Assembly: GCF_000017625.1 (NCBI RefSeq)
Contig: NC_009712.1
Span: 1,178,001 to 1,242,000 of the forward strand
Reading direction: 5' to 3'
Length of the DNA stretch: 64,000 nt
Source of the DNA: Methanoregula boonei 6A8
GTDB taxonomy: Archaea > Halobacteriota > Methanomicrobia > Methanomicrobiales > Methanospirillaceae
The notes beneath the pieces were generated by a model, which saw nothing but the letters and a program-made list of their open reading frames with translations, was not told the DNA's origin and made no database searches. Positions 1 to 64,000 of the stretch are shown piece after piece (within the stretch, counting starts at the first letter, position 1; the number at the start of each line of letters is the position of its first letter). Both the position numbers and the translations under genes were made by a program.

Positions 1-1
1 G

Positions 2-3000
2 TCTGCAGAATCCTTTGCAAAAGCCCAGAAACGCGAGCCAAAGGATCCCTTCAGCCTGAGGTTCCGGGGCAAATCCCTCCTGCATAACGGGAAATGGGAG
101 GAAGGCATAGCGATCTTCGACAAACTGCTGGGGATAGAGCCAAAGAGTGCTGATGCCTGGTATTACAAAGGGATTGCCTATTCGCACCTGTCCCTCCATG
201 ATGAGGCGCAGGAATCCTTTGAGCAGGCCCTGACAATTGACGGGGAGTGTGCTACTGCCTGGTACCAGAAAGGGCTGGTGCTCTTTGAACGGGAGCGCTT
301 CGAAGAGTCCCTGCCGGCATTTGAACGGGCAGCAGAGCTCGCCCCGTCAGTACAGGACTATGCATTCAGGAACGCACTTTGCCTCTTTATGCTGGAGAGG
401 TACCCGGAGGCCATATCCGCCTTCGATCGTGCCCTGACTCTCGGTCCCGAGACTGCGGTTATCCAGTACTACCGCGGCCGGGCCCTTGCCGAGATGCGGG
501 ATTACGGTGTGGCACTTGATGCGCTCAACCGGGCCATTGGCCTTGATCCGGAAAACTCATTTACCTGGCTTGCCAAAGGCAGCGTGCTGCTGGCCCAGAA
601 AGACGGGGCCGCGGCAGTTGCAGCATTCGACCAGGCCCTGGTGCTGGATCCCAAAGCCGCAGACGCAGCGTTCTTTAAAGGCGAGGCTTTTTCACTTCTT
701 GGAAACGATGAGGAGGCCATACATGCGTACGACCTTGCGCTCAGCCTTGAATCCGCATATCCTGAAGGATCGTTTAAGAAAGGGCTTGCCCTTCTCCGGC
801 TGAAAAATTATAACGGCGCGATCGAGGCATTTGATGCGGCGATCCAGTTCGTGCCCGGGCATGCACAGGCACATTACCACAAGGGACTCGCCCTGTTCGC
901 ACTGGGTAAGAATGAGAAAGCGATACGCTCCTTTACTCACGCGCTCGAACACGATCCCTCCCTTTCCGATGCGTTATTCCACACCGGTCTTGCATATGCA
1001 GCGCTGAGCCGGTACTCCCCTGCACTTTCTGCGTTTGATAAACTTCTTGAATCCGGGCCGCAGAACGCTGAGGCATTGTTCCAGAAGGGAAGGATGCTTG
1101 CAAAACTGGGCCGGCCTGATGAGGCCCTTGCAGTTCTTGAAACCTCCCTTGGCCTGGAAAACAACATTGCCGATGTCTGGCTGCTTAAGGGAAGCGTACT
1201 TCTTGAGCAGGAGCGTCTGGAAGATGCACTCGAAGTGTTTGACCGGGCATTGGCCCTCACACCGGAGAATAATGCTGCATGGTACCGGAAAGGCAAGGCA
1301 TTCTCCGGCCTGCACCGGTACCCCGAAGCAATCCAGTGCTTTGACCGCGTGGTTACTTCCGATACTGGTTGTGCACAGGCATGGTTCCGGAAAGGGAGTG
1401 CGCTTCTTTCAAACGGGGATCTGAGGGCTGCTATCGAAGCGCTCACAAAAGCGCTCGAACTCAAACCCGACAATGCAAACGGGTGGTACGACCGGGCAGT
1501 TGCACTTGCGGGCCTGGGAAGGTATGAAGAATCCATCCCCTCATATGACCGGGCCCTGTCCCTCAACCCGAAGTACACAAGCGCCTATTTTGACAAGGGA
1601 TCGGCGCTCTCCCGCCTGGGCAGAGACCGGCAGGCAATCGAGGCATTCGAGATGGCCTCGGCAATAGATCCGGAGTTCGCGGTCGCATATCTGGAGAAAG
1701 GCCTTGCCCTTGCCCGTCTTTCCAAAAACAAGGAAGCGGTTGCAGCATTTGATGCCACTCTTGCCCTTGATCCGGCAAACGTTCCTGCACTTTTCAACAA
1801 GGGACTTGCCCTCGCAAACCTCAAGAAATTTGCAGATGCCATTACCGTGTTCGATGCAGCCCTCCGCATTGATGCAAAACACTACGAGGCCTGGTTTGCC
1901 AAAGGATATGCCCAGTCCCGGCTCCGGCATTATGATGATGCTGTCGGGGCATTTGACCATGCACTTGCCATCGATCCCGGGCGGTACGCGGTATGGTATG
2001 AAAAAGGAGTGGCACTTGCCCGGGCGGGTAAAAACGATGAAGCAGTTGCCGCATTCTCTGAAGCAATTGCACGTGATGACAAAAAACCCGAAGCCCAGTA
2101 CGAGAAAGGCCGCGCTCTTCTCGAACTCGGAGAGGATGAGCAGGCAGTTACCTCGTTTACCCGGGCCCTTGATCTGGACACATCCTTTGGGGACGCAGCT
2201 TATTACCTCGGTCTTGCCCTTGAGCGTGTCGGGAAGTTTACCGATGCGATAACCGCATACGACCGGATGGTTGCTGCGCGGCCCGATCATTCCGATGCCT
2301 GGTACCACCGCGGTATCGCATCAGAGCGCCTTGGCAGGGATAACGATGCGGTCCAGGCGTACGAGAAGGCCCGGCAGATCGAGCCCCACAATCTTCCGCT
2401 CCTCTTTGCCGATGGCAGGGCATGGGCCAGGCTTGGCCAGTTCGAAGATGCAATCCATCTCTTTGACATTGCCCTTGGAAAAGAGCCCGGCAACGGCGAG
2501 ATCCTCTTTGAGAAGGCAAAAGCACTTGCTGCCCTTGGCCGCCATGATGAGGCACAGGAGATCTTCCGGCTGGCGTTTACCCAGCTCACCGATAATTACG
2601 AACCGGCGTACCTTCGCGGACTCTCGCTTCTTGCGCTTGAACGGTATGAAGATGCGGACATGGCGTTTGATGCAGCGCTTTCCCTGAGCCCGGACCTCCC
2701 GGAGATCTGGGAGAAAAAAGGCGGAGCACTGATGCATGCCGGCAATTACGAAGGCGCAGTTGCAGCATTCGATCACGCCATCTCTCTTTTGCCTGACGAT
2801 CCCGGTGCGTACCTGGAGCGTGGCCGGGCTCTTGCCGCACTCAACAGGAACGATGAGGCGGTTGCCTCATTTGATCAGGTACTTGCCCTTGAGCCGGCAG
2901 ATCCGGTGGCAAGCTTCGAACGGGGCCGTGCCCTCTATTACGCGGCAAAGTACGAGCATGCCGTTGAGGCGCTTGATACAACCCTTTCCAGCGATCCCCG

Positions 3001-5845
3001 GCACCCGGGCGCATTGTACTTCCGGGCTGCATCTCTTGCAGCCCTGGAAAGATATGCCGAAGCTGCCGAATCGTTCGAACGCCTTCTTGTGTATACTCCG
3101 GAGAATGCGGATGCCTGGTATGAGCAGGGCTGCGTGCTGGCCCGGCTCCGCCACTACGATGAAGCAATTGCTGCATTCGACCATGTCCTTAACCTGGTGC
3201 CGGAACACTTCGATGCCCTGTTCCAGAAGGCCCGGGCGCTTGACGACCTGGGGAAGTACAGCGAGGCTGTAACCAGCTATTCTGCAGCCCTTGCCCTGAA
3301 GCCTTCCGATGCAAAGACCCACTATTACCGGGGTGTCTCCCTTGCAGAGAACGGGCAGCCAGAGGAGGCAGTCAAGGCCTTTGATGCGGCCCTGGAGATC
3401 GACCCGGTCTTTTCCGATGCGCTCTTTGCCAAAGGAAAGGCACTGCTCACCCTCGGGATGTTCCGCGAGGCAGTCAAGACCTTTGACAAGACCCTGCTCA
3501 TAGAAAAGAACTATGCCGGGGTCTATTTCCACAAGGGTCTTGCTCTTGCCGAACTCGGGCGGCACGATGAGGCAATCACTGCATTTGATAAGGACATAGA
3601 TCTTGATGCCGGCAATAACGACGCTTTCTACCACAAAGGGGTCTCTCTTGCTGCCACGGGAAAGCTTACTAATGCGATGGAGGCATTCGATCACGTGATC
3701 CAGGCAGATCCCGGTTCCGTCCAGGGCTGGCTTCACCGGGGGATGGCGCTCTTTGATCTTGGCAGGTTCAATGATGCCATCTCCTCGTACAAAAAAGCGC
3801 TTGAGATCGGTCCCACCAATGCAGATGCCTGGTACCTGGTGGGCCGGTCCTATTACGCACTCAATACGTACGACGAAGCTATAGCAGCATTTGACCGGGC
3901 GCTCGATCTCCAGGGCGAATTTGCCGAAGCCTGGTATTACAAGGGGCGGACCCTTTTTGCAATGGGCAAATACGGCGAAGCCGTTTCCGCGTACGACAGT
4001 ACGCTCGTCCTTCGCCCCAAGCACGATGAGGCATTCTACCACAAGGGTATGGCCCTTTTGAAACTCCAGCGGGCAGGGGATGCGGTCTCTGCATTCGACC
4101 AGGCACTGCGGCTCCGCCCGAACTTTTCGTACATCTGGACCGGGAAAGGAATGGCCCTTGCCGCACTGGACCGGCATAAGGATGCAATCTCCTGCTACAC
4201 CAAGGCAATCGCCCTTGACCGGAAAGATTCCCGGGCCTATTACCAGGCCGGGCTCTCGTATCTTTCCCTTGGGCGGTACCAGGATGCAATCAGGAATTTT
4301 GAGGCAACGCTTGTCCAGCATCCGTCCTGCGCCCGGGCATTCTACGCCAAGGGCCGGGCCCTCTGCGGTGTCTCCATGTTCCACGAGGCAATCACCTCGT
4401 TTGACAAGGCCCTCTCCGAGCAGTCGGATTATCCCGAGGCATGGCTCTACCGGGGAATAGCCGAGGCAAACCTCGAAGAGTTTGAGGAGGCGCTGGACTG
4501 CTACAACCACGCCCTTGCACAAAACGAGTCCTACGCGACAGCCCTCCTCAACAAGGGCCGGGCGCTTATCCACCTGGAGCGGACCGGTGAAGCGCTTGCG
4601 GCGATTGAAAAAGTGCTCACCATCCAGCCGGAATCCGCGGATGCATTTTACTATAAAGGCCGCGCCCACCTGAACCGCAGGCAGGATGATGACGCCATTG
4701 ACGCTTTTAACCGGGCGCTTGCGATCAACCGGCAGTTTGCCGAGGCGCATTATTACAAGGGAACTGCACTGGCACGCAAAGGACAGTACGAGGAGGCTGT
4801 TGCAGCCTTTGATGCAGCCCTGCGGATAAAGAGCGATTACCCCGAGGCATTTTACGAGAAAGGCCGGGCACTTTTCCACCTTGAGCGGTCCAAGGAGGCG
4901 CTTGCAGCGTATGACCAGGCCCTCTCTGCAAATCCCGGGTATGCAGAAGCAATCTTCCAGAAAGGACGGACGTATATTACCCTCCAGAACCCGGACGGGG
5001 CGATCCGGTCATTCGACCGCGCCCTCGAGGTCAACCCGTCCTGCTTCCAGGCACACTACTGGAAAGCGCGGACGTTGTACGATGAGGGCAGTTATGATGC
5101 AGCCATCACGGAATATGACCGGGCGATTGCAATAAAACCGGATCGGCCCGAGCTCTACCGCGACCGAGGTCTTGCCTATGCGGCAATCGATCAGTACCGC
5201 GAGGCCATCAAATCCTATGACAAGGCGCTGGAGCTTGATACCCACGGTGCCGACGCATTCTCCCACAAGGGAAGTTCGCTTGCCGAGCTGGGGATGTACC
5301 GCGACGCGCTCGAAGCATTTGAGAAAGCTATCGAGAAGGATCCGGAACTTGCGACCTCCTGGTTTGGCAAGGGAAATGTCCTCTATGATCTTGGCAAGTT
5401 TACCGAAGCCTGCGCGGCGTATGACGAGGGCCTCCGCCGCGACCCGGAGAATGCCGTGGGCTGGACGCGGCGGGGCATGTCCCTTGCCGGCTTAAACGAT
5501 CATAAGGCTGCGATCGAGTCTTATGACCGGGCCCTGGCAATCGATCCCTCGTTCTCGATCGCGTACTTCACCCGGGGCAGCGCTTTTGAAGCGCTCGGCC
5601 AGTTTGAGGAGGCCGAAGCCTCCTTCCGGGCCATGATCTCCCTCCAGCCCGACTTTGTGGATGCCTGGATCCACCAGGGCCGGGCCCTTCAGGAACAGGA
5701 GAAATACCAGGAAGCCCTGACCTCGTTCAAACGCGCCCTTGAGATCGATCCGTCAAGAAAAGAGATCTGGAACGACGTCGGCTCGACACTTGACAAACTG
5801 GGCAAGCATGAAGAAGCCCAAATCTGTTACGAGAAAGCCCTGTAA
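2..5845 (+). CDS. Giant TPR-repeat protein (5' end outside window)
   Basis: The reading frame is open from the first bases of the window, and TPR-type sequence already fills positions 2-277, so the true start lies upstream. The 1947 visible residues are almost wholly 34-residue tetratricopeptide repeats (pattern W/Y-x-x-K-G-x-A-L...A-x-x-x-F-D-x-A-L-x-x-x-P), about 57 units without a break. No other domain, signal peptide or membrane segment is visible in this part. TPR arrays form superhelical protein-binding scaffolds; the partner cannot be told from sequence. The frame ends with a TPR helix immediately before a TAA, followed by a T-rich stretch near 5862. Long antisense frames inside it are shadows of the repetitive high-GC codon pattern. 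Confidence 0.93.
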   Translation, partial: SAESFAKAQKREPKDPFSLRFRGKSLLHNGKWEEGIAIFDKLLGIEPKSADAWYYKGIAYSHLSLHDEAQESFEQALTIDGECATAWYQKGLVLFERERFEESLPAFERAAELAPSVQDYAFRNALCLFMLERYPEAISAFDRALTLGPETAVIQYYRGRALAEMRDYGVALDALNRAIGLDPENSFTWLAKGSVLLAQKDGAAAVAAFDQALVLDPKAADAAFFKGEAFSLLGNDEEAIHAYDLALSLESAYPEGSFKKGLALLRLKNYNGAIEAFDAAIQFVPGHAQAHYHKGLALFALGKNEKAIRSFTHALEHDPSLSDALFHTGLAYAALSRYSPALSAFDKLLESGPQNAEALFQKGRMLAKLGRPDEALAVLETSLGLENNIADVWLLKGSVLLEQERLEDALEVFDRALALTPENNAAWYRKGKAFSGLHRYPEAIQCFDRVVTSDTGCAQAWFRKGSALLSNGDLRAAIEALTKALELKPDNANGWYDRAVALAGLGRYEESIPSYDRALSLNPKYTSAYFDKGSALSRLGRDRQAIEAFEMASAIDPEFAVAYLEKGLALARLSKNKEAVAAFDATLALDPANVPALFNKGLALANLKKFADAITVFDAALRIDAKHYEAWFAKGYAQSRLRHYDDAVGAFDHALAIDPGRYAVWYEKGVALARAGKNDEAVAAFSEAIARDDKKPEAQYEKGRALLELGEDEQAVTSFTRALDLDTSFGDAAYYLGLALERVGKFTDAITAYDRMVAARPDHSDAWYHRGIASERLGRDNDAVQAYEKARQIEPHNLPLLFADGRAWARLGQFEDAIHLFDIALGKEPGNGEILFEKAKALAALGRHDEAQEIFRLAFTQLTDNYEPAYLRGLSLLALERYEDADMAFDAALSLSPDLPEIWEKKGGALMHAGNYEGAVAAFDHAISLLPDDPGAYLERGRALAALNRNDEAVASFDQVLALEPADPVASFERGRALYYAAKYEHAVEALDTTLSSDPRHPGALYFRAASLAALERYAEAAESFERLLVYTPENADAWYEQGCVLARLRHYDEAIAAFDHVLNLVPEHFDALFQKARALDDLGKYSEAVTSYSAALALKPSDAKTHYYRGVSLAENGQPEEAVKAFDAALEIDPVFSDALFAKGKALLTLGMFREAVKTFDKTLLIEKNYAGVYFHKGLALAELGRHDEAITAFDKDIDLDAGNNDAFYHKGVSLAATGKLTNAMEAFDHVIQADPGSVQGWLHRGMALFDLGRFNDAISSYKKALEIGPTNADAWYLVGRSYYALNTYDEAIAAFDRALDLQGEFAEAWYYKGRTLFAMGKYGEAVSAYDSTLVLRPKHDEAFYHKGMALLKLQRAGDAVSAFDQALRLRPNFSYIWTGKGMALAALDRHKDAISCYTKAIALDRKDSRAYYQAGLSYLSLGRYQDAIRNFEATLVQHPSCARAFYAKGRALCGVSMFHEAITSFDKALSEQSDYPEAWLYRGIAEANLEEFEEALDCYNHALAQNESYATALLNKGRALIHLERTGEALAAIEKVLTIQPESADAFYYKGRAHLNRRQDDDAIDAFNRALAINRQFAEAHYYKGTALARKGQYEEAVAAFDAALRIKSDYPEAFYEKGRALFHLERSKEALAAYDQALSANPGYAEAIFQKGRTYITLQNPDGAIRSFDRALEVNPSCFQAHYWKARTLYDEGSYDAAITEYDRAIAIKPDRPELYRDRGLAYAAIDQYREAIKSYDKALELDTHGADAFSHKGSSLAELGMYRDALEAFEKAIEKDPELATSWFGKGNVLYDLGKFTEACAAYDEGLRRDPENAVGWTRRGMSLAGLNDHKAAIESYDRALAIDPSFSIAYFTRGSAFEALGQFEEAEASFRAMISLQPDFVDAWIHQGRALQEQEKYQEALTSFKRALEIDPSRKEIWNDVGSTLDKLGKHEEAQICYEKAL

Positions 5846-6100
5846 TCCTCGTTCTATTCTCTTTTTTGATTTGTAAAGGATTTTAGTTTCCCCATTTTTT
5901 TGCAGGATGCGTTCTATAGCCGGGTTTTAAGTATTAACCATCCGATGAATTCCCGGTTTCCGGCTTTTTCTGGCCGACAAAAGATCCGGTTTTAGTACCA
6001 CGCCTGATCCAGCCGTTGAGGCATTGCCCGTTCGATCACGCATATATGCTCCGGCAGATATCCTCCTGTATAACCGATCTGTACGGGAAGGTGGCCGATT
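5846..6100. other. Intergenic region before slipin gene
   Basis: This 255-nt gap holds T-rich runs just after the TPR stop (about 5860-5900), which could terminate transcription in archaea, and an AT-rich patch near 5926-5937 that could be a TATA box. No coding frame or RNA gene is recognisable. Confidence 0.4.
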
Positions 6101-6940
6101 GTGGATATACCAGCGTTTTACCTGTTTGCCGGAATTGTGATCCTGATTATTGCGGTAGTTCTCCTTGCGATGGCGATCAAGATCGCCAACCAGTGGGAGC
6201 GGGCGGTTGTCCTGTTCCTGGGGAGATTTGTAGGAATCCGGGGGCCGGGGATTTTTCTCATTGTCCCGTTCCTGAGCCGGGTTGCATACTGGATTGATCT
6301 CCGGGTCATTACGACTTCGTTCAATGCAGAACAGACCTTAACAAAAGACACGGTGCCGGTCAATGTTGATGCGGTATTGTTCTGGCAGGTTATTGACGTG
6401 CAGAAGGCGGCACTTGAGGTCAAGGATTACCGGGATGCGATCTCACTTGCCTCGCAGACTGCGCTCAGGGATGTTATCGGCAAAACTCTCCTTGCGGATA
6501 TGCTTGCCGGGAGAGAAGCGATCGATGCCGAGCTCCAGAAGATGATCGGGAACCGGGTAAGTGGCTGGGGCATCAGGATCCTTTCTGTGGAGATCCGTGA
6601 TGTCGTAATCCCGGGATCTCTCCAGGATGCCATGTCCATGCAGGCCCAGGCCGAGCGCGAACGGCAGGCCCGGGTCATCCTTGGGGATTCCGAGCGGCAG
6701 ATTGCCGAGAAGTTCGAGCAGGCTGCAAAAAGTTACGAGAACAATCCTACTGCTCTTCACCTCCGGGCCATGAACATGCTGTACGAAGGGCTCAAAACAG
6801 GAAATGCTACCATTGTCCTTGTACCGGCGACCGCGCTTGAATCCATGAACCTTGGGGCAATTACCGGCACAACCGCACTTGCAGAGACGCTCGCAAAAGA
6901 ACCAAAGCAGAAAAAAGATCAACCGCTGGAACAGCCGTAA
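6101..6940 (+). CDS. Slipin / SPFH (stomatin-prohibitin) family membrane protein
   Basis: This 279-residue protein has one N-terminal membrane segment (about residues 6-27) followed by an SPFH/band-7 domain (about 30-200) with the typical run 'QWERAVVLFLGRF', a glycine-rich 'GIRGPG' turn and 'TKDTVPVNVDAVLFW'. A charged helical stretch follows ('QAERERQARVILGDSE'). Such proteins form oligomeric membrane-bound scaffolds linked to membrane quality control. The start is GTG at 6101, preceded by a Shine-Dalgarno-like AAGGTGG. The NfeD-type partner often found beside slipins is not adjacent. Family assignment is firm; the exact role is not. Confidence 0.92.
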   Translation: MDIPAFYLFAGIVILIIAVVLLAMAIKIANQWERAVVLFLGRFVGIRGPGIFLIVPFLSRVAYWIDLRVITTSFNAEQTLTKDTVPVNVDAVLFWQVIDVQKAALEVKDYRDAISLASQTALRDVIGKTLLADMLAGREAIDAELQKMIGNRVSGWGIRILSVEIRDVVIPGSLQDAMSMQAQAERERQARVILGDSERQIAEKFEQAAKSYENNPTALHLRAMNMLYEGLKTGNATIVLVPATALESMNLGAITGTTALAETLAKEPKQKKDQPLEQP

Positions 6941-6993
6941 TCGTATACGGGGTGGCAGGAATATTCATTACCTTTCCTTTCTGATCGGGTAGT

Positions 6994-7215
6994 ATGCAGG
7001 ATATTGTCAGCAGCAGGAAAATGGAAAACGGTATCGTGGTTTTCTGGGACGAGAATGGAGAGAGGCTCTATGAATCGTTCAATTATTCCGATCTCCAGGA
7101 CATGAGTATCAACGCGCTCGATCTTATTGAACGGCCAGGATCCTACAAGATCGATCCCCGGGCCCATACCCTTGTGGTCCGGAAATATGTGACCAGCCCC
7201 GGTTACAAAAAGTAA
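6994..7215 (+). CDS. Small protein of unknown function (73 aa)
   Basis: This is a compact 73-residue protein, acidic in its first half, starting MQDIVSSRKMENG and ending with a lysine-rich tail. It has no signal peptide, membrane helix or metal motif that I recognise. It lies 53 nt after the slipin gene on the same strand and before the HAD gene, with normal codon usage, so it is probably real. No function is proposed. Confidence 0.6.
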   Translation: MQDIVSSRKMENGIVVFWDENGERLYESFNYSDLQDMSINALDLIERPGSYKIDPRAHTLVVRKYVTSPGYKK

Positions 7216-7300
7216 TTCGTGCACGGCACATGACGGCGGGTGGGGGATCCCTTACCCATATCGATCCTATTTTGGCCTTGCAGCACGGAAAAGTACGTGC

Positions 7301-8026
7301 GTGAGCAAGGAATCTTTTCAGGAGGATATTCGCACAAGACCGGCCCGTGCGCTCCTCTTTGACATGGACAATACCCTTTTCGATCTGGTCGGGGCCCAGA
7401 TTGCTGCCTGCGAAAGCGTAGTGCGCCATCTCGGTTACGATGACGGTGACGATCTTTTCCTGTACTTCCTTAACGGCTCCCACGGCTTTGAATCAACGGA
7501 GAATATCCGGCAGTACATGGAGGAGCGCCGGATCCCCACAAACGGCATGTACGAGCAGGCCTGCCGGATCTATGCAAGCGAGAAACTCCGCAATGTCACG
7601 CCCTACCCCGGTGTCGCAAAGACCCTTGCAGCAGTCCGGGAACGGGGCTATACGATGGCCCTTGTCACCGATGCGGAACATCCCGATGCCCGGCTCCGGC
7701 TGGACAAATGCGGGCTCACCCGGTTTTTTGATTGCATGGTGACGTATGACAAAGTCGGCGTCAAGAAACCTGCGCCCGATCCGTTCCTTGCGGCCCTGAG
7801 AGCCGTGGATGCGAGGCCCCACGAGGCCCTCTTTATCGGTGACAGCCCGCGCCGGGATATCGAGCCCTGCAACAAGCTCGGGATCCGTACCGTGTATGCG
7901 CGGTACGGTGACCGTTTCTCAAAAACCCGGGACAATATTGCGGCCGATTTCGTGATCGACCGCATGGACGAGCTCCTCCGGATCCTTGCGCCCATCCCCG
8001 TTGCCGGTTCCCCGCCCGGAACGTGA
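7301..8026 (+). CDS. HAD-superfamily hydrolase (phosphatase)
   Basis: This 241-residue protein has the four HAD motifs: the nucleophile motif '[11 protein letters not shown]' (about residues 20-30), a Thr in 'LVTDAEHP', Lys in 'VKKPAPDPF' and the acidic motif '[11 protein letters not shown]'. Between motifs I and II is a helical cap of the subfamily I kind seen in phosphoglycolate phosphatase and nucleotidase-like enzymes. It probably hydrolyses a small phosphorylated metabolite in the cytoplasm. The substrate cannot be read from sequence. The start is GTG at 7301. Confidence 0.88.
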
Positions 8027-8081
8027 ATTGCGCCGGATACGCTAAGAATGAATGCCTGTTTTTGGATTATCCTGACCAAAA

Positions 8082-8090
8082 ATTTAAAAA
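8082..8090 (+). promoter_or_regulatory. TATA box for pdaD
   Basis: The A/T-rich element ATTTAAAAA is centred about 26 nt upstream of the ATG at 8113. That spacing puts transcription initiation at or next to the start codon and supports 8113, rather than an in-frame ATG at 8023, as the real start. Confidence 0.6.
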
Positions 8091-8112
8091 TGCCTCACGG
8101 TGTATAAAAATT

Positions 8113-8655
8113 ATGTTTGTTCCATCGAGGATCTTTTTCACCAAGGGGGTGGGAATCCATAAAGATCGGCTGGCTTCATTTGAGCTGGCATTGCGCAAGG
8201 CCGGCATTGAAAAATGCAACCTTGTGTACGTATCCAGTATCTTTCCCCCTAACTGCAAACAGATCCCGACCCGGACCGGCCTGCGTGAACTCCAGTCCGG
8301 TGGCATTACGTTCTGCGTGATGGCGAGGAACGAGACAAACGAGCCAAACCGGCTGGTCTCGGCCGCAGTCGGCCTTGCCCTTCCCAAGGATGTGGAAGAG
8401 TACGGGTACCTCTCCGAGCACCATGCATTCGGGGAGACCCAGGAAAGGACCGGGGAATATGCCGAAGATCTTGCGGCAACCATGCTTGCGACCACACTTG
8501 GTATCGAGTTCGATGCAAATGCGGCCTGGCAGGAACGCGAGCAGACCTATAAGGCAAGCGGTAAGATCATCCGGACCAAGCATGTCTGCCAGTCGGCACA
8601 GGGTGACAAGAACGGCCTGTGGACAACAGTCATTGCGGTTGCGGTTTTTCTCTGA
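8113..8655 (+). CDS. pdaD: Pyruvoyl-dependent arginine decarboxylase
   Basis: The product (180 aa) converts arginine to agmatine, the first step of archaeal polyamine synthesis and the source of agmatine for agmatidine in tRNA-Ile2. It is made as a proenzyme that cleaves itself between two serines. The pair is seen as Ser41-Ser42 in '[12 protein letters not shown]', so the second serine would become the pyruvoyl group of the alpha chain. '[20 protein letters not shown]' is also typical of the family. A longer in-frame start at 8023 would add 30 residues unlike family members and overlap the previous gene. The TATA box position favours 8113 and a leaderless transcript. Confidence 0.95.
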
Positions 8656-9370
8656 TGTTGATTTTCCTGAAACTTATCCCTCACCATTTTTGACTCTTTA
8701 AATCCCAGATCCGATCGCTTTTGAAAATTTCAAGCGGCTGAGTTGAGTTTTTTTCGGAAATGATCATGGGTGTTCCCCCACATTTTACAGACAATGGGGT
8801 GGGGGCGATTGATTCTGAAATCGATCGGTCCGATCATTTTTTTTGTGGAGCACAAAGCGGGGGGAGGGTGGCTACCGTTGATCCCTGTGGGCGAATGGTC
8901 GCCCCGATCAATTTTGAAATTGGCCGGACCGATCGATCTTGAAAATGATCGGACCGATCATCATGTCTCGTCAGAAGTTCCTGTGGAAGATCAGGTTAAG
9001 GTACTGGAACAAAAGAGATCGCCCCGACCTGTTTTGAAATTGATCGGACCGACCGGTTTTTTCGCGGAGCGGGAAGTGAGGGGGAGGGGGCGACCAATTT
9101 TTTTGAAGGTGGGGTGGGTGGGGTCGATCTGTTTGAAAATTGCCGGGTCGCGGACCGGATTTTTTCTGAAAATCTTGTGCGGCTGAGCCGGGAATTTTTT
9201 GGCATCTCCGGTTCGCGTTTCAGACTTTTCCGGAAATCTTCGGACCGGGCCGGACGATTTCTGGTTGTGTGTGAGGGATCGCGGGGGCTGTCACCCCCAC
9301 ACCCCAGCAAACGAGTAATGCCGCCTTCCGGTACCGGGTTTTCTCTCATCAAATCCCCCGGTTCGTACTC
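8656..9370. repeat. Non-coding region with degenerate palindrome-bearing repeats
   Basis: No credible gene lies between pdaD and the flank repeat. From about 8801 to 9180 a unit recurs roughly every 100-115 nt, at about 8804, 8899, 9016 and 9117. Each carries a TGAAAT-type run followed by a GATCGGACCGATC-like palindrome; clear cases are 8823-8836 and 8946-8960. Later units are more diverged. Between them lie G-rich tracts such as GGGGGGAGGG. The array is imperfect and has no CRISPR-like spacing. Function is unknown. Confidence 0.55.
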
Positions 9371-10020
9371 AAAAAATACGCCCGTAAAACGCTTCTTTTA
9401 GGTTCATGTGAAAAATGTGCATTATATGGTCTCTGTTTGCCAAAATACGCCCAATTTGAGTCCCATATAATGCCCATAATTGGGCAATAACGGCCCATTA
9501 CGGGCCTTTGTTTTCAGGATCGACCGAAAGCCCATTTGGGGTGAGATCAGGGCAGGAAATGGCCTTTATGAGAACTTTATATTTCGTCCGTTTGACAAAA
9601 TACGGCCATTTTGGGCTTGTTTTAAAAAGAAGCCCGATACGGGCTTTTTGGGATCTAAAAAAGGGTCATCCGAGCTCAATTTGGGCCCGGAATAGGGTAG
9701 GTCTGATCAATTGGGTGGAGGGGTGAGGATCCCTTTCCTAATAGAGGAGATAAGATGCTGTCACAGTGTACGGAAAAAGATCAAATTGTCTCTGCCAGAA
9801 AAAACAAAAAGATCGTTTCAATGTCTATGAGAAATCGTACAATAAATTTTTTCCGGATTACTGAATTGAAGCGATGCCCTACGCGCAAAATGCCTCGTCG
9901 GGTTTTGCGCTACGCACTTACCGGGATCCGAACACGTGAACCAGTGGATGGTACGGCCCAGTAAGCGGCGGAGAAGCCCGGGTGCACGCACTCGCCCAGC
10001 GAGGGCCCGAGAGGGGCGCT
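9371..10020 (+). repeat. Left flank direct repeat of the surface-protein island
   Basis: This stretch is collinear with 23303-23970 in the same orientation. Matching blocks in the same order include AAAATACGCCCGTA (9374/23306), a block of about 42 nt at 9439-9480 matching 23371-23413, the GGGCTCAATTTGGG-like block near 9673/23604, GATCAAAT near 9779/23710, and a 58-nt block at 9872-9929 matching 23804-23861 with only two differences. The AAAATAC motifs are spaced 67-68 and 155 nt in both copies. The whole is diverged, so this is an old or fast-changing duplication rather than a fresh one. No gene is recognised in it. Confidence 0.8.
9883..9910. other. Conserved hairpin in left flank repeat
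   Basis: GCGCAAAA (9883-9890) and TTTTGCGC (9903-9910) are perfect 8-bp arms around a 12-nt loop. The same hairpin is present at 23815-23842, with the only two differences in the loop and the arms intact. It is followed by a GC-rich structured stretch (about 9990-10040). It could be part of a structured RNA, or a recombination or termination site. Confidence 0.5.
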
Positions 10021-10084
10021 CGCAGCGGGAGAGGGCTCAACTATTTTCAGGACTCCGTCGCCGCTCACGATCACCGGTAACTCA

Positions 10085-10561
10085 TTACTCGACAACTACC
10101 GTCAGGTCAAACTTGTTGTGAGGAGCGGTATTCCCGGAGAAACTGGTATATCCGCTTATAGTCTGAACCCCGGTACCGATCACGGTGACATTCCACGCGT
10201 GGGTATACCTCTCTATATGTGCGCTGGTTATGGGATACTGCGAGGGCGTCCTGTTTAGATAAGAATAGTATGTGATGATCCCTTCATCAATAACCTGGAG
10301 ACCGGGACTTGCATCCATCGTCCAATACCCGCCCATCCTCGAAGGATCGGAGAGCTCAATTCTTATAGAATTGTTCAGTTTCGCACAGATAACAGCACCG
10401 TTCTGTGTCGCGTTGATGCTCATAGTTTGTCCTGACAATAATGATTCCGTACATTGTACTGCCGTTGGAGTTTGCTGAACTGAGCCGAGGCATCCCGCAA
10501 CAAGGAGGATTATGAAGAGAATTATCCCGGCCATTACCATTCCCGGTTTTTGTGGATTCAT
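10085..10561 (-). CDS. Exported lipoprotein, chagasin (I42 inhibitor)-like
   Basis: This 158-residue protein has a hydrophobic leader ending in a lipobox-like 'LLVAGC' and then a domain resembling chagasin-type peptidase inhibitors. It has 'IRIELSDPSRMGGYW' in place of the NPTTGYxW loop, then 'ASPGL', and a late 'W-N-V-x-x-x-G-T-G-V-Q-T-I' strand. I42 proteins inhibit papain-like cysteine peptidases; whether this divergent member does so is unknown. I chose ATG at 10561 rather than 10579 because the two paralogues start at the equivalent MxPQKxG, and each lies about 82 nt from the centre of its palindromic operator. Confidence 0.75.
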   Translation of the reverse strand: MNPQKPGMVMAGIILFIILLVAGCLGSVQQTPTAVQCTESLLSGQTMSINATQNGAVICAKLNNSIRIELSDPSRMGGYWTMDASPGLQVIDEGIITYYSYLNRTPSQYPITSAHIERYTHAWNVTVIGTGVQTISGYTSFSGNTAPHNKFDLTVVVE

Positions 10562-10617
10562 ATTCACCGCAAGACCCATTTCCTATGATGTCACTTTTTC
10601 CGGTTCCTGCCGTTTAA

Positions 10618-10653
10618 GGTTTCTGTCCAAAGGTTCCAACAGACCTGTTGGGA
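10618..10653. promoter_or_regulatory. Operator copy 1 (palindrome plus one outer arm)
   Basis: The inner palindrome CCAACAG-AC-CTGTTGG lies at 10636-10651. The outer arm TTTCTGTCC precedes it, but the mirrored right arm is lost. It sits in the 100-nt gap upstream of the leftward lipoprotein gene, next to a TTTAAG element. It is nearly identical to copy 6. Confidence 0.65.
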
Positions 10654-10678
10654 TATTCCGGCTGCTACACTAATTCTC

Positions 10679-11338
10679 CTAAATTCGTCGGTTTCGCCTG
10701 CATATGGATCCCACAATTACCATTGCCGCAATCACCACGACAGGTATTGCCACGGATAAGGGTGATGACCGGGTCGTCGGATTTGTCGGGACATAAATCG
10801 TAGTAGAGACAGGGAAGGGCGTTTCCTGATCGTCCGCGGAATTTGCGGATGGAGAACTTACCGGTAACGACATAATTGCCCCAGTCGGGAGAGATTCAGC
10901 CGGCAGCATGTAAAAGAGCTCGCGGTCATACGCCTGAGCACTGGTAACCATCACGACATATTCCCCCGGGGTAACTGCATCAGGTGTGGGTACCTGGCAG
11001 CAACCGGGCCCGAAAGTCTCCCAGAGATAGGTCGTGGCATTGCACGACCATACATTGACACTGTCCTGTCCTGGCTGGACGGTCACGTTGGCAACCAGTC
11101 CGGACCCGGCACCTCCCGGGTTAAAATTCGTTGTTTCGATCACCAACTGGAGGACATTTCCCGCCGCAAGATTCGTCGTACCATTGATAAAGAAAGGACT
11201 GTCTATCGTATGGTTACCGATAGGATCGATGGTGATGAAGGGTGTTGTTACGGGTGTTACATTTTCAGCGCCGGCTATCGGGATACCTGTGATTACTACC
11301 ATGAGTAGAATCCCTATCAGGAATTCCTTTTTCACCAC
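10679..11338 (-). CDS. Surface protein with GTTNL domain and C-terminal anchor
   Basis: This 219-residue protein has a signal peptide (MVKKEFLIGILLMVVITGIP...), a beta-rich domain beginning 'ITIDPIGNHTI' with the signature 'FFINGTTNLAAGN', a Ser/Thr/Pro-rich linker (about 150-190), then a membrane helix and a basic tail ('CRRNRRI'). This is the layout of an envelope protein tethered outside by its C terminus. The domain resembles the DUF3821-type domain common in Methanomicrobia. It starts at tandem GTG codons (11338 and 11335). It lies 46 nt downstream of the 11385-11978 lipoprotein gene, the same spacing as in the paralogous pair at 18300/19026. Confidence 0.8.
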   Translation of the reverse strand: MVKKEFLIGILLMVVITGIPIAGAENVTPVTTPFITIDPIGNHTIDSPFFINGTTNLAAGNVLQLVIETTNFNPGGAGSGLVANVTVQPGQDSVNVWSCNATTYLWETFGPGCCQVPTPDAVTPGEYVVMVTSAQAYDRELFYMLPAESLPTGAIMSLPVSSPSANSADDQETPFPVSTTIYVPTNPTTRSSPLSVAIPVVVIAAMVIVGSICRRNRRI

Positions 11339-11384
11339 AATTCGATCTCCCTTTTATGCTCCTTGAGCTGCGGTCATTATGGCT

Positions 11385-11978
11385 CTAACTGACAACAATA
11401 GTCCAGTTAAGTGTCTTCTCCGTGCGTGGGTCGTTTGTTATATAGAACTGGAGATTTGCATTTATTGTCTGTACGCCGGTATTTGTCATAGACACATTCC
11501 ATCGGTCTATACCTCGCTCCATTCCCGGTCCGTTATACGTTTCAGCCGCTTCTTCTGTGAGAGGAGTCCCATTCATATAATAATGATACAAAGTTACACC
11601 CTCATCGGTGATCTGAAGACCGGGACTCGCATTCATTATCCACTGATGACCGGTTCTAGACGCATCTACCAGTTCGAGAGTGAGTGAACTGCCCGGCTTT
11701 GCACAGATAGTAGTACCATCCTGCGTTTCGTTTATCGTTACATTTTGTCCGGGTACTAACGTTGCCGAACAGGGCCCAACCACTGGGGCCACAGTCAGGT
11801 TTTGCTGAATCGTCACTGTTTCCGTCACCGTTTGCACTGGGGACAGCGATGGGGAAGGTTGCACGGATGCATTATTCAGGTCCGGCTTTTGCCCGTCGGA
11901 CCCGAGACAGCCGACCGATAACACAACTATGAGAAGAACCATCCCGACCGCTACCCCTCCTAATTTTTGTGGAATCAT
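11385..11978 (-). CDS. Exported lipoprotein, chagasin (I42 inhibitor)-like
   Basis: This is a 197-residue paralogue of the lipoprotein at 10085, with leader 'MIPQKLGGVAVGMVLLIVVLSVGCLG', a Ser/Pro-rich spacer, and the inhibitor-like domain. Visible family features are 'DGTTICAKPGSSLTLELVDASRTGHQW', 'ASPGLQI', and 'RWNVSMTNTGVQTI'. Other members of the I42 family are periplasmic or secreted cysteine-peptidase inhibitors; the target here is unknown. It is the first gene of a leftward operon (lipoprotein, surface protein, lipoprotein), and operator copy 2 lies 82 nt before its start. Confidence 0.78.
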   Translation of the reverse strand: MIPQKLGGVAVGMVLLIVVLSVGCLGSDGQKPDLNNASVQPSPSLSPVQTVTETVTIQQNLTVAPVVGPCSATLVPGQNVTINETQDGTTICAKPGSSLTLELVDASRTGHQWIMNASPGLQITDEGVTLYHYYMNGTPLTEEAAETYNGPGMERGIDRWNVSMTNTGVQTINANLQFYITNDPRTEKTLNWTIVVS

Positions 11979-12036
11979 TTTTACCGCAAGATCCTTTTCC
12001 TATTATGTCACTTTTTCCGGTTCCTGCCGTTTAAGG

Positions 12037-12083
12037 TTTCTGTCCAGAGATTCCAACTGCCAGTTGGAAAATGGGGACACAAA
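12037..12083. promoter_or_regulatory. Operator copy 2 (nested palindrome)
   Basis: The inner perfect palindrome TTCCAACTGCCAGTTGGAA is at 12051-12069. Outer arms TTTCTGTCC (12037-12045) and GGACACAAA (12075-12083) are placed symmetrically about the same centre, 12060, with one mismatch. An AT-rich TATA-like element flanks each side (TTTAAG to the left, AAAAGATAAAA to the right). The nearest gene is the leftward lipoprotein starting at 11978. Confidence 0.75.
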
Positions 12084-12302
12084 AGATAAAACCCTGCGCC
12101 GGGATATTTTTAACGAGCCTAAACTGATGATCGGTACAGGTGACGTGATATTTTGAGGACCTGTCAATCCTTTGTGGGGGAATTCGATAAAGCATTAGTA
12201 AAAAATTCATGTATACTCCCTAAAGACGTTACAAAAACACAAGAAAAGTTACGTATCGGCATATCCTGTGTACATGCCAGCTGATCTGCTCTGAATGAAA
12301 GA

Positions 12303-13004
12303 TTGTTGATATTCATGGTTGTAGAGGGATATACTGGAATCCAATGGGCGCTCAAAAATTCGTTTGTTCTCGTTGTACTGGGTGTTGTATTTCTCTACAT
12401 CGTCATGGGACTGGGTCTTCTTGGGACTTCCCTGCCCGTTATCGTTCTCGTCCTTCTTTTCGTCCTTATCATTCCCGCCCTCATTTACCGGGTTTTAAGA
12501 AAAATCGTTGATCCGGTTCCATTCTGGCTGCCTCTGTTTCCGGTCATTCCGGTAATCGTTCTTTTCTCCAGCGGTCATCTCGGTGGAGCAGGCCTTCTCG
12601 AAAATATCATCATCCCGTTTTCCCTGATATTCCTGCTCTCCACTTTGGCAGTGATCGGCCCCTACCCTCTTTTTGAGGAAAAGATCGGTGCAAAAAACCC
12701 CTGGCAGGTATTTACCCTTATGTCATTTGTGGGTGTGGCTCTGTTCTTTTTCTCGACCATGGGAGAGAGCCTTGCGGGGCAGCCGCTGCCACAATATTCC
12801 TCTACATTCCCTCTTTCCGGTTGGATTTTTGATGGCCTGGCAAACATTCTGCATCTTCAGGATGTCGTCTACGCATTCGATTCCCACGTGTACAGTATTC
12901 TCTGGGCCTGCTCTTTTTACCTTGAGGTTTTTTTCGTTGCATTCCTGTATTATGCAGTGCTGGGCTGGGTCTCGTCTGCCAGTGCCGATACAGGCAAGGC
13001 ATGA
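12303..13004 (+). CDS. Polytopic membrane protein, unknown function
   Basis: This 233-residue protein has about six hydrophobic helices (near residues 20-40, 43-65, 72-92, 103-122, 140-158, 195-220) and short polar loops. I see no catalytic or transport motif. It runs opposite to the neighbouring surface-protein genes and has no operator copy immediately upstream; copy 2 is 240 nt away. A start at 12315 (MVVEGY) is also possible. Its place inside the island suggests an envelope-linked job, which is inference only. Confidence 0.7.
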   Translation: MLIFMVVEGYTGIQWALKNSFVLVVLGVVFLYIVMGLGLLGTSLPVIVLVLLFVLIIPALIYRVLRKIVDPVPFWLPLFPVIPVIVLFSSGHLGGAGLLENIIIPFSLIFLLSTLAVIGPYPLFEEKIGAKNPWQVFTLMSFVGVALFFFSTMGESLAGQPLPQYSSTFPLSGWIFDGLANILHLQDVVYAFDSHVYSILWACSFYLEVFFVAFLYYAVLGWVSSASADTGKA

Positions 13005-13099
13005 ACTGATGTAGCACGGGGGCCGGACCTTCATATCACGGGCATACGCAGTTTTTCTCATTTATCACCGGTACGACCTTGTTTATATTACCTGAGCGT

Positions 13100-13122
13100 C
13101 AGTTGGGAAATTTGGACAGAAA
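13100..13122. promoter_or_regulatory. Operator copy 3 (half-site, decayed)
   Basis: CAGTTGGG at 13100-13107 and TGGACAGA at 13113-13120 match the right half of the operator in copies 5 and 7. A TATA-like TTTATATTA at 13082-13090 stands to the left, but the left half between them is missing. It lies between two convergent genes with no gene to serve, so it is probably a remnant of a lost promoter. Confidence 0.55.
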
Positions 13123-13135
13123 CAGGGTCGGTTTT

Positions 13136-13201
13136 GTTGCGTCTGCGGTTGTCTGTACATTCTTTTAACGTGAAAAATTCATCAACAACCGCCAACGCAA
13201 C
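13136..13201. other. Long inverted repeat between convergent genes
   Basis: Two 17-nt arms, 13136-13152 (GTTGCGTCTGCGGTTGT) and 13185-13201 (ACAACCGCCAACGCAAC), pair at 15 of 17 positions across a 32-nt loop. It sits between the rightward membrane-protein gene and the leftward surface-protein gene and could act as a bidirectional terminator or be the end of a small element. The rest of the 13005-13304 gap holds only the decayed operator. Confidence 0.6.
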
Positions 13202-13304
13202 AGCACCGGTGTGGCATTATTTGTTATGTCCGGCTAAAAAGGGAAAAAAGATCTGGATCTGATATTCCCCACGTGCGTAGCGACAAATACTCCACAGATA
13301 TCAC

Positions 13305-14243
13305 TTACTTGTTTTTCCTCTTGGAAACTCCCACCCAGACAAGACTGATTATAGCGAGGATACCTGCAATACTGAAAAACAATACCGGTGTTCCGGAAGC
13401 ACCAGTGGTGTTACTCCCGACGACTCTGAACTCGGCGGTCCCGGTACCCGTAATATTGGATTTCTGCCAGCCGACCGTTACAAAATAATCCCCGGTGGGA
13501 AACGTCCCGGGACTGACAGCAAAGGACCACGTGTTTGAGTCTGTCCCCGAATGGACTGCAGTGGTCGTGGAATATACCGGCTGCATGGTCTGGTTGGAGA
13601 TGTTATGGAAAATCACCACGTTGAGAAGATTTTCGGTACCTACATTTGTCGTCCCGCTGAAGGTAATGGGGGTTCCGGAATCCCGGTTTTCAAGGACGGA
13701 TGCATTTGCACCATCAAAATCAATTACGGGCTCTTCAACAATGAAGAAATACGGCGCAAAGGAATCGTCAACCCCGGAACGGTTTGAGGCTGATACAATG
13801 GAATCTACTTTGGATGAAACCGAGGTTGTAAAGTCTCCTGCGGGCCCGATATCTGCGCAGGTTTTTCCTTGATCCATGATCGTGATAGAGCCGTTTCCGG
13901 AAACATTCGGTTCAATCTCAAATTTCCGGTTTGCTCCCGGGTCCTGGACGATAAACGCATACTGGCCACTGGAAAAATTTCGGGTCACTGCCGGATCCAG
14001 AGTATATGAGAAAGTGCCATCACTGGACGGGTTTACGGTATCAACCGCAAAATAATTTTTCCCGACGATCCAGATCGCAACGGTCCCGTTGTCTGCACCG
14101 GTTCCATTGATCGTGAAATGATCACCCTTTGCAAGGGTGAGCGGACGACTGGATGTAAATGACACCGAAGCTGCAACAGGTATGATCATAATGACAATCA
14201 TGATAAGAGCAACGCCGCTTGCTTTTCCAATACGTACGTTCAT
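13305..14243 (-). CDS. Surface protein, DUF3821-like, C-terminally anchored
   Basis: This 312-residue protein has a signal peptide (residues 1-27), a first beta domain with 'FTINGTGADNGTVAIWIVGKNYF' typical of the methanogen DUF3821-type repeat, a second domain with 'ITFSGTTNVGTENLLNVVIF', and a C-terminal membrane helix followed by 'SKRKNK'. The parts between are rich in N-x-S/T sequons, so it is probably N-glycosylated. It starts at ATG 14243 behind a GGAGG ribosome site and 22 nt after the propeller protein, so it is the last gene of a three-gene leftward operon that begins at operator copy 4. Confidence 0.82.
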   Translation of the reverse strand: MNVRIGKASGVALIMIVIMIIPVAASVSFTSSRPLTLAKGDHFTINGTGADNGTVAIWIVGKNYFAVDTVNPSSDGTFSYTLDPAVTRNFSSGQYAFIVQDPGANRKFEIEPNVSGNGSITIMDQGKTCADIGPAGDFTTSVSSKVDSIVSASNRSGVDDSFAPYFFIVEEPVIDFDGANASVLENRDSGTPITFSGTTNVGTENLLNVVIFHNISNQTMQPVYSTTTAVHSGTDSNTWSFAVSPGTFPTGDYFVTVGWQKSNITGTGTAEFRVVGSNTTGASGTPVLFFSIAGILAIISLVWVGVSKRKNK

Positions 14244-14265
14244 GGTTTAATCCTCCGAAATGTGG

Positions 14266-15594
14266 TCATAGTCGCTTCACTTTCCTTGATGCTCCTAAAG
14301 CTAAGCAGACTGCACTGACACCGGTCACCGGGATGAGCGCGGAGAGCGATGCCCGTGTTGGTGTAGGACGCGTTCCGGCCACGGGAGGAACCGAAAGGGT
14401 GGTGCCCGCCGGAGAAGTCACGTTATTTTCCGGCATGGCCGGAGCCGGCGTTGCCGTAGTTGTATCGGCCGGGGGCAGGTTGTCTGCCCTGAATAATGAA
14501 AGTGCTGGTGTATCGCCCCGGGTATCTTCAACCAGGAACAGGCCGTCAGAATATCCCACGATGTTTTGATCGGTCCAGGAAGGTAAAATCTGCCAGGTAC
14601 TCCCGGTCCGGATATCGAATATTTTATCCTGACAGGATTCCTCGTTGGTGGCCTTGTCGGCCGCGTTGTACGCCGGACATTCAGTATATACTGCGTAATC
14701 ACCGAAGATAAAGTCAAGATTCTGGTCCATTGACGTTGAAGGAACGGTCTGGGTCGTTCCCGATGATATCGTGTAAATAGAGACCCGCCAGAGAGGCCGC
14801 GGCGTCGCGAGCGGGTTCCCGAAATCCGTCCACCCGATATAGTTACCGGAAAGTGCAGCCTGGCCCTTGAGACCCGGTTCGGGACAGACAACCGTGTCCT
14901 TTCCGGTCACGATGTTGTAGAGGTTGATACTGCTCTCTGTGGCCGGACCGGAAGTATCAGTAACATCCTCATCATACGCATACCAGATAACATTTTCTCC
15001 GTTAATCTGTAGGCCGCCTTTCGCAGAAGGCGATTCATTGATGAGGGTCATCTCGTCTGTTGTCGTGTTTAAAAATGCGATGTCTGCCTTACGATAGGTT
15101 CCTGAAGGATATCCCTGGAACCAGACAACCCGGTCCCCATACACTGACGGCTCCCATCGTTGTATGCCCGGAAAGCCATTCCAGAAATAGGTCTTTTGTG
15201 AACCGGTAGTGTTTGTGTTCGGGATAATGTGATCGCGACCCAGGGCTATCGTATACTCATGCAATATGTTGGAATCGTTTGACCATACAATGGTACCATC
15301 AGACATTGTGTAACCGTCCGGCATTATCATTCCACCGGGTGACATTGCTATGAGCCGGGTGGAATTATCCGTAAGAGAATAAAGATAGAGCACTCCGCCA
15401 GCACTAATGTTATTCCAGAGAATGGAATCACCAGAAAAAATGAAAGAAGACGATTGCTCCGTGATGTTATCTGAGAGGATTTTCCCGACAAAGGTGAGGT
15501 TCATATACTGCACCTCTGTTGCAGGGGAGAGAGGGATCAGGATAAGCAGCGACAGCAGCCCGACAGACAGGATCCTTCTTATTGTTTTTCCCAT
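14266..15594 (-). CDS. Exported beta-propeller-like protein
   Basis: This 442-residue protein has a signal peptide (MGKTIRRILSVGLLSLLILIP) and repeated blade-like units of the form 'G-D-x-V-V-W ... I-x-L-Y-N-x-x-T-G-x-x' (for example about 105-120, 160-180, 205-240, 265-300, 305-350). These resemble TolB/WD40-like propellers. They are followed by a Thr/Pro-rich linker and a C-terminal membrane helix with 'SRKVKRL'. Its role is probably binding at the cell surface. The start overlaps the end of the small membrane protein gene by 16 nt, and a GGAGAAG ribosome site precedes it. Confidence 0.75.
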   Translation of the reverse strand: MGKTIRRILSVGLLSLLILIPLSPATEVQYMNLTFVGKILSDNITEQSSSFIFSGDSILWNNISAGGVLYLYSLTDNSTRLIAMSPGGMIMPDGYTMSDGTIVWSNDSNILHEYTIALGRDHIIPNTNTTGSQKTYFWNGFPGIQRWEPSVYGDRVVWFQGYPSGTYRKADIAFLNTTTDEMTLINESPSAKGGLQINGENVIWYAYDEDVTDTSGPATESSINLYNIVTGKDTVVCPEPGLKGQAALSGNYIGWTDFGNPLATPRPLWRVSIYTISSGTTQTVPSTSMDQNLDFIFGDYAVYTECPAYNAADKATNEESCQDKIFDIRTGSTWQILPSWTDQNIVGYSDGLFLVEDTRGDTPALSLFRADNLPPADTTTATPAPAMPENNVTSPAGTTLSVPPVAGTRPTPTRASLSALIPVTGVSAVCLALGASRKVKRL

Positions 15595-15875
15595 GTCTTC
15601 TCCAGTACATCCAGTTTATTTTCGATTCGTGTGATCGATTGCTGGAGCAAAAGCAGGGTCTCCGGATTTTCAGAGAGTGGGTTCATTTTTTTCATTGCGT
15701 CAAGGTATCGTTCCTGCCGGGTGTCCAGCCAGTCCTTTAATGAGTCAATTAGCGCATCGATAAAAAGCATAGCCGTAATCCCGGCCCAGAGAATCCATAA
15801 ATTGGTCATCATACAATACAATGATACCAGCGCGAATACGACAAGAGCTAAAACAGTTTTCACTTCTTTTTTCAT
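15579..15875 (-). CDS. Small membrane protein with coiled-coil tail
   Basis: This 98-residue protein has two closely spaced hydrophobic helices (about 7-25 and 28-45), then a charged amphipathic region with heptad-like spacing (about 48-95, 'DWLDTRQERYLDAMKK' and 'LLLQQSITRIENKLDVLEKTWE'). It is the first gene of the leftward operon with the propeller and DUF3821-like proteins and has a good GAGAGAGG ribosome site. The cytoplasmic coiled coil suggests it forms oligomers or binds a partner; nothing more can be said. Confidence 0.7.
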   Translation of the reverse strand: MKKEVKTVLALVVFALVSLYCMMTNLWILWAGITAMLFIDALIDSLKDWLDTRQERYLDAMKKMNPLSENPETLLLLQQSITRIENKLDVLEKTWEKQ

Positions 15876-15967
15876 TCAGGTACCTCTCTCTAGTAGGTAG
15901 CATGTATTTTCGGTTCAGGTGACCGAGGGTATTCACAGATGGATGTTCAGCACCTTTTCGTTTTATA

Positions 15968-16016
15968 TTTTCTGTCCATATTTCCCAACGGGCAGTTGGG
16001 ATCTTCGGACAGAAAA
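15968..16016. promoter_or_regulatory. Operator copy 4 (nested palindrome, divergent promoter)
   Basis: The outer arms TTTTCTGTCC (15968-15977) and GGACAGAAAA (16007-16016) are perfect inverted repeats. The inner element CCCAACGGGCAGTTGGG is at 15984-16000, and both share the centre 15992. A TTTTATATT box abuts the left arm. The site lies between the leftward operon starting at 15875 and the rightward lipoprotein at 16093. Confidence 0.8.
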
Positions 16017-16092
16017 CCTATTTTGGTTCATTGCGTAAGAAGGATACAGGAGTAATCGTTCCTCTCAGGGGGAATGAACATATGCTGATACC

Positions 16093-16677
16093 ATGAGCGT
16101 GAAAAAGGGTTGGGCTTGGTTGTCAATCCGGCCCGGTTACATCTGTGGAGGACTTCTCCTCTTTTTCTGTGTGGTGCTGGCAGCCGGCTGTTTATCATCG
16201 TTTTCCGGGCCGGGGAATGCCAGCCTTTCCCCATCCTCATCCATGGTCTCGGTGTCCCCCGTATCGCAAGCATCAGGCCAGTGCCCGCAGGAGACAGCTG
16301 CAGGAAATGTCACGAATGCATCGGAGATCATTTTTGATCCCACACCCGGTCATGTATTTGGTGACACTTTCACCTTCTCCGGGACTACGAATTTGGCAGC
16401 CGGGGAAACTCTGTCACTGAAAATACTCTCCACCGAATTCACACCCTGCGCAAAAGGCACCGGGCCTTCAGATTTAGTGTCCGCCTGCAGTGGGGGATAC
16501 TTCGATACAGTTATAATCCAACCGGGGAATTGTGGCGTAAATACCTGGACATGGATGGTTGATACGTCACAACACGGATTCCAGCCTAACCACCAGTATA
16601 TTCTTACTGCAAGCGGGAGATCTGGCCAAGTACAAAACAGTACGCTCTTTGAAATCCTGAATTCAACGGAGAAATAA
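16093..16677 (+). CDS. Exported lipoprotein with GTTNL domain
   Basis: This 194-residue protein has a leader with a clear lipobox 'VVLAAGC' (about residues 26-32), a Ser-rich spacer, and one surface domain with 'FTFSGTTNLAAGETLSLKI' related to the C-terminally anchored proteins of the island. Four cysteines in the domain could form disulfides. It lacks a C-terminal membrane helix, so it would be held by its lipid. It is the only gene of its kind on the plus strand and is divergent from the propeller operon across operator copy 4. Confidence 0.78.
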   Translation: MSVKKGWAWLSIRPGYICGGLLLFFCVVLAAGCLSSFSGPGNASLSPSSSMVSVSPVSQASGQCPQETAAGNVTNASEIIFDPTPGHVFGDTFTFSGTTNLAAGETLSLKILSTEFTPCAKGTGPSDLVSACSGGYFDTVIIQPGNCGVNTWTWMVDTSQHGFQPNHQYILTASGRSGQVQNSTLFEILNSTEK

Positions 16678-16803
16678 ACAAATCTCATCTTTTAATAGAA
16701 AATCTAGTGAACAAGATATTCTATCTTGACCCTGGACCGGAGAACAGATGCCAGTTTTCTTTATATTTTTTATTGAGGCGAGGAGTAATCACTAAAAAAA
16801 AAG

Positions 16804-18033
16804 TTAATGAGTTGTAAAAATTAAGGGATGGCTGATTGTATTGGGCCAGTAGGCCGAATTCGCGATATTTAAGATCAGATTGGAGAAAATTGCTCTCTGA
16901 TAATCTAACGTGATAGATGATGGACTGCAATTATTACCACTGGTATCCGTTATAATGAATGTGTAAAACGGTGTCGCTCCAGGCATGTAGGTGACATTAT
17001 TTCCAGCCCACGATTCAAGATAAACCTCAGTGTTTACATTTGAATTAGGCATGCTGTTTACAACACTATATGTAGCGGTGGGCATGCCAGAAACTGAAGT
17101 ATCTCGTGCAAGTATTGTCCATGTTGCCGTCCCCGGACTATATGACATTTGGCCTAAAATGACATCTCCCGCAGATACACCAGTAACCTCAGTTGAGTGT
17201 CCGGAAGATATACTTCCAAAAATAACCCACGATGCTAAACTCCACTCATCAGGGGAAGTTTTAGTGTTCCATTGCAAAACCGGCTGGATTAATTCGGGCA
17301 TCCCAAGTATAGGGGAGTTTCCGATTGTCTGGATTCCATTCCAAAGGAACACCGGATAATGGACAATTCCACCTGTGACAGGTGTATCATTAGAATATTG
17401 TGGATTTGAGGGCACCGTCCAATATGTAACATAATTGCTAAGAGACGATGATGTCGGAGTTCCATAAATTCCTTCAACATATGAGTTCGGATCTGACAAA
17501 CCTGGAGTTGGTGAGAATGTTTTCGAATTTGTAGATGCTCCTTCATCAATTTCTCTAAAGAGCAATACGTTATGATACGATACATACGTAGTATTCCCCC
17601 ACGTAAGAATTACCGAGCCTGAAGGGAATCCAAACACGTGGGTTGCCGGCATGGATCCTGCAGGCGTTGGTATTTCAGGAGAATTTGCATCCCGCGCAGC
17701 AAATAATTGATTTCCATTTGAATCAAAGACAGTTGTTACTCCGCTTTTTGAGTGATAGACGATTGAGCCATAAGGTATCTTCGAAACATCTGGATTCTGG
17801 GATGTTGCAAGAAGATTGGTAATATCTGATGGCCGGGTAGTGAGGGCCGGATCCAACTCTGTTTTTACAGTTGCATAGTTCTGGGAATTGTTAAAGTGCA
17901 ATTGTGGAACGGATAATGTACTAACATCAGATACTAAGGAATAATTAATTTCCTTTGCGTTCACCATCGGTACCGTCACCATCGCTGCGAGCAGGAATAC
18001 AAGCAGGATGATGCCAACTTTCAGTGTTTTCAT
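16804..18033 (-). CDS. Exported glutamic-peptidase (eqolisin, G1)-like protein 1
   Basis: This 409-residue protein has signal peptide MKTLKVGIILLVFLLAAM, a pro-like segment (about 30-200) shared with the protein at 20397, and a C-terminal domain (about 203-365) with the layout of family G1 peptidases: 'YWTVPS', 'FLWNGIQ', 'LIQPVLQW', 'SLASWVIFG', 'VSAGDVI' and 'VYLESW'. The candidate catalytic pair is Gln250 and Glu340. Eqolisins are acid endopeptidases; activity here is inferred, not shown. The start is ATG 18033, just after AAAGGGGGG. An upstream in-frame start would add 34 residues before the signal peptide. Base composition is clearly more AT-rich than the rest of the window. Confidence 0.62.
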   Translation of the reverse strand: MKTLKVGIILLVFLLAAMVTVPMVNAKEINYSLVSDVSTLSVPQLHFNNSQNYATVKTELDPALTTRPSDITNLLATSQNPDVSKIPYGSIVYHSKSGVTTVFDSNGNQLFAARDANSPEIPTPAGSMPATHVFGFPSGSVILTWGNTTYVSYHNVLLFREIDEGASTNSKTFSPTPGLSDPNSYVEGIYGTPTSSSLSNYVTYWTVPSNPQYSNDTPVTGGIVHYPVFLWNGIQTIGNSPILGMPELIQPVLQWNTKTSPDEWSLASWVIFGSISSGHSTEVTGVSAGDVILGQMSYSPGTATWTILARDTSVSGMPTATYSVVNSMPNSNVNTEVYLESWAGNNVTYMPGATPFYTFIITDTSGNNCSPSSITLDYQRAIFSNLILNIANSAYWPNTISHPLIFTTH

Positions 18034-18275
18034 CTTTTTATCCCCCCTTTTTTGATACGCTCCGCTCTCCGGCTGGGATCTGCACAATCCTGATTCTTTT
18101 ACGCCATCAAGCGTTCCAGGGCCCCGGACGATCATAAGACTGGGATTATCGTCAGGAGCCCTGCGGAATACCCGAAAGTATTCACAGAGGGGTATTCAGA
18201 AATTGTTCATTTTATATTCTTTGTCCACAGTTTCCAACTGCCAGTTGGGAAATTTGGATAGAAACAGGATCTATC
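17958..18275 (-). repeat. Promoter-leader-signal-peptide cassette, copy A
   Basis: The operator, about 150 nt of untranslated leader and the signal-peptide codons are nearly identical in DNA to 21601-21920, upstream of and into the second eqolisin-like gene. Outside this cassette the two genes are strongly diverged. Confidence 0.75.
18218..18264. promoter_or_regulatory. Operator copy 5 (nested palindrome)
   Basis: The inner palindrome TTTCCAACTGCCAGTTGGGA lies at 18231-18250, centre 18241. Outer arms TCTTTGTCC and GGATAGAAA are placed symmetrically, with a mismatch. The TATA-like TTTTATATTC abuts the left arm. It is 208 nt from the start of the leftward eqolisin-like gene; no rightward gene is present. 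Confidence 0.75.
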
Positions 18276-18299
18276 CCATTTCTGAGCGGGATTTTACCT

Positions 18300-18968
18300 C
18301 TACCTGTTCCTGCCCGTCGAGTACAGAACCACAATCCCGACTATTGCTACCAGTGGCACTATGAGAGAAAGGGGCGAAGCAGAGGTTGGAGAAGGCGGAG
18401 GAGGTATTGCCCCGGTTTGGTTCAATGACAACGTGGTTGTGGGAGTTTGCGAGGGAGTATGAGTCCCTGTAGGTATTGATGGAGTATTCGGTTCCACCGA
18501 GGAAATGGCGAATAATTCAGAATGTGCTGTAATGTTAAACTTAGGTGAACTTACAGATCCGATAAAATTACCAAAATTAAAATATTCGATATCGTTAGTG
18601 GATTGATGAGCCCCCACTAAACGGGTTACCCAAAGTGTTGGGGTAATGTTACAGGACCAAAAATTTGCCCCATTTTCTCCCTGTAGGACAGCAACATTTG
18701 CTGTAAAACTGGATCCTTCGCCTGAGGGATTGGCCCAGTTGGGACCGATAAATATGGATACATTTTCGGAAACCGGTAAATTCGTCGTTCCATTCATAAA
18801 AAAAATCTCATTGACCGTATGATCCCCGATGGGATCGATGGTAATGTAATATGGTTGAGACGCGTTCGTCTGATTGATACCATTATCTCCCCCGTTGTCT
18901 GCAGCAGCGGCTATCGGTATGCTTGTTATTATTACCAAGAGTGTGATGCACATCAGGAATTTCTTCAT
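18300..18968 (-). CDS. Surface protein with GTTNL domain and C-terminal anchor
   Basis: This 222-residue protein has signal peptide MKKFLMCITLLVIITSIPIAAA, domain 'ITIDPIGDHTVNEIFFMNGTTNLPVSENVSIFI', a Pro/Thr/Ser linker, a membrane helix (about 200-218) and a basic end. It is a paralogue of the proteins at 10679 and 19650. I chose ATG 18968; two in-frame GTG codons lie just upstream. It follows the lipoprotein pseudogene, reproducing the lipoprotein/surface-protein pair at 10679/11385. Confidence 0.78.
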   Translation of the reverse strand: MKKFLMCITLLVIITSIPIAAAADNGGDNGINQTNASQPYYITIDPIGDHTVNEIFFMNGTTNLPVSENVSIFIGPNWANPSGEGSSFTANVAVLQGENGANFWSCNITPTLWVTRLVGAHQSTNDIEYFNFGNFIGSVSSPKFNITAHSELFAISSVEPNTPSIPTGTHTPSQTPTTTLSLNQTGAIPPPPSPTSASPLSLIVPLVAIVGIVVLYSTGRNR

Positions 18969-19025
18969 TGTCACGATCACGGTCTTCCGTTTTACACTTC
19001 CTGAGCTGCGGTCATTATGACAGAT

Positions 19026-19526
19026 CTAACTGACGACAATAGTCCAGTTGAGCGTCTTAAGAGTGCGAGGTTCGGGTTGTATATACCGTTGGAGGCTTCC
19101 GTTTATCGTCTGTATCCCGGTATTTGTCATAGTGACATTCCACCAGTCCACACCACGTTCAATATATGCCCATGCCCATGTGTCAGGTACTGGCGAGTTT
19201 GAGGTTGAGAGAAATTTCCCATTCATATCATAGAAATAATAAGTCATCCCCTCCTGACCGATCTGGAGACCGGGACTCGCGTTTATTATTCACTGGTTGC
19301 CAACCTGAGATGAATCGTTCAGTTCGAGGGTGAAAGTACTGCCCGGTTTTGCACAGATTATGGCATTATCCTGTGTTTCATTTATCGTCAGGTTTTGTCC
19401 CGGTACTAACGTTACCGAGCAGGGCACCGGTGGCTTTTGCACGGCTGACCCGAGGCAGCCGGCCGAGAGGACCACCATGAGAATGACCGCGCCGGCTATT
19501 ACCATTCCCGGTTTTTGTGGAATCAT
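19026..19526 (-). pseudogene. Chagasin-like lipoprotein gene broken by an in-frame TGA
   Basis: The frame starts at ATG 19526 (MIPQKPGMVIAGAVILMVVLSAGCLG, lipobox) and runs through the inhibitor-like domain to 19026. It is interrupted by TGA at 19290-19292 after 'SSQVGNQ'. The paralogue at 11385 has Trp (TGG) at this exact position ('TGHQW'), so one G-to-A change accounts for the stop. Reading continues in the same frame with 'IINASPGLQI' and a good family end 'TLNWTIVVS'. Only a leader plus a short stub would be made unless the stop is read through. Confidence 0.8.
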
Positions 19527-19584
19527 ATTCACCGTAAGACCCTTTTCTTATTATTTCACTTTTTCCGGTTCCTGCCGTTTAGGG

Positions 19585-19617
19585 TTTCTGTCCAAAGGTT
19601 CCAACAGACCTGTTGGG
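19585..19617. promoter_or_regulatory. Operator copy 6 (palindrome plus one outer arm)
   Basis: The palindrome CCAACAG-AC-CTGTTGG is at 19601-19616 with TTTCTGTCC to its left, as in copy 1, and the right outer arm is absent. Its centre is about 82 nt from the ATG of the broken lipoprotein gene. It lies in the gap after the surface-protein gene at 19650. Confidence 0.65.
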
Positions 19618-19649
19618 GTACTCCGGCTGCCACAGTAATTCCCCTGAAT

Positions 19650-20276
19650 TCATCGTTTTCCCCTGTACAGGGACTTTGTGATCGCAAGCGCTGCAATTAC
19701 CGCGAGGGGCAGCAATACCGTAGGAAACGATGATGACGGGGTCGTTGTACGGGGTGCTGCGCCGGTGGTAGGTTGAATCATAGGAGAACTTTGAGTAGGA
19801 ACTGTAACGATTGTTTGGTTTGGTATGATGTTTTCTGGTGGTAACAAGAAAAATAATTGGCTGGCTGAAACAGTGGAATCCTGGTTGAGCCAGACCGCTG
19901 CAACATATTCACCCGGTACAGCACCAGGTACTGGTCCGGGGAACGTTATCCATCGATCTGTGGTAGCATTAACGGACCAGAAATTGACCCCGTTCTCTCC
20001 CGGTTGAATTGAGATGTTTGAATCGAAACGGGATCCCCATCCCGCAGGAGTAAAAGATTCACTAGCTGTCCAAAAGTGAATAGAATCATTCGAGACCGGC
20101 AGATTTGTGGTCCCATGAATTAAGAGCACATCGTTAATGGAATGGTTCCCGATGGGATCCATCGTAATAAACAAAGTTGTATTGGAAGTTACATTTTCAG
20201 CATATACTACCGAGACCGTTAGAATTGCCATAATAATTATTGCAAACATTGTGAGAACTATTATTTTCAACGTCAT
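19650..20276 (-). CDS. Surface protein with GTTNL domain and C-terminal anchor
   Basis: This 208-residue paralogue of the proteins at 10679 and 18300 has a signal peptide (MTLKIIVLTMFAIIIMAILTVSVVYA), 'ITMDPIGNHSINDVLLIHGTTNLPVSNDSIHF', a Thr/Pro-rich linker, a membrane helix and the basic end 'SLYRGKR'. It follows the second eqolisin-like gene by about 120 nt on the same strand and precedes operator copy 6 and the lipoprotein pseudogene. The start at ATG 20276 is preferred over the GTG at 20291, without strong ribosome-site evidence. Confidence 0.76.
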   Translation of the reverse strand: MTLKIIVLTMFAIIIMAILTVSVVYAENVTSNTTLFITMDPIGNHSINDVLLIHGTTNLPVSNDSIHFWTASESFTPAGWGSRFDSNISIQPGENGVNFWSVNATTDRWITFPGPVPGAVPGEYVAAVWLNQDSTVSASQLFFLLPPENIIPNQTIVTVPTQSSPMIQPTTGAAPRTTTPSSSFPTVLLPLAVIAALAITKSLYRGKR

Positions 20277-20396
20277 TTCAATCACTTTCACTGCTGATTT
20301 GAATTACATTTGTTAAATAAAACGTTACCCGATGTTGTCTTGTGCGGAGATCCGGAGTTCAATTTTACCGAATGTTAAAAAATAAATTTTGGGTTG

Positions 20397-21674
20397 TTAG
20401 GTTCCCAGGGTAATGCTCGTTGGCCAAAGATTTGAGATCGATAATCCATAGGTTGAGGGATTCCAATAATTAGTATTGTAATATCCTGACATAGGATAAT
20501 TTGAGATAAGATTATTTCCATTACTGTCTTTTAACACAAAACTCTGGAACGTGATAGGTCCGCATAAATATTGTGAATTCAGGCCACCCAATGGAGTTGT
20601 TGGATCCCACCCTTCCAGTACTATCTCTGCCTGCAGATTTGTAGTTGGCATTCTTATAGGCGCTGAGCTTTTGGCAAGGAAAAGCGTTGAGCTGCCTCCA
20701 CCTTGATTGCCCAAATCCGTAATTGATGCTATGCCATCATATCCCAGTGTATTTAACTGGATATTTCCCTGCATCTGATCACCTGAGTAAATTCCAGAGG
20801 TTCTGGTCGAGTGAATAAATGAATTGCCACTCCCCCATACATACCATGTTGCCATGGTCCATTGTGGAGTACTGGGGCTTGGAATTTGGTAACCGTCTTT
20901 CATATACCATTCAAGAACTGGCTGCAATAAACTGGGGTCATTTTCAAGTCCATTCCAGATCTCCAACGACGAATCATAATACACACTTCCAATAACCAAA
21001 CTTTTCGTAAGGGTTGGTTTAGTTGGAACGTTCCACTGAGATATGAATTGCCCAACAGCAGTGGGTATAGCATTAGTTGAACCCCATTCAATCCATTGCG
21101 GACTGATTGTCGAGGAGCTACTCGCCGTTAAAGCGCTGTTTTTCCCAGAGATGCTATCATCGGTAACTGTCAGGATTAACATATTATTGCTAAATACGTA
21201 CAGCACATTGCCCATGTCATAAATTACTGATTTGTCGGGAACTTCCTGAACATGTGTCGCTGGCACACGTCCTTTAAACGTGCTTACGAGACCTGCTTTA
21301 CTATCGTCTGCAGTAAAGAGTTGTTTTCCCGTAGAATCAAATACCGTTGTAATACCATCAATCGAGTGATGAATAATTGCACCGAAGGGTATTTTGGATA
21401 TTGCTGGATTGCTTGCTCCTTCTACCATCCTCGCAATCTGAGTACTTTGGATATTTGGGTCAAGGCTCATTTCATCGTTCATCACGATTGGCGTTTGATT
21501 TTTGTCATAAATGAGTTGGGGCAGTTGAATTTTACTGACATCAATTGTCGATGCATTCGTTTGATTGGGAGATGCGATTACTGTACTTTGCTCAATCGCA
21601 CTCACCATCGGTACCATCATCATCGCTGCGAGCAGGAATACAAGCAGGATGATGCTAACTTTCAGTGTTTTCAT
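20397..21674 (-). CDS. Exported glutamic-peptidase (eqolisin, G1)-like protein 2
   Basis: This 425-residue protein has signal peptide MKTLKVSIILLVFLLAAMMM, a pro-like segment sharing 'SKIPFGAIIHHS-GITTVFDS-GKQLF' and 'PATHV' with protein 1, and a C-terminal domain with 'QWNVPTKP', 'IWNGLEN', 'LLQPVLEW', 'TMATWYVWG', 'YSGDQMQGNI' and 'IVLEGW'. The candidate catalytic pair is Gln251 and Glu354, aligned with Gln250 and Glu340 of the first paralogue. Overall sequence is strongly diverged beyond the signal peptide. ATG 21674 follows AGGGGG. The assignment to G1-like fold is by motif order only; neprosin-like or other carbohydrate-binding jelly rolls are alternatives. Confidence 0.62.
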   Translation of the reverse strand: MKTLKVSIILLVFLLAAMMMVPMVSAIEQSTVIASPNQTNASTIDVSKIQLPQLIYDKNQTPIVMNDEMSLDPNIQSTQIARMVEGASNPAISKIPFGAIIHHSIDGITTVFDSTGKQLFTADDSKAGLVSTFKGRVPATHVQEVPDKSVIYDMGNVLYVFSNNMLILTVTDDSISGKNSALTASSSSTISPQWIEWGSTNAIPTAVGQFISQWNVPTKPTLTKSLVIGSVYYDSSLEIWNGLENDPSLLQPVLEWYMKDGYQIPSPSTPQWTMATWYVWGSGNSFIHSTRTSGIYSGDQMQGNIQLNTLGYDGIASITDLGNQGGGSSTLFLAKSSAPIRMPTTNLQAEIVLEGWDPTTPLGGLNSQYLCGPITFQSFVLKDSNGNNLISNYPMSGYYNTNYWNPSTYGLSISNLWPTSITLGT

Positions 21675-21920
21675 GGTGTCATTCCCCCTATTTTTTGATA
21701 CGCTTCGCTCTCTGGCATGGGATCTGCACAATCCTGATTCTTTTACGCCATCAAGCGTTCCAGGGTCCTTTAAAGATCATAAGACTGGGATTGTCCTCAG
21801 GGACCCTGCGGAATACCCGGAAGTATTCACAAAGGGGTATTCAGAAATTTTTCATTTTATATTTTCTGTCCACATTTCCCAACTGCCAGTTGGGATCTTT
21901 GGACAGAAAACGTAAGTTAT
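21601..21920 (-). repeat. Promoter-leader-signal-peptide cassette, copy B
   Basis: This is the partner of 17958-18275. The signal-peptide codons, leader and operator match nearly base for base, with scattered substitutions. The similarity fades a few codons after the signal peptide. Confidence 0.75.
21862..21910. promoter_or_regulatory. Operator copy 7 (best nested palindrome, divergent promoter)
   Basis: The perfect outer arms TTTTCTGTCC (21862-21871) and GGACAGAAAA (21901-21910) surround the perfect palindrome CCCAACTGCCAGTTGGG (21878-21894), all centred on 21886. TTTTATATT abuts the left arm. The site lies between the leftward eqolisin-like gene (start 21674) and the rightward secreted protein plus regulator (start 21942), and would cover the transcription start of the regulator operon. 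Confidence 0.82.
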
Positions 21921-21941
21921 CCGTTTTCGAACGTCAGGTTC

Positions 21942-22385
21942 ATGTCCAAAAGACTGGGACTATTTGTGATGGTGGTGCTCTTACTGTGCACCGCATCAGC
22001 AGTTGTATCGGCAAAGGAATTATCGGTGTCTCTCCCCGGCAACGGGGGATACACCATCACACCCGGTCATAGCACCGGGATCATTCCCCTGACGGTGTAC
22101 AATTCCATTACGCAGGGGCAGACAAACTGGGAATCAAAAAGCGTTTCCTCGTATATCACTACCCTCAATGTAAATCTGAACTGGGGGAATCCTTCCAATT
22201 CCTTGCAGCTCACCATCTATTCCCCCGACGGATACGTATTCGGCCCGTATTACGATAGTTCCGACGGGGTCACTGATGGCCGTATTGATCTTACCATCCA
22301 GAACAGCAATGGAATTGCAGAAGGAACATGGTCGTATAAGGTGTACGGCTACAGCGTCTCTGGAACACAAACTTATTCCATATGA
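21942..22385 (+). CDS. Secreted small beta-sandwich protein
   Basis: This 147-residue protein has a signal peptide (residues 1-24) and then one beta-rich domain resembling the pre-peptidase C-terminal/P-domain fold ('LNVNLNWGNPSNSLQLTIYSPDGYVFGPYYDSSDG...GTWSYKVYGYS'). The mature N terminus contains 'GGYTITP' (35-41), which recurs as 'GGYTVTP' at 23-29 of the regulator encoded 19 nt downstream. It is co-transcribed with that regulator from operator copy 7 and may serve as its extracellular ligand or co-sensor; this is inference. Confidence 0.75.
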   Translation: MSKRLGLFVMVVLLLCTASAVVSAKELSVSLPGNGGYTITPGHSTGIIPLTVYNSITQGQTNWESKSVSSYITTLNVNLNWGNPSNSLQLTIYSPDGYVFGPYYDSSDGVTDGRIDLTIQNSNGIAEGTWSYKVYGYSVSGTQTYSI

Positions 22386-22404
22386 GTCGTAATGTACCGC
22401 TGTT

Positions 22405-23118
22405 ATGAAAAATGCAACAAAGGTACTTCTCTTTTTTTTGCTTTTTTCTTTTATCATTGCCGTTGCGAGCGGAGGATATACGGTTACACCCTATGTCACG
22501 CCATACTCGCTTTCGACCGGCCCCTATGACGCATCTGGTGCAGATGCACATGTATCCTTTTTCCAGCTGCCTCTCTGGATACAGATCAGCTGTATTACCG
22601 GTGCGGTACTCGCTTTTCTTGCCCTTTTCAAATGTATCCCTCTGGTCCTTGGCAGGGTCGAAGAGCTGCTGGACAACAAAAACCGGCGCGCTATCCTTGA
22701 TTATGTCGGCAGCCATCCCGGCTGTACTATCACAGACATTTCACAAAACACAGGTCTCAACCGCGGGACGGTCAAATACCATCTCTTCCTCCTGCTCCGG
22801 GAACAAAAAATTGTCCGGAAAAACGATGGTAACAAGATGTACCATTTCAAAAACGGCGGAGCAAGTCCCGAGAGAAAACAGGAATATGGGTATATCCGGA
22901 ATCCCCGGAAACGGGAGATCCTCATGGCAATCCTCAACGAGCCTGGCATCAGCAACGCCACTCTAGCAGAACGCCTGCATCTCGACAAAAGCTCCGTTCA
23001 CCGGCACCTGCACCAGTTCCTTGAAGAAAAGATGATCGAAAGCCACTGGGACGGGAAAAATGTGGGCTACACCGTTACACCGGAAGTGGCGAAAATGCTT
23101 GCGGAGTTTTCTGAATAA
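22405..23118 (+). CDS. Membrane-anchored regulator with two winged-helix domains
   Basis: This 237-residue protein has a signal/anchor helix (about 7-22), an external loop of about 33 residues starting 'GGYTVTP', a second membrane helix (about 56-82), then two winged helix-turn-helix domains in the cytoplasm. They span about 93-150 ('CTITDISQNTGLNRGTVKYHLFLLL') and 166-232 ('ISNATLAERLHLDKSSVHRHLHQFLEE'). This is a one-component membrane transcription factor design known in methanogens. It is the only DNA-binding regulator gene in the island and lies behind operator copy 7, so it is the natural candidate to bind the seven palindromes and control itself. Confidence 0.85.
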   Translation: MKNATKVLLFFLLFSFIIAVASGGYTVTPYVTPYSLSTGPYDASGADAHVSFFQLPLWIQISCITGAVLAFLALFKCIPLVLGRVEELLDNKNRRAILDYVGSHPGCTITDISQNTGLNRGTVKYHLFLLLREQKIVRKNDGNKMYHFKNGGASPERKQEYGYIRNPRKREILMAILNEPGISNATLAERLHLDKSSVHRHLHQFLEEKMIESHWDGKNVGYTVTPEVAKMLAEFSE

Positions 23119-23145
23119 GAGGAGGAGCAGAGAATGAGGAGCAAA

Positions 23146-23186
23146 GATCTGCCGCTGCCCCCGACGGGGCGCCTCCACGGCAGATC
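23146..23186. terminator. Strong double hairpin after the regulator gene
   Basis: GATCTGCCG (23146-23154) and CGGCAGATC (23178-23186) are perfect arms, and an inner GCCCC-CGAC-GGGGC hairpin sits between them. It begins 28 nt after the regulator stop codon. It is probably a transcript end or RNA stabiliser, though archaeal termination usually needs T-runs, which are absent here. Confidence 0.45.
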
Positions 23187-23302
23187 AAGGGAGTGTGCCC
23201 GGGCCGGCACTTATCCAAGCAGAGGATCCGACAAGGCTCCCGAGCGACTCCGGGCAAAGCGGGGAGGGGTGGAATCGCACTACGAGTTTATCAGGATCCG
23301 CT

Positions 23303-23970
23303 CCAAAATACGCCCGTATAACCGTCCGATTCCAAGTGATTCAAATTCGGGCTATTAAATCGATTTATTCGCCAAAATACGCCCAATTTGAGCCCCATAT
23401 AATGCCCCATAATCGGCCTACAACGGCCTTTTTTCGGCCATTTTTTCCGGGATCGGACGAAAGCCCATCCGGCACCCGGATCGGTCCTCCAAATGCTGCT
23501 AATTGATGTCGCCATTCTCCGACGTGAAAATACCCTGCGGACCGTGAATTATTGCCTGTTTTTGGGGAATTATTACCTTCCGGGCATATTCAAGGGGTAA
23601 TCCGGGCTCAATTTGGGGCCGGAATAGTGTATGTCTGATCGGTCGGGTGGGGGGTAGTGATACCTATACCCCTACGGGGAGGAGGGGTACTTTTACCGTG
23701 TTCGGGAACAGATCAAATGATTGCGGCCGAAAAAACAAAATGATATTTTTAAAGTAAGCGAGAAATTGTGAAATGAGATTTTTTCCGGGCTGCTGAACCG
23801 GAACGATGCCCTACGCGCAAAACACCTCGTCGGGTTTTGCGCTACGCACTTACCGGGATCCTGATTTGAGATTGGATTCAGTGAATGGTACGGTGACATG
23901 AAAAGAGCAGGGTTCCCGGATATTCACTCGCCCGCCGTGCCCCACGAGGGGCCCTGAGGCGGGGAAGCAT
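23303..23970 (+). repeat. Right flank direct repeat of the surface-protein island
   Basis: This is the diverged second copy of 9371-10020, in the same orientation and block order. Its end has a GC-rich nested hairpin (CCCGCC...GGCGGG around CCCC...GGGG, about 23927-23962). The left copy has a similar but different GC-rich structured stretch in the same place. No reliable coding frame is seen in 23119-24057. Confidence 0.8.
23815..23842. other. Conserved hairpin in right flank repeat
   Basis: GCGCAAAA and TTTTGCGC arms enclose the loop CACCTCGTCGGG, the counterpart of 9883-9910. The arms are identical in the two copies while two loop bases differ. Confidence 0.5.
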
Positions 23971-24057
23971 CGTAATATTTCTGTGTAACCCTAGTGCAGC
24001 ACAGAGAGTATTACAAACGTTATTATTTTTGCAGAAAATGAAGTTTCGATTTTATTA

Positions 24058-24570
24058 TTACGGTGTGAAAAAGGGTGGGAGAGTCATAGTTGGAATGGCT
24101 GAAGGAGTTAGTGCGGTTTCATGTGATGCAAATGTTGCCAAGGCAATTAATGCTAAAATGGCAAAAACAATCACAGAGATAATTACTACTAAAACAATGT
24201 AGATGATCAAATGCGCAGTTTTTGTGGGGATGAAGGGGATCTCGTTGTTGTTCATCTTTTTAGCAAGGGAATAAGCATCGTATACTCCGAAAAGCCAGAT
24301 AATAATTCCCGGCACAATTAAGCAAATAAGACCTATTACTGTTCCAATAAAGATGGCAAATCCTCTCGCCATTTTCCCGTCATACACTTGCCCGAATCCT
24401 GGGACAAATAATGAACAAACTGCTGCTAAGACAGGATTCTTCTCTTCTGGAGTTATGACTACTATCGGTTGATCGGAGGGGGTAGCGTTGCTAAGTTTTG
24501 CACCGCAGTTTTCACAAAACCTTGCGGTTTCGCTCGCAAGAGATTTGCCACATTCGGGGCAGTATTTCAT
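24058..24570 (-). CDS. Zinc-ribbon membrane protein
   Basis: This 170-residue protein begins with a zinc ribbon, 'YCPECGKSLASETARFCENCGAKL' (C-x2-C...C-x2-C), followed by a TM2-like membrane region ('SLFVPGFGQVYDGKMARGFAIFIGTVIGL', 'IIIWLFGVYDAYSLAKKMN') and another hydrophobic helix (about 120-145). Such proteins are common in methanogens and of unknown role. I chose ATG 24570 because it begins the ribbon directly and lies downstream of an AT-rich TATA-like stretch (about 24600-24610). It lies just outside the right flank repeat. Confidence 0.85.
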   Translation of the reverse strand: MKYCPECGKSLASETARFCENCGAKLSNATPSDQPIVVITPEEKNPVLAAVCSLFVPGFGQVYDGKMARGFAIFIGTVIGLICLIVPGIIIWLFGVYDAYSLAKKMNNNEIPFIPTKTAHLIIYIVLVVIISVIVFAILALIALATFASHETALTPSAIPTMTLPPFFTP

Positions 24571-24756
24571 AATGTAATAATTATCAAACCTAACGAAATA
24601 TCTTTTTAATCTCATTTCACCTACAGGAAAATTCAAAAAAACGGTATTGGATTAGGTCACTAAAATCTAATCATTCTGCCCCTACCTTGTGCACCAGAAG
24701 AACCTCGTCTCGCTCAGCATCGGCCATTCGGTGTTCTCTGCAACCAAAAACCCCCT

Positions 24757-25533
24757 TTACTCCCCCACCTTCTCCCGTGCCATCTTTATCATCTTCCCCG
24801 CCAGCTCCCTCACCGCCTGTCGGGCCGGACTTCCCTCCGGGATCTGTGACACCGGTGTCGCTGCGAGATCCGCGGCCTCAACAGCCGGGTCTTCGGGGAT
24901 TATGGCGATCGGTTTTTCATTCCCTATATCCACCGGTGCGGCACCGGCCTTGTACCGGTTGAAGACCACGTGGATCTTCTCCGGTTCAAGGCCCAGCTGG
25001 GTGGCGATCTCCCGGATCCGGGTAATGGTCCGCAGGCCCCGGGCGCCGGGATCGCTTACGATCAGGAGCACGTCCGGTGTTCCGATCGTGCCCCGGCTGA
25101 TGTGCTCCATGCCGGCCTCGGTATCGATCACGAGGAACTTGTAGTCCCGCTCCAGCTGCTGCATGCATTCCGAGAGGAGATCGTTTGCAAAACAGTAGCA
25201 GCCGGTGCCTTCGGGCCGGCCCATGGCCACGAGATCGAACCCGTTCGCCTCGACGAGTGCCTGCCGGAACCGGAACCTCACGTAGTCATGCCGGTTCATA
25301 CCCGGGGGAATGTTCCGGGAGAACGCTTCTTCCCGCATGCTGCCGAGCGTTTCGCGCACTTCAACCCCCAGCGCTTCATGGAAGTTCGCATTGGGATCTG
25401 CGTCAACCGCAAGGACCGGGCTTTCGCCGGCTTCGATGAACGAGCGGACCAGAAGGGAACTGATCGTTGTCTTCCCCGTCCCTCCTTTTCCGGAGAGCGC
25501 AATCGTAAACGGGCGTGGTCGTGGTGGTGGCAT
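24757..25533 (-). CDS. cooC: CooC-type nickel-insertion ATPase for CODH/ACS
   Basis: This 258-residue MinD/SIMIBI-class ATPase has the deviant P-loop 'SGKGGTGKTT' (14-23), 'VDADPNANFHEALG', and the family-specific 'GRPEGTGCYCFANDLL' with a C-x-C metal-binding pair at the dimer interface. CooC/AcsF proteins use ATP to help insert nickel into CO dehydrogenase or acetyl-CoA synthase. It is the last gene of the acs operon, 18 nt after the methionine-synthase-like gene. Since no CODH is encoded here, ACS maturation is the likely local task. Confidence 0.9.
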   Translation of the reverse strand: MPPPRPRPFTIALSGKGGTGKTTISSLLVRSFIEAGESPVLAVDADPNANFHEALGVEVRETLGSMREEAFSRNIPPGMNRHDYVRFRFRQALVEANGFDLVAMGRPEGTGCYCFANDLLSECMQQLERDYKFLVIDTEAGMEHISRGTIGTPDVLLIVSDPGARGLRTITRIREIATQLGLEPEKIHVVFNRYKAGAAPVDIGNEKPIAIIPEDPAVEAADLAATPVSQIPEGSPARQAVRELAGKMIKMAREKVGE

Positions 25534-25551
25534 GGTCTCTCACGCTCTTTT

Positions 25552-26592
25552 TTAGGATAACTTTGCTTCTGCCCGGATTCTCCGGGAAATTTCGGCTGCT
25601 GCCTGCTGGATTTCACGGGCCCCGTTCCGGTCTGCAAACCGGATCCCGCAGCTCGGCGTGATCATCGATTGGGCATCAAAGAGCTCCGCCGGGATTTTCT
25701 TTGTCATCTGGGAGCGTATTGCGGAGTACTTCGCATAGAGCGAATCCACGGTCTCTGTGGCAAAGAGTTTGTACTCGGCAGGGACAATGCCCCATGCAAC
25801 AACGCCTCCCCGTTCCATGTATGCGGCAACAGCCTCTGCATAGAGCATGAATTCTGTTGCGGTAGTATAGGCATCAAGGGAGATCAGGGAAGGATCAAGA
25901 CCGATAACAAAACTCCAGTCGGTATTCGAGCAGCAGTGAACGCCAAGGCCGCCTTTGACCAGCGTTGCGATGTCCTCCCAGCCGGATTTTATGCTCGCCC
26001 GGTCGAGCGGCACGACTGATGAGCCAAGTGAGGCAAGGTAAGGCTCGTTTAAGACAACCAGCGTTTCTTTTATCCCGGTCCTTGCCTGCATCTCGTTTTC
26101 GCACCAACGGGCCTTGAGCGCGATCATCTTCGCGAGGACATCGGCGATCTGGGCATCATAATAGATCGGCCGTTTATCGGCATCAACAACCTGCATCCCG
26201 AACGTGACTGGGCCCGTCACCTGGCACTTGAGCACCCGGGCGCCGGCAAGCGGCCGGCCCAGCATCTCGATAAATGCGGATGCATGGGTGGCATCAAGGC
26301 CGTAGGGCGCAAAATTCTCTTCGACAAAGTCCAGGTACACCTTCTCCATGTCTGCGGAATTGTCCCGGGTGCTGTCGTAGAGCAGCCGCCCCTCGCGGAT
26401 CACCTGCCCCGGGAGCTGGGCCGAGTCGTTAAAGACAATCCCCTCAAGGAGCCCGCGGTCGGGCAGTGTCGGGGCGTACGGGAACTCCGCGAAGATCTCA
26501 AGGACATCATCGCATGCAAGTACCGGATCGGTATGCGGGAGTGCACCGATACCGGTGGCGCGGGAGTTTGGGGATGGGATCATCTTTGACAT
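25552..26592 (-). CDS. Core methionine synthase-like protein (MesB type, UROD/MetE superfamily)
   Basis: This 346-residue TIM-barrel protein resembles the C-terminal catalytic half of MetE. The start 'TGIGALPHTDP' and 'VTGPVTFG' are typical of the superfamily. A zinc site is suggested by His219-x-Cys221 in 'GVHCCSN' and Cys315 in 'TPSCGIRF'. Short folate-independent methionine synthases of the MesB group are encoded beside corrinoid iron-sulfur protein genes and are thought to take the methyl group from that protein. The location, directly after acsD-acsC-acsV, fits MesB. A methylcobamide:CoM methyltransferase-like role is the alternative. The ATG directly follows the stop of the previous gene. 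Confidence 0.75.
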   Translation of the reverse strand: MSKMIPSPNSRATGIGALPHTDPVLACDDVLEIFAEFPYAPTLPDRGLLEGIVFNDSAQLPGQVIREGRLLYDSTRDNSADMEKVYLDFVEENFAPYGLDATHASAFIEMLGRPLAGARVLKCQVTGPVTFGMQVVDADKRPIYYDAQIADVLAKMIALKARWCENEMQARTGIKETLVVLNEPYLASLGSSVVPLDRASIKSGWEDIATLVKGGLGVHCCSNTDWSFVIGLDPSLISLDAYTTATEFMLYAEAVAAYMERGGVVAWGIVPAEYKLFATETVDSLYAKYSAIRSQMTKKIPAELFDAQSMITPSCGIRFADRNGAREIQQAAAEISRRIRAEAKLS

Positions 26593-28500
26593 TCAGGTTG
26601 CCTCCTTTTTCTCGCGCAGGGAATCGAGCAGTGCCTGCACCCGGGGGAAGAGCGAGAGATCCGTATGCGGGAGGAAGGCGCTTGATGTGTACTCGTCCAT
26701 GAACGAGGGCTCGGCATTGAGTTCGATGTACGCGATCTTCCCGGCGATACCATCCAGGAGTTTGCGCTGCCTGCGGTTGATAAGCGCCATATTGGCCCCG
26801 GCTACTGCCCCGTTCCCGATATTTTTGATCCGCTCGAGATCGATCTCCGGGATCAGGCCAGCAATGGTCGCGTTTTTCTTGTTGATGTAGTTGCCAAATG
26901 CCCCGGCAAAGTAAATGGTGTCAATGTCAAGCCGTGTGACCCCGGCCTCTTTCATCAGCGTAACGCAGGCAGCATGGATCGAGGCCTTGCTCATGATCAG
27001 GTTCTTGATGTCGTTTTCCGTGATCACAATGTCTTTTCCGATGTCAGTCTCGCCCGCCCAGGCAACCACGTACTCCGGGTAATGGGAACCGGAACGGATC
27101 CGGGGATTAGTTATCCCGGTGTTGATCCGTCCTGTCCGGTCAATGACACCAACAGAGAGCAGTTCAGCGATAATATCAATCAGGCCGGAGCCGGTAATCC
27201 CTTTGGGCTTGATCCGGTTTATCGTGGCATACGTGGGTTCAAGCGTAGCCGGATCGATCGAGATCTTCTCGATAGCACCGGGATTTGCCCGCATGCCATA
27301 GAGCACCTCACCTCCCTCAAGCGCCGGCCCTGCTGCCCCGGCGCAGGAAAACATCCACTCGCTATTCCCGAGCACTACTTCGAAGTTTGTCCCAATATCC
27401 ACAAGGAGCGAGATCTCCTCCCTCTCGCTCATCCGGCAGGCAAGGATGTCGGCAATGATATCTCCACCAATGAAATCGCTGACGGCAGGGAAGGCAAAGA
27501 GCCCGCAGTTGTCATTGCAGGTGATCCCAATCCGCGCCGCCGCAACCGAGAGCGCACGTTGCACCACGGGAACATAGGGTTCCTTGATGATATAGGCCGG
27601 GTCAATGCCAAGGAGCATATGGGTCATCACGGTATTTCCCGCAACTACGACTTCGTAGATATCCTCGCGGTCGATCCCTGCGCCATTGGCCGCGGCAGTA
27701 AGCGCCGAGTTGATGCTTTCTACGGCAAGTGTCTGGAGTTTTTCAATCCCGTTTTTCTGGGCATAATTGACCCGGGCAAGGATATCTTCCCCGCAACTGA
27801 TCTGGCGGTTATAGTTCGAGGCAACCCCGGCCGCCTTTCCCGAGATCAGGTCCCAGAGGTAGGCAACGACCGTAGTAGAGCCAAGATCGACTGCTGCCCC
27901 GTAGAGCCGTTGTGAGGTATCGTTCTCCTGGAGATCGATAAGCCGGTAACCCCCGGGAACAAGGGCAACGGTCCCGGTCACTTTCCAGTCGCTGTGACGG
28001 AGCAGGGCAGGGATCTCACGCATCACCTCAAGGGGTGCGTACATCTTTTCTGCAACCGGTCCGCCTTTTTTCTGGATCCCCCAGAGCAGGCGGGAAAGGT
28101 CCGGGGACGGATCGGCAAGGGTCGGCTGCTGGAGCTCCACGTAATATTTTTTTACGGACGGATGGAACTCGATTGGAGCATCCATTCCGTCAATGAGGAT
28201 CTTCTGCTCCTGGATGAGCGTACTTTCCGGGATAACTACCTGGAGATCTCCCTGGATCGTGGTAACGCAGGCAAGGCAGGTGCCTTTTTTTAACTCTTCC
28301 TCGGTAAAGAACCGCCCGTATTTTGCCCGGTCAAACTCGGCCTTGCCGGACTGGACAATGACCACGCATTTCCCGCATTTACCGATCCCGCCGCAGACCA
28401 CGTTCATGTTGATCCCGGCTTTCTGCGCAGCATCGAGGATGGTTGTCCCGCGGGGGGCGTCGATCTTGCGGTAACTGGGAAGGAAGGTGACTGTGCGCAT
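26593..28500 (-). CDS. acsV: Reductive activator of corrinoid protein (RACo/AcsV-like)
   Basis: This 635-residue protein has an N-terminal [2Fe-2S] ferredoxin domain ('VCGGIGKCGKCVV...CLACV', about 35-80) and a C-terminal ASKHA-type ATPase domain (about 195-600; 'AVDLGSTTVVAYLWDL', 'LVDIGTNFEVVLG', 'FAGAFGNYI'). Proteins of this kind use ATP to drive electrons uphill and rescue the inactive Co(II) corrinoid of the CoFeS protein. The length and 2Fe-2S type match bacterial RACo rather than the methanogen RamA, which carries 4Fe-4S clusters. It abuts acsC (stop 28501, start 28500) and is clearly in the same operon. Confidence 0.88.
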   Translation of the reverse strand: MRTVTFLPSYRKIDAPRGTTILDAAQKAGINMNVVCGGIGKCGKCVVIVQSGKAEFDRAKYGRFFTEEELKKGTCLACVTTIQGDLQVVIPESTLIQEQKILIDGMDAPIEFHPSVKKYYVELQQPTLADPSPDLSRLLWGIQKKGGPVAEKMYAPLEVMREIPALLRHSDWKVTGTVALVPGGYRLIDLQENDTSQRLYGAAVDLGSTTVVAYLWDLISGKAAGVASNYNRQISCGEDILARVNYAQKNGIEKLQTLAVESINSALTAAANGAGIDREDIYEVVVAGNTVMTHMLLGIDPAYIIKEPYVPVVQRALSVAAARIGITCNDNCGLFAFPAVSDFIGGDIIADILACRMSEREEISLLVDIGTNFEVVLGNSEWMFSCAGAAGPALEGGEVLYGMRANPGAIEKISIDPATLEPTYATINRIKPKGITGSGLIDIIAELLSVGVIDRTGRINTGITNPRIRSGSHYPEYVVAWAGETDIGKDIVITENDIKNLIMSKASIHAACVTLMKEAGVTRLDIDTIYFAGAFGNYINKKNATIAGLIPEIDLERIKNIGNGAVAGANMALINRRQRKLLDGIAGKIAYIELNAEPSFMDEYTSSAFLPHTDLSLFPRVQALLDSLREKKEAT

Positions 28501-29835
28501 TTAGGGTTTCCATTCCTGCACGAGATATTCGCCTATCTCCGCAGCGTCCCGGGGCCCCACAAGGACTTTCCAGCCGGTTGCCTCTTCTATCCTGCCGGAA
28601 AGGGGAGCGGCATAGCCCGGGATGATCAGTTTCCGGTGGTTTACCTCTCCCTCTACACCGAATTTTTTTATCGCGTCCCGGACCAGCGACTCGTTAAGCT
28701 TTCCTGCGGCAACAGAAGTGAGTACCGAAAGCCCTTCGGTATCCACGATCAGCATAAAGCAGGGGATCCGGGTGGATTCGAGGTAACCCTGGAGGGTGAA
28801 ATAGGTCAGCGAGAAGTTGACCGTCATGAGCACCGGGGCATCCTTTCCCGGGGTCCCGACCCGGTAAATGCCAGGGTTCATCTGGATGGGCTTCTGGGGA
28901 TCCGTGTAAATATTCTGGCGCAGGGTGAGCGCTGCCTTTGCCGATGCCGGGGAGAGGGGTTTTGCCACAATGACCGAAGCGTACTTGACAATACCAAGGG
29001 CAATCGCAGCATCCTCATCCTCAAATGTCGTCGCATCGAGGTACACAGGGTACCCGAGATCCGGTACCGCCCGGGTAATGGCCAGCTGCCGCACTGCAGT
29101 GGAGCGGTACAGGAAATCCCCAAGGGTTTTTGCACCGGGATCGAGAAGGATATCCGGCACACCTTCTGCAACGCAGTCTTTCGCGAGCTGGACAAGTGCT
29201 TCAAGGGTGGATGCCCGGACAACGAGCCGGCAGGCATACTGTTTTGCAAGCGCACAGATCTGCTTATAGTTTTCCGGCGTTGCTGCGCAGATTGTGGGAT
29301 GGTAACTCCCGCACAGGACAAGCGCCGCAGCAAGGGCTGCCGGGTTCTCTGAGACAAGGACCTCAGGAAGCCCGGCCGTTTTTTCCACGGCAGCCACTGC
29401 TTTTGCATACGCCTCGATCGTACCGCTTGTATTGACAATGGCAGTACCATTAAATTTCAGGTCGGCTCCCACCCGGGTCAGGGTTTCATCCCGGACCCGT
29501 GCGGTTATGGCAGTTATTTCCTCTTCGCTCTGGGTATCGGACACTACAAACATGATGCCCGGCGGATGGTAGAAGGTCTTGTCATGGCGGTAGAGGACAA
29601 ACTCCTCACCGACTGCAAAGGACCGCTCCCCAACCCCGAGCTTGACCCGCCGTATCGGCGGCCGGGTCGTGGCACCAAGGACCGACTTTGCATTCTCGTC
29701 AAGGTACGGGCAGAGTTCAATATCGGCTTTGCCGGCCGCAAGCTTCATGGCAAAGGTCAGGCAGGTGGGATCCCCGCACTCCTTGCAGTTTTTCCTGGGC
29801 AGGAGTTTGTAGATATCAAGGGCCTTAAGCGGCAT
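28501..29835 (-). CDS. acsC: Corrinoid iron-sulfur protein large (gamma) subunit
   Basis: This 444-residue protein is the large subunit of the CoFeS protein that carries methyl groups from the pterin methyltransferase to acetyl-CoA synthase. The N-terminal [4Fe-4S] motif 'RKNCKECGDPTCLTFA...CPYL' (about 14-40) is followed by a TIM barrel and a C-terminal corrinoid domain. The start at ATG 29835 gives 'MPLKALDIYKLLP' and lies 2 nt after the acsD stop. A longer in-frame start would overlap acsD by 130 nt with non-conserved sequence. It corresponds to archaeal CdhE; the neighbours are of bacterial type. Confidence 0.93.
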   Translation of the reverse strand: MPLKALDIYKLLPRKNCKECGDPTCLTFAMKLAAGKADIELCPYLDENAKSVLGATTRPPIRRVKLGVGERSFAVGEEFVLYRHDKTFYHPPGIMFVVSDTQSEEEITAITARVRDETLTRVGADLKFNGTAIVNTSGTIEAYAKAVAAVEKTAGLPEVLVSENPAALAAALVLCGSYHPTICAATPENYKQICALAKQYACRLVVRASTLEALVQLAKDCVAEGVPDILLDPGAKTLGDFLYRSTAVRQLAITRAVPDLGYPVYLDATTFEDEDAAIALGIVKYASVIVAKPLSPASAKAALTLRQNIYTDPQKPIQMNPGIYRVGTPGKDAPVLMTVNFSLTYFTLQGYLESTRIPCFMLIVDTEGLSVLTSVAAGKLNESLVRDAIKKFGVEGEVNHRKLIIPGYAAPLSGRIEEATGWKVLVGPRDAAEIGEYLVQEWKP

Positions 29836-29837
29836 AT

Positions 29838-30785
29838 CTAGGCGCCTCCGGTTCGCGTATTCAGGCCGTAAAATGCCTCCTTGAGGCGTTTTACGGTCAG
29901 GGGGTGCCGGACGCAGACAATCTCTGCCCCGGCAACTGCTGCCGCAAGACTTGTGGTAAATTCCCATTCCACGGCCATGGCATCCCGTGAACCGGCATCG
30001 GCCTCCCGCACCTCTTTTATTGTGAGTGAATCAGAGGGTGCGCAGATCATCGGCATGGCAAGATCCGTATCCCCTTTGAGTGCAGAAAACCGGATCCGCT
30101 CCATCGCAGAGTACGTGTACTCAAAGCCATACCCCAGTGCCCCGGTGTACGGATCAATTACGATATGATCCCGTGAGATGCCGATCTCCTTTAAGAGAAT
30201 GTTGAGCTGTTTTGCGAGATTGATATCGATCGGGGACTGGGCTATGATTGCATGGTTGTAGGCCAGGGCCGCCGCTGCAATGCTCCGGTACCGTCCGGCC
30301 TCGGCTGTACCAAGGAGAAGGCGCTCTCCCTGCCCGGTCTCACCGCATTTCTGGAAAACTTCGCTGTCGATCTTCGGCTCGTTGCTTCCCTCTATGATAA
30401 GCGGCAGGGCGGTGCCGGTAAGAACAGATTCTGTCGTTTTCCCGAGCGTGGCAATGTCGGAAAAGTCCCGCTGCTTTGTACTGGTCAGGCAGAGCCGTAC
30501 AAGGTCTGCACCGTATGCGGTTTCCGCAGTCTTTGCCCATGCAGCCGGATCATGGATAAGATCGCCGCAGTACTCATTTACGATCGGTGACCAGTACCGG
30601 GGATCATCGCAGATCTCAAATGCAATAAGGGGCGGGCGAGCGGCAGTATCTTTTTCCATAAAGGGGAGTGTCGTGCCACCACCAATCCGGTAGGAGCGTG
30701 AGCGCGTTCCTCCCTCGGATCGGGTTGCGCCAAGGATGACTTCTCCCACGGTACCGGTCCAGCCAAAATTCGGGTCAGGTATCAT
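29838..30785 (-). CDS. acsD: Corrinoid iron-sulfur protein small (delta) subunit
   Basis: This 315-residue TIM-barrel subunit pairs with AcsC. Typical stretches are 'EICDDPRYWSPIV', 'IEGSNEPKID', 'DHIVIDPYTGALGYGFEYTYSAMERIR' and 'MPMICAPSDSLTIKE'. At about 315 residues it has the length of bacterial AcsD and is much shorter than typical methanogen CdhD. ATG 30785 is chosen over the GTG at 30791 because GAGG lies 7 nt before it. The gene starts 9 nt after the acsB stop. Confidence 0.92.
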   Translation of the reverse strand: MIPDPNFGWTGTVGEVILGATRSEGGTRSRSYRIGGGTTLPFMEKDTAARPPLIAFEICDDPRYWSPIVNEYCGDLIHDPAAWAKTAETAYGADLVRLCLTSTKQRDFSDIATLGKTTESVLTGTALPLIIEGSNEPKIDSEVFQKCGETGQGERLLLGTAEAGRYRSIAAAALAYNHAIIAQSPIDINLAKQLNILLKEIGISRDHIVIDPYTGALGYGFEYTYSAMERIRFSALKGDTDLAMPMICAPSDSLTIKEVREADAGSRDAMAVEWEFTTSLAAAVAGAEIVCVRHPLTVKRLKEAFYGLNTRTGGA

Positions 30786-30794
30786 AAGCACGCC

Positions 30795-32825
30795 TCACAT
30801 CAGGGGTTTCATGGCAAGCGCCGGGTGGCCGACACGTTCGAGAAATGCCATCAGATCCTCAATTGTCGGGGCGGATACTTCGTCGGCGATCTTATCAAAC
30901 AGGTCAGGGTGCCCTTTTGCCGCAAGCAGGGGGACAAGCCGGGGTTTGAGCTCCTCTTTGAGCTGGGAGGGCATCCAGACCAGCCGCTCGATCCCGCCCT
31001 CTCCCTGGAGGAACCGGTCAGAGAGGATATAGTTCTTGGATATCCCGGCAAAGCCCGGAGTCTGGGCACCGCCACCGATGGTCCCGGCAAGAGTTGAAAA
31101 AGTCATTCCGGAAGGTGTCATGCCCTTGTATTCCCGGTTGACCACCATGATGCCGTTTACTTCGGGAAGCATGAGTGCGATGGCCTCAAAACATCCGCAG
31201 CAGGTCATGGGAAATTCCATCACGCTGTACAGGGAGCATCGTTCTATCTCGCCGTGACTGGCTTTCTTGACAAACCGGTTAACTCCCTCGAATTCGCCGT
31301 TCTGGACATTGACGGGTGCGCCTTTTTCCACCGGCTGGTTTGCGCCCGAGGGGGACATCTCATACGCGATCTTCCCGTCAAGCCAGCTGATCGCCCCGCA
31401 GAGGGCAGGCCGTTCGGGCGTAATTACGCAGACATGGTTAGGGGCAAAGGTCTGGCAGAGCGTGCAGGAATAATAGGTGTCGACATCATTGTCCCGCATT
31501 CCCTTAATGCGGGCATCACGCTCTTCGTAGATCTTCTCTGCCTCGTTTTTTCCTGCAAGCACTTTTTCCGGGTCGGTAATAAGCGTAACAGAGACGGCAT
31601 CAAGGAGCTGGGGGAAATCCATCCGGAATTTGCTTGCAAGAAGTTTTCCCAGATGCTCGATCTTTACGCCTTTTGCAAAAGCTTCCTTTGAGATGCGCAC
31701 CCAGACAAGGTCCCGCTGTGCAACATGCCATGACCCTTCGCCATAATTGACGAAATTGTGGATCCGCCGTTCGAGCACCGGCTCATAGTCTTTCTTCATT
31801 CCTTTGCCGGTCACTTCAATAACAATACCCAGGGGATATGCCCCTCCCTCTTTCATAGTATCTATTTCAGGCCCGACAACTGTCACTTTCCCGTCTTCAA
31901 TCTCACCGGGATTTTTCATCCGCAGCAGTTCAAAGGCCGGGGAGCGTCCGCCGCCAAACTCCACCTGCATCTCTTCTTTTCGTATGCTCTTTCCTTCGAA
32001 TGCAGGAGAGCACCCCATCGGAATGGGGATGGCAGTGACCGTGACCCGGATCCCTTTGAGTTCCATGCCGGTGCGAACAACATCATCGGGAGTGGCAGGA
32101 GTCCAGTCCCCGCCCTCGTATCCCTCCAGGGTAAGGAGGGGAAATCCCAGCACCCGCATGGCATCGACAAAGGCTATCTCTTCGTCAGAGAGGCCGGGAA
32201 AGACAATGACAATAGCTTTTGCCCGCTCTGCAGCGTATGACAGGAGCCGCCCGGTATCACCCGGTGAAACCCCGCCAAACATCATCGCAACCCGGGCAAT
32301 GATATCAACAAAATGTACGCTGTGAACCGGTCGGGAACCAAGAGGGATAAGCCGGTAATCAAGGCCCAGTTTCACGCCGGCTGAGGAAAGGGAGGAGATC
32401 ACGTCGCCGGCAAGGAAGGTGAGCATATATTTTTCCTGGAGCTCACGGCAGATTGCCGCTGCGGTACCGGCACCCGGGGGTCTGCCAACGATCAGGGCAA
32501 GACCCAGGATACTTCCGTCCACCAGGGAGTACCCGAGTTTCCGGATAACGGTGTCACTGATAAAACCGGTATAGGGAACAGGCTCCTTCCCTGTCCCGGC
32601 AGTTTCCGCGGCAAGCAAAGATTCTGATGCCACCAGGGGGTTTTCCCCGGTCTTTGCATAAACATCAGTCGCAGATTTCCGGTCATGCACAGGAATGCCT
32701 GTCAGGGCATACGATATCGGAAGGTGGTACGCCGTTTCGTCATAGGAAAATTCGCTCGAAATGTGGGCGAGTTTCTCTTTGAGGTGCCCGTTTCCGGTTT
32801 TTTTGGCCAGGATGACGTCGGTCAT
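30795..32825 (-). CDS. acsB: Acetyl-CoA synthase, bacterial type with N-terminal domain
   Basis: This 676-residue protein makes acetyl-CoA from a methyl group, CO and CoA. A-cluster cysteines are Cys454, Cys457, Cys466 and Cys476 for the [4Fe-4S] cluster and Cys543-Gly-Cys545 for the distal nickel, with the same spacing as the Moorella enzyme. Unlike archaeal CdhC (usually under 500 residues), it keeps the N-terminal Rossmann-like domain ('GFISDTVIRKLGYSLVDGSI...') that in bacteria contacts CODH, though it is shorter than the usual 730 residues. It is the first gene of the operon. No cdhA/acsA (CODH) or cdhB gene lies nearby. Confidence 0.95.
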   Translation of the reverse strand: MTDVILAKKTGNGHLKEKLAHISSEFSYDETAYHLPISYALTGIPVHDRKSATDVYAKTGENPLVASESLLAAETAGTGKEPVPYTGFISDTVIRKLGYSLVDGSILGLALIVGRPPGAGTAAAICRELQEKYMLTFLAGDVISSLSSAGVKLGLDYRLIPLGSRPVHSVHFVDIIARVAMMFGGVSPGDTGRLLSYAAERAKAIVIVFPGLSDEEIAFVDAMRVLGFPLLTLEGYEGGDWTPATPDDVVRTGMELKGIRVTVTAIPIPMGCSPAFEGKSIRKEEMQVEFGGGRSPAFELLRMKNPGEIEDGKVTVVGPEIDTMKEGGAYPLGIVIEVTGKGMKKDYEPVLERRIHNFVNYGEGSWHVAQRDLVWVRISKEAFAKGVKIEHLGKLLASKFRMDFPQLLDAVSVTLITDPEKVLAGKNEAEKIYEERDARIKGMRDNDVDTYYSCTLCQTFAPNHVCVITPERPALCGAISWLDGKIAYEMSPSGANQPVEKGAPVNVQNGEFEGVNRFVKKASHGEIERCSLYSVMEFPMTCCGCFEAIALMLPEVNGIMVVNREYKGMTPSGMTFSTLAGTIGGGAQTPGFAGISKNYILSDRFLQGEGGIERLVWMPSQLKEELKPRLVPLLAAKGHPDLFDKIADEVSAPTIEDLMAFLERVGHPALAMKPLM

Positions 32826-32860
32826 AATATCCCTCTGGTAAGGGGGTATCTGCGCAACCC

Positions 32861-32870
32861 TACATATAGT
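32861..32870 (-). promoter_or_regulatory. Probable TATA box of the acs operon
   Basis: Read leftward, ACTATATGTA stands about 40 nt before the acsB ATG, leaving a short leader that contains the ribosome site AGAGGGAT. Confidence 0.5.
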
Positions 32871-33002
32871 TTCGTTATGTGCGCAATTCCGTTACCGGTA
32901 ACATTTGCGTCCGGACTTTGTACCGTTTCGCTCAAAATCAGGTAAAATGACAATAATGTTTATTCTCTCATGAATATATTCTCTTTAAGGTGAAGATGAA
33001 AA

Positions 33003-34097
33003 ATGAGCTCTAAAAATTTCCCGGAATTGTTTTCCTGGCTTCTTCTTGCAATAATTCTGCTATTGTGCATCGGACCGGCACAGGCCGGGACCGTTTCGAT
33101 CACGTACCGGGGAAGCGGTGGATATTATGTTGGTGACAGTGTGATACTGGACGGGATGAACACGGTAGGCAACACCACCGTGATAACCATCACCGGCCCG
33201 GGCCTGCCGGCTGCCGGTGTACCTCCCTATAACCTGACCGGCGACGCAGGAACCGGGAATACCGCGGTTACCGATCCGTCCGGGACATGGTCATACGACT
33301 GGGATTCGTCACGGGCACTGGGAGCCTCCAGTCTTAACCCCGGACGGTATACATTTACGGTCTACGACAACAGCAATTCTCAAATTAACTCCTCGGTCTC
33401 TGTCTTCCTGAAGCAACCGGAATTTTATGCCTCCATATCTCCCAACCCGGCTGTTCTCAATGATTATGTGCAGGTAACCGGAAAGGTGGAATCTGCGGCA
33501 GATACCATCGGGATTGATGTGATAGATGCATCCGGGAATAAGGTGCATACCTTTTCCTCGCCGGTCAGTAACGGGGGGTATTTCCAGTATGGATTCCATG
33601 TGGATATGCCCCCGGGCGTGTACACGGTTTACATCAGCAGCCCTTCACTGTCCAACAGCCTGACAAGCACCCTGACCGTGGTAGAATCCAATGCAAACCT
33701 GACGGCGGTTGCACCGGTTATTAGCACTCAGGTTACTTCGCCTCCTGCTTCGACCGGGACACCTGTTGCTCCTCAGGCCACGGCCACAATCCCGCCGGGA
33801 TCGGGGACACTGGTGATATCATCAGTACCGGCCGGCGCTTCAGTCTATCTTGATTCAGCAAATGTCGGAATTTCGCCGGTGACACTGAATGGCGTTGCAC
33901 CCGGTACGCACCTTGTGGAGATCAAGTCTCCGGGTTACCTTACCGTGTCCATGGATGTCGTTGTCACAAGTGACAAGCCTGTTGAGGTCTCACCCCAGCT
34001 GGTAAGGGCACCCTTTGGACTTGGGCTTTCTCCCCTTGCAGCGCTCGGCGGTTGCCTTGGTGCAGCAGCTTTGTTTATCGTTTCACGGAAGAAATAA
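33003..34097 (+). CDS. Surface protein with PEGA domain and C-terminal anchor
   Basis: This 364-residue protein has a signal peptide (residues 1-28), a DUF3821-like beta region ('ITYRGSGGYYVGDSVILDG...NTTVITITGPGLP'), a second Ig-like domain (about 138-225), a Thr/Pro-rich linker, a PEGA domain (about 262-330: 'GTLVISSVPAGASVYLDSANVGISPVTLNGVAPGTH'), and a C-terminal membrane helix with 'SRKK'. It is divergent from acsB. Surface display is clear; function is unknown. Confidence 0.85.
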   Translation: MSSKNFPELFSWLLLAIILLLCIGPAQAGTVSITYRGSGGYYVGDSVILDGMNTVGNTTVITITGPGLPAAGVPPYNLTGDAGTGNTAVTDPSGTWSYDWDSSRALGASSLNPGRYTFTVYDNSNSQINSSVSVFLKQPEFYASISPNPAVLNDYVQVTGKVESAADTIGIDVIDASGNKVHTFSSPVSNGGYFQYGFHVDMPPGVYTVYISSPSLSNSLTSTLTVVESNANLTAVAPVISTQVTSPPASTGTPVAPQATATIPPGSGTLVISSVPAGASVYLDSANVGISPVTLNGVAPGTHLVEIKSPGYLTVSMDVVVTSDKPVEVSPQLVRAPFGLGLSPLAALGGCLGAAALFIVSRKK

Positions 34098-34196
34098 CGG
34101 ATAACCTGCATACGAGCGGAGAAGTATACCCTCATAAATGCATTTGAGGGTTACCGCAACCTATAACCAAAACCCATTACTATTTTAGTCCTGCAT

Positions 34197-35726
34197 ATGA
34201 CAGCGCCCTCTGCCAGAAAGTTTGGCTTTATAGCCCACATGCCCGATGAGCCCGGCTCGCTGGAGCAGGCGGCCCAGGTCATAACCCGGTACAATGGCAA
34301 TATCAACCGCATCCAGTACGACCGGAGAATTGATCCCTGCACGGTCTTTTACGAGGTAACTTCAACAGAAGAAGAGTATGCAAGGATCACCGGTGATCTT
34401 GCGGATATCGGCTATCTCCAGACTTCATTGCAGCCGGTAAGTTTTCTCAAATTCTTTGTCCATCTCCCCCACGCACCGGGCTCATTGCACCGGTTTTTAA
34501 AATTCACTACAGAATCCGGGGCAAATATCGGATTTATTGATTTTGACGACACCGGCAGGTTCCCCGACCGGCTCACGGTGAGCCTGAACCTTGAGGATCC
34601 GGCTGCAGTTGAAAACCTCCTCGATCAGCTCAAATCGAGGTATCACCTGGAGATCCTTGAGTACGATACGACCGGGAAGCATCTTGACGATACGGTCTTC
34701 TATGTTAAATTTGCACAGGAGATCCGTGACCTGATCGGAGAATCTGAAAATGAGTTTCTCCTTTCTTTTCTTGCCGATACCAACCATATTGCACAGGAAC
34801 TGATGAACCGGGGGAACAATCCCCGGCAGGTCTTTGACAGTGTGCTTCTCACCGGGCGGACCCTGCGGGCCACCACCGGCAAAAATTTCTACGCCGATGT
34901 CCAGAAAATCCAGATTACTCCTGCGGTCAGTCTTTTCTGTTTCCAGCTCCCCTGCGGAGGAAGCATCTATGTGCTCTTTTCCGGAAAAGAGGCCCTGATG
35001 ATCGATACCGGGTACGGTATTTACCATGATGATGTCATGGCAATGTTTTCTTCTTTTGGTCTTGGAGAAGAAGGAAATTTTACCGGCCTTGTTATCACCC
35101 ATGCGGATGCCGATCACTGCGGGGGCGGGGGCTTTTTTTCGGCCGGTGCAGTTATGCATACCGGTACCCGTGATATCATAAAAACAAACAACCGGGCGTA
35201 CGGGTCCCGGAGCGAGCACTCTGTTCTTGAATCGTTTTACACCAAGATGATCAATTGCTTCTCCCGCTTCAACCCCCCCGGGAACGTAACCTGCCTCCAG
35301 AAGGCCGGGACCTCAGTGCAGAGTATCTTCCCGGTGCTTGGATCTGTTGCCATTGCAGGAATCAGGCTTGAGATCCTCGAAGGGCTGGGGGGTCATACAC
35401 ACGGGCAGATCTATCTTTATTCCCGTGAAGAGGGCTTACTTTTTACCGCAGACGCGGTGATTAATTTTTCCAGTCTTACACCGGAACGTGCTTCATACAG
35501 CTCTCTTGCGGATTTTCTGGTTAGCTCGGTAAACGTGGACAGCGATCTTGCACGCAGGGAGAGAAAAGCGCTGCTTGAACTTGCCACAGAGACTGACCGG
35601 GAGCTTGCCCGCAAGGGGAAACGCTGCCTTATCTGCGGGGGGCATGGTGCGGTATCGGTTCTGGACAAGGGCAGGCTTGTTCCCTGTGGGGAGATAACCC
35701 GCTACCAAATACCTGATGCCCCCTGA
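34197..35726 (+). CDS. Tandem ACT domain / metallo-beta-lactamase fusion
   Basis: This 509-residue protein has two ACT domains ('FIAHMPDEPGSLEQAAQVI', about 11-80; 'FFVHLPHAPGSLHRFLKF', about 84-155), a helical linker, then a metallo-beta-lactamase fold (about 245-480). Metal motifs are 'THADADHCGGGG' and 'GGHTHGQIYLY' with a later 'TADAV' and 'GGHG'. The usual HxHxDH is HxDxDH here, a variant also seen in ComEC-like members. ACT domains bind amino acids, so a ligand-gated hydrolase is plausible. No substrate can be named. It stands alone, with no close neighbour on the same strand. Confidence 0.85.
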   Translation: MTAPSARKFGFIAHMPDEPGSLEQAAQVITRYNGNINRIQYDRRIDPCTVFYEVTSTEEEYARITGDLADIGYLQTSLQPVSFLKFFVHLPHAPGSLHRFLKFTTESGANIGFIDFDDTGRFPDRLTVSLNLEDPAAVENLLDQLKSRYHLEILEYDTTGKHLDDTVFYVKFAQEIRDLIGESENEFLLSFLADTNHIAQELMNRGNNPRQVFDSVLLTGRTLRATTGKNFYADVQKIQITPAVSLFCFQLPCGGSIYVLFSGKEALMIDTGYGIYHDDVMAMFSSFGLGEEGNFTGLVITHADADHCGGGGFFSAGAVMHTGTRDIIKTNNRAYGSRSEHSVLESFYTKMINCFSRFNPPGNVTCLQKAGTSVQSIFPVLGSVAIAGIRLEILEGLGGHTHGQIYLYSREEGLLFTADAVINFSSLTPERASYSSLADFLVSSVNVDSDLARRERKALLELATETDRELARKGKRCLICGGHGAVSVLDKGRLVPCGEITRYQIPDAP

Positions 35727-35831
35727 TACCCTGTTGGCCCCCCACATCTATGGGGGATCGCGTACCAGCGAAGCCTGCTCCGGGCACGATATTCTCATTT
35801 ACTATGGGATTGCACACTCCTAGCGAGAAGG

Positions 35832-36431
35832 ATGGATGATCACAGGGTTCAGGAAATGATGCTGTTGATGGCATCGAAAATTCGATCGGTTGCTAACTCC
35901 CTTTCCGCTGATGATGTCGAAGGGTTTCTTGCAGAGATTCTGAAAGCCCGGCGCATCTATGTTATGGGTGCCGGCAGGTCTGGACTTGTAGCAAAGGGAT
36001 TTGCCATGCGCCTGATGCATCTTGGCCTCCAGTCGTATGTTGTTGGTGAGACAATCACGCCGGCCCTCCAGAAGGGCGATCTCATCATTGTTTTTTCCGG
36101 GTCGGGAAAAACAAAGACTGTCGCCGACATTGCTGAGACCGGAAAGGAGATCGGGGCACACATCGGCCTTATCACCTCAAACGCGGATTCGCGGATCGGC
36201 AAAATTGCCGATTGTAAAGTGATCATCGAAACCCAGCGCGATGATGTCCGCGACGATGCCGCGGAATTTGAGATCCGCCAGATGCTTGGCGACCACAAAT
36301 CGTTTGCGCCACTGGGGACGCTTTTTGAAACGGCTTCCATGATCTTTTCCGATGCGGTGATCTCCCGGCTCATGGAGATCACCAAGACCGACGAATCTGC
36401 GCTCAAGAACCGGCATGCAAATATCGAATAA
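35832..36431 (+). CDS. hxlB: 6-phospho-3-hexuloisomerase
   Basis: This 199-residue SIS-domain protein has 'IYVMGAGRSGLVAKGFAMRLMHLG', 'VFSGSGKTKTV' and 'LGTLFETASMIFSDAV', all characteristic of PHI. It interconverts D-arabino-3-hexulose-6-phosphate and fructose-6-phosphate. In methanogens, with 3-hexulose-6-phosphate synthase, this runs in reverse to make ribulose-5-phosphate. The synthase is not in this window. The aminotransferase gene follows 16 nt later. Confidence 0.93.
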   Translation: MDDHRVQEMMLLMASKIRSVANSLSADDVEGFLAEILKARRIYVMGAGRSGLVAKGFAMRLMHLGLQSYVVGETITPALQKGDLIIVFSGSGKTKTVADIAETGKEIGAHIGLITSNADSRIGKIADCKVIIETQRDDVRDDAAEFEIRQMLGDHKSFAPLGTLFETASMIFSDAVISRLMEITKTDESALKNRHANIE

Positions 36432-36447
36432 CCAGGGGTGCAAAAAA

Positions 36448-37563
36448 ATGATGGAACGGTTTTCATCGCGGGTCAGGGGCATTGAGATCTCCGGGATCCG
36501 GAAAATCTTTGAGGCTGCCGGGCCGGGATCGATCAATCTCGGCCTGGGTCAGCCGGATTTTGATACGCCGCAGCATATCAAGGATGCTGCCATTGCGGCG
36601 ATCCGGGAGGGAAAGACAGGTTACACACCCAACACGGGGATACCCGAGCTCAGGGAAGCGCTCAGCACCAAGTTCAGAAAAGAGAACAACGTGCAGTACT
36701 CCACAGATCAGATACTCGTTACTGCCGGTGCAAGTGAGGCCCTCCATATTGTCATGCAGGCTCTTGTGAGCGACGGGGATCGTGTCCTTTGCGCTGACCC
36801 GGGTTTTGTTTCGTATGCAGCGCTTGCAACACTTGCCGGAGGCCGGCCGGTGGGTGTCCCGCTTGATGCAACTTTCCATATCGATCTGGAAAAAGCACAG
36901 GCTCTTATGGATGGTGCCCGCCTTTTTGTCCTCAACACCCCGGCCAACCCGACCGGTGCCGTGGAGAGCGCAGAGACAATCCGGACACTCGTTGAATATG
37001 CGGGAGATGCCGGGGTCACCATCGTCAGTGATGAAGTATACGAGCATTTTATCTATGGGAAAAAGCACGTGAGTGCTGCACGGTTTGGCGACAATGTGAT
37101 CACGATAAATGCGGCAAGCAAGACCTACGCGATGACCGGCTGGCGCCTCGGGTACCTTGCGGCTCCGGCGGAAGTTGTCAGCCAGTGCCTCAAGGTGCAC
37201 CAGTACTGCCAGGCATGTGCTACCTCAATTTCCCAGTATGCTGCGCTTGCAGCGTACACCGGAGATCAGGCACCGGTGCAGCAGATGAGGGATGAATACC
37301 ATGCACGCCGTGACCTGCTCTGCAGGGGGCTTTCCGATATCGGTTTCTCGTTCCCGGTCCCGGAAGGGGCGTTTTATGCGTTTGTGCCGATGAAACCGGC
37401 GCTGGTTCAGAATATTATCGAATCCGGGGTTATTCTCACCCCTGGCTCAGCATTCGGTGCAAATGCACCTGATTATGCCCGGATCAGTTATGCTGCATCG
37501 CGGGAGAATCTTATGCAAGCTCTTGATAGGATCAAAAAGGCAACAGGAGAGTACCATGGTTAA
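36448..37563 (+). CDS. Class I/II PLP aminotransferase (aspartate aminotransferase-like)
   Basis: This 371-residue fold-type I aminotransferase has 'INLGLGQPDFDTPQHIKDAA', 'PNTGIPELREAL', the nucleotide-phosphate loop 'TAGASEAL', 'NTPANPTGAV', 'SDEVYEHFIYG', and the PLP lysine in 'ASKTYAMTGWRLGY'. It transfers amino groups between amino acids and 2-oxo acids; aspartate or aromatic/alanine substrates are all possible. ATG 36448 follows an AGGGGTG ribosome site. An upstream start at 36415 would overlap hxlB. Its stop overlaps the next gene by 8 nt, so translation is probably coupled. Confidence 0.92.
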   Translation: MMERFSSRVRGIEISGIRKIFEAAGPGSINLGLGQPDFDTPQHIKDAAIAAIREGKTGYTPNTGIPELREALSTKFRKENNVQYSTDQILVTAGASEALHIVMQALVSDGDRVLCADPGFVSYAALATLAGGRPVGVPLDATFHIDLEKAQALMDGARLFVLNTPANPTGAVESAETIRTLVEYAGDAGVTIVSDEVYEHFIYGKKHVSAARFGDNVITINAASKTYAMTGWRLGYLAAPAEVVSQCLKVHQYCQACATSISQYAALAAYTGDQAPVQQMRDEYHARRDLLCRGLSDIGFSFPVPEGAFYAFVPMKPALVQNIIESGVILTPGSAFGANAPDYARISYAASRENLMQALDRIKKATGEYHG

Positions 37564-38593
37564 GGAATTATTACGGAAATTATCCAATGCCCACGGGGTA
37601 TCGGGAAGTGAAGGCAGTGTCTTTGCCTTAATAAAAAAAGAACTCAAAGGCTGTGTTGATGAGATCACCGAGGATCCTATGGGAAATCTCATTGCAGTCA
37701 GGCATGGTAACAAGTCAAAGGTGATGCTTGCCGCCCATATGGACGAGATCGGGCTCATGGTCAAGTATATCGATGACAAGGGCTTTCTCCGGTTCATCAC
37801 TCTTGGCGGGTGGTACGGGCCAACACTCTATAACCAGCGCGTGATCGTCCATGGGACAAAAGGTGACCGGATCGGTGTCATCGGTGGCAAGCCCCCGCAC
37901 ATGATGGACGAAGATGAACGTAAGAAAGGGGTGAAAACCGACGACATGTTCATCGATATCGGGGCAAAAAACAAGGACGATGTTGCGGAGCTGGGTATTG
38001 AGGTTGGCACGCCGGTAACGATTGATCGCGAATTTACCGAACTCGCGAATAACCGCGTTACCGGTAAGGCATTTGATAACCGGGCCGGTGTTGCAATGCT
38101 TATTAAGACCATGCAGAAAATGAAGTCCCCGTTCACGGTTTACGCCGTCTTTACCGTGCAGGAAGAAGTGGGTCTCAAAGGGGCAAAGACCAGCGCCTAT
38201 ACAATCGATCCCGACTGGGCCATTGCTACGGATGTTACCATTCCCGGCGATCACCCGGGGATTGATATGAAGGATGCAGCAGTAGAAATGGGAAAAGGGC
38301 CGGTTATCACCATTGTCGACAGCAGCGGAAGAGGACTTATTGCCAGCCGCAAGGTTGTCCAGTGGCTGAAAAATGCTGCTGAAACAAACGCGATTCCCGT
38401 GCAGTACGAGGTTGGTACCGGGGGGACAACCGATGCAACCTCTATTCACCTGTCCCGCGGCGGCGTGCCAAGTACCACTATCAGCCCGCCCACACGGTAC
38501 ATCCACTCCCCGGTGGAAGTCCTGGATACAGGGGATATAGAAGCCGGTGTTAACCTGCTTGTTGCAGCGCTGAAGACAAAGCCTGCGCTTTAA
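37556..38593 (+). CDS. M42 family metallo-aminopeptidase (TET/FrvX-like)
   Basis: This 345-residue protein carries the dinuclear zinc ligands of family M42: His in 'AAHMDEIG', bridging Asp in 'AFDNRAG', catalytic Glu-Glu in 'VQEEVGLKGA', Asp in 'IATDVTIPG' and His in 'RYIHSPVE'. TET-type enzymes assemble into dodecamers and trim peptides in the cytoplasm. Glutamyl/acidic or general specificity cannot be told. The start ATG 37556 overlaps the end of the aminotransferase gene by 8 nt. A T-run right after the stop (38603-38611) is a likely terminator. Confidence 0.93.
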   Translation: MVKELLRKLSNAHGVSGSEGSVFALIKKELKGCVDEITEDPMGNLIAVRHGNKSKVMLAAHMDEIGLMVKYIDDKGFLRFITLGGWYGPTLYNQRVIVHGTKGDRIGVIGGKPPHMMDEDERKKGVKTDDMFIDIGAKNKDDVAELGIEVGTPVTIDREFTELANNRVTGKAFDNRAGVAMLIKTMQKMKSPFTVYAVFTVQEEVGLKGAKTSAYTIDPDWAIATDVTIPGDHPGIDMKDAAVEMGKGPVITIVDSSGRGLIASRKVVQWLKNAAETNAIPVQYEVGTGGTTDATSIHLSRGGVPSTTISPPTRYIHSPVEVLDTGDIEAGVNLLVAALKTKPAL

Positions 38594-38666
38594 ATTCAAT
38601 TTTTTTTTGATTTGTTGAATCCTTATCCCGGGATAATTCTATCGCTTAAAGGATCTTTTCTGACAA

Positions 38667-38737
38667 TTATTTCGAAAAGTCGTGTCAAATGTCATGAAAT
38701 GGCTATCTCTCTGATACAGAGAGTTATTTCGAAAAGT
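38667..38737. repeat. Short direct repeat and hairpin at the tRNA 3' side
   Basis: TTATTTCGAAAAGT occurs at 38667-38680 and again at 38724-38737. Between them is the perfect hairpin CTCTCTG-ATA-CAGAGAG (38707-38723). The second copy ends 4 nt before the tRNA 3' end. It could be a processing signal or a trace of an integration event. Confidence 0.6.
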
Positions 38738-38741
38738 GAAG

Positions 38742-38813
38742 CGCCCCGGCCGGGACTTGAACCCGGGTCAAAAGCTCCGCAGGCTTCTAGGATGTCCACT
38801 ACCCCACCGGGAC
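38742..38813 (-). tRNA. tRNA-Arg (anticodon GCG)
   Basis: This 72-nt cloverleaf has acceptor stem GTCCCGG/CCGGGGC, D-arm with conserved T8, A14 and GG, anticodon stem GAAGC/GCTTT with loop CTGCGGA giving anticodon GCG (38778-38780), a 4-nt variable loop and T-arm CCGGG-TTCAAGT-CCCGG. Discriminator base is G and CCA is not encoded. It reads CGC/CGU arginine codons. There is no intron. Confidence 0.93.
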
Positions 38814-38945
38814 GTGTGTGTTTTTGGGTGCCTGCCTTACTTACATCGTTTTCATCGCTTAAATATCTCACCGTTTACCGGGTGAGAGCGTCAGTTACCG
38901 CAGAAACCAGCTGACATTTCATCAAAAAAAGATTAATTTGCAGTA

Positions 38946-39758
38946 TCAATCGTTGGGCGTCTGCACGTTTACCGGCGTCCACGTAGGGGTAGCAGTGGTC
39001 GTTGCCACAGGGATATAGTTCTGGCGCTGACCGTTCCAGTACTGGCATTGGGTAAATGTCTGGTTTTGCGGATCATCAAAATTGCCCACGGGTTTGACCC
39101 AGATCCCGGTCGTGGCGGTAATGTTGTTTCCGGTCATCTGGACGAGAAGATCCCCGGAATTCAGGATAGGTCCAAGCGTAGCATTTTGATAAACAGAGAG
39201 ATTTGAGATACCCGGTGCTTTCCCAAATCCCGCCTGGTAATCAAGATTCCCGGTTGATTTATCCAAAACGCTGATCTGGAACCATGAGTAAGGTGCATAA
39301 TCGGAGTACTGCAGGGTAACCCATTGATCTCCACTACTACCTCCCTGATTTACCTGGACAACCTTAGTGACCGTGATGTTGAACGGAACTACGGAGTAGG
39401 TGATATACATGGGGGGAGTTTTTAGATCGAATGCGACCGCGGTTGAATTATAAGAGAAATACTGTGTATTCTGGTAGATCTGGCATGAAAGATCTGCGGC
39501 GATAGGTGTCGGCGTGGCATAGGGATTGCTGTATCCTGATCCAGTACCCTGGAGTGCTGCACTGGTGGTTACAAATGGTGTTGCTGCTGTCACATACGCA
39601 GGAGTTGCAGCAGTCTCTTCCGTGCTTGTTTCGGTTACAACAGAATTTCCTCCCGATGTCGACCCGGATGAACTTTTCGGAGGGGTAACGCACCCGGCGA
39701 CAAGGAGCATGAATACGATCCCCACTACCAATATTGCACAATGTAATCGCTTAGTCAT
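38946..39758 (-). CDS. Exported lipoprotein, unknown function
   Basis: This 270-residue protein begins MTKRLHCAILVVGIVFMLLVAGC, a leader with lipobox, followed by a Ser/Thr/Ala-rich spacer (about 25-85) and a beta-rich domain with 'FSYNSTAVAFDLKTPPMYITYSVVPFNITVT' and 'MTGNNITATTGIWVKPVG'. No catalytic motif is visible. ATG 39758 is chosen because the longer frame lacks a leader and an ACTTAAATA box (about 39782-39790) fits a short leader. Proteins of this type are common in Methanomicrobiales. Confidence 0.8.
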   Translation of the reverse strand: MTKRLHCAILVVGIVFMLLVAGCVTPPKSSSGSTSGGNSVVTETSTEETAATPAYVTAATPFVTTSAALQGTGSGYSNPYATPTPIAADLSCQIYQNTQYFSYNSTAVAFDLKTPPMYITYSVVPFNITVTKVVQVNQGGSSGDQWVTLQYSDYAPYSWFQISVLDKSTGNLDYQAGFGKAPGISNLSVYQNATLGPILNSGDLLVQMTGNNITATTGIWVKPVGNFDDPQNQTFTQCQYWNGQRQNYIPVATTTATPTWTPVNVQTPND

Positions 39759-40012
39759 TACAGATGTGTACATTTTTTTCTGATATTTAAGTATGCTTAA
39801 AAAAAATGAGTAAGTCAGTATTGCGGCACAATGTGAGACCGGGTATTGGATGGCGCAAAGGAAGGACAGGCCAATTGCAAATATTGAATTTTGCCGGTTA
39901 AGAAAAACCGGTCGGTTCCCCGGCTCCATCATTTCACCGGGCGTTTGCCGGGCAGATTATCTGGTGTGCATGGCAACAGATTCATGCCTCCAGCAGAGTA
40001 ACCATTAAAATA

Positions 40013-41665
40013 ATGACAGATCTGCGAAGCGACACCATACGGAAAGGGTACGAGCGGGCTCCGAATCGTTCTCTCCTGCGCTCGCTGGGAGTTACGGATC
40101 GGGAGATAGAACTCCCGTTTATCGGTATTGCCAATGCATTCAATACCATCGTGCCGGGTCATACGCACCTGCGTCAGCTTTCAGATAAGGTAAAAGAGGG
40201 AATTGCCGCGGCCGGGGGCGTCCCCTTTGAATTTGGCGTGATCGGCATTTGCGATGGGATCGCGATGGGACATGAAGGGATGCGGTACTCCCTTCCCTCC
40301 CGTGAAAATATCGCTGACTCCATTGAGCTCATGGTACAGGCCCACCGGTTCGACGGTCTTGTGTGTGTGGGTACCTGCGACAAGATTGTTCCCGGCATGC
40401 TCATGGCTGCCGTCAGGACCAATATTCCGACGATCGTTGTCACCGGCGGAGCAATGCTTCCCGGCAGTAGCGGGGGTAAAGATCTTTCACTCATTGATGT
40501 TTTCGAAGGAGTGGGAAAGGTTGCTGCCGGTACCATGGAAGAAGATGCCCTTAAGGAACTGGAATGCTGCGCCATGCCCGGCTGCGGGAGCTGCCAGGGG
40601 CTCTACACGGCAAACACCATGGCCTGCATGACCGAGACTATGGGCATGTCCCTGCCAGGCTGTGCAGCTGTTCCTGCCGTGGAGGCGGCAAAACTGCGGA
40701 TCGCCCGGGAGAGTGGCGAAGCAATCATTCCCCTGGTAAAGAAAAACAGTACTGCCCGGGATATCGTGACCAAGAAGAGCCTGGAAAACGCAATCCGCGT
40801 GGATATGGCATTAGGAGGATCAACCAATACCGTACTGCACCTTATGGCGATTGCAACCGAGGCTGAGATCCCTCTCTCTCTTGCAGACTTCAACCGCATC
40901 GCAGATGAGATCCCGCATATCTGCCACATGCTTCCGGCTGGCCCCTACTCTATGCAGGCACTTTACAGGGCCGGTGGTATACCTGCTGTACTTAAGAGGC
41001 TGGAAAAACATCTTGACGACTGTCCGACCGTTTCCGGTCTGTCTCTTTACCAGGTTGCACGGAATGCAATGATCAAAAACGAGCAGGTAATAAGATCCCT
41101 GGATGCCCCGGTAAGTCCGGCCGGTGGGCTTCGCATACTCTTTGGTTCGCTTGCTCCCGATGGCGCCGTGGTCAAATCTGCCGCTGTTCCAAAAGAGATC
41201 TGGAAACATACCGGACCCGCCCGGGTCTTCGAGTCCGAGGAGCCTGCAATGGCAGCAATCCTTTCCCGGCAGATCCATGAAGGTGATGCGGTGATCATCA
41301 GGAATGAGGGGCCTCGTGGTGGGCCGGGGATGCCCGAGATGCTTTCTGCAACCTCGGCACTTATGGGTGTGGGCTATAAAAACGTAGTCCTGATCACTGA
41401 CGGCCGGTTCTCTGGCGGAACCAGAGGGCCCTGTATCGGGCATGTTGCACCTGAGGCTGCTGTCGGTGGCCCGATTGCATTGGTGCAGGATGGCGACCGG
41501 ATTGCCGTGGACCTGTTTATGCGGACCATTGACCTGCTGGTGGATCCAGAAGTCCTCACGTCCCGCAAGGCCGCATGGAAACCGGTGATGCGGCCGGTGA
41601 CCGGTGTCCTTGCCCGCTATGCAAAGACCGTCGGGCAGGCAAACCTTGGTGCGGTGCTGAGATAA
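40013..41665 (+). CDS. ilvD: Dihydroxy-acid dehydratase
   Basis: This 550-residue enzyme converts dihydroxy-isovalerate (or methylvalerate) to the 2-oxo acid in valine, isoleucine and CoA-precursor synthesis. Iron-sulfur cluster and signature sequences are '[19 protein letters not shown]', '[24 protein letters not shown]' and, near the end, '[23 protein letters not shown]'. Length is normal for the family. It stands alone between a lipoprotein gene and a membrane protein gene, with a T-run after the stop at about 41682. Confidence 0.96.
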
Positions 41666-41741
41666 CCGTTCTTCAACATCATTTTTTCCCGCATTTTATC
41701 AAGAACTTATTAAAAAAAGTGACGTGGGTTCTGCCGGATAA

Positions 41742-42446
41742 TTATTGACCGGCTGAAGGTCCGGCAACTTCCGCGCTATCGTAGATCTGCGTGAGATACC
41801 GCGCTTCAAAGACTGCAAGAAGAGGCAGTACGATCAGCAGGAGGAGTGCCCCGATAACAATTCCGACAAGTGGAAGCGCAAACGTCAGTCCCAGTACGAC
41901 AATCCAGAGGATGAGTGCCGGTATCCCGACTACAATAGCTACAACAATAAGTGCGAGGATGTATGTCAGCCAGCCAATCTTTTTTATGGTGGCCGTAATC
42001 TCCCTGAAATTGAATGCCTCCCCAAAGGAACCGGTCCGTGCGAACCGGATGATGCCGATTGGTGAGATAATGGCGACAAGAATGGCTACAATGATCAGGA
42101 TTATTGCAAGGATTCCCGCACCTGCCATACCCGCGATCGCAGCGGTCGGGTTCTCCGTCATCGTTGTTGCAAATGTCGCCCCTATCGTGAGAAATTCAAG
42201 GATGATCACCGGTATTGCATAGATGAGTCCGACAATACAGAGAAGAATCCCGTCAACCAGTAGTTTTATCCAGTTTTCCACCTCGGGTGCGGGATTTGTC
42301 CCCCGGTAAACGTTCATAATATACCCCATAAGGGGCAGGGTCAGGATCAGTGTGGCAATCATGAGCAGCAGCCACTTGTTAACCTTGTCAATGATGCCTT
42401 CCTTCACATAGGTATAGGAATTCCCGATCAACATACCGTAGTCCAT
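41742..42446 (-). CDS. DUF4013-like polytopic membrane protein
   Basis: This 234-residue protein has about six hydrophobic helices, begins 'MDYGMLIGNSYTYVKEGIIDKVNKWLLLMIATLIL' and contains the soluble stretch 'FARTGSFGEAFNFREITATIKKIGW', both typical of the DUF4013 family found in methanogens and halophiles. Function is unknown. ATG 42446 behind GGTGA is preferred over 42500, whose extra 18 residues are not family-like. Confidence 0.82.
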   Translation of the reverse strand: MDYGMLIGNSYTYVKEGIIDKVNKWLLLMIATLILTLPLMGYIMNVYRGTNPAPEVENWIKLLVDGILLCIVGLIYAIPVIILEFLTIGATFATTMTENPTAAIAGMAGAGILAIILIIVAILVAIISPIGIIRFARTGSFGEAFNFREITATIKKIGWLTYILALIVVAIVVGIPALILWIVVLGLTFALPLVGIVIGALLLLIVLPLLAVFEARYLTQIYDSAEVAGPSAGQ

Positions 42447-42584
42447 TTCATTCACCAGTGCACTTCGTGCGAAACCAACCGCGACACTATCGCGCCACAA
42501 ATGGTTTAATTAGTTTCTGACGACTTCGCAGAATATATAATTATCCAAAAATCTGGCTTAAAATAGAAAAATACGGGATTATAT

Positions 42585-44072
42585 TTAGTGTCTGAAATAT
42601 CTTACACCGGTAAAGACCATCGCCACATTCAGCCGGTTTGCGGCTTTGATAACCTCGTCGTCCCGGATAGATCCGCCCGGCTGCACAAGTGCGGTTGCTC
42701 CGGCCTTTGCCGCCACTTCCAGCGTATCGGGGAAGGGGAGGAAGGCATCGGAAGCTACAGCGGATCCCGCAAGTGGTGCACAGGCTTTTTCAATGGCAAT
42801 CTTTGCCGAATCGACCCGGCTCATCTGCCCGGCACCTATACCCAGCGTGCGTTTCTGATCGGCAAAGATGATCGTATTGCTCTTGGTGTGCTTGCAGACT
42901 TTCCAGGCGATCCTGAGTGCGGACATTTCATCGGTCGTCGGGTCGCGATCAGTAATGACCTGCCAGTTCTCCTGGTATGCCGGTGTCCGCTGTACCAGGA
43001 CCCCGCCGTCAATGGTGCGGACTTCATCGGATGTATTCCTCTCGGGAAGGATGAGCACCCGCATATTCTCTTTTTTCCTCATTGCTTCGACAGCATCCCG
43101 GGTAAAAGACGGGGCTGCCACGACTTCAACAAACGTTGAGTCAATGGCCTCGGCCAGTTTTTTATCGACTTCGCGGTTCAGGGAGACCACGGATCCATAA
43201 GCAGATACGGGATCGACATCCCGGGCAGACAGGTATGCTTCGAGAATATCCGTCCCTACAGAGACACCGCAGGGATTGTTGTGCTTCACGATGACTGCCG
43301 TGGGTTCTTCGAATTCTGCCAGAAGCGCCGTGCCGGCATTGACATCCAGATAATTGTTGTACGACATCTGTTTGCCCTGCAGGGGCTCTGCACCTGCAAT
43401 GCCGGTGGTGCCGTACACGGCTGCCTGCTGGTGAGGATTCTCTCCGTACCGCAGCATCCGGCCGTTTGTGAACTGGAGGGTGAGGATGGGCGGGAACGTG
43501 TTGTCAAGGTTTGAAAGATGGTTGCTGATTGCGGCATCGTATGCTGCAGTCCGGGCAAATGCCTTTTTTGCAAAAATAAGCCGCTGCTCATGGGAAAACC
43601 CGACATTGCTGCTGAGGGTTTTAACAACTTCCGGGTAATCCGAGGGATCCACTACAACGGCAACATCCTTAAAATTTTTTGCTGCTGCCCGGATCATGGC
43701 CGGACCCCCTACATCGATATATTCTATCAGTTTTTCAAGAGGCAGGGACTCGCGGGACATCCGTTCAAACGGGTAGAGATTCACGACCAGGAGACCGATC
43801 CGGTTGATCCCGTACTTTGCCATGATCGCGTCGTCGATTTGGCGTCTCCCGAGCAATCCCCCATGTACCTTGGGATGGAGGGTTTTGACCCGGCCATCCA
43901 TCATCTCGGGGAAGCCGGTATATCTGGATACCTCAGTAAACGGGATGCCCGCCCCGGCAAGTGCCGTCCCGGTTCCCCCGGAGCTCATAATACTGAAATT
44001 GTGTTGAATTAGTGCCTGTGCCAGATCCACAATCCCGGTCTTGTCCCAGACTGAAAGAAGCGCCCATTTCAT
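42585..44072 (-). CDS. purH: Bifunctional AICAR transformylase / IMP cyclohydrolase
   Basis: This 495-residue protein carries out the last two steps of IMP synthesis. The N-terminal IMP cyclohydrolase (MGS-like) domain begins 'MKWALLSVWDKTGIVDLAQALIQ' and has 'SSGGTGTALAGAGI' and 'GGRVKTLHPKVHGGLL'-type sequence ('DGRVKTLHPKVHGGLLGR'). The C-terminal AICAR transformylase has 'LRYGENPHQQA', 'VKHNNPCG', 'GAGQMSRVDSAKIA' and 'SDAFLPFPDTLEVAAKAGATALVQPGGSIRD'. ATG 44072 is the family start. A longer frame to 44285 has no similarity. This is the bacterial-type fused enzyme; many archaea use PurP/PurO instead. Confidence 0.95.
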   Translation of the reverse strand: MKWALLSVWDKTGIVDLAQALIQHNFSIMSSGGTGTALAGAGIPFTEVSRYTGFPEMMDGRVKTLHPKVHGGLLGRRQIDDAIMAKYGINRIGLLVVNLYPFERMSRESLPLEKLIEYIDVGGPAMIRAAAKNFKDVAVVVDPSDYPEVVKTLSSNVGFSHEQRLIFAKKAFARTAAYDAAISNHLSNLDNTFPPILTLQFTNGRMLRYGENPHQQAAVYGTTGIAGAEPLQGKQMSYNNYLDVNAGTALLAEFEEPTAVIVKHNNPCGVSVGTDILEAYLSARDVDPVSAYGSVVSLNREVDKKLAEAIDSTFVEVVAAPSFTRDAVEAMRKKENMRVLILPERNTSDEVRTIDGGVLVQRTPAYQENWQVITDRDPTTDEMSALRIAWKVCKHTKSNTIIFADQKRTLGIGAGQMSRVDSAKIAIEKACAPLAGSAVASDAFLPFPDTLEVAAKAGATALVQPGGSIRDDEVIKAANRLNVAMVFTGVRYFRH

Positions 44073-44487
44073 GATTGTATATACGCACAGAAAGGACAAA
44101 AAAGATGTGTTAGTCCGGCAACTCCGATTCAAAACTGCCTTTTTACCCTGGCCGGGATCCATCCGGGCAGACCCCCGCTGCATTCCCGGCAGGTTTTTCC
44201 AGCAGGTGCTGGTGCGAAGAATAAGACTGTTTTCTCCAGAAATTCCCCCTGGTAAGAGGAAACCGGCAGTATCTTTTTGATCCATTTTCTGACAGGAAGC
44301 CGGTGCAAAAAACTATGTCAGATGCTCTGGCGACTATGGGGAAATACTCCGCGGTTCCGAAAGGCAGTCAAGGCCGGTCCGGATCGGATAAACCGGATGC
44401 AGTTTCCCTCTTAAATTTCCGTTTGCACCCTGTCAACAGTCATTGTGCCGTACTTATTATTTATATAGAACCACAATTCAATAGATA
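44073..44487. other. Divergent intergenic region purH/grpE
   Basis: This 415-nt gap separates divergent purH and grpE. Apart from a GTATATAC box at 44077-44084 near purH, which is too close to the ATG to be a normal TATA box for it, and the grpE TATA box at the other end, I see no gene, RNA or repeat. Confidence 0.5.
44460..44467 (+). promoter_or_regulatory. TATA box of grpE
   Basis: TTTATATA is centred about 24 nt upstream of the ATG at 44488, which predicts a leaderless transcript and supports 44488 among several in-frame ATGs (also 44500 and 44512). Confidence 0.65.
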
Positions 44488-45054
44488 ATGGAACATCGAA
44501 TGGGATGTGCTATGGAAGATCACGATACCACCCCTGTGCCGGAGACCCCGGCCGCAGAGCCGGAGACATCGGTACCCTCTCCGCCCGGGCAGAACGATGA
44601 ACTTGCCGGGCAGAAGAAGCGGTACGCAGAGCTCAATGACCGGTACCTCAGGCTTGCAGCGGACTTCGACAATTACCGGAAGCGGATCGCACGGGACCAT
44701 GAAACCCAGGTTCAGCTGGCAAACGAACGGTTTGCCGTTGATATCCTGGAGATTGCAGACAATCTGGACCGTGCACTCAAAGCCGATGAGGATCATCTCC
44801 GCACAGGTGTTGACCAGATCCGCCAGCTGCTTGCCGGAGTGCTTGCACGACATGGTATCACACCCATAGATGCACAAAAAATTTCATTTGATCCCGGGGT
44901 CCACGAGGCTGTCGCACATATTCCTTCCGATGAGAAGGAAGGAACGGTCATCGACGTGGTTTCTCCGGGGTACCGGATGCATAACAAGGTAATCCGGTAT
45001 GCAAAGGTTGCAGTTTCGAAAGGAAACCCTTCAAACGAGGAAACAAGCGTCTGA
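44488..45054 (+). CDS. grpE: Nucleotide exchange factor GrpE
   Basis: This 188-residue protein has an acidic Pro/Glu-rich N terminus, a coiled coil (about 45-95, 'YAELNDRYLRLAADFDNYRKRIARDHE') and the C-terminal beta domain with 'GVHEAVAHIPSDEKEGTVIDVVSPGYRMHNKVIRYAKVAVSKG'. It releases ADP from DnaK. It is the first gene of the grpE-dnaK operon, 36 nt upstream of dnaK. The DnaK system in archaea is generally regarded as acquired from bacteria. Confidence 0.95.
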   Translation: MEHRMGCAMEDHDTTPVPETPAAEPETSVPSPPGQNDELAGQKKRYAELNDRYLRLAADFDNYRKRIARDHETQVQLANERFAVDILEIADNLDRALKADEDHLRTGVDQIRQLLAGVLARHGITPIDAQKISFDPGVHEAVAHIPSDEKEGTVIDVVSPGYRMHNKVIRYAKVAVSKGNPSNEETSV

Positions 45055-45090
45055 ATAACTACAGTAACCAATTAGGAGGATTGAATCAAA

Positions 45091-46953
45091 ATGGCAAACG
45101 AGAAAATTCTGGGTATCGACCTTGGGACTACCTTCTCCTGCATGTCGATTATGGAGGCAGGCAAACCCATTGTAATCCCCAACAGTGAAGGAGCGCGGAC
45201 AACCCCGTCCGTTGTCGCGTTTACCAAGGAAGGAGAACGCCTTGTCGGGAGCCTTGCAAAACGCCAGGCGGTAACCAACCCCCAGCGGACGATCCAGTCG
45301 ATCAAGCGGAAGATGGGAACACCTGAAAAAGTAAAAATCGGCGATAAGGAATACACTCCCCAGGAAATTTCCGCAATGATCCTCCAGAAACTCAAGGTTG
45401 ATGCAGAGGCGTATCTTGGGGAGAAGATCGCAAAGGCAGTCATCACGGTCCCGGCATATTTCAATGATGCGCAGCGGCAGGCCACAAAAGATGCCGGAAA
45501 GATTGCCGGCCTTGAAGTCCTGCGTATCATCAACGAGCCGACCGCAAGCGCCCTTGCCTACGGAATAGACAAGGAACAGGATGTTACCGTTCTTGTCTAT
45601 GACCTTGGTGGCGGCACGTTCGATGTATCCATTCTCACTCTGGGCGACGGGGTATTTGAAGTAAAATCTACTGCGGGAAATAATCACCTCGGCGGAGATG
45701 ATTTTGATAAGCTTATCACCGACTACCTGGTTGAGGAATTCAAAAAGAAGGAGGGCATCGATCTCAAAAATGATATCTATGCCATGCAGCGCCTGCGTGA
45801 TGCGTCGGAGAATGCAAAGATTGAACTCTCCCAGCGCCAGACCACGAACATCAACCTGCCCTATATCACAACCGATGCAACAGGACCAAAATTCCTCAAT
45901 ATAGATCTTACCCGGGCAAAACTGGAACAGCTCATCGGAGATCTCGTCACCTCAACGGAGGGACCGGTCAAGCAGGCATTGAGCGATGCAAAACTTGAGC
46001 CAAAGGATATCGACCATGTCCTTCTTGTCGGCGGATCAACCCGTGTCCCGCTGGTACAGGATACTGTAAGGAAACTGCTGGGAAAAGAACCGGATAAAGG
46101 ACTTAACCCGGATGAATGCGTTGCGCTTGGCGCGGCAATCCAGGGGGCAGTACTGACCGGGGAGACTAAAGACATTGTACTTCTTGACGTGACTCCGCTC
46201 ACGCTGGGGATTGAGACGCTTGGGGGTATTGCTACAAAGCTCATCGAGCGAAACACCACCATTCCCACAAGAAAGAGCCAGATCTTTTCAACTGCAGCTG
46301 ATGGGCAGACCAGTGTCGAGATCCATGTTGTGCAGGGCGAGCGGGCGCTTGCAAAAGACAACTTCACGCTGGGTAAGTTCCAGCTGACCGGTATCCCTCC
46401 GGCCCCCCGGGGGATCCCGCAGATCGAAGTTACTTTCGATATTGACTCTAACGGTATCATCCACGTCTCGGCAAAGGATCTCGGGACCGGCAACGAACAG
46501 GCAATTTCCATTAAAGGCGACAAGAAACTCTCCGATGAAGAGATCAAGAAAATGATGGATGCGGCCAAACAGTTCGAGGCGGAAGACAAGAAAAAACGCG
46601 ACGAGATTGAGGTTCGCAACCAGGCAGATACCGCAGTCTTTACCGCAGAAAAGATGCTCAAGGAGAGCGGCGACAAGCTCGATGCTGCCGACAAACAGAA
46701 AGTAGAAGAGGGTGTTACTGCGGTAAAGGCTGCTCTTGGCGGGGACAACCCGGATGAGATCAAGAAATCCATGGAGACCCTGACCGAAGCCGTGTATGCA
46801 GCAACTACCAAGATCTACCAGAAGATGCAGGCCGAGCAGGCCGCCTCCCAGCAGGAAGCCCCGGCTGGCGGTGCAGGCCCCGATCCATCCGCTGAACCAA
46901 AGAAGACTGACGATAACGTAGTTAACGCAGATTACAAAGTCAAAGACGAGTGA
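45091..46953 (+). CDS. dnaK: Hsp70 chaperone DnaK
   Basis: This 620-residue protein has an N-terminal ATPase domain (phosphate loop '[15 protein letters not shown]', '[12 protein letters not shown]', 'LVGGSTRVP'), a substrate-binding domain beginning '[16 protein letters not shown]', and a C-terminal lid with an Ala/Gly/Glu-rich tail ending 'NADYKVKDE'. It binds exposed hydrophobic segments and refolds proteins with DnaJ and GrpE. It has a strong ribosome site TTAGGAGG. Length and motifs are normal. Confidence 0.98.
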
Positions 46954-47027
46954 ATATCCATGGTCTCGGGCGATTACTCTGAAAATCGCGCTTACGACAC
47001 GCAGAGTATTAACGGGAAGAGCATGAG

Positions 47028-47035
47028 TATATAAA
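47028..47035 (+). promoter_or_regulatory. TATA box of dnaJ
   Basis: TATATAAA is centred about 25 nt before the dnaJ ATG, in the 103-nt gap after dnaK. It indicates a separate, probably leaderless dnaJ transcript. Confidence 0.65.
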
Positions 47036-47056
47036 GGAATTAATCTGTGGTGTAGC

Positions 47057-48178
47057 ATGGGCGATTACTATGAGACCCTCGGTGTACCGAGGATGGCCGA
47101 CGAGAAGGAGATCCAGAAAGCCTACCGCAATCTCGCCCGGAAGTACCACCCGGATGTCTGCAAGGATCCGGGAGCAGAAGAAAAGTTCAAGTCCATCAAC
47201 GAGGCGTATAGCGTTCTCTCCGATTCCCAGAAACGGGCCCAGTACGACAATATGGGCCATGAGACCTTTACCAATGCCTCAAAGGGGTCCTACACCGGCG
47301 CTGGCGGGTATGGCGGAGGTTTCTCCTCCGATTTCTCGGGGTTCGGTGACATTTTTGATTTCTTTGGCGGCGGAGGACAGCGCAGATCGGGCCCTCAGCC
47401 CGGTGCCGATCTTCTGATGCGCCTGCAGATCACGCTTGAAGAGGCAGTGGCGGGCACCGACCGGGAGATCGAAGTCCTGCACAGCGAGGCCTGCCCTGCC
47501 TGTGGAGGATCCGGGAGCGAGACTAAAAAGACCAATGTCTGCCCCCGGTGTGGCGGGAGCGGGCAGATGCGCCAGACCCAGCAGTCTGTGTTTGGCCAGT
47601 TTGTCCGGATGATGCCCTGTACCATGTGCGGCGGCCGGGGCAAGATCCCCGAACGGCCGTGCCGTGATTGCCATGGCTCCGGTCATACCCGCGTGAAACG
47701 CAAGGTCTCTGTCCATATCCCGGCGGGCGTGGATAGCGGGATGCGCCTGCGGATGGAGGGTTACGGTGAAGCGGGGGATTACGGAGCTCCCAACGGCGAT
47801 CTTTTTATCGAGATGTTTGTACTCCCTCACAAACGCTTCGAGCGCACCGGGGACAATCTTGAAACGATCATTGAGATCTCGCCAGCCCTTGCCGTGCTTG
47901 GGACAACTGTCGAGATTGAAACAATTGACAACCGGCACATTGACCTGAAGATCCCGGCGGGTATCCAGTACAACACTGCGCTGCGGATCGCCGGCGAAGG
48001 CGTCAAGAGACGCGGCAAGCATGGTGATCTCCTTGTCCGGGTAAAGGTTGTTACTCCTAAGAACATATCCGGAGAGGCTAAGGAACTCTACCAGAAACTT
48101 GCCGAACTTGAAGGGGGTAACGACAAGCCTGGAGGAATCTTCTCCGGCATCATGGGAAAGAAAAAAGGAAAGAAATAA
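47057..48178 (+). CDS. dnaJ: Hsp40 co-chaperone DnaJ
   Basis: This 373-residue type I DnaJ has a J domain with the HPD motif ('[10 protein letters not shown]'), a Gly/Phe-rich region (about 75-115), four zinc-binding CxxCxGxG units ('CPACGGSGS', 'CPRCGGSGQ', 'CTMCGGRGK', 'CRDCHGSGH') and the C-terminal substrate-binding domain. It stimulates DnaK ATPase and delivers substrates. T-rich sequence directly after the stop (48179-48199) is a likely terminator. Confidence 0.98.
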
Positions 48179-48344
48179 TTTTTTTTATCTCTTTTTTCCA
48201 CTAGTCAGAATGCTATTTCTCCTCCCCGTCCCGATGCTGGACTGACAGTCGGGGATCCATTACGGCGGACAAGGTCTTACCAGACAGGATCAGTCTTATC
48301 CGTCCGGAAACTAAGAAATTCCCGGAACTGTAGTGGTGAATCCC

Positions 48345-50963
48345 ATGGACCTGTTCAACAACCCGAAACACCGGACCTATTTCATCCTTGCACTTCTGGT
48401 CATATCCGCCCTCTTTATGTTCTGGCTGCGGATCTTACCCTTACTCAATCTGGGTAACGGTGATGTTTTCTCGCTCGTGCAGCCCGATGACCCGATGTAT
48501 GCACTCCGCCAGATTGATCTGACCCTCGCAAACTTCCCTAATTATGCATGGTTTGATCCCATGACCCAGTACCCGGTTGGATCAACGGTCTACTGGGGCC
48601 CGCTCCTGACGTACCTGTGCTCCTTTGCAGCAATCCTTGTCCATGCCACCACACCGACACAGGTCATCACAGTCTCCCTCTTTATCCCGGTTCTTGAAGC
48701 CGTAGCCATGGTCTTTGTCATGTACTGGCTGGGCAAAACGGTGGCAGACTGGAAGACCGGCCTGTTTGCTGCATTTATGATCGCTTCTATCTCGGGGCAG
48801 TTCTTCTTCCGCTCCATGTACGGTTCCCTATACCACCATATCGGGGAGACTCTCTTTAGTGCCCTATTCTGCCTGCTCTACCTCTATACCCTGCTCCGGG
48901 CCAAAAAGACTACAATCGTTCTTTCGGATATTACCACCTATAAAGAGATCCTGTTCTTTGCTGCGCTTTCCGGCATCGCGTTCTTTGTTGGGGTTCTCAA
49001 CATCGAGACCATGATCGTTTTTGCACTGATTGTTGCGGTCTTTACCTTTGTCCAGGCCGTGGTCAATCACCATCGATCCATCCCGAACCTGTACCTTGCA
49101 CTGGTCAACACGGTGACATTTGGTGTTGTTATTATCGGCCTTCTCCTGTTTGGCTTCAAACAGCCGGGTCTTGACCTTTCCCGGTATACGGCTGGCCCGG
49201 TCCTTGCCTATTTCCTGCTGATCGCAGCTACCCTCTTTTTGTTCCTCTGGTCAGATTATCTCAAGGACCGGAAAAAATACTATTATCTTGCATCACTAGC
49301 CGCAATTGCAATCCTTTTCTCAGCAATCCTCGCGATCCTGTACCCGGCACTTTTCTCGGAATTTACCAACGGGCTTGCCGGGTTCTTTGGCCAGGCACCG
49401 ATCATCTCCACGGTTGAAGAGGATATTCCCTGGACCCTGGCACGGGCATGGTCCACGTTCAACTTCGGCCTGATCCTGGCGACCGGCGGCATCCTTCTCC
49501 TGATCTGGCAGACTTACGAAAAGGAGGAGCAGGGTGAAGTATTCATCCTTATCTGGTCCATTGCCATGCTGGTCTGCACCATCCAGCGGATTAAATATGA
49601 ATACTACTTTGCGGTAAACGTAGCCCTTCTCTCAGCGATATGCCTGGGATGCGCATGGGACTACGGGGCCAGGCCGGTGTTCTCCCGCCTGGGACTTTCA
49701 TCTGGCACTACTGCTCCGGGAGAGAGGGACAGTAGTGCACCCGAAGGGGTGGCTGGCGGGGACCGGCAGAAAAAAGGAAAAGGCAAAGGTGCAAAAGCAA
49801 AACGCGAGATCCGCCACGAGAATGACATACCGGCAATGGTGATCTTTTCCGGCACTGTGATCCTTGCAGCGCTGTTCATCATCTTTTCAGCAACAGCAAA
49901 CTATACTGCGGCTTCTAGCGATACCCAGGCACTTAACCCGGACTGGCAGGAGGCACTTGTATGGATGGCAAACAACACTCCTGATACCGGGGTAAACTAT
50001 TATGCCATCTATGACAAGGATACGTTTGCCTACCCCAACACCTCCTATGGCGTGATGTCCTGGTGGGATTATGGCCACCTGATCACGTATATCGCGCATC
50101 GGATCCCCAATGCAAATCCGTTCCAGGCAGGAGTAACCGGGCCGGACGGATCCGCGGCCTTTTTCATGGCCCCGTCGGAATCTGTTGCTGACACAATCCT
50201 GGACCATGATGGGACAAAATACGTGATCACCGATGTCGAGATGGATACCGGCAAGTTCTATGCAATGGCCACGTGGTATAGTCTTTACAATACCAGTTCA
50301 TCGTACGGATCCTATCAGACCTCCTTAATGATGCCCGATCCCTCAAACCCCTCCACCTACCAGTCCGTGATGCTCAACGCGCCTGCATATTATTCCACCA
50401 TGATCTCGCGGCTCCATAACTACGATGGATCCATGGCTGCAGCAAGCTCTGCCTATTATGTTGAATACGCAGATCCCTCAGTCTCCCAGACTTCACTACC
50501 TGCCATCGTGGATGTAAAAGAGATGAATGCATCCGATGCGCTTGCCGCTGCTGCCCAGTACAACCAGCAGGCCCGGGCCGGGTACCATGCGGCTGCGCTT
50601 AACCTGGACTTCTCATCGCCAATTACAGATATTCCGGCACTGCAACACTACCGGCTTGTCCACGAATCACCCACATCAGTAACAAGCACCAATACAACAG
50701 ATATCCGCTATGTAAAGATCTTTGAATACGTCAAGGGGGCCCGTATTAAAGGATCCGGGATTATCGAGATTCCTCTGGTCACAAACCAGGGCAGGAATTT
50801 CACGTACAGCCAGGAAAGCATAAACGGGGAATTTATTGTTCCTTATTCAACTACCGGTGATGCCTCCGGAGTACATGCAACCGGTCCCTATCAGATTGAG
50901 GGAACAAGTACCACATTTGAAGTTCCGGAGAATGCCGTCGAACAGGGACTTACCATTAACTAA
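48345..50963 (+). CDS. aglB: Oligosaccharyltransferase AglB (STT3 family)
   Basis: This 872-residue protein transfers the lipid-linked glycan to Asn in N-x-S/T sequons of exported proteins. It has about 12 membrane helices, an early acidic catalytic motif ('VQPDDPMYALRQIDLTL'), a cytoplasmic Lys-rich insertion (about 465-490, 'KKGKGKGAKAKRE') and an extracellular domain with the signature 'WWDYG' ('GVMSWWDYGHLITY'). ATG 48345 has GGTGA 5 nt upstream; GTG 48333 is an alternative. Its substrates probably include the sequon-rich surface proteins of the 10-23 kb island. A T-run follows the stop (50973-50982). Confidence 0.95.
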   Translation: MDLFNNPKHRTYFILALLVISALFMFWLRILPLLNLGNGDVFSLVQPDDPMYALRQIDLTLANFPNYAWFDPMTQYPVGSTVYWGPLLTYLCSFAAILVHATTPTQVITVSLFIPVLEAVAMVFVMYWLGKTVADWKTGLFAAFMIASISGQFFFRSMYGSLYHHIGETLFSALFCLLYLYTLLRAKKTTIVLSDITTYKEILFFAALSGIAFFVGVLNIETMIVFALIVAVFTFVQAVVNHHRSIPNLYLALVNTVTFGVVIIGLLLFGFKQPGLDLSRYTAGPVLAYFLLIAATLFLFLWSDYLKDRKKYYYLASLAAIAILFSAILAILYPALFSEFTNGLAGFFGQAPIISTVEEDIPWTLARAWSTFNFGLILATGGILLLIWQTYEKEEQGEVFILIWSIAMLVCTIQRIKYEYYFAVNVALLSAICLGCAWDYGARPVFSRLGLSSGTTAPGERDSSAPEGVAGGDRQKKGKGKGAKAKREIRHENDIPAMVIFSGTVILAALFIIFSATANYTAASSDTQALNPDWQEALVWMANNTPDTGVNYYAIYDKDTFAYPNTSYGVMSWWDYGHLITYIAHRIPNANPFQAGVTGPDGSAAFFMAPSESVADTILDHDGTKYVITDVEMDTGKFYAMATWYSLYNTSSSYGSYQTSLMMPDPSNPSTYQSVMLNAPAYYSTMISRLHNYDGSMAAASSAYYVEYADPSVSQTSLPAIVDVKEMNASDALAAAAQYNQQARAGYHAAALNLDFSSPITDIPALQHYRLVHESPTSVTSTNTTDIRYVKIFEYVKGARIKGSGIIEIPLVTNQGRNFTYSQESINGEFIVPYSTTGDASGVHATGPYQIEGTSTTFEVPENAVEQGLTIN

Positions 50964-51101
50964 TTTTTCTTTGGTTTTTTTTGCATCAGTTTCCTAAGTG
51001 GTGCTTCCGGACCTGTACCCTATGTTAGGCACGGCTGAGGAACACTCCGGATATTCCCCCGCGCACAGGTATTTCTGGGCAGCCGCCCCATACCTGTGGG
51101 A

Positions 51102-52070
51102 ATGAAGCTCCTTTTTGAGCTCTCGGGGGAAAATCCTACCCTGCCGTGCGCCGAGCTGGAATGTGTCGGTCGTGTCCTGGAGGCCCGGCCGCAGGTTGCC
51201 GTGGCTGAATGCGCACACCCAAACAACACCCTGCGCCTGGCAATGACCCATGGGGTACTCGAATACCTTGGCGAATGTGACCCGGATCCTGCCTCATTCC
51301 GGAAACTTCTTTTGGATCTCAGTATTGTTACGGATCGACCGTTCGCCGGCCGTGCAAGGCTGGTCCATGAGGGCTGCCAGTTGAAGAATTCCTGCTCCCA
51401 GCGGGAATTCGAACGCCTGATCGGCACCATGATCAACGGACCGGTCCAGCTGGTTAATCCTGTTGAGGAATACCGTGCGATCCTCTCGCAGGACCGGTGC
51501 TATTTTGGAAGGGTGTTGTACCGGATTGATCGCGGGGCATATGATGCCCGGAACCCCGGTAAGAGGGAATTTTTCCACCCCGGTGTCATGATGCCCCGTA
51601 TGGCACGGACACTGGTCAACCTCTCGCTTTGCGGTTCCGGGGCAATCCTGCTTGATCCGTTCTGCGGGACCGGAGGTATCCTGATTGAGGCAGAGATACT
51701 CTCTATGAATGCAATTGGCAGTGACTTTGACCCCATGATGATCCGGGGAAGTGCCGGTAATGTGAGCTCAAGTACCCTCCTTCTTGCTGATACCACCAGC
51801 CTGCCGGTGCGTGATCGTTCGGTGGATGCGGTTGTGACGGATTTCCCGTACGGCCAGTCCGTCTGCATCAAAAAAGCGGATACCATGGAGCGCCTGTACT
51901 ATGATGCGCTCGGTGAGATCAATCGTATTTTAAAACCGGGTGCCCGGGCGGTTGTTGTGACACACCGCGATATTTCCTGCATTGCCGTGCAGCATATGGC
52001 TGTGCTCCAGCATCATACCCAGCGGGTACACAAAAGTCTTACCCGGCATATCCTTGTGCTGGGGAAATGA
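51102..52070 (+). CDS. tRNA (guanine-10-N2)-dimethyltransferase-like enzyme
   Basis: This 322-residue protein has an N-terminal THUMP-containing region (about 1-145) and a Rossmann methyltransferase domain with the SAM motif 'LLDPFCGTGGILIEAEIL' and catalytic 'TDFPYGQS' (the D-P-P-Y-type motif with Phe at the second place). It fits archaeal TrmG10/Trm11, which makes m2G/m2,2G at position 10 of tRNAs. The start at ATG 51102 or GTG 51096 is uncertain. Confidence 0.88.
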   Translation: MKLLFELSGENPTLPCAELECVGRVLEARPQVAVAECAHPNNTLRLAMTHGVLEYLGECDPDPASFRKLLLDLSIVTDRPFAGRARLVHEGCQLKNSCSQREFERLIGTMINGPVQLVNPVEEYRAILSQDRCYFGRVLYRIDRGAYDARNPGKREFFHPGVMMPRMARTLVNLSLCGSGAILLDPFCGTGGILIEAEILSMNAIGSDFDPMMIRGSAGNVSSSTLLLADTTSLPVRDRSVDAVVTDFPYGQSVCIKKADTMERLYYDALGEINRILKPGARAVVVTHRDISCIAVQHMAVLQHHTQRVHKSLTRHILVLGK

Positions 52071-52125
52071 GAGACGGGGGCAAAGCAATTCTTATCTGGG
52101 AATTCTGTCTTATATATACGGTAGT

Positions 52126-52839
52126 ATGAGAACCCGATCCCTTGTGTGTATTCTTTTCCTTCTTGCAGTCTGCACTGTTATTGTTCCCCCGGCATTATCA
52201 GATCCGACCGATGCGGCAGGATGGTATGCGGCCGGGCAGAGCCTGACTGCTGCCGGGAATTACACCCAGGCCCTCCAGGCATATCAGCAGGCAATTGTAC
52301 TTGACCCCGGTAATGCGGAGGCATGGAATGGTGTAGCCGATGTGTTCAACCGTGCCAATAAGTACACCTCAGACCCGCTTGCCACGCTCAAACTTGCGCT
52401 TGATGCATCCAATAAATCACTTGCACTCAATGCATCATCCCCGTCGGCATGGATCAACCGGGGACAGATCCTCTATAATATCGGGTATTACTACCAGAGC
52501 CAGCTCAAGGATCAGGCCACTGCAAATACCTATTACCAGATGCAGCTGGATGCTTTCAGCCAGGCAATCAGCATTGATCCGGATAATGCCGAGGCATGGT
52601 TTAACAAAGGTTATGCTCTCTGCGGAATGGGCCGGTGTACAGAGGGTGTTGCCGCATTCCAGAAAGTTGAAACCCTGGATCCTGAGTATCCCTATCTCCA
52701 GCTCAACCTTGCCCAGGCTGAGAAACTGGCAGCCGGCGAGACGCCCTTTTATGTCCAATATGCAGCGGAGATCGTGATGGCTGCAATCGCTATTGCTGCC
52801 GCTGCCTTGTGGTATATTGCAGTCCGGAAAAAATATTAA
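52126..52839 (+). CDS. Exported TPR protein with C-terminal membrane helix
   Basis: This 237-residue protein has a signal peptide (MRTRSLVCILFLLAVCTVIVPPALS), about four TPR units (about 30-200, 'AWYAAGQSLTAAGNYTQALQAYQQAIVLDPGNAEAW'), and a C-terminal helix (about 212-232) with 'VRKKY'. The TPR scaffold would face outward. A TATATATA element (52111-52118) is only about 10 nt from the ATG, so the real start could be slightly downstream. A longer frame from 51982 overlaps the previous gene and lacks a leader at its front. Confidence 0.82.
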   Translation: MRTRSLVCILFLLAVCTVIVPPALSDPTDAAGWYAAGQSLTAAGNYTQALQAYQQAIVLDPGNAEAWNGVADVFNRANKYTSDPLATLKLALDASNKSLALNASSPSAWINRGQILYNIGYYYQSQLKDQATANTYYQMQLDAFSQAISIDPDNAEAWFNKGYALCGMGRCTEGVAAFQKVETLDPEYPYLQLNLAQAEKLAAGETPFYVQYAAEIVMAAIAIAAAALWYIAVRKKY

Positions 52840-52946
52840 TGTGCCTTTCTTGCCGATCACTCATCTTTTTTCTACAAAGGTTTTTGGTCAGCATTTTAAC
52901 TGCCTGCGGCAAATACACCGGTACTTTCGTTTGGGCGAATGTTTCC

Positions 52947-54320
52947 ATGGGCAAAACCTACCTTGTTGAGATCCGTCTTGCCCGGACCCGGTGGCGGATC
53001 AAGGAACTCTCGCGGGCCATTACACAACAATTCGGTGTCGGGCACTACCGGGAGCGGCATCCGCATGTGACCCTGTTTGGGCCGTTCACGCTCGGGGAGT
53101 TTGTATGCGAACAGGATCTCCTTGATACGATTGCGACATGTGCTGCTCCATACGGCGCAATTCCTTTTACGATTGGTGAATGGGAACGCCGTGACGGGGT
53201 GCACGGGGGTGTTGTGGCATTTTCCATCCTGCCGTCCCCGGATTTTGTTGAACTGGCTACAGGGCTTTCCCGTGCTCTTACAAGGATTACCACCAGCCTG
53301 AATCCCTGGGATCAGGATCCCGGGCTCAAATGGTACCATGCCACCATTGCAAATCATCTTCCCCCGGGAAAGGCAGGAGCAATAATGGCGGGTCTTCCCG
53401 CAGGCACGCAATTGGCCTCTGACGATCTGTCTCCGCCGCACCCCTTTTTTTCCCCGATGAGAGCGTTTTTTGCAGCACTGTCCGGCCCGATCCGGCATTT
53501 CCTGAACCTTGAGGCAGTCCCTATCCGGCCGGTCCTGCTTGATGATGCCGGTATCAGGATTACGGTGATGCGCGAGAATGAGATTCTTGGCGAATATGAC
53601 CTGATGCAGCAGAGGTGGCTTGCCCCAGAAGAGATCCCTGATGACCGATCCTGGCAGGAGAGCATGGCCCGGTACCGGGTATCTGCAGGATTTGAACGTT
53701 CCGGCCAGTTTCCTCACCCGCCCGGCAAGGTCTTCCTGATATCGGATCTTCACCTCGGTCATGCAAACATCATCAGGTATTGTTCCCGCCCGTTTGTCCC
53801 TTCAGATGTTGACGAAATGGATCGGGTTCTTGTCGCCAACTGGAATTACACCATTTCCCCGGGAGACCGGGTCTACTTCCTTGGTGATCTTCGGTACGGG
53901 AAAGGAGCACGCACCGAAAAAGAGTACAAGTCCCTCCTGAATGGCACGGTTACGTACATTGGGGGTAACCATGACCGCGACACCGGTGAGACTGTTTCTT
54001 CTGCCCGGATCGCATGCAACGGGATGGATTTCCTTCTTGTGCATGATCCCGCTGAAGCCCCTTCCGGCTATACCGGGTGGGTGATCCATGGCCACCACCA
54101 CAATAATGATCTCCGCGCGTTTCCGTACATTGATCCGGAAAGAAAACAGATCAATGTCAGTGCAGAAGTGGTAGGGTACTTCCCGGTAAGCCTGCAGGAG
54201 ATTTGCCGTACTCTCAAGGAAACGGTTCTTCCTTCAGGAAAATCCCTGCTCCTGCGCTACCCGTACACCGCGATTTCAAGAGATGGGACAGATGGCCGGA
54301 ACGTCCAACGGGACGAATAA
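52947..54320 (+). CDS. 2H phosphoesterase / calcineurin-like phosphoesterase fusion
   Basis: This 457-residue protein has two different hydrolase domains. The N-terminal half has the two H-x-T motifs of the 2H (LigT/2'-5' RNA ligase-like) family: His40-Val-Thr42 in 'RHPHVTLFGPF' and His131-Ala-Thr133 in 'WYHATIANHL'. The C-terminal half (about 260-440) is a calcineurin-like metallophosphoesterase: 'ISDLHLGHANI' (Asp267, His269), 'FLGDL' (Asp314), 'GGNHD' (Asn341, His342), and 'HGHHHN'. Both act on phosphodiesters, so a two-step RNA end or cyclic phosphate processing role is plausible. ATG 52947 starts the 2H domain; a longer frame overlaps the TPR gene. Confidence 0.85.
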   Translation: MGKTYLVEIRLARTRWRIKELSRAITQQFGVGHYRERHPHVTLFGPFTLGEFVCEQDLLDTIATCAAPYGAIPFTIGEWERRDGVHGGVVAFSILPSPDFVELATGLSRALTRITTSLNPWDQDPGLKWYHATIANHLPPGKAGAIMAGLPAGTQLASDDLSPPHPFFSPMRAFFAALSGPIRHFLNLEAVPIRPVLLDDAGIRITVMRENEILGEYDLMQQRWLAPEEIPDDRSWQESMARYRVSAGFERSGQFPHPPGKVFLISDLHLGHANIIRYCSRPFVPSDVDEMDRVLVANWNYTISPGDRVYFLGDLRYGKGARTEKEYKSLLNGTVTYIGGNHDRDTGETVSSARIACNGMDFLLVHDPAEAPSGYTGWVIHGHHHNNDLRAFPYIDPERKQINVSAEVVGYFPVSLQEICRTLKETVLPSGKSLLLRYPYTAISRDGTDGRNVQRDE

Positions 54321-54389
54321 TCCCGGATATCCGGCCCCATTTACGAAGATTTATTATCTTCCTCTCTGAATCAGGATTGGTGCGTGTGG

Positions 54390-54866
54390 ATGGAGGTCGT
54401 GAAGATCCCGCGGATGGAAAAACAGGAATATGATCGGCTTATTGAGAAAGGGTATGTCTGCCGTATCGCATTCCAGGGGGAAAAATACCCTTATATTGCA
54501 CCGTTCCTGTATGTGTTCGACGGGTCTTTTATGTATTTCCTCTCCACCAAATATGGTAAAAAACAGGAATATTTCCGGAAAAGCCCGCATGTGTCAGTAG
54601 AGATCGAAAAGTACACCAAGGATCTTTCGTCTTATACCTTTGTTACCCTCCAGGGTTATCTTGAGGAAGTCAGCGATTCCATTGAGAAAAAGATCATCCG
54701 GGAAAAATTTGTCGATCTGATTGTGGAACGCGGGCTCTCCTGCAATATCCTTGCTGCCCTTGGACATTCTACCGCAGATCCCCCGGCAAAGATTGCCGAG
54801 GAAGAGCGGTCGCTTGTCTGGAAGCTTGTTGGCGTGCGCGATCTGGTTGCCTTAAAAAACATGTAA
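54390..54866 (+). CDS. Pyridoxamine-phosphate-oxidase-like flavin-binding protein
   Basis: This 158-residue split-barrel protein starts 'MEVVKIPRMEKQEYDRLIEKGYVCRIAFQGEKYPYIAPFLYVFDGSFMYF', the usual beginning of NimA-type/PPOX-like proteins that bind FMN or a related cofactor. 'VTLQGYLEEV' is the second typical strand. Function may be reduction of a small molecule; a specific substrate cannot be given. A TTTATTAT box at about 54350 suits ATG 54390; GTG 54384 is an alternative. Confidence 0.85.
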   Translation: MEVVKIPRMEKQEYDRLIEKGYVCRIAFQGEKYPYIAPFLYVFDGSFMYFLSTKYGKKQEYFRKSPHVSVEIEKYTKDLSSYTFVTLQGYLEEVSDSIEKKIIREKFVDLIVERGLSCNILAALGHSTADPPAKIAEEERSLVWKLVGVRDLVALKNM

Positions 54867-54889
54867 ATTTTATTGATACATACTTCCGG

Positions 54890-57061
54890 CTAACCTTTGT
54901 TTAGGGGCCGGTTTTTTTTATCCCGCATGGAGAGTTGATTTACCAGTTCCTGCGGATCGCTTACCGGGGGCAGACACGCCAAACCGGTACAAAGATATGC
55001 AGTTGCCTTTCCCTCATGAGGAACTTTGCCCTGTACAACCGGAAAAACTGTATCCACTTCATCGCCGGCTTTGCCCGGTGGCCGGAGCAGGATAAGCAGA
55101 CCGGGGAGGTACTGCCTGCGTGCCACGGCAAGCAGGGTCTGCGTGCCGGCATTTGCTGGATCACCGGCAATCACAAGATCCTGCGTATTTCCAGTTAAGG
55201 GGGAACATGCGAGCGCTGCAAGGAACCCGGTGACCGCATGGGGTGCCCTGGAAGCAGCACCGGTGATAAACCTGGCGCACTCAAGCGCCGCTTCGTTAAA
55301 TACATCATTGCCGGTGAGCCGGTAAAGAGCGGTGAGATTTTCAAAGGCGGTCGTGTTGGCTGACGGGACTGCGCCATCATACCATTCTTTTTTTTGCACC
55401 GGCAGATCCACAGCGGTATCCGCAGTAGTAAAAAATCCCCCGCCCTCTTTGTCACGGTAGTGCGTAAGGAGCAGGGCATTGATCGTAACGGCTTCTTTGA
55501 TACAGGCAATGTCGGATGTTGCCTTGTAAAGTTCAATATGTGCAGCGACAAGGTGCGCATAATCATCAGCAAAACCGGGAACTGCATGTTCTCCTCCACC
55601 GGAGTGGTGCAGGATCCTGCCCTCACCATTTCTCATATTTTGCAGGAGAAACCGGAGGGTGCAGGCTGCGGCATCGGTGTATGAAGGATTTCCCAATACC
55701 CGGCCGGCCCGGGCAAGGGCAGTGCAGAAGAGGGCATTTGTGTCTGTCAGGATCTTGGTGTCACGGGCCGGTTTAGGACGCTTCTCCCGCTCGTGTGCGA
55801 GCCGGCGTAAGATACCAGCCCGGCGGGAAATAAGTTCCTGCTCTGTGATCCCAAGATTTTTCAGGAGAACCGGGTCCGGCCCGGCAGCAGAAATAATACT
55901 GGCGTGTTTTTCGGAACCGGGAAGCGGCGTCAACGAAAACAGGATGGATGCGAATGCAGCGTCCAGGCCAAGAATCCGGGCGATCTCCTCTTCTGTCCAC
56001 AGGTAGTATGCCCCTTCTCCTGCCGGACTGTCAGCATCCTCGGCAGTGTAAAACCCTCCCCCGGGATCCCGTAGTTCGCGGAGTACGTAGGCAATGCATT
56101 CCTCGGCAATGGTGCGGTACCGGATCTTTCCGGTTGCAGCATACGCTTCAGTGCTGGCAAGCACAAGCATTGCCTGATCAGAGAGCATCTTCTCAAAATG
56201 CGGGACGAGCCAACGGGCATCGGTTGCATACCGGTGCATGCCGCCTCCGACATGGTCCCAGATCCCACCCTGCCTGATCGCATCCAGTGTCTGCTCTGCC
56301 ATATCAAGCGCCCGGTTCTCACCTGTCATCTGCCAGTACCGGAGGAGGAATAGTATGTTATGGGGAGCCGGAAATTTCGGTGCGCGGCCAAACCCTCCAT
56401 TTGCAGAATCGAACTGCGCAGCAAGTTCCCGAAAGCCTTTATCCAGCAGGTGCCGGTCCGGATCCCCTGACGGGCTTTTGTGCAAAAGGTGTGCATCAGA
56501 AAGGATCTGTTCCGCGGCTGCATACAGTTCATCACGTCTTGTTTCCCAAAGATTGGCGATAGTGATGAGAATATCCGTAAGCCCCGGCATCCCGGCCCTG
56601 CCGGTTTTGGGGAAATATGTCCCGGCAAAGAACGGTTTTTTCTCCGGTGTCATGATAATGGTAAGCGGCCAGCCCCCCTGCCCGGTCAGCTGCTGGCAGA
56701 TCCCCATGTACACGCTGTCGACATCCGGGCGTTCCTCGCGGTCCACTTTGATGCAGACAAAATGTTTGTTGAGAATTCCGGCAACTTCGTTGTTCTCGAA
56801 AGATTCCCGTGCCATCACATGACACCAGTGGCAGGCAGAGTATCCTATAGAAAGGAAGAGTGGCCGGTCTTCACGTTTGGCACGGGAAAATGCCTCCCCT
56901 CCCCAGGGGTACCAATCCACCGGGTTGGACGCATGCTGGAGCAGGTACGGGCTTGTCTCACGGGCCAGACGATTGGATGACCGGCGCGTTTGCATGGTGC
57001 CTGAATTATGAGTGTCCGGGTATTCTCCGGGCTGCATACGGTTCCATCGTCCTTTGCCCAT
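54890..57061 (-). CDS. YyaL/SSP411-like protein: thioredoxin domain plus (alpha/alpha)6 barrel
   Basis: This 723-residue protein begins with a DUF255 thioredoxin-like domain ('[29 protein letters not shown]', '[20 protein letters not shown]', '[25 protein letters not shown]') and continues as an alpha-helical barrel like N-acylglucosamine 2-epimerases ('[36 protein letters not shown]'). The active-site-like pair is CHWC. The family is widespread and poorly understood. ATG 57061 has GAAAGGAT just upstream; ATG 56995 is an alternative. Confidence 0.92.
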
Positions 57062-57130
57062 ATTATCCTTTCAGAAGTGCCATAGAACCGGCGTGTGCTT
57101 TTTTACCCATAATGCCGGAAGTACAACTTA

Positions 57131-57871
57131 ATGAGCTTCCCGATTACTCCGGCCATGGAAACATTTGCCACGGTTATCTGCGCCGGTCTTATCATCATGG
57201 GGATCTCGCACCTGCTCGATCATATCTGGGCACACTCGCTGAGGTACCCCTCATTTTATCTCATTGTCAGTGCTCCCGGGGTGATCCTCCATGAATGCGC
57301 CCATGTGATCGGCTGCCTTATTACCGGTGCAAAAATCAAAAAGGTCGTGCTACTCTCCAAAGAGGGAGGTATGGTCTCGTATTCCCCGCCAGCGATACCG
57401 GTTCTTGGGGATGTGATCATCAGTACTGCCCCTCTCTTTTTTCTCCCGCTCGTTCTTGCCGCACTCACGTGGCTCTTTGGCACCTTTGCCGATTGTTCAT
57501 TTTCAACTGCCGTACCCTCGCTTGGCTCGATAGAGTCACTATATCCTCTGGTTGCGGCAATTGGAACTACGCTGTACCAGAACCTTATTGTGGCATTTAA
57601 CCCGTGGTTTATTCTTTACCTGTACCTGGTCACGAGCCTTGCGCTCTCGTTTTCTCCCAGCGTGCAGGATCTTAAAAATGCCCTTACCGGCCTGGTAATC
57701 CTGGCAATAGCCGGGATATGCCTCCTTGCGCTTAACATCCCGGCAGTTACCGGGGGATTTCTCCTCCTTCTTGGCCTGATCGGTACCGGGCTTGCAATAG
57801 GTCTTGCGTTTGGCATCGTTGCGCTCCTCGTCTCCCTCCCGGCGCTACTCTTTTACCGGAGCGCTTCCTGA
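57131..57871 (+). CDS. Membrane zinc-metallopeptidase-like protein (HExxH)
   Basis: This 246-residue protein has about six hydrophobic helices and His54-Glu-Cys-Ala-His58 in 'APGVILHECAHVIGCLITGAKIKKV', the zinc site of intramembrane peptidases of the M50/site-2 protease type. A later 'LGDVIISTAPLFFLPLVLA' resembles the conserved region after the first motif in such proteins. The usual N-x-x-P-x-x-x-x-D second motif is not obvious; 'NPWFILYLYLV' (about 157) may replace it. It is divergent from the YyaL-like gene by 69 nt. Peptidase activity is inferred. Confidence 0.75.
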   Translation: MSFPITPAMETFATVICAGLIIMGISHLLDHIWAHSLRYPSFYLIVSAPGVILHECAHVIGCLITGAKIKKVVLLSKEGGMVSYSPPAIPVLGDVIISTAPLFFLPLVLAALTWLFGTFADCSFSTAVPSLGSIESLYPLVAAIGTTLYQNLIVAFNPWFILYLYLVTSLALSFSPSVQDLKNALTGLVILAIAGICLLALNIPAVTGGFLLLLGLIGTGLAIGLAFGIVALLVSLPALLFYRSAS

Positions 57872-57928
57872 TCCTCTACCCGCCGGGATCCGCACGATTT
57901 AATCTCAAAGCCTGACATAGTACTTCTG

Positions 57929-60640
57929 ATGAAGACTGAGCCTTCTCTCGGCACCGGCCCGGCAGCCGATGATGGCAGAACCCTTACGCCCGGGATGCGG
58001 CAGTACCGGGAGATCAAGGCGCAGTACCCCGATGCAATTCTCTTTTTCCATATAGGGGACTTTTTTGAGACGCTGGAAGGCGATGCGGAGATCGTGTCAA
58101 AGGAGCTCGATCTTGTACTTACCTCACGGTCCAAGAATGGCGACCAGCGTATACCGCTTGCCGGGGTTCCCCATCATGCCGGTGAGGGATACATCGCCCG
58201 CCTCGTGGCAAAAGGGTACAAGGTTGCCATCTGCGAACAGACCGAGGACCCGAAAACAGCAAAGGGCCTGGTAAAACGCGAGGTGGTCCGGGTGATCACG
58301 CCCGGTACAGTAATTGATCCGGTAATGCTCCCCTCATCGGCTGCTGCGTACCTGATGGCGGTCTCTCCCGGCACAAAAGGTGCGGATTGGGGCATCGCGC
58401 TCCTGGACATCTCCACCGGTGAATTTTTTGTCCTTGCAATTCCGGCGGAAGGGAGTACCGGGAACCTCCGGTCCGAGATTGCCCGGTACCGCCCGGCGGA
58501 GTGTATCGTCCCCTCATCCGTGGACGAAGAACTGCGTACCTCGCTGCGGCGTGACGGTGTGGTGGTGACGCCTTATGCCGATGACCGTTTCCTTCCCGAC
58601 CGGGCCGGGCGCACCCTTTGCGAACACTTCGGTGTCGCCTCCCTTGCCGGGTATGGCTGTGAGGGAATGCCGGCTGCGGTCTCAGCGGCCGGTGCAGCGC
58701 TCTCCTACGCGGCTGACACCCAGAAGTCCACACTCCCTCATGTGAGTTCCCTTTTCACGCGCTCATCAGCACAGGGCATGATGCTCGATGCGATCACCCT
58801 GCGCAACCTCGAGGTGCATGAGAGCATACGGGGCGGGACAAAAGGGGCAACGCTCTTTTCCACCCTTGACCGTACAAAGACCCCGATGGGCAGCCGGTTT
58901 TTACGCTTGCATCTGACCCGGCCGCTCACGGATATTGCCCGGATCAATGCACGGCTCGATGCTGTCGAATATTTCACTGCTTCAGCCACACTGCGCATGA
59001 CCCTGCGCGAGCTTCTTACGCGCCATGCTGATATCGAGCGGATCACGGCACGAATCTCATATGGGAATGCCGGTCCGCGGGATCTTGTTGCCCTTGCCGA
59101 AACGCTCGCCACCCTCCCCGAGATCCGGAAACTGCTTGCCGGGCCTTCAGTGGGATCGGATAACAGCGCACCGGTTCCCCGGCGTGTTGCTGCTGCCCGG
59201 GACTGCCTTTTCGATCTCCCGTCCATAATCGATCTTATCCGGAGAGCGATCACCGATGATCCCCCGGCGATCGCAAAGAATGGCGGAGTTATCCGGTCCG
59301 GCTATTCGGCAGAGCTCGACGGGATGACCGGTGTCCTGCACTCAGGGAAGAACTGGATTGCAGAGCTCCAGCAGCAGGAGCGCGAAAAGACCGGGATCAA
59401 ATCCCTCAAGATCGGATACAATCGGATCTTCGGGTATTACATTGATGTGAGCAAGAGCAATATTGCACTCGTGCCGGCCCGGTACGAGCGCCGGCAGACC
59501 ACGGCAACCGGGGAACGGTACACCATTCCCGAACTCCGGGAAAAGGAGGCCGTGATCACGGATGCAGATGAGCGCGTTCTTGCGCTTGAACGCTCGCTGT
59601 ATGCCGGCCTTATCGATGAGATCAGAAAGGAGATCCCCGCGCTCCAGAGCATTTCCCGCGGGATCGCAACGCTTGATGTTGCCGCTGCCCTTGCCGATGC
59701 GGCCACGGATTTCGATTACGTCCGCCCCCGGCCGGATACCGGGGATGCGATTACCTGCCGGGATATCCGTCACCCTGTGGTGGAGCAAAGCCTTGCCGGG
59801 GGTTTTGTCCCCAATGATACCGAGCTCTCCGGGTCAAAAAACCAGATCATGATCATCACCGGCGCCAACATGGCGGGCAAGTCCACCTACATGCGCTCGG
59901 TGGCGCTCTGCTGCATCATGGCCCAGGCGGGAAGTTTTGTCCCGGCCCGGTCTGCCCAAATTGGGATCATCGACCGGATCTTTACCCGTGTCGGGGCATT
60001 TGACGATCTTGCAAGCGGCCAGAGTACCTTCTTTGTCGAGATGCTCGAACTGGCAAATATCCTCAACAACATGACAGAAAAAAGTCTTGTGATCCTTGAC
60101 GAGATCGGGCGTGGCACGAGCACGGCTGACGGGTGCTCGATCGCGCAGGCGGTACTCGAATACCTGCATGGAAAATCCTCTGCCGGCCCAAAGACACTCT
60201 TTGCCACCCACTTCCATGAACTCATTGGCATGGAAGCGGAGCTTAAGCGGGTAAAAAATTACCATTTTGCCGTGCAGGAGACTAAACAGGATGTAGTCTT
60301 CCTCCGGAAACTGATCCCCGGGGCAACCGACAAGAGTTACGGTATCCATGTTGCACGGCTTGCGGGCATCCCAAAAAAAGCAACTGACCGGGCCGAAGTC
60401 CACCTTTGCGAAACCCTCAAACGCGATGCTTCCGGTGGCTCAAAAGCACGGCGCTATACCCAGCTCCTGCTGGCAGACGACAACCTGCCGGCCCGGGCTG
60501 CTGCTGCTCCGGATCCGGTAATTGCGGAGATTGCCGGACTGGATCCTGATTCCATGACGCCAATGCAGGCACTCTCAAAACTGGCAGAACTCAAAAGTCG
60601 TGCAGGCAGGTCATGCAACATGCCCGGGAAGGATCTCTGA
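57929..60640 (+). CDS. mutS: DNA mismatch repair ATPase MutS
   Basis: This 903-residue MutS1-type protein has a mismatch-binding domain with 'FFHIGDFFETLEGDAEIVSKELDLVLTSR' (the Phe-x-Glu reading motif), connector and lever regions, and an ABC-type ATPase with Walker A 'ITGANMAGKSTYMRSV', the 'DLASGQSTFFVEMLE' signature and Walker B 'LVILDEIGRGTSTADG'. It recognises mismatches and recruits MutL. Its stop overlaps the mutL start (TGATG). MutS/MutL are patchy in archaea and often regarded as bacterial acquisitions. Confidence 0.97.
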   Translation: MKTEPSLGTGPAADDGRTLTPGMRQYREIKAQYPDAILFFHIGDFFETLEGDAEIVSKELDLVLTSRSKNGDQRIPLAGVPHHAGEGYIARLVAKGYKVAICEQTEDPKTAKGLVKREVVRVITPGTVIDPVMLPSSAAAYLMAVSPGTKGADWGIALLDISTGEFFVLAIPAEGSTGNLRSEIARYRPAECIVPSSVDEELRTSLRRDGVVVTPYADDRFLPDRAGRTLCEHFGVASLAGYGCEGMPAAVSAAGAALSYAADTQKSTLPHVSSLFTRSSAQGMMLDAITLRNLEVHESIRGGTKGATLFSTLDRTKTPMGSRFLRLHLTRPLTDIARINARLDAVEYFTASATLRMTLRELLTRHADIERITARISYGNAGPRDLVALAETLATLPEIRKLLAGPSVGSDNSAPVPRRVAAARDCLFDLPSIIDLIRRAITDDPPAIAKNGGVIRSGYSAELDGMTGVLHSGKNWIAELQQQEREKTGIKSLKIGYNRIFGYYIDVSKSNIALVPARYERRQTTATGERYTIPELREKEAVITDADERVLALERSLYAGLIDEIRKEIPALQSISRGIATLDVAAALADAATDFDYVRPRPDTGDAITCRDIRHPVVEQSLAGGFVPNDTELSGSKNQIMIITGANMAGKSTYMRSVALCCIMAQAGSFVPARSAQIGIIDRIFTRVGAFDDLASGQSTFFVEMLELANILNNMTEKSLVILDEIGRGTSTADGCSIAQAVLEYLHGKSSAGPKTLFATHFHELIGMEAELKRVKNYHFAVQETKQDVVFLRKLIPGATDKSYGIHVARLAGIPKKATDRAEVHLCETLKRDASGGSKARRYTQLLLADDNLPARAAAAPDPVIAEIAGLDPDSMTPMQALSKLAELKSRAGRSCNMPGKDL

Positions 60641-62478
60641 TGGGCGCAGAGGAGCATCCCCCCGCGATACGGGTACTGGACCCGGCTACTGTCAACCAGA
60701 TCGCGGCGGGAGAAGTGATCGAACGGCCGGCTTCGGTAGTAAAGGAAATGGTGGAGAATGCGATCGATGCCGGCGCCCGCACGATCCGGATTGATATTAC
60801 TTCCGTGCAGGGTGGGATCACAGCGATAAAGGTAACCGACGACGGGTGCGGGATGTCGCCGGTTGATGCAGAGCTTGCCTTTGTCCCGCATGCCACAAGC
60901 AAGATCCATACGCTTGACGATCTCTTCTCCATCCATTCCCTGGGATTCCGGGGTGAGGCACTGGCAAGCATTGCGGCGATCGCAAAAGTTACACTTATTA
61001 CAAAGCCACAAGGCAGCGACCGGGTGCCCGGTACCCGGATTGTGGTGGTGGGCGGAGAGATCCAATTACGTGGCGGGACCGGTGCCCCCGAAGGCACAAG
61101 CGTGCTTGTGGAAGAATTGTTCTTTAATACCCCTGCCCGGAAAAAGTTCCAGAAGAGCCTTACAACAGAAATTGCCCGCATCCACGGCATCCTCGAAGGC
61201 CTCTGCCTTGCCTGCCCGCAGATCTCGTTTAAGGTCTTCCATAACAACCGCGAGCAGCTGGCCACCGAGCGGACCGGCCGGCCGCTCGACACAATCGCCC
61301 GGATCTTCGGAAACGAATCTGCCCGCGAACTTATCCCGGCCGCCGCTGCCCTCCCGTTCATGCGTATATCCGGCTACATTTCCCGTCCGGCTCTCTCCCG
61401 CAAGGATCATGACCGGATCCTCATTGCGATCAATGGCAGGTACATCTCATCCCCACCCGTAACAACTGCCATCCGCGAAGGCTATGGGACTCTCCTTCCT
61501 CATGGCCGGTATCCTGTTGCGTTTCTCTCACTTGAGATCGACACCCGGCTTGTGGACATCAACGTCCATCCTACCAAAAAGGAGGTCCGGCTCACCAAAG
61601 AAAAAGAGATCACTGATGGTGTACGTGAAGCAGTGCGGGCAGCGCTTGCATCGGGCGATCTGATCCCTGAGGTGAACGCACCGAAACCGGTTTACCGGAA
61701 ACTGGATGCCGGGGGATCTGACTTATCTCCTGTGCCGTATGTTGCAGAACCTGCAGAACCGTACTGTGCCGGAACCCTCCCTTCAGCAGTATCCACAGGA
61801 ACGCTCTCGCCATTCACGGAACCGACCCATACCGGGACGGTTGCAACCGATTATCGCCTCCGCCAGACCGAGCTTGCAAGCGGTGTCCCGCCGGTTACGG
61901 CCGTAGTGCCGGAGATGGATGTAATCGGGCAGATTGGCGGGATCTATATCCTTGCCGAAGCGGCTGGCGGGGAACTTATCATTATCGACCAGCACGCTGC
62001 CCACGAGCGAATCTTCTATGAGCAGGTGACAAGGAGCATGGCAGCCCGGCAGGCTCAGGAGCTGCTTGTCCCGGCAATCATCCACTGCCCTCCCAAAGAT
62101 ACTGCGATTCTCAAAAGCCTGATCCCCGCGCTTGCTCAGGAAGGTGTTATTATCGAGGAGTTCGGGGCCGGATCCTTTCTGGTCCGGGCAGTTCCTGCCC
62201 TGATGGGAAAGGTGGAGGGGCCGGCAATGATTGACGACCTGGTAAGCGATCTCCTCCACAAGGACCTTGACCGCCCGGTCAGCGACCGGGAGCGCCTGAC
62301 CCGGATCATTGCCTGCCGGAGCGCGATAAAAGCCGGTACGGTCTGCACCGTCGAACAGTGCCGGCGGCTTATTTCCCAGCTCAGGGCAACAACGACACCG
62401 TTTACCTGCCCGCACGGCCGGCCCACCATGGTCAGGTTCACCCGCGCAAAACTGGACGAGATGTTCAAGCGGACATAA
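60640..62478 (+). CDS. mutL: DNA mismatch repair protein MutL with endonuclease motif
   Basis: This 612-residue protein has a GHKL ATPase domain ('IAAGEVIERPASVVKEMVENAIDAGA', 'DDGCGM', 'GFRGEALASIA'), a transducer domain ('NTPARKKF', 'INGRYISSPPV', 'DINVHPTKKEVR'), a variable linker (about 335-430), and a C-terminal dimerisation domain with 'DQHAAHERIFYE', the metal-dependent nicking motif. It is therefore likely an endonuclease MutL of a methyl-independent system. ATG 60640 shares a base with the mutS stop; an in-frame ATG at 60613 lies within mutS and is less likely. Confidence 0.96.
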   Translation: MGAEEHPPAIRVLDPATVNQIAAGEVIERPASVVKEMVENAIDAGARTIRIDITSVQGGITAIKVTDDGCGMSPVDAELAFVPHATSKIHTLDDLFSIHSLGFRGEALASIAAIAKVTLITKPQGSDRVPGTRIVVVGGEIQLRGGTGAPEGTSVLVEELFFNTPARKKFQKSLTTEIARIHGILEGLCLACPQISFKVFHNNREQLATERTGRPLDTIARIFGNESARELIPAAAALPFMRISGYISRPALSRKDHDRILIAINGRYISSPPVTTAIREGYGTLLPHGRYPVAFLSLEIDTRLVDINVHPTKKEVRLTKEKEITDGVREAVRAALASGDLIPEVNAPKPVYRKLDAGGSDLSPVPYVAEPAEPYCAGTLPSAVSTGTLSPFTEPTHTGTVATDYRLRQTELASGVPPVTAVVPEMDVIGQIGGIYILAEAAGGELIIIDQHAAHERIFYEQVTRSMAARQAQELLVPAIIHCPPKDTAILKSLIPALAQEGVIIEEFGAGSFLVRAVPALMGKVEGPAMIDDLVSDLLHKDLDRPVSDRERLTRIIACRSAIKAGTVCTVEQCRRLISQLRATTTPFTCPHGRPTMVRFTRAKLDEMFKRT

Positions 62479-62514
62479 AAAAAAATCACCATTTAAAAAA
62501 AAGGAAATCGTATT

Positions 62515-63987
62515 TCACATCCTGAGCCAGCCGAGCCGGTAATACACCCAAGCCGTGGCAAGCATGGCAATTCCCACAATGACTACGATCTGGGGAAGGG
62601 ATATTGGCCAGGGATTACCCTCAAGGTTCGAACCAAGGAGGCTTCCTACCACCGTCGGGATAATGGTCAGTGCAGAGAGGACCGCGATCAGCTTCATGAC
62701 CCGGCCCATCTGGAACGAGGTAGCATTGAAGTAATAATCATTCAGCGATGAGACGTTTTCCGTGATATCGTCAGAGATATCGTACAGGTACGATGCCCGG
62801 TCCAGAAGGGCCGAGAAACGCGAACCATCCTCCATGCCATGGAGTACCACCTTGCCGGTTACAATGCTGTTAAGGACATCCCGGGTATGGAGGAGCCAGG
62901 AGTGGATCCGGACCGATTCTTTTTTGAGCCTGAAGGTTTCCGAAAAGAAACTTGCCGGCTGTTCGCTTATGGGAAGCGAGCCGGTGTATTCCAGTTCGTC
63001 TTCGATGGAACGCAATGTCTCCTCCATCCTTGATAACGCATCCTGGAAGAACCGGTAGGTTATTTCCGCAGGGGTAAGGGTATCGTGTTCCAGGAGTGCG
63101 TCTTTTGCGATCAGTGCCGGGGCCTGGGGTGGCAGGGCAGAGAAAGTCAGCAGGGTGTGATCCTTACTCACAATGAGGATCCATCGCCACGCAATGAGGA
63201 TCTGCCGGGGGTTTGCCGGATTGTGGCGGCTTTCTCGGATTTTCAGGTACACCGCGGCATATGTACGGTGGGATCTTGCCCAGGGAAATGCACGTTCCCT
63301 GAGCGCCTCACTGAGAAGGCTTACAGAAACCCCGGTCAACCGGGAAATATTTGGGAGATCCGCCGGTGTGACTGAGGTAAAATCATACCATTTCATGACC
63401 CCTTCGGGGAGCCCGGTCGGGATAGTGCGATCAGCATCCGGAAGCTCGCGCAATTCCCGGGCAAGCCAGGTTCTGCCGGTACCGGCAGGGGCAGGATACA
63501 GGATACTTACAGTACACTCCTGAGCCCGGACAGTTGAGGTATCTGTATCCTGATCCGATCCGGACTCTGTGCGGGCATATACCCGGGTACCCAGCGCCGC
63601 GCTCCGGGCGAGCCGGAGCAACCGGAGCAGACGCAGGGATCCGGTTACGGTCTGGAATGCCCCGGCAAGTATGCCAGCTACCGGTGCGGCAATAATAAAG
63701 AGATCCAGGATATGCCAGGGATTTATAAAAAATTCCCGACGGTTTTCTGCAAACGCGAGCTTGAGTGTATATTCGAGAATAAAAATTACGAGGATTGCAC
63801 TGTCAAGCGTACCCAATACGACCTGTCCCGCAGGGGAAATCTCCACAAAGAACGGGATAAGGAGGACAGGAATAAGGACAAGGGAGAGTGCGATCATCAG
63901 GTAATCGGAAAAGATGGCATCAATGCTCCTCTGGAGCCGTGGACGCCGTGAACCCTGCTCCATGTCCTGCCAGTCTTTCCAGCGCAT
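62515..63987 (-). CDS. Voltage-sensor-like domain fused to CorA-like transporter
   Basis: This 490-residue protein starts with four membrane helices like S1-S4 of voltage-gated channels. The fourth (about 116-135, 'GSLRLLRLLRLARSAALGTR') carries Arg119, Arg122, Arg125 and Arg128, one at every third residue. A CorA-like cytoplasmic domain (about 160-425) follows, with the two C-terminal CorA helices (from about 430). The canonical G-M-N signature of the pore mouth is replaced by 'LLGSNLEGNPWP' (about 450-461). No S5-S6 pore is present. Ion specificity is unclear. ATG 63987 has AGAGGAG 6 nt upstream. Convergent with mutL, with A/T-rich runs between. Confidence 0.83.
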   Translation of the reverse strand: MRWKDWQDMEQGSRRPRLQRSIDAIFSDYLMIALSLVLIPVLLIPFFVEISPAGQVVLGTLDSAILVIFILEYTLKLAFAENRREFFINPWHILDLFIIAAPVAGILAGAFQTVTGSLRLLRLLRLARSAALGTRVYARTESGSDQDTDTSTVRAQECTVSILYPAPAGTGRTWLARELRELPDADRTIPTGLPEGVMKWYDFTSVTPADLPNISRLTGVSVSLLSEALRERAFPWARSHRTYAAVYLKIRESRHNPANPRQILIAWRWILIVSKDHTLLTFSALPPQAPALIAKDALLEHDTLTPAEITYRFFQDALSRMEETLRSIEDELEYTGSLPISEQPASFFSETFRLKKESVRIHSWLLHTRDVLNSIVTGKVVLHGMEDGSRFSALLDRASYLYDISDDITENVSSLNDYYFNATSFQMGRVMKLIAVLSALTIIPTVVGSLLGSNLEGNPWPISLPQIVVIVGIAMLATAWVYYRLGWLRM

Positions 63988-64000
63988 AAAGCGCTCCTCT

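What the first reader, a model, noticed from the sequence alone, without database searches (positions are those of the whole stretch)
10618..21910. Seven copies of a nested palindromic operator define a self-contained surface regulon
Intergenic gaps of the island carry the same unusual element: an inner palindrome CCAAC-N5/6-GTTGG inside outer inverted arms TTTTCTGTCC and GGACAGAAAA that share the same centre. Copies 4 (15968-16016) and 7 (21862-21910) have perfect 49-bp outer symmetry. Copies 2 and 5 are near-perfect, 1 and 6 have lost one outer arm, and 3 is a half-site. I noticed no copy outside 10.6-21.9 kb in reading the window. The distance to the start codon is constant within each gene class (about 82 nt for three lipoproteins; 208 and 212 nt for the two eqolisin-like genes). 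Two nested dyads on one centre suggest two dimers, or one protein with two DNA-binding domains. That is what the island's own regulator (two winged helices) offers.
Basis: partly seen in the sequence, partly recalled or inferred. Interest (0 to 1): 0.88.

Follow-up and report, generated by a model that had tools for sequence, protein, structure and literature searches.

The report
Private operators of secreted-hydrolase regulators
The repeated palindromes are back-to-back copies of a two-part switch that sits beside promoters of secreted-enzyme genes in a methane-making archaeon; dozens of related archaeal gene pairs (a secreted protein plus a membrane-anchored DNA-binding protein) each carry their own version of that switch, which offers a natural data set for reading how such proteins recognise DNA.

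Summary
Six nested palindromes and one half-copy lie at 10.6-21.9 kb, and a matrix scan finds no credible copy elsewhere in the 2.54-Mb genome. The motif is conserved in several other genomes of the family, usually ~56 bp upstream of a secreted PPC-like protein gene ('sec') followed by an orthologue of the 22405 regulator (REG: two N-terminal membrane helices, then two winged helices).

The functional unit is a directional half-site, inner CAGTTNGA - spacer - outer GGACA, then AGAAA/TATA, facing a gene. The 'nested palindrome' is two half-sites back to back at divergent promoters. Lone half-sites also occur.

It is one case of a wider class. sec occurs in 110 of 232 genomes of the order, and 98 of 106 sec genes examined are followed by REG. 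In 45 of 86 the upstream region holds a long dyad (about 1% of shuffles), and each regulator clade has its own sequence. A second island with different half-sites lies at 360-371 kb of the same genome.

Inner-arm divergence tracks the winged-helix-2 recognition helix; outer-arm divergence tracks winged helix 1, less robustly. One protein with two DNA-binding domains therefore fits better than two dimers. Activation is my most likely mechanism. Binding and the sign of regulation are untested.

The parts
10618..10660 (-). Copy 1: half-site facing the lipoprotein gene on the left (reading GGACAGAAA then TTAAAC on the minus strand); mirrored inner arm kept, right outer arm lost; no gene on the right
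12035..12085 (.). Copy 2: two half-sites back to back; left faces the 11385 lipoprotein gene, right faces the 12303 membrane-protein gene and is followed by GATAAAAC
13100..13122 (+). Copy 3: lone half-site CAGTTGGGAAATTTGGACAGAAA between convergent genes, no target gene facing it
15968..16016 (.). Copy 4: full dyad between divergent genes 15579-15875 (-) and 16093-16677 (+)
18216..18265 (.). Copy 5: dyad; left half faces the secreted protein 16804-18033 (-), right half degenerate with no gene facing
19583..19625 (-). Copy 6: as copy 1; faces the lipoprotein gene 19026-19526, which has an in-frame stop
21862..21910 (.). Copy 7: most symmetric dyad (21/24) between divergent genes 20397-21674 (-) and 21942-22385 (+); TATA-like element just left of it on the minus strand (about 21853-21863)
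21942..22385 (+). 'sec': secreted 147-aa stand-alone PPC-like beta-sandwich protein, first gene of the sec-REG pair; dyad centre at -56
22405..23118 (+). REG: candidate regulator; predicted helices 4-22 and 57-89 (membrane), short outside loop, winged helix 92-149, winged helix 169-224
20397..21674 (-).
16804..18033 (-). Exported protein, paralogue of 20397 (34% identity); target of copy 5
11385..11978 (-). Lipoprotein with weak chagasin-like (I42 inhibitor) match; target of copy 2 left
10085..10561 (-). Lipoprotein with weak chagasin-like (I42 inhibitor) match; target of copy 1
19026..19526 (-). Lipoprotein paralogue of 11385 with one in-frame stop; target of copy 6
16093..16677 (+). Lipoprotein with S-layer-family (MEMAR) similarity; target of copy 4 right
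15579..15875 (-). Small membrane protein, conserved beside the orthologous module in L047; on the left side of copy 4
12303..13004 (+). Membrane protein facing the right half-site of copy 2

Best explanation
Each site is a promoter-proximal operator for the membrane-tethered regulator encoded at 22405 (REG). One REG subunit reads one half-site with its two winged helices: the second (C-terminal) winged helix reads the inner arm (CAGTTNGA) and the first reads the outer arm (GGACA). The outer arm abuts the BRE-like AGAAA and TATA box of a promoter that points away from the dyad. Most likely REG activates transcription by helping TFB/TBP onto these promoters. Where two target genes diverge, two half-sites lie back to back and form the nested palindrome; one such dyad (copy 7) also drives sec-REG itself (autoregulation). 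The regulon makes exported peptidase-like proteins, possible inhibitors and surface proteins. The secreted PPC-like sec protein, nearly always next to REG, probably reports conditions outside the cell to REG's short external loop. Shown here: motif, half-site unit, promoter layout, co-occurrence with REG, clade-specific operators, and the protein-site divergence pattern. Inferred: binding, activation, and sensing by sec.
For: The motif is island-only in its own genome. It is conserved at -56 to -58 of sec in eight loci with the same layout, and REG orthologues of 46-57% identity occur in genomes with the motif. In the order, sec is in 110 of 232 genomes and 98 of 106 sec genes read have REG downstream. 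A dyad of at least 16/24 is present in 45 of 86 modules against 1.0% of dinucleotide shuffles and 0.8% of in-gene windows; at least 18/24 in 24 of 86 against 0.06% and 0%. Operator types follow regulator clades. The dyads have TATA-like tracts on both sides at a fixed distance, and half-sites of 43 modules align without gaps. Lone half-sites face signal-peptide genes. A second island in the same genome has six private half-sites, and the whole genome has no others within two mismatches. Inner-arm divergence is best predicted by the winged-helix-2 recognition helix out of ~145 protein windows; the top windows for the outer arm lie in winged helix 1 and at the start of winged helix 2; BRE/TATA divergence is predicted by neither helix. 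Natural swaps agree: L145/L148, L165 and L166. Sites directly upstream of the BRE fit archaeal activators (EarA, PMC5512572; TFB-RF1, PMC5937170).
Against: No binding or expression data. The winged-helix-1/outer-arm link falls to 0.06 when the window's own clade is left out, and pairwise regressions do not fully remove shared ancestry. One nearly complete genome (G035) has two type-1-like half-sites but no type-1 REG. Some half-sites face no obvious gene (window 13100 and 18242; L069:9939; L071:2376). About half of the sec-REG modules, mostly the distant ones, show no long dyad. Copy 5 keeps a degenerate right half with no gene.
Confidence: 0.72

Rival explanations
1. REG is a repressor: bound to the half-site it covers the BRE side of each promoter, and release by an outside signal turns the hydrolase genes on.
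For: The outer arm ends in AGAAA, which overlaps the probable BRE; many autoregulated archaeal regulators repress (general knowledge).
Against: Sites lie upstream of, not over or beyond, the TATA box. Each promoter keeps one directional half-site facing it, and the sec-side promoters have poor TATA boxes (TTAAG). Both points suit activation better.
Confidence: 0.22
2. The nested element is read by two proteins: REG on one part and a second factor on the other, for example TFB or a general factor on the outer arms.
For: The terminal A-rich AGAAA-like end is shared by all operator types and looks like a BRE.
Against: The GGACA part of the outer arm is type-specific, equal in both halves of most dyads, and changes with winged helix 1 in L145/L148 and L166, while L165 shares both the outer arm and the helix with the window type. 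Inner-outer spacing is rigid in 43 modules.
Confidence: 0.12
3. The copies are relics of recent segmental duplication of promoter-gene units with no regulatory meaning.
For: Copies 1/2/6 and 5/7 are alike over 80-230 bp.
Against: Promoter-side DNA is 89-92% identical while the proteins are 34-54% identical. Orthologous sites persist in other genera with changed but still symmetric inner arms. Unrelated regulators have their own dyads at the same place.
Confidence: 0.03
4. The palindromes act as RNA hairpins or terminators.
For: Perfect inverted repeats can form hairpins (sequence).
Against: They lie upstream of TATA boxes, mostly between divergent genes, lone half-sites with no hairpin also occur, and Rfam gives no match.
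Confidence: 0.02

Closest known systems
Transmembrane transcription regulators (TTRs; PMC10269533), including archaeal ones reported as enriched in Methanomicrobia
   Same: One-component protein with membrane segments and a DNA-binding domain; REG fits the definition.
   Different: Here a specific family with two tandem winged helices, a nearly constant neighbouring secreted PPC-like gene, and a private two-part operator per clade. I found no description of these in the papers searched.
ArnR/ArnR1 of Sulfolobus acidocaldarius (PMC6396743)
   Same: Membrane-bound archaeal activators of surface-structure genes; inverted-repeat boxes upstream of BRE/TATA (TCGAC-N5-GTCGA).
   Different: ArnR has an N-terminal HTH, HAMP and C-terminal membrane helices; REG is the reverse, with two winged helices.
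TFB-RF1 of Pyrococcus furiosus (PMC5937170) and EarA of Methanococcus maripaludis (PMC5512572)
   Same: Operator immediately upstream of a weak BRE; activation by recruiting TFB (shown for TFB-RF1, proposed for EarA).
   Different: Not membrane-tethered as far as described; short single-part sites; not divergent composite dyads with clade-private sequences.
ToxR-ToxS and TcpP-TcpH of Vibrio (TTR plus partner protein; functional analogy only)
   Same: A membrane-tethered regulator with a partner protein exposed outside the cytoplasmic membrane.
   Different: sec is a free secreted PPC-like domain; no homology was tested or claimed.

Membership tests
Transmembrane transcription regulators (TTR) | DNA-binding domain plus at least one transmembrane region in one protein | tested here: met
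   Pfam HTH_24 E 4e-18 with two stretches; AF2 model with hydrophobic helices 4-22 and 57-89 before two winged helices. No dedicated membrane predictor was run.
Transmembrane transcription regulators (TTR) | Controls transcription from the membrane | not testable with these tools
   Needs genetics or biochemistry.
ArnR family | N-terminal HTH, HAMP, sensory domain, two C-terminal membrane helices | tested here: not met
   REG has membrane helices at the N-terminus and two winged helices at the C-terminus (architecture of ArnR).
TFB-recruiting archaeal activators (EarA, TFB-RF1 type) | Operator directly upstream of BRE/TATA | tested here: met
   Outer arm followed by AGAAA-like and TATA-like sequence at a fixed distance in all types.
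TFB-recruiting archaeal activators (EarA, TFB-RF1 type) | Activates by recruiting TFB to a weak BRE | not testable with these tools
   Needs in vitro transcription.
PPC domain (PF04151), for sec | Match above Pfam gathering score | tested here: inconclusive
   The own-genome paralogue of sec passes (35.8 bits, cut-off 25.9); the window's sec itself has no such match but aligns with it and its model matches subtilase C-terminal domains (best 5fax, E 2.4e-4).
Chagasin-type inhibitors (I42, PF09394), for the lipoproteins | Match above Pfam gathering score | tested here: not met
   25.1 and 20.7 bits against a cut-off of 27.2; a resemblance only.
Glutamic peptidases G1 (eqolisins), for 16804 and 20397 | Sequence match to the family | tested here: not met
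   No Pfam family and no relevant PDB sequence match. An invariant Q and E exist, so a distant relation is not excluded.

The most novel reading that the evidence does not exclude
Methanomicrobiales carry a large family of membrane-tethered regulators, each paired with a secreted PPC-like protein and each with a private composite operator in which winged helix 1 reads the outer arm and winged helix 2 the inner arm. The pairs act as independent, self-insulated channels that sense the state of the cell exterior (for instance through proteolysis or release of the sec protein) and drive separate islands of secreted hydrolases from bidirectional promoters. Dozens of naturally diverged pairs then give a readable two-part recognition code.
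Probability: 0.35. Interest if true: 0.85.

Novelty: new variant of a known kind. Interest (0 to 1): 0.74.

Why it matters
Very few membrane-bound archaeal regulators have been studied, and Methanomicrobia are reported to be rich in them (PMC10269533). Here regulator, operator and target genes can be matched by sequence alone for dozens of modules, so binding predictions and helix swaps can be tested directly. It would also give a first logic for how methanogens control secreted hydrolases, and a set of insulated operator-regulator pairs for archaeal genetics.

Tried and rejected
One search used a wrong inner spacing and a mistyped pattern; both negatives are ignored.

I first took the constant start distances as the trace of recent duplication. 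Promoter-side DNA is much more conserved than the proteins, so this was dropped. The palindrome as the functional unit was dropped after lone half-sites were found. RNA or terminator roles were dropped. RNA-style pair counting on the dyads gave limited covariation (one inner pair position varies symmetrically in 8 sequences, outer arms near-invariant), so it was used only as support.
Full report
OBSERVATION. Copies 4 and 7 have 10-bp outer arms; copies 1 and 6 have lost the right one. Four island copies are among the five most symmetric 48-bp places of the window. In the whole 2,542,943-bp genome (a size that matches Methanoregula boonei 6A8 from memory; not tested) the exact N5 motif occurs four times, all in the island, and the exact N6 form four times, two in the island. 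A sequence model from the six copies finds only the island, with the next hit at E=0.11.

CONSERVATION. The model finds the motif in other genomes of the genus and family; a broader model from 17 sites finds more. The sites keep the outer GGAC(A) and inner CAGTT/AACTG cores. One inner pair position changes symmetrically (CCAAC/GTTGG, TCAAAC/GTTTGA, TCGAAC/GTTCGA). Next to the site, which is centred at -56 to -58 of its start codon, lies the gene of a small secreted protein (sec, 51-66% identity to the window's). Where the contig continues, it is followed by an orthologue of the 22405 protein (46-57% identity; other family members score at most about 33%). Genomes with the motif but no such regulator in view are mostly fragmented assemblies, several with contigs ending at sec; G035 is an exception. 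Named records with this regulator include Methanoregula MAGs and Methanocalculus chunghsingensis.

THE UNIT IS A HALF-SITE. Reading outward from the dyad, each half is inner CAGTTNGA, about 6-7 bp, outer GGACA, AGAAA, 3-5 bp, TATA-like sequence, and then a gene. Lone half-sites with no mirror image occur in several genomes (for example L071:3866, L227:8573, L228:4528 and 1597, and six on the plus strand of L225/L226), and Methanocalculus keeps only the half next to sec. Most half-sites face a gene with a signal peptide, at about 32 nt (sec), 58 nt (lipoproteins) or 120-245 nt (other exported proteins). Targets in other genomes match peptidase families C39 and M12 (reprolysin-like). The nested palindrome is thus a bidirectional promoter with two half-sites back to back. 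In the sister clade the same half-site occurs with 8-9 bp between the halves instead of 1.

A WIDER CLASS. A profile of sec finds it in 110 of 232 genomes of the order. Of 106 sec genes read, 98 are followed by a REG-type gene. In 86 distinct upstream regions, 45 have a dyad of at least 16/24, against 1.0% of dinucleotide-preserving shuffles and 0.8% of in-gene windows; 24 have at least 18/24, against 0.06% and 0%. The dyads cluster at -66 and -56 and differ in sequence between regulator clades while being shared within them. Half-sites of 43 modules align without a gap, with only the distance from the dyad centre changing by clade. In the window's own genome the paralogous sec-REG pair at 366-367 kb has its own half-site, GGTAGACNNNNGCGTTAGAA. 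It occurs six times within two mismatches in the whole genome, all between 360.0 and 371.4 kb. One faces sec itself and three face genes with a signal peptide like that of the window's targets; one of these encodes a C39-family peptidase.

WHICH DOMAIN READS WHICH ARM. For 36 non-redundant modules I regressed pairwise divergence of the arms on divergence of the two recognition helices and of the rest of the protein. Outer arm: helix 1 0.26, helix 2 0.10. Inner arm: helix 2 0.27, helix 1 0.08. The BRE/TATA part follows neither helix. A scan of every 9-residue window puts the winged-helix-2 recognition helix first for the inner arm. For the outer arm the winged-helix-1 recognition helix and wing and the start of winged helix 2 come first. 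Leaving out clades keeps the inner result (0.14-0.29) but the outer result drops to 0.06 without the window's clade, so that half is weaker. Three natural cases agree: L145/L148 changed outer arm and helix 1 but kept inner arm and most of helix 2; L165, a distant regulator, shares outer arm and helix 1 (NRGTARYH) with the window type but not inner arm or helix 2; its sister L166 differs from it in outer arm and helix 1 but keeps the inner arm and a similar helix 2. Shared ancestry is not fully removed by this kind of regression.

MECHANISM. REG is predicted to have two membrane helices, a short outside loop and two cytoplasmic winged helices. Its sites lie directly upstream of the BRE, where archaeal activators bind (EarA and TFB-RF1), and the sec-side TATA boxes are poor. 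I therefore favour activation with autoregulation, with repression as the main rival. sec is a stand-alone PPC-like beta-sandwich; its near-constant pairing with REG suggests a sensing or stabilising partner, as in other regulator-partner pairs. That step is inference.

KNOWN OR NOT. REG meets the definition of transmembrane transcription regulators, a known and widespread kind. ArnR is similar in function, not in architecture. I found no paper in the searched library that describes the sec-REG pair, its operators or its targets; the library lacks most subscription journals. I rate it a new variant of a known kind.

OPEN POINTS. G035 has two type-1-like half-sites without a type-1 REG. A few half-sites face no gene. 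About half of the modules, mostly distant ones, show no long dyad with this gapless measure. Binding, activation and the role of sec are untested.

Noticed in passing
window 21675-21860 (-) and 18034-18215 (-); L047, L070, L068, L048, L045, L046, L227, L228, L052, L233, L053 (alignment A9): The exported-protein targets of both regulon types share a conserved 120-200 nt 5' leader: a hairpin near the expected transcript start (8 pairs, 4 with changes on both sides in some sequences), and GAGCGGAGCGTAT 17-32 nt before the start codon. The 13-nt element was found before 15 genes, all with the same kind of signal peptide. No Rfam match. It may be an undescribed leader RNA.
   Followed up: partly
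targets listed: Exported targets of different families share near-identical signal peptides (about LLALLLAAMAMVPMVSA), as if they use one export or sorting route.
   Followed up: no
window 19026-19526 (-): The lipoprotein gene behind copy 6 has one in-frame stop where its paralogues have an intact frame; the promoter half-site is intact.
   Followed up: partly
L052:6380-6445 and L233 (G035): Upstream of two exported-protein genes a type-1-like half-site stands next to a half-site of another regulator type (like L155): a mixed divergent operator in a genome without a type-1 REG.
   Followed up: partly
REG outside loop and sec N-terminus (alignments A3, A4): The short outside loop of REG and the mature start of sec carry the same motif GGYxVxP in many modules; possibly a common binding segment.
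   Followed up: no
L225/L226 (G228:C1:2849744-2865484): Six near-identical lone half-sites (TTGTTGGAGACTCTGGACAGAAA) on one strand, plus a seventh facing sec on the opposite strand; four of the six face exported proteins in my reading, and the two tested match M12-type metallopeptidases.
   Followed up: partly
L069:9939 (-) and L071:2376 (-): Well-conserved half-site, TATA and leader hairpin but no recognisable exported-protein gene within about 400 bp.
   Followed up: no

Follow-up and report, generated by a model that had tools for sequence, protein, structure and literature searches.

A bacterial-type acetyl-CoA synthase operon in Methanoregula boonei with MesB, and not CO dehydrogenase, as its constant partner

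An archaeal operon that encodes an acetyl-CoA synthase (ACS) of bacterial type, with no CO dehydrogenase (CODH), raises the question of what this enzyme would do in a methanogen. The operon was found in a window of 64,000 nucleotides from Methanoregula boonei 6A8, where six abutting genes, acsB-acsD-acsC-acsV(RACo)-mesB-cooC, occupy positions 24757-32825 of the minus strand with intergenic gaps of 0-18 bases (Table 1). The six genes were checked and none encodes a CODH, and neither a CODH gene nor cdhB adjoins them, as a sequence-only reading had claimed. The tight packing described in that reading also stands, and the gene that it had left unnamed proved to be mesB. The RACo is AcsV-like (557 bits with NF040756, under the model cut-off of 800), and the CooC/AcsF-type ATPase, whose gene is also found in the genomes of CODH-free relatives, probably serves in nickel maturation of the ACS.

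Table 1. Genes of the operon and residues of its AcsB that are discussed in the text (window coordinates).
Feature	Position	Strand	Remarks
acsB	30795..32825	-	bacterial-type acetyl-CoA synthase, 676 aa, domains A1, A2, A3
acsD	29838..30791	-	317 aa; NF003376 388 bits, PF03599
acsC	28501..29835	-	444 aa; start at 29835, a longer ORF start being rejected
acsV/RACo	26593..28500	-	635 aa; 2Fe-2S ATP-dependent reductive activator of corrinoid protein; RACo domains
mesB	25552..26592	-	346 aa; core methionine-synthase-type Zn methyltransferase; Zn ligands His219, Cys221, Asp240, Cys315
cooC/acsF-type P-loop ATPase	24757..25533	-	258 aa; Walker motif and CxC motif of CooC/AcsF
AcsB Tyr99 (= Moorella alcove residue Ile146)	32529..32531	-	Tyr in 69/69 Methanomicrobiales, Val/Ile/Phe elsewhere
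AcsB Phe172 (= Moorella Ala218)	32310..32312	-	Phe in 69/69 Methanomicrobiales, Ala in 34/34 other ACS
AcsB Ile176 (= Moorella Ala222, CO-tunnel residue)	32298..32300	-	Ile/Leu/Val in 69/69 Methanomicrobiales, Ala in 34/34 other ACS

The bacterial character of AcsB, also proposed from the letters alone, was confirmed. The protein aligns with full-length bacterial ACS models from one end to the other (NF040764, 910 bits over residues 14-676 with a cut-off of 800 bits; NF007078, 926 bits), ACS chains in the PDB also match, and the N-terminal domain A1 that CdhC lacks is kept. In the alignment the A-cluster cysteines 454, 457, 466, 476, 543 and 545 are invariant, and F229, F512, V149 and G145 (Moorella-type numbering) are retained. 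The three-domain ACS, the A-cluster and the alcove residues Phe229, Phe512, Val149 and Gly145 are thus common to the bacterial CODH/ACS of Moorella, Carboxydothermus and Clostridium autoethanogenum, from which the operon differs in having no CODH partner gene and its AcsB in A218F, A222I/L/V, the change of alcove Ile146 to Tyr and a shortened A1. With the archaeal ACDS complex (CdhABCDE) it shares domains A2 and A3, which are about 46% identical, and CoFeSP homologues; by contrast, CdhC is without A1 and its gene adjoins cdhA/cdhB, both of which the operon lacks. According to a cryo-EM paper on a methanogen complex, no methanogen and no modern archaeal ACS possesses the N-terminal ACS domain (PMC11474084). 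The Methanomicrobiales AcsB contradicts this statement, and an earlier mention in Adam et al. (2018) is possible. Another paper asks whether methanogens lack the alcove (PMC11321310).

The absence of CODH from the operon does not extend to the organism. A search of the M. boonei genome (one contig, 2,542,943 bases) ruled this out, detecting at about C1:1398.6-1409.6 kb a complete cdhA-cdhB-cdhC-cdhD-cdhE set, accompanied by two cooC-like genes and another RACo, and at C1:863244-866063 a cooS-cooC pair of the monofunctional type. Across the order the picture is different. The operon was found in 84 of 199 Methanomicrobiales genomes, so that a large share of one methanogen order has an ACS with the N-terminal domain, and every long locus showed the same operon, never with a CODH within. 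Nine of the AcsB genomes with a completeness of 90% or more, one of them a single contig, encode no CODH: six are without any Prismane-family protein and three have only Hcp. ACS, CoFeSP and MesB therefore occur in these nine relatives without a genomic CODH, unlike in M. boonei itself. In four relatives a monofunctional cooS-cooC pair follows downstream at a distance of about 2 kb, with unrelated reading frames in between in the one inspected; this goes part of the way towards the nearby acsA gene in close relatives that the sequence-only reading named as counter-evidence, but the pair lies outside the operon.

The central clue to the operon is MesB. Of the 199 genomes, 83 encode both AcsB and MesB, and each of the two is alone in one; both exceptions (G180, G108) are contig ends, and after allowing for contig breaks the co-occurrence is perfect. 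An apparent absence of MesB at one further locus (L093) was rejected, as it coincides with a masked run of N. MesB genomes also encode AcsC/AcsD, and MesB was found in 0 of 16 genomes that carry only the archaeal Cdh complex. The protein has no Pfam or NCBIfam match, a PDB search with it gave nothing useful and PF01717 finds only MesA in the genome; it is 34-35% identical to bacterial MesB-like proteins, and its zinc ligands (H219, C221, D240, C315; pattern H-C-D/E-C) are kept in 49/49 sequences. The homocysteine-binding Ser and Asp, which bacterial relatives retain, are Ala17 and Asn182 in the window and mixed across the order: Ser is kept in 8/49, and the equivalent of Asp599 is Asn in 43, Asp in 4 and Ser in 2. 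These residues are described as "mostly conserved" in MesB, hence not strictly defining (Price et al.), and published work gives MesB members a role in making methionine (PMC7857596). A further core methionine synthase, MesA, is encoded in 188 of the 199 genomes, M. boonei included, and therefore methionine does not require the operon. Homocysteine, giving methionine, is still the most likely thiol acceptor, yet an uncertain one, given the changes at the residues that bind it and the presence of MesA in nearly all genomes.

The CO tunnel was examined by aligning 69 Methanomicrobiales AcsBs with 34 other ACS as controls (Table 1). Group-wide changes in the Methanomicrobiales affect only 12 of the 150 columns that are invariant in other ACS; A218 and A222, both on one helix, are among those 12. 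In PDB 8cja, 8cjb and 8cmw a Leu variant stands at the A222 position, mutated to block the CO tunnel. The A1 domain of Methanomicrobiales AcsB is also shorter by several segments than that of CODH-paired ACS, and the tunnel substitutions are likewise present in the AcsBs aligned from loci with a downstream cooS-cooC. The gating residues Met148 and Trp151 were rejected as diagnostic, as CODH-paired bacterial ACSs also vary there. AcsB seems to have lost its built-in gas tunnel to CODH, a closure that we infer from the substitutions at A218 and A222. With positions changed as in engineered blocks of CO channelling, these proteins thus offer a natural experiment on the purpose of the tunnel and on ACS without CODH.

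The block contains a methyl-transfer enzyme of a family that makes methionine, and therefore it probably strips the methyl group off acetyl-CoA. The operon is best read, with a probability of about 60%, as a self-contained, CODH-independent methyl-transfer chain from acetyl-CoA via AcsCD and MesB to a thiol. AcsB would reversibly split acetyl-CoA at the Ni-Ni-4Fe4S A-cluster, matured by the CooC/AcsF ATPase, into CoA, CO and a methyl group; the corrinoid of AcsCD (CoFeSP), reactivated by AcsV when over-oxidised, would accept the methyl, and MesB would move it to a thiol bound to zinc; this is most likely homocysteine, which would yield methionine. The CO would exit by diffusion or be consumed by CooS or Cdh where present. 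The flux direction, the acceptor and the fate of CO are inferred here. The alternative raised in the sequence-only reading, a different use of CO or methyl groups by the complex, is supported. A close parallel is Dehalococcoides mccartyi, with an incomplete Wood-Ljungdahl route in which ACS and CoFeSP also occur without CODH and MesB (core-MetE) is the presumed methyl acceptor. There, acetyl-CoA is held to be cleaved by AcsB in the absence of CODH, the CO leaving the cell and methionine receiving the acetate methyl (PMC7005905, PMC7857596). The present operon differs in its tight organisation, its replaced tunnel residues, its methanogenic archaeal host with methyl-H4MPT and with MesA as a second methionine synthase, and the full archaeal Cdh complex of some species. 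Besides MesA and the altered homocysteine site, two points count against this reading: acetyl-CoA is a costly methyl source for methanogens, because they already possess methyl-H4MPT, and three close bacterial operons without a nearby CODH retain the tunnel alanines.

The reverse direction, in which AcsCD is methylated by methyl-H4MPT and AcsB adds free CO and CoA, as an assimilatory CO or acetyl-CoA module fed by a separate CooS or by the environment and with MesB as a side branch, is unlikely. Dissolved CO needs no tunnel, the ACS of C. hydrogenoformans binds it tightly even with a blocked tunnel (PMC12289521), and cooS is present in M. boonei and many relatives, in four of them shortly downstream. 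However, the constant partner is MesB and not CODH, the operon is without AcsE, nine good genomes lack any CODH, and no association of AcsB with CooS was observed (CooS in 36/84 genomes with AcsB against 46/115 without; Fisher p 0.77, uncorrected for relatedness), which gives no support to AcsB as an obligate partner of CooS. Docking of AcsB on a CooS or CdhA encoded elsewhere, as an ordinary CODH/ACS with separately encoded subunits, agrees with the retained A1 and with the cdhA and cooS of M. boonei; it is highly improbable given the tunnel alanines replaced in 69/69, the shortened A1, the existence of CODH-free genomes and an archaeal CdhA that provides its own A1-like surface (PMC11474084).

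Cleavage without CODH in which the thiol methylated by MesB is not homocysteine but, e.g., coenzyme M, so that the acetate methyl feeds methanogenesis or a different pool, is quite doubtful. It would account for a homocysteine site that is mostly replaced beside invariant zinc ligands and for methionine already being made by MesA; but some sequences keep the Ser or the Asp, the replacements by Asn and Ala are mild, and the published assignment of MesB is to methionine synthesis. It is comparably speculative that an archaeal ACS became independent of CODH in evolution through the plugging of its tunnel and now works as an acetyl-CoA decarbonylase, venting CO and passing the methyl via MesB to such a thiol; if true, this would be a previously unrecognised entry of the acetate methyl into Methanomicrobiales. 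Cleavage of acetyl-CoA predicts CO release by hydrogenotrophic methanogens, and the operon may be relevant to the Cdh-annotated genes of undefined role that acetate-requiring methanogens carry (M. hungatei genome paper). In the parts consulted of Price et al. (2021), mesB-acsC-acsD operons, with MesB likewise adjoining acsCD, are described in some methanogens and MesA with MesB in some Methanomicrobiales; those parts make no mention of an AcsB of bacterial type, of genomes without CODH, of the loss of the tunnel or of changes at the homocysteine site.

As to the origin of the operon, trees in which the bacterial references come mostly from a single phylum place AcsB outside the archaeal CdhC clade, and AcsC and AcsD apart from CdhE and CdhD. 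Placement of all subunits within the methanogen clades was not seen, and a misreading of CdhC/CdhD/CdhE as bacterial was rejected. Transfer as a unit, suggested earlier from the gene packing, is only partly supported: the deep branching order of AcsC and AcsD is left open, and by BLAST AcsD comes out slightly nearer to archaeal CdhD. Three bacterial genomes (L191, L192, L193), with no CODH found within 19 kb of the operon, carry the identical order acsB-acsD-acsC-acsV-mesB-cooC. Their AcsB is 46-48% identical to that of the operon and keeps Ala at 218 and 222, as their MesB keeps Ser/Asp, whereas the Methanomicrobiales replace the alanines.

The window holds a six-gene operon running from acsB to cooC, with 0-18 bases between consecutive genes. 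Its AcsB matches complete bacterial ACS models, and all six A-cluster cysteines are retained. CO dehydrogenase (CODH), which the sequence-only reading had considered possibly missing, is absent only from the acsB operon: a full archaeal cdh operon and a monofunctional cooS are encoded elsewhere in the genome.

Features of the single-contig archaeal source genome (2,542,943 bases; window, C1:1178001-1242000)
Feature	Position	Strand	Remarks
acsB	window 30795-32825	-	
acsD	window 29838-30791	-	
acsC	window 28501-29835	-	
acsV	window 26593-28500	-	
mesB	window 25552-26592	-	346-aa product
cooC	window 24757-25533	-	
Archaeal cdh operon	near 1.40 Mb		cdhA (786 aa), cdhB, cdhC, cdhD, cdhE, two cooC-like ATPases, second RACo
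RACo-type reductive activator	L006:2650-4497	-	615 aa; closes the cdh operon; 36% identity to window AcsV
cooS-cooC	863-866 kb		monofunctional CODH
Secreted-looking protein	window 20397-21731	-	444 aa; no Pfam match
Two-domain protein	window 34197-35726	+	N-terminal ACT-like domain and metallo-beta-lactamase fold, an unusual pairing
Reading frame outside the window	C1:406871-407221 (L011)		352 aa

The 346-residue protein, left unnamed in that reading, matched no Pfam or NCBIfam model; in such operons the methyltransferase may therefore escape automatic annotation. It aligned over its full length with bacterial proteins (34-35% identity), and its zinc ligands (His219, Cys221, Asp240 and Cys315; invariant in 49 of 49 relatives) conform to the HCDC pattern given for MesB (Price et al., 2021). 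That work also describes some methanogens with MesB in an operon with acsC and acsD, and some Methanomicrobiales encoding both MesA and MesB. The association is already known; bacterial-type AcsB is not discussed in the paper's passages on these operons.

Among 199 Methanomicrobiales genomes, bacterial-type AcsB (full length, 65-89% identity) and MesB were each found in 84, and both in 83, the two exceptions being contig ends. In all long loci the gene order was unchanged and CODH was never inside. MesB was absent from all 16 genomes having only the archaeal Cdh complex. AcsB showed no association with CooS across the 199 genomes (p 0.77, kinship ignored), and CdhA was missing in 44 AcsB genomes. 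Searches detected no CODH of any kind in 16 AcsB genomes, nine of them at least 90% complete (G004, G029, G071, G080, G092, G112, G140, G149 and G164). A Prismane family search of these nine returned nothing in six and only Hcp in three, about 70% identical to the Hcp of the source genome and a weak match to CooS. A second CODH-like protein, common in the order (L206:4293-6269 and similar matches in families f4, f5 and others; 33-36% identity to the source CooS), was tallied as CODH in every test. A CODH gene nearby in close relatives, which would have counted against the sequence-only reading, was found in part: cooS-cooC lies about 2 kb downstream of the operon in four, with unrelated reading frames between in the one inspected.

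In the one bacterial phylum sampled, the nearest AcsBs (46-48% identity) came from three genomes with the identical order acsB-acsD-acsC-acsV-mesB-cooC and no CODH within 19 kb of the locus. The Methanomicrobiales AcsBs formed a single clade (SH-aLRT 100) outside archaeal CdhC (100) and adjoining the three bacterial proteins (82, long branches). AcsC and AcsD likewise grouped separately from archaeal CdhE and CdhD, each in a clade of its own, with deep branching unsettled; by BLAST, AcsD was slightly nearer archaeal CdhD. Of the transfer as a unit that the sequence-only reading suggested, a module common to Methanomicrobiales and bacteria is supported; neither direction nor donor is. In all three trees, the operon proteins of two MAGs, one labelled Methanospirillum and the other Methanoregulaceae (L083, L117), formed close pairs; one of the two MAGs may be mislabelled.

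In bacterial CODH/ACS, CO travels by a tunnel to the alcove of Moorella F229, I146, F512, V149 and G145 (PMC11321310, PMC12289521). The 69 Methanomicrobiales AcsBs were aligned with 34 others, most from operons with CODH genes. At the A222 position, Ile, Leu or Val was found in 69/69 and Ala in 34/34; at A218, one helical turn away, Phe and Ala, respectively. The A222L exchange reportedly blocks the tunnel in Moorella, in work attributed to Tan and colleagues in 2005. Leu occupies exactly this position in PDB 8cja, 8cjb and 8cmw, and 8cjb additionally has Met at A265, a position filled mostly by Leu or Phe in Methanomicrobiales. Alcove position 146 is Tyr in all 69 and Val, Ile or Phe in the 34; the remaining four alcove residues are retained. 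Only 12 of the 150 columns invariant outside Methanomicrobiales differ group-wise within them. Their N-terminal domain is shorter, several segments of CODH-paired enzymes being missing. These readings of the tunnel and domain are inferred from sequence.

AcsB of Dehalococcoides, which lacks CODH, is held to split acetyl-CoA, with CO leaving the cell and the acetate methyl becoming that of methionine (PMC7005905); a system working in the manner proposed here is already known. In Methanomicrobiales, the methyl group would pass from acetyl-CoA through AcsB, AcsCD and MesB to a thiol, AcsV holding the corrinoid active. The CooC-type ATPase presumably serves the ACS nickel site, because it is present even in CODH-free genomes. 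Since M. hungatei, of the same order, requires acetate for cell carbon, supply of acetyl-CoA from external acetate is plausible. The main rival on direction is the opposite one, dissolved CO being used for acetyl-CoA synthesis. The acceptor is the weak point of the acetyl-CoA-splitting mechanism. MesA is encoded by almost every genome in the order, and in Methanomicrobiales MesB, Ala or Gly mostly stands in place of homocysteine-binding Ser433, and Asn in place of Asp599. Homocysteine is still the likeliest acceptor; another thiol is possible. Bacterial MesB-type proteins retain Ser and Asp.

The ACS N-terminal domain has been stated to be missing in all methanogens (PMC11474084), which a three-domain ACS across much of one archaeal order contradicts. 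This ACS, the genomes without CODH and the substitutions in the tunnel are new as far as checked, although they may have been noticed earlier. The 352-aa frame of L011 matches PF03599 only in its C-terminal corrinoid part, as do HgcA (mercury methylation) proteins.
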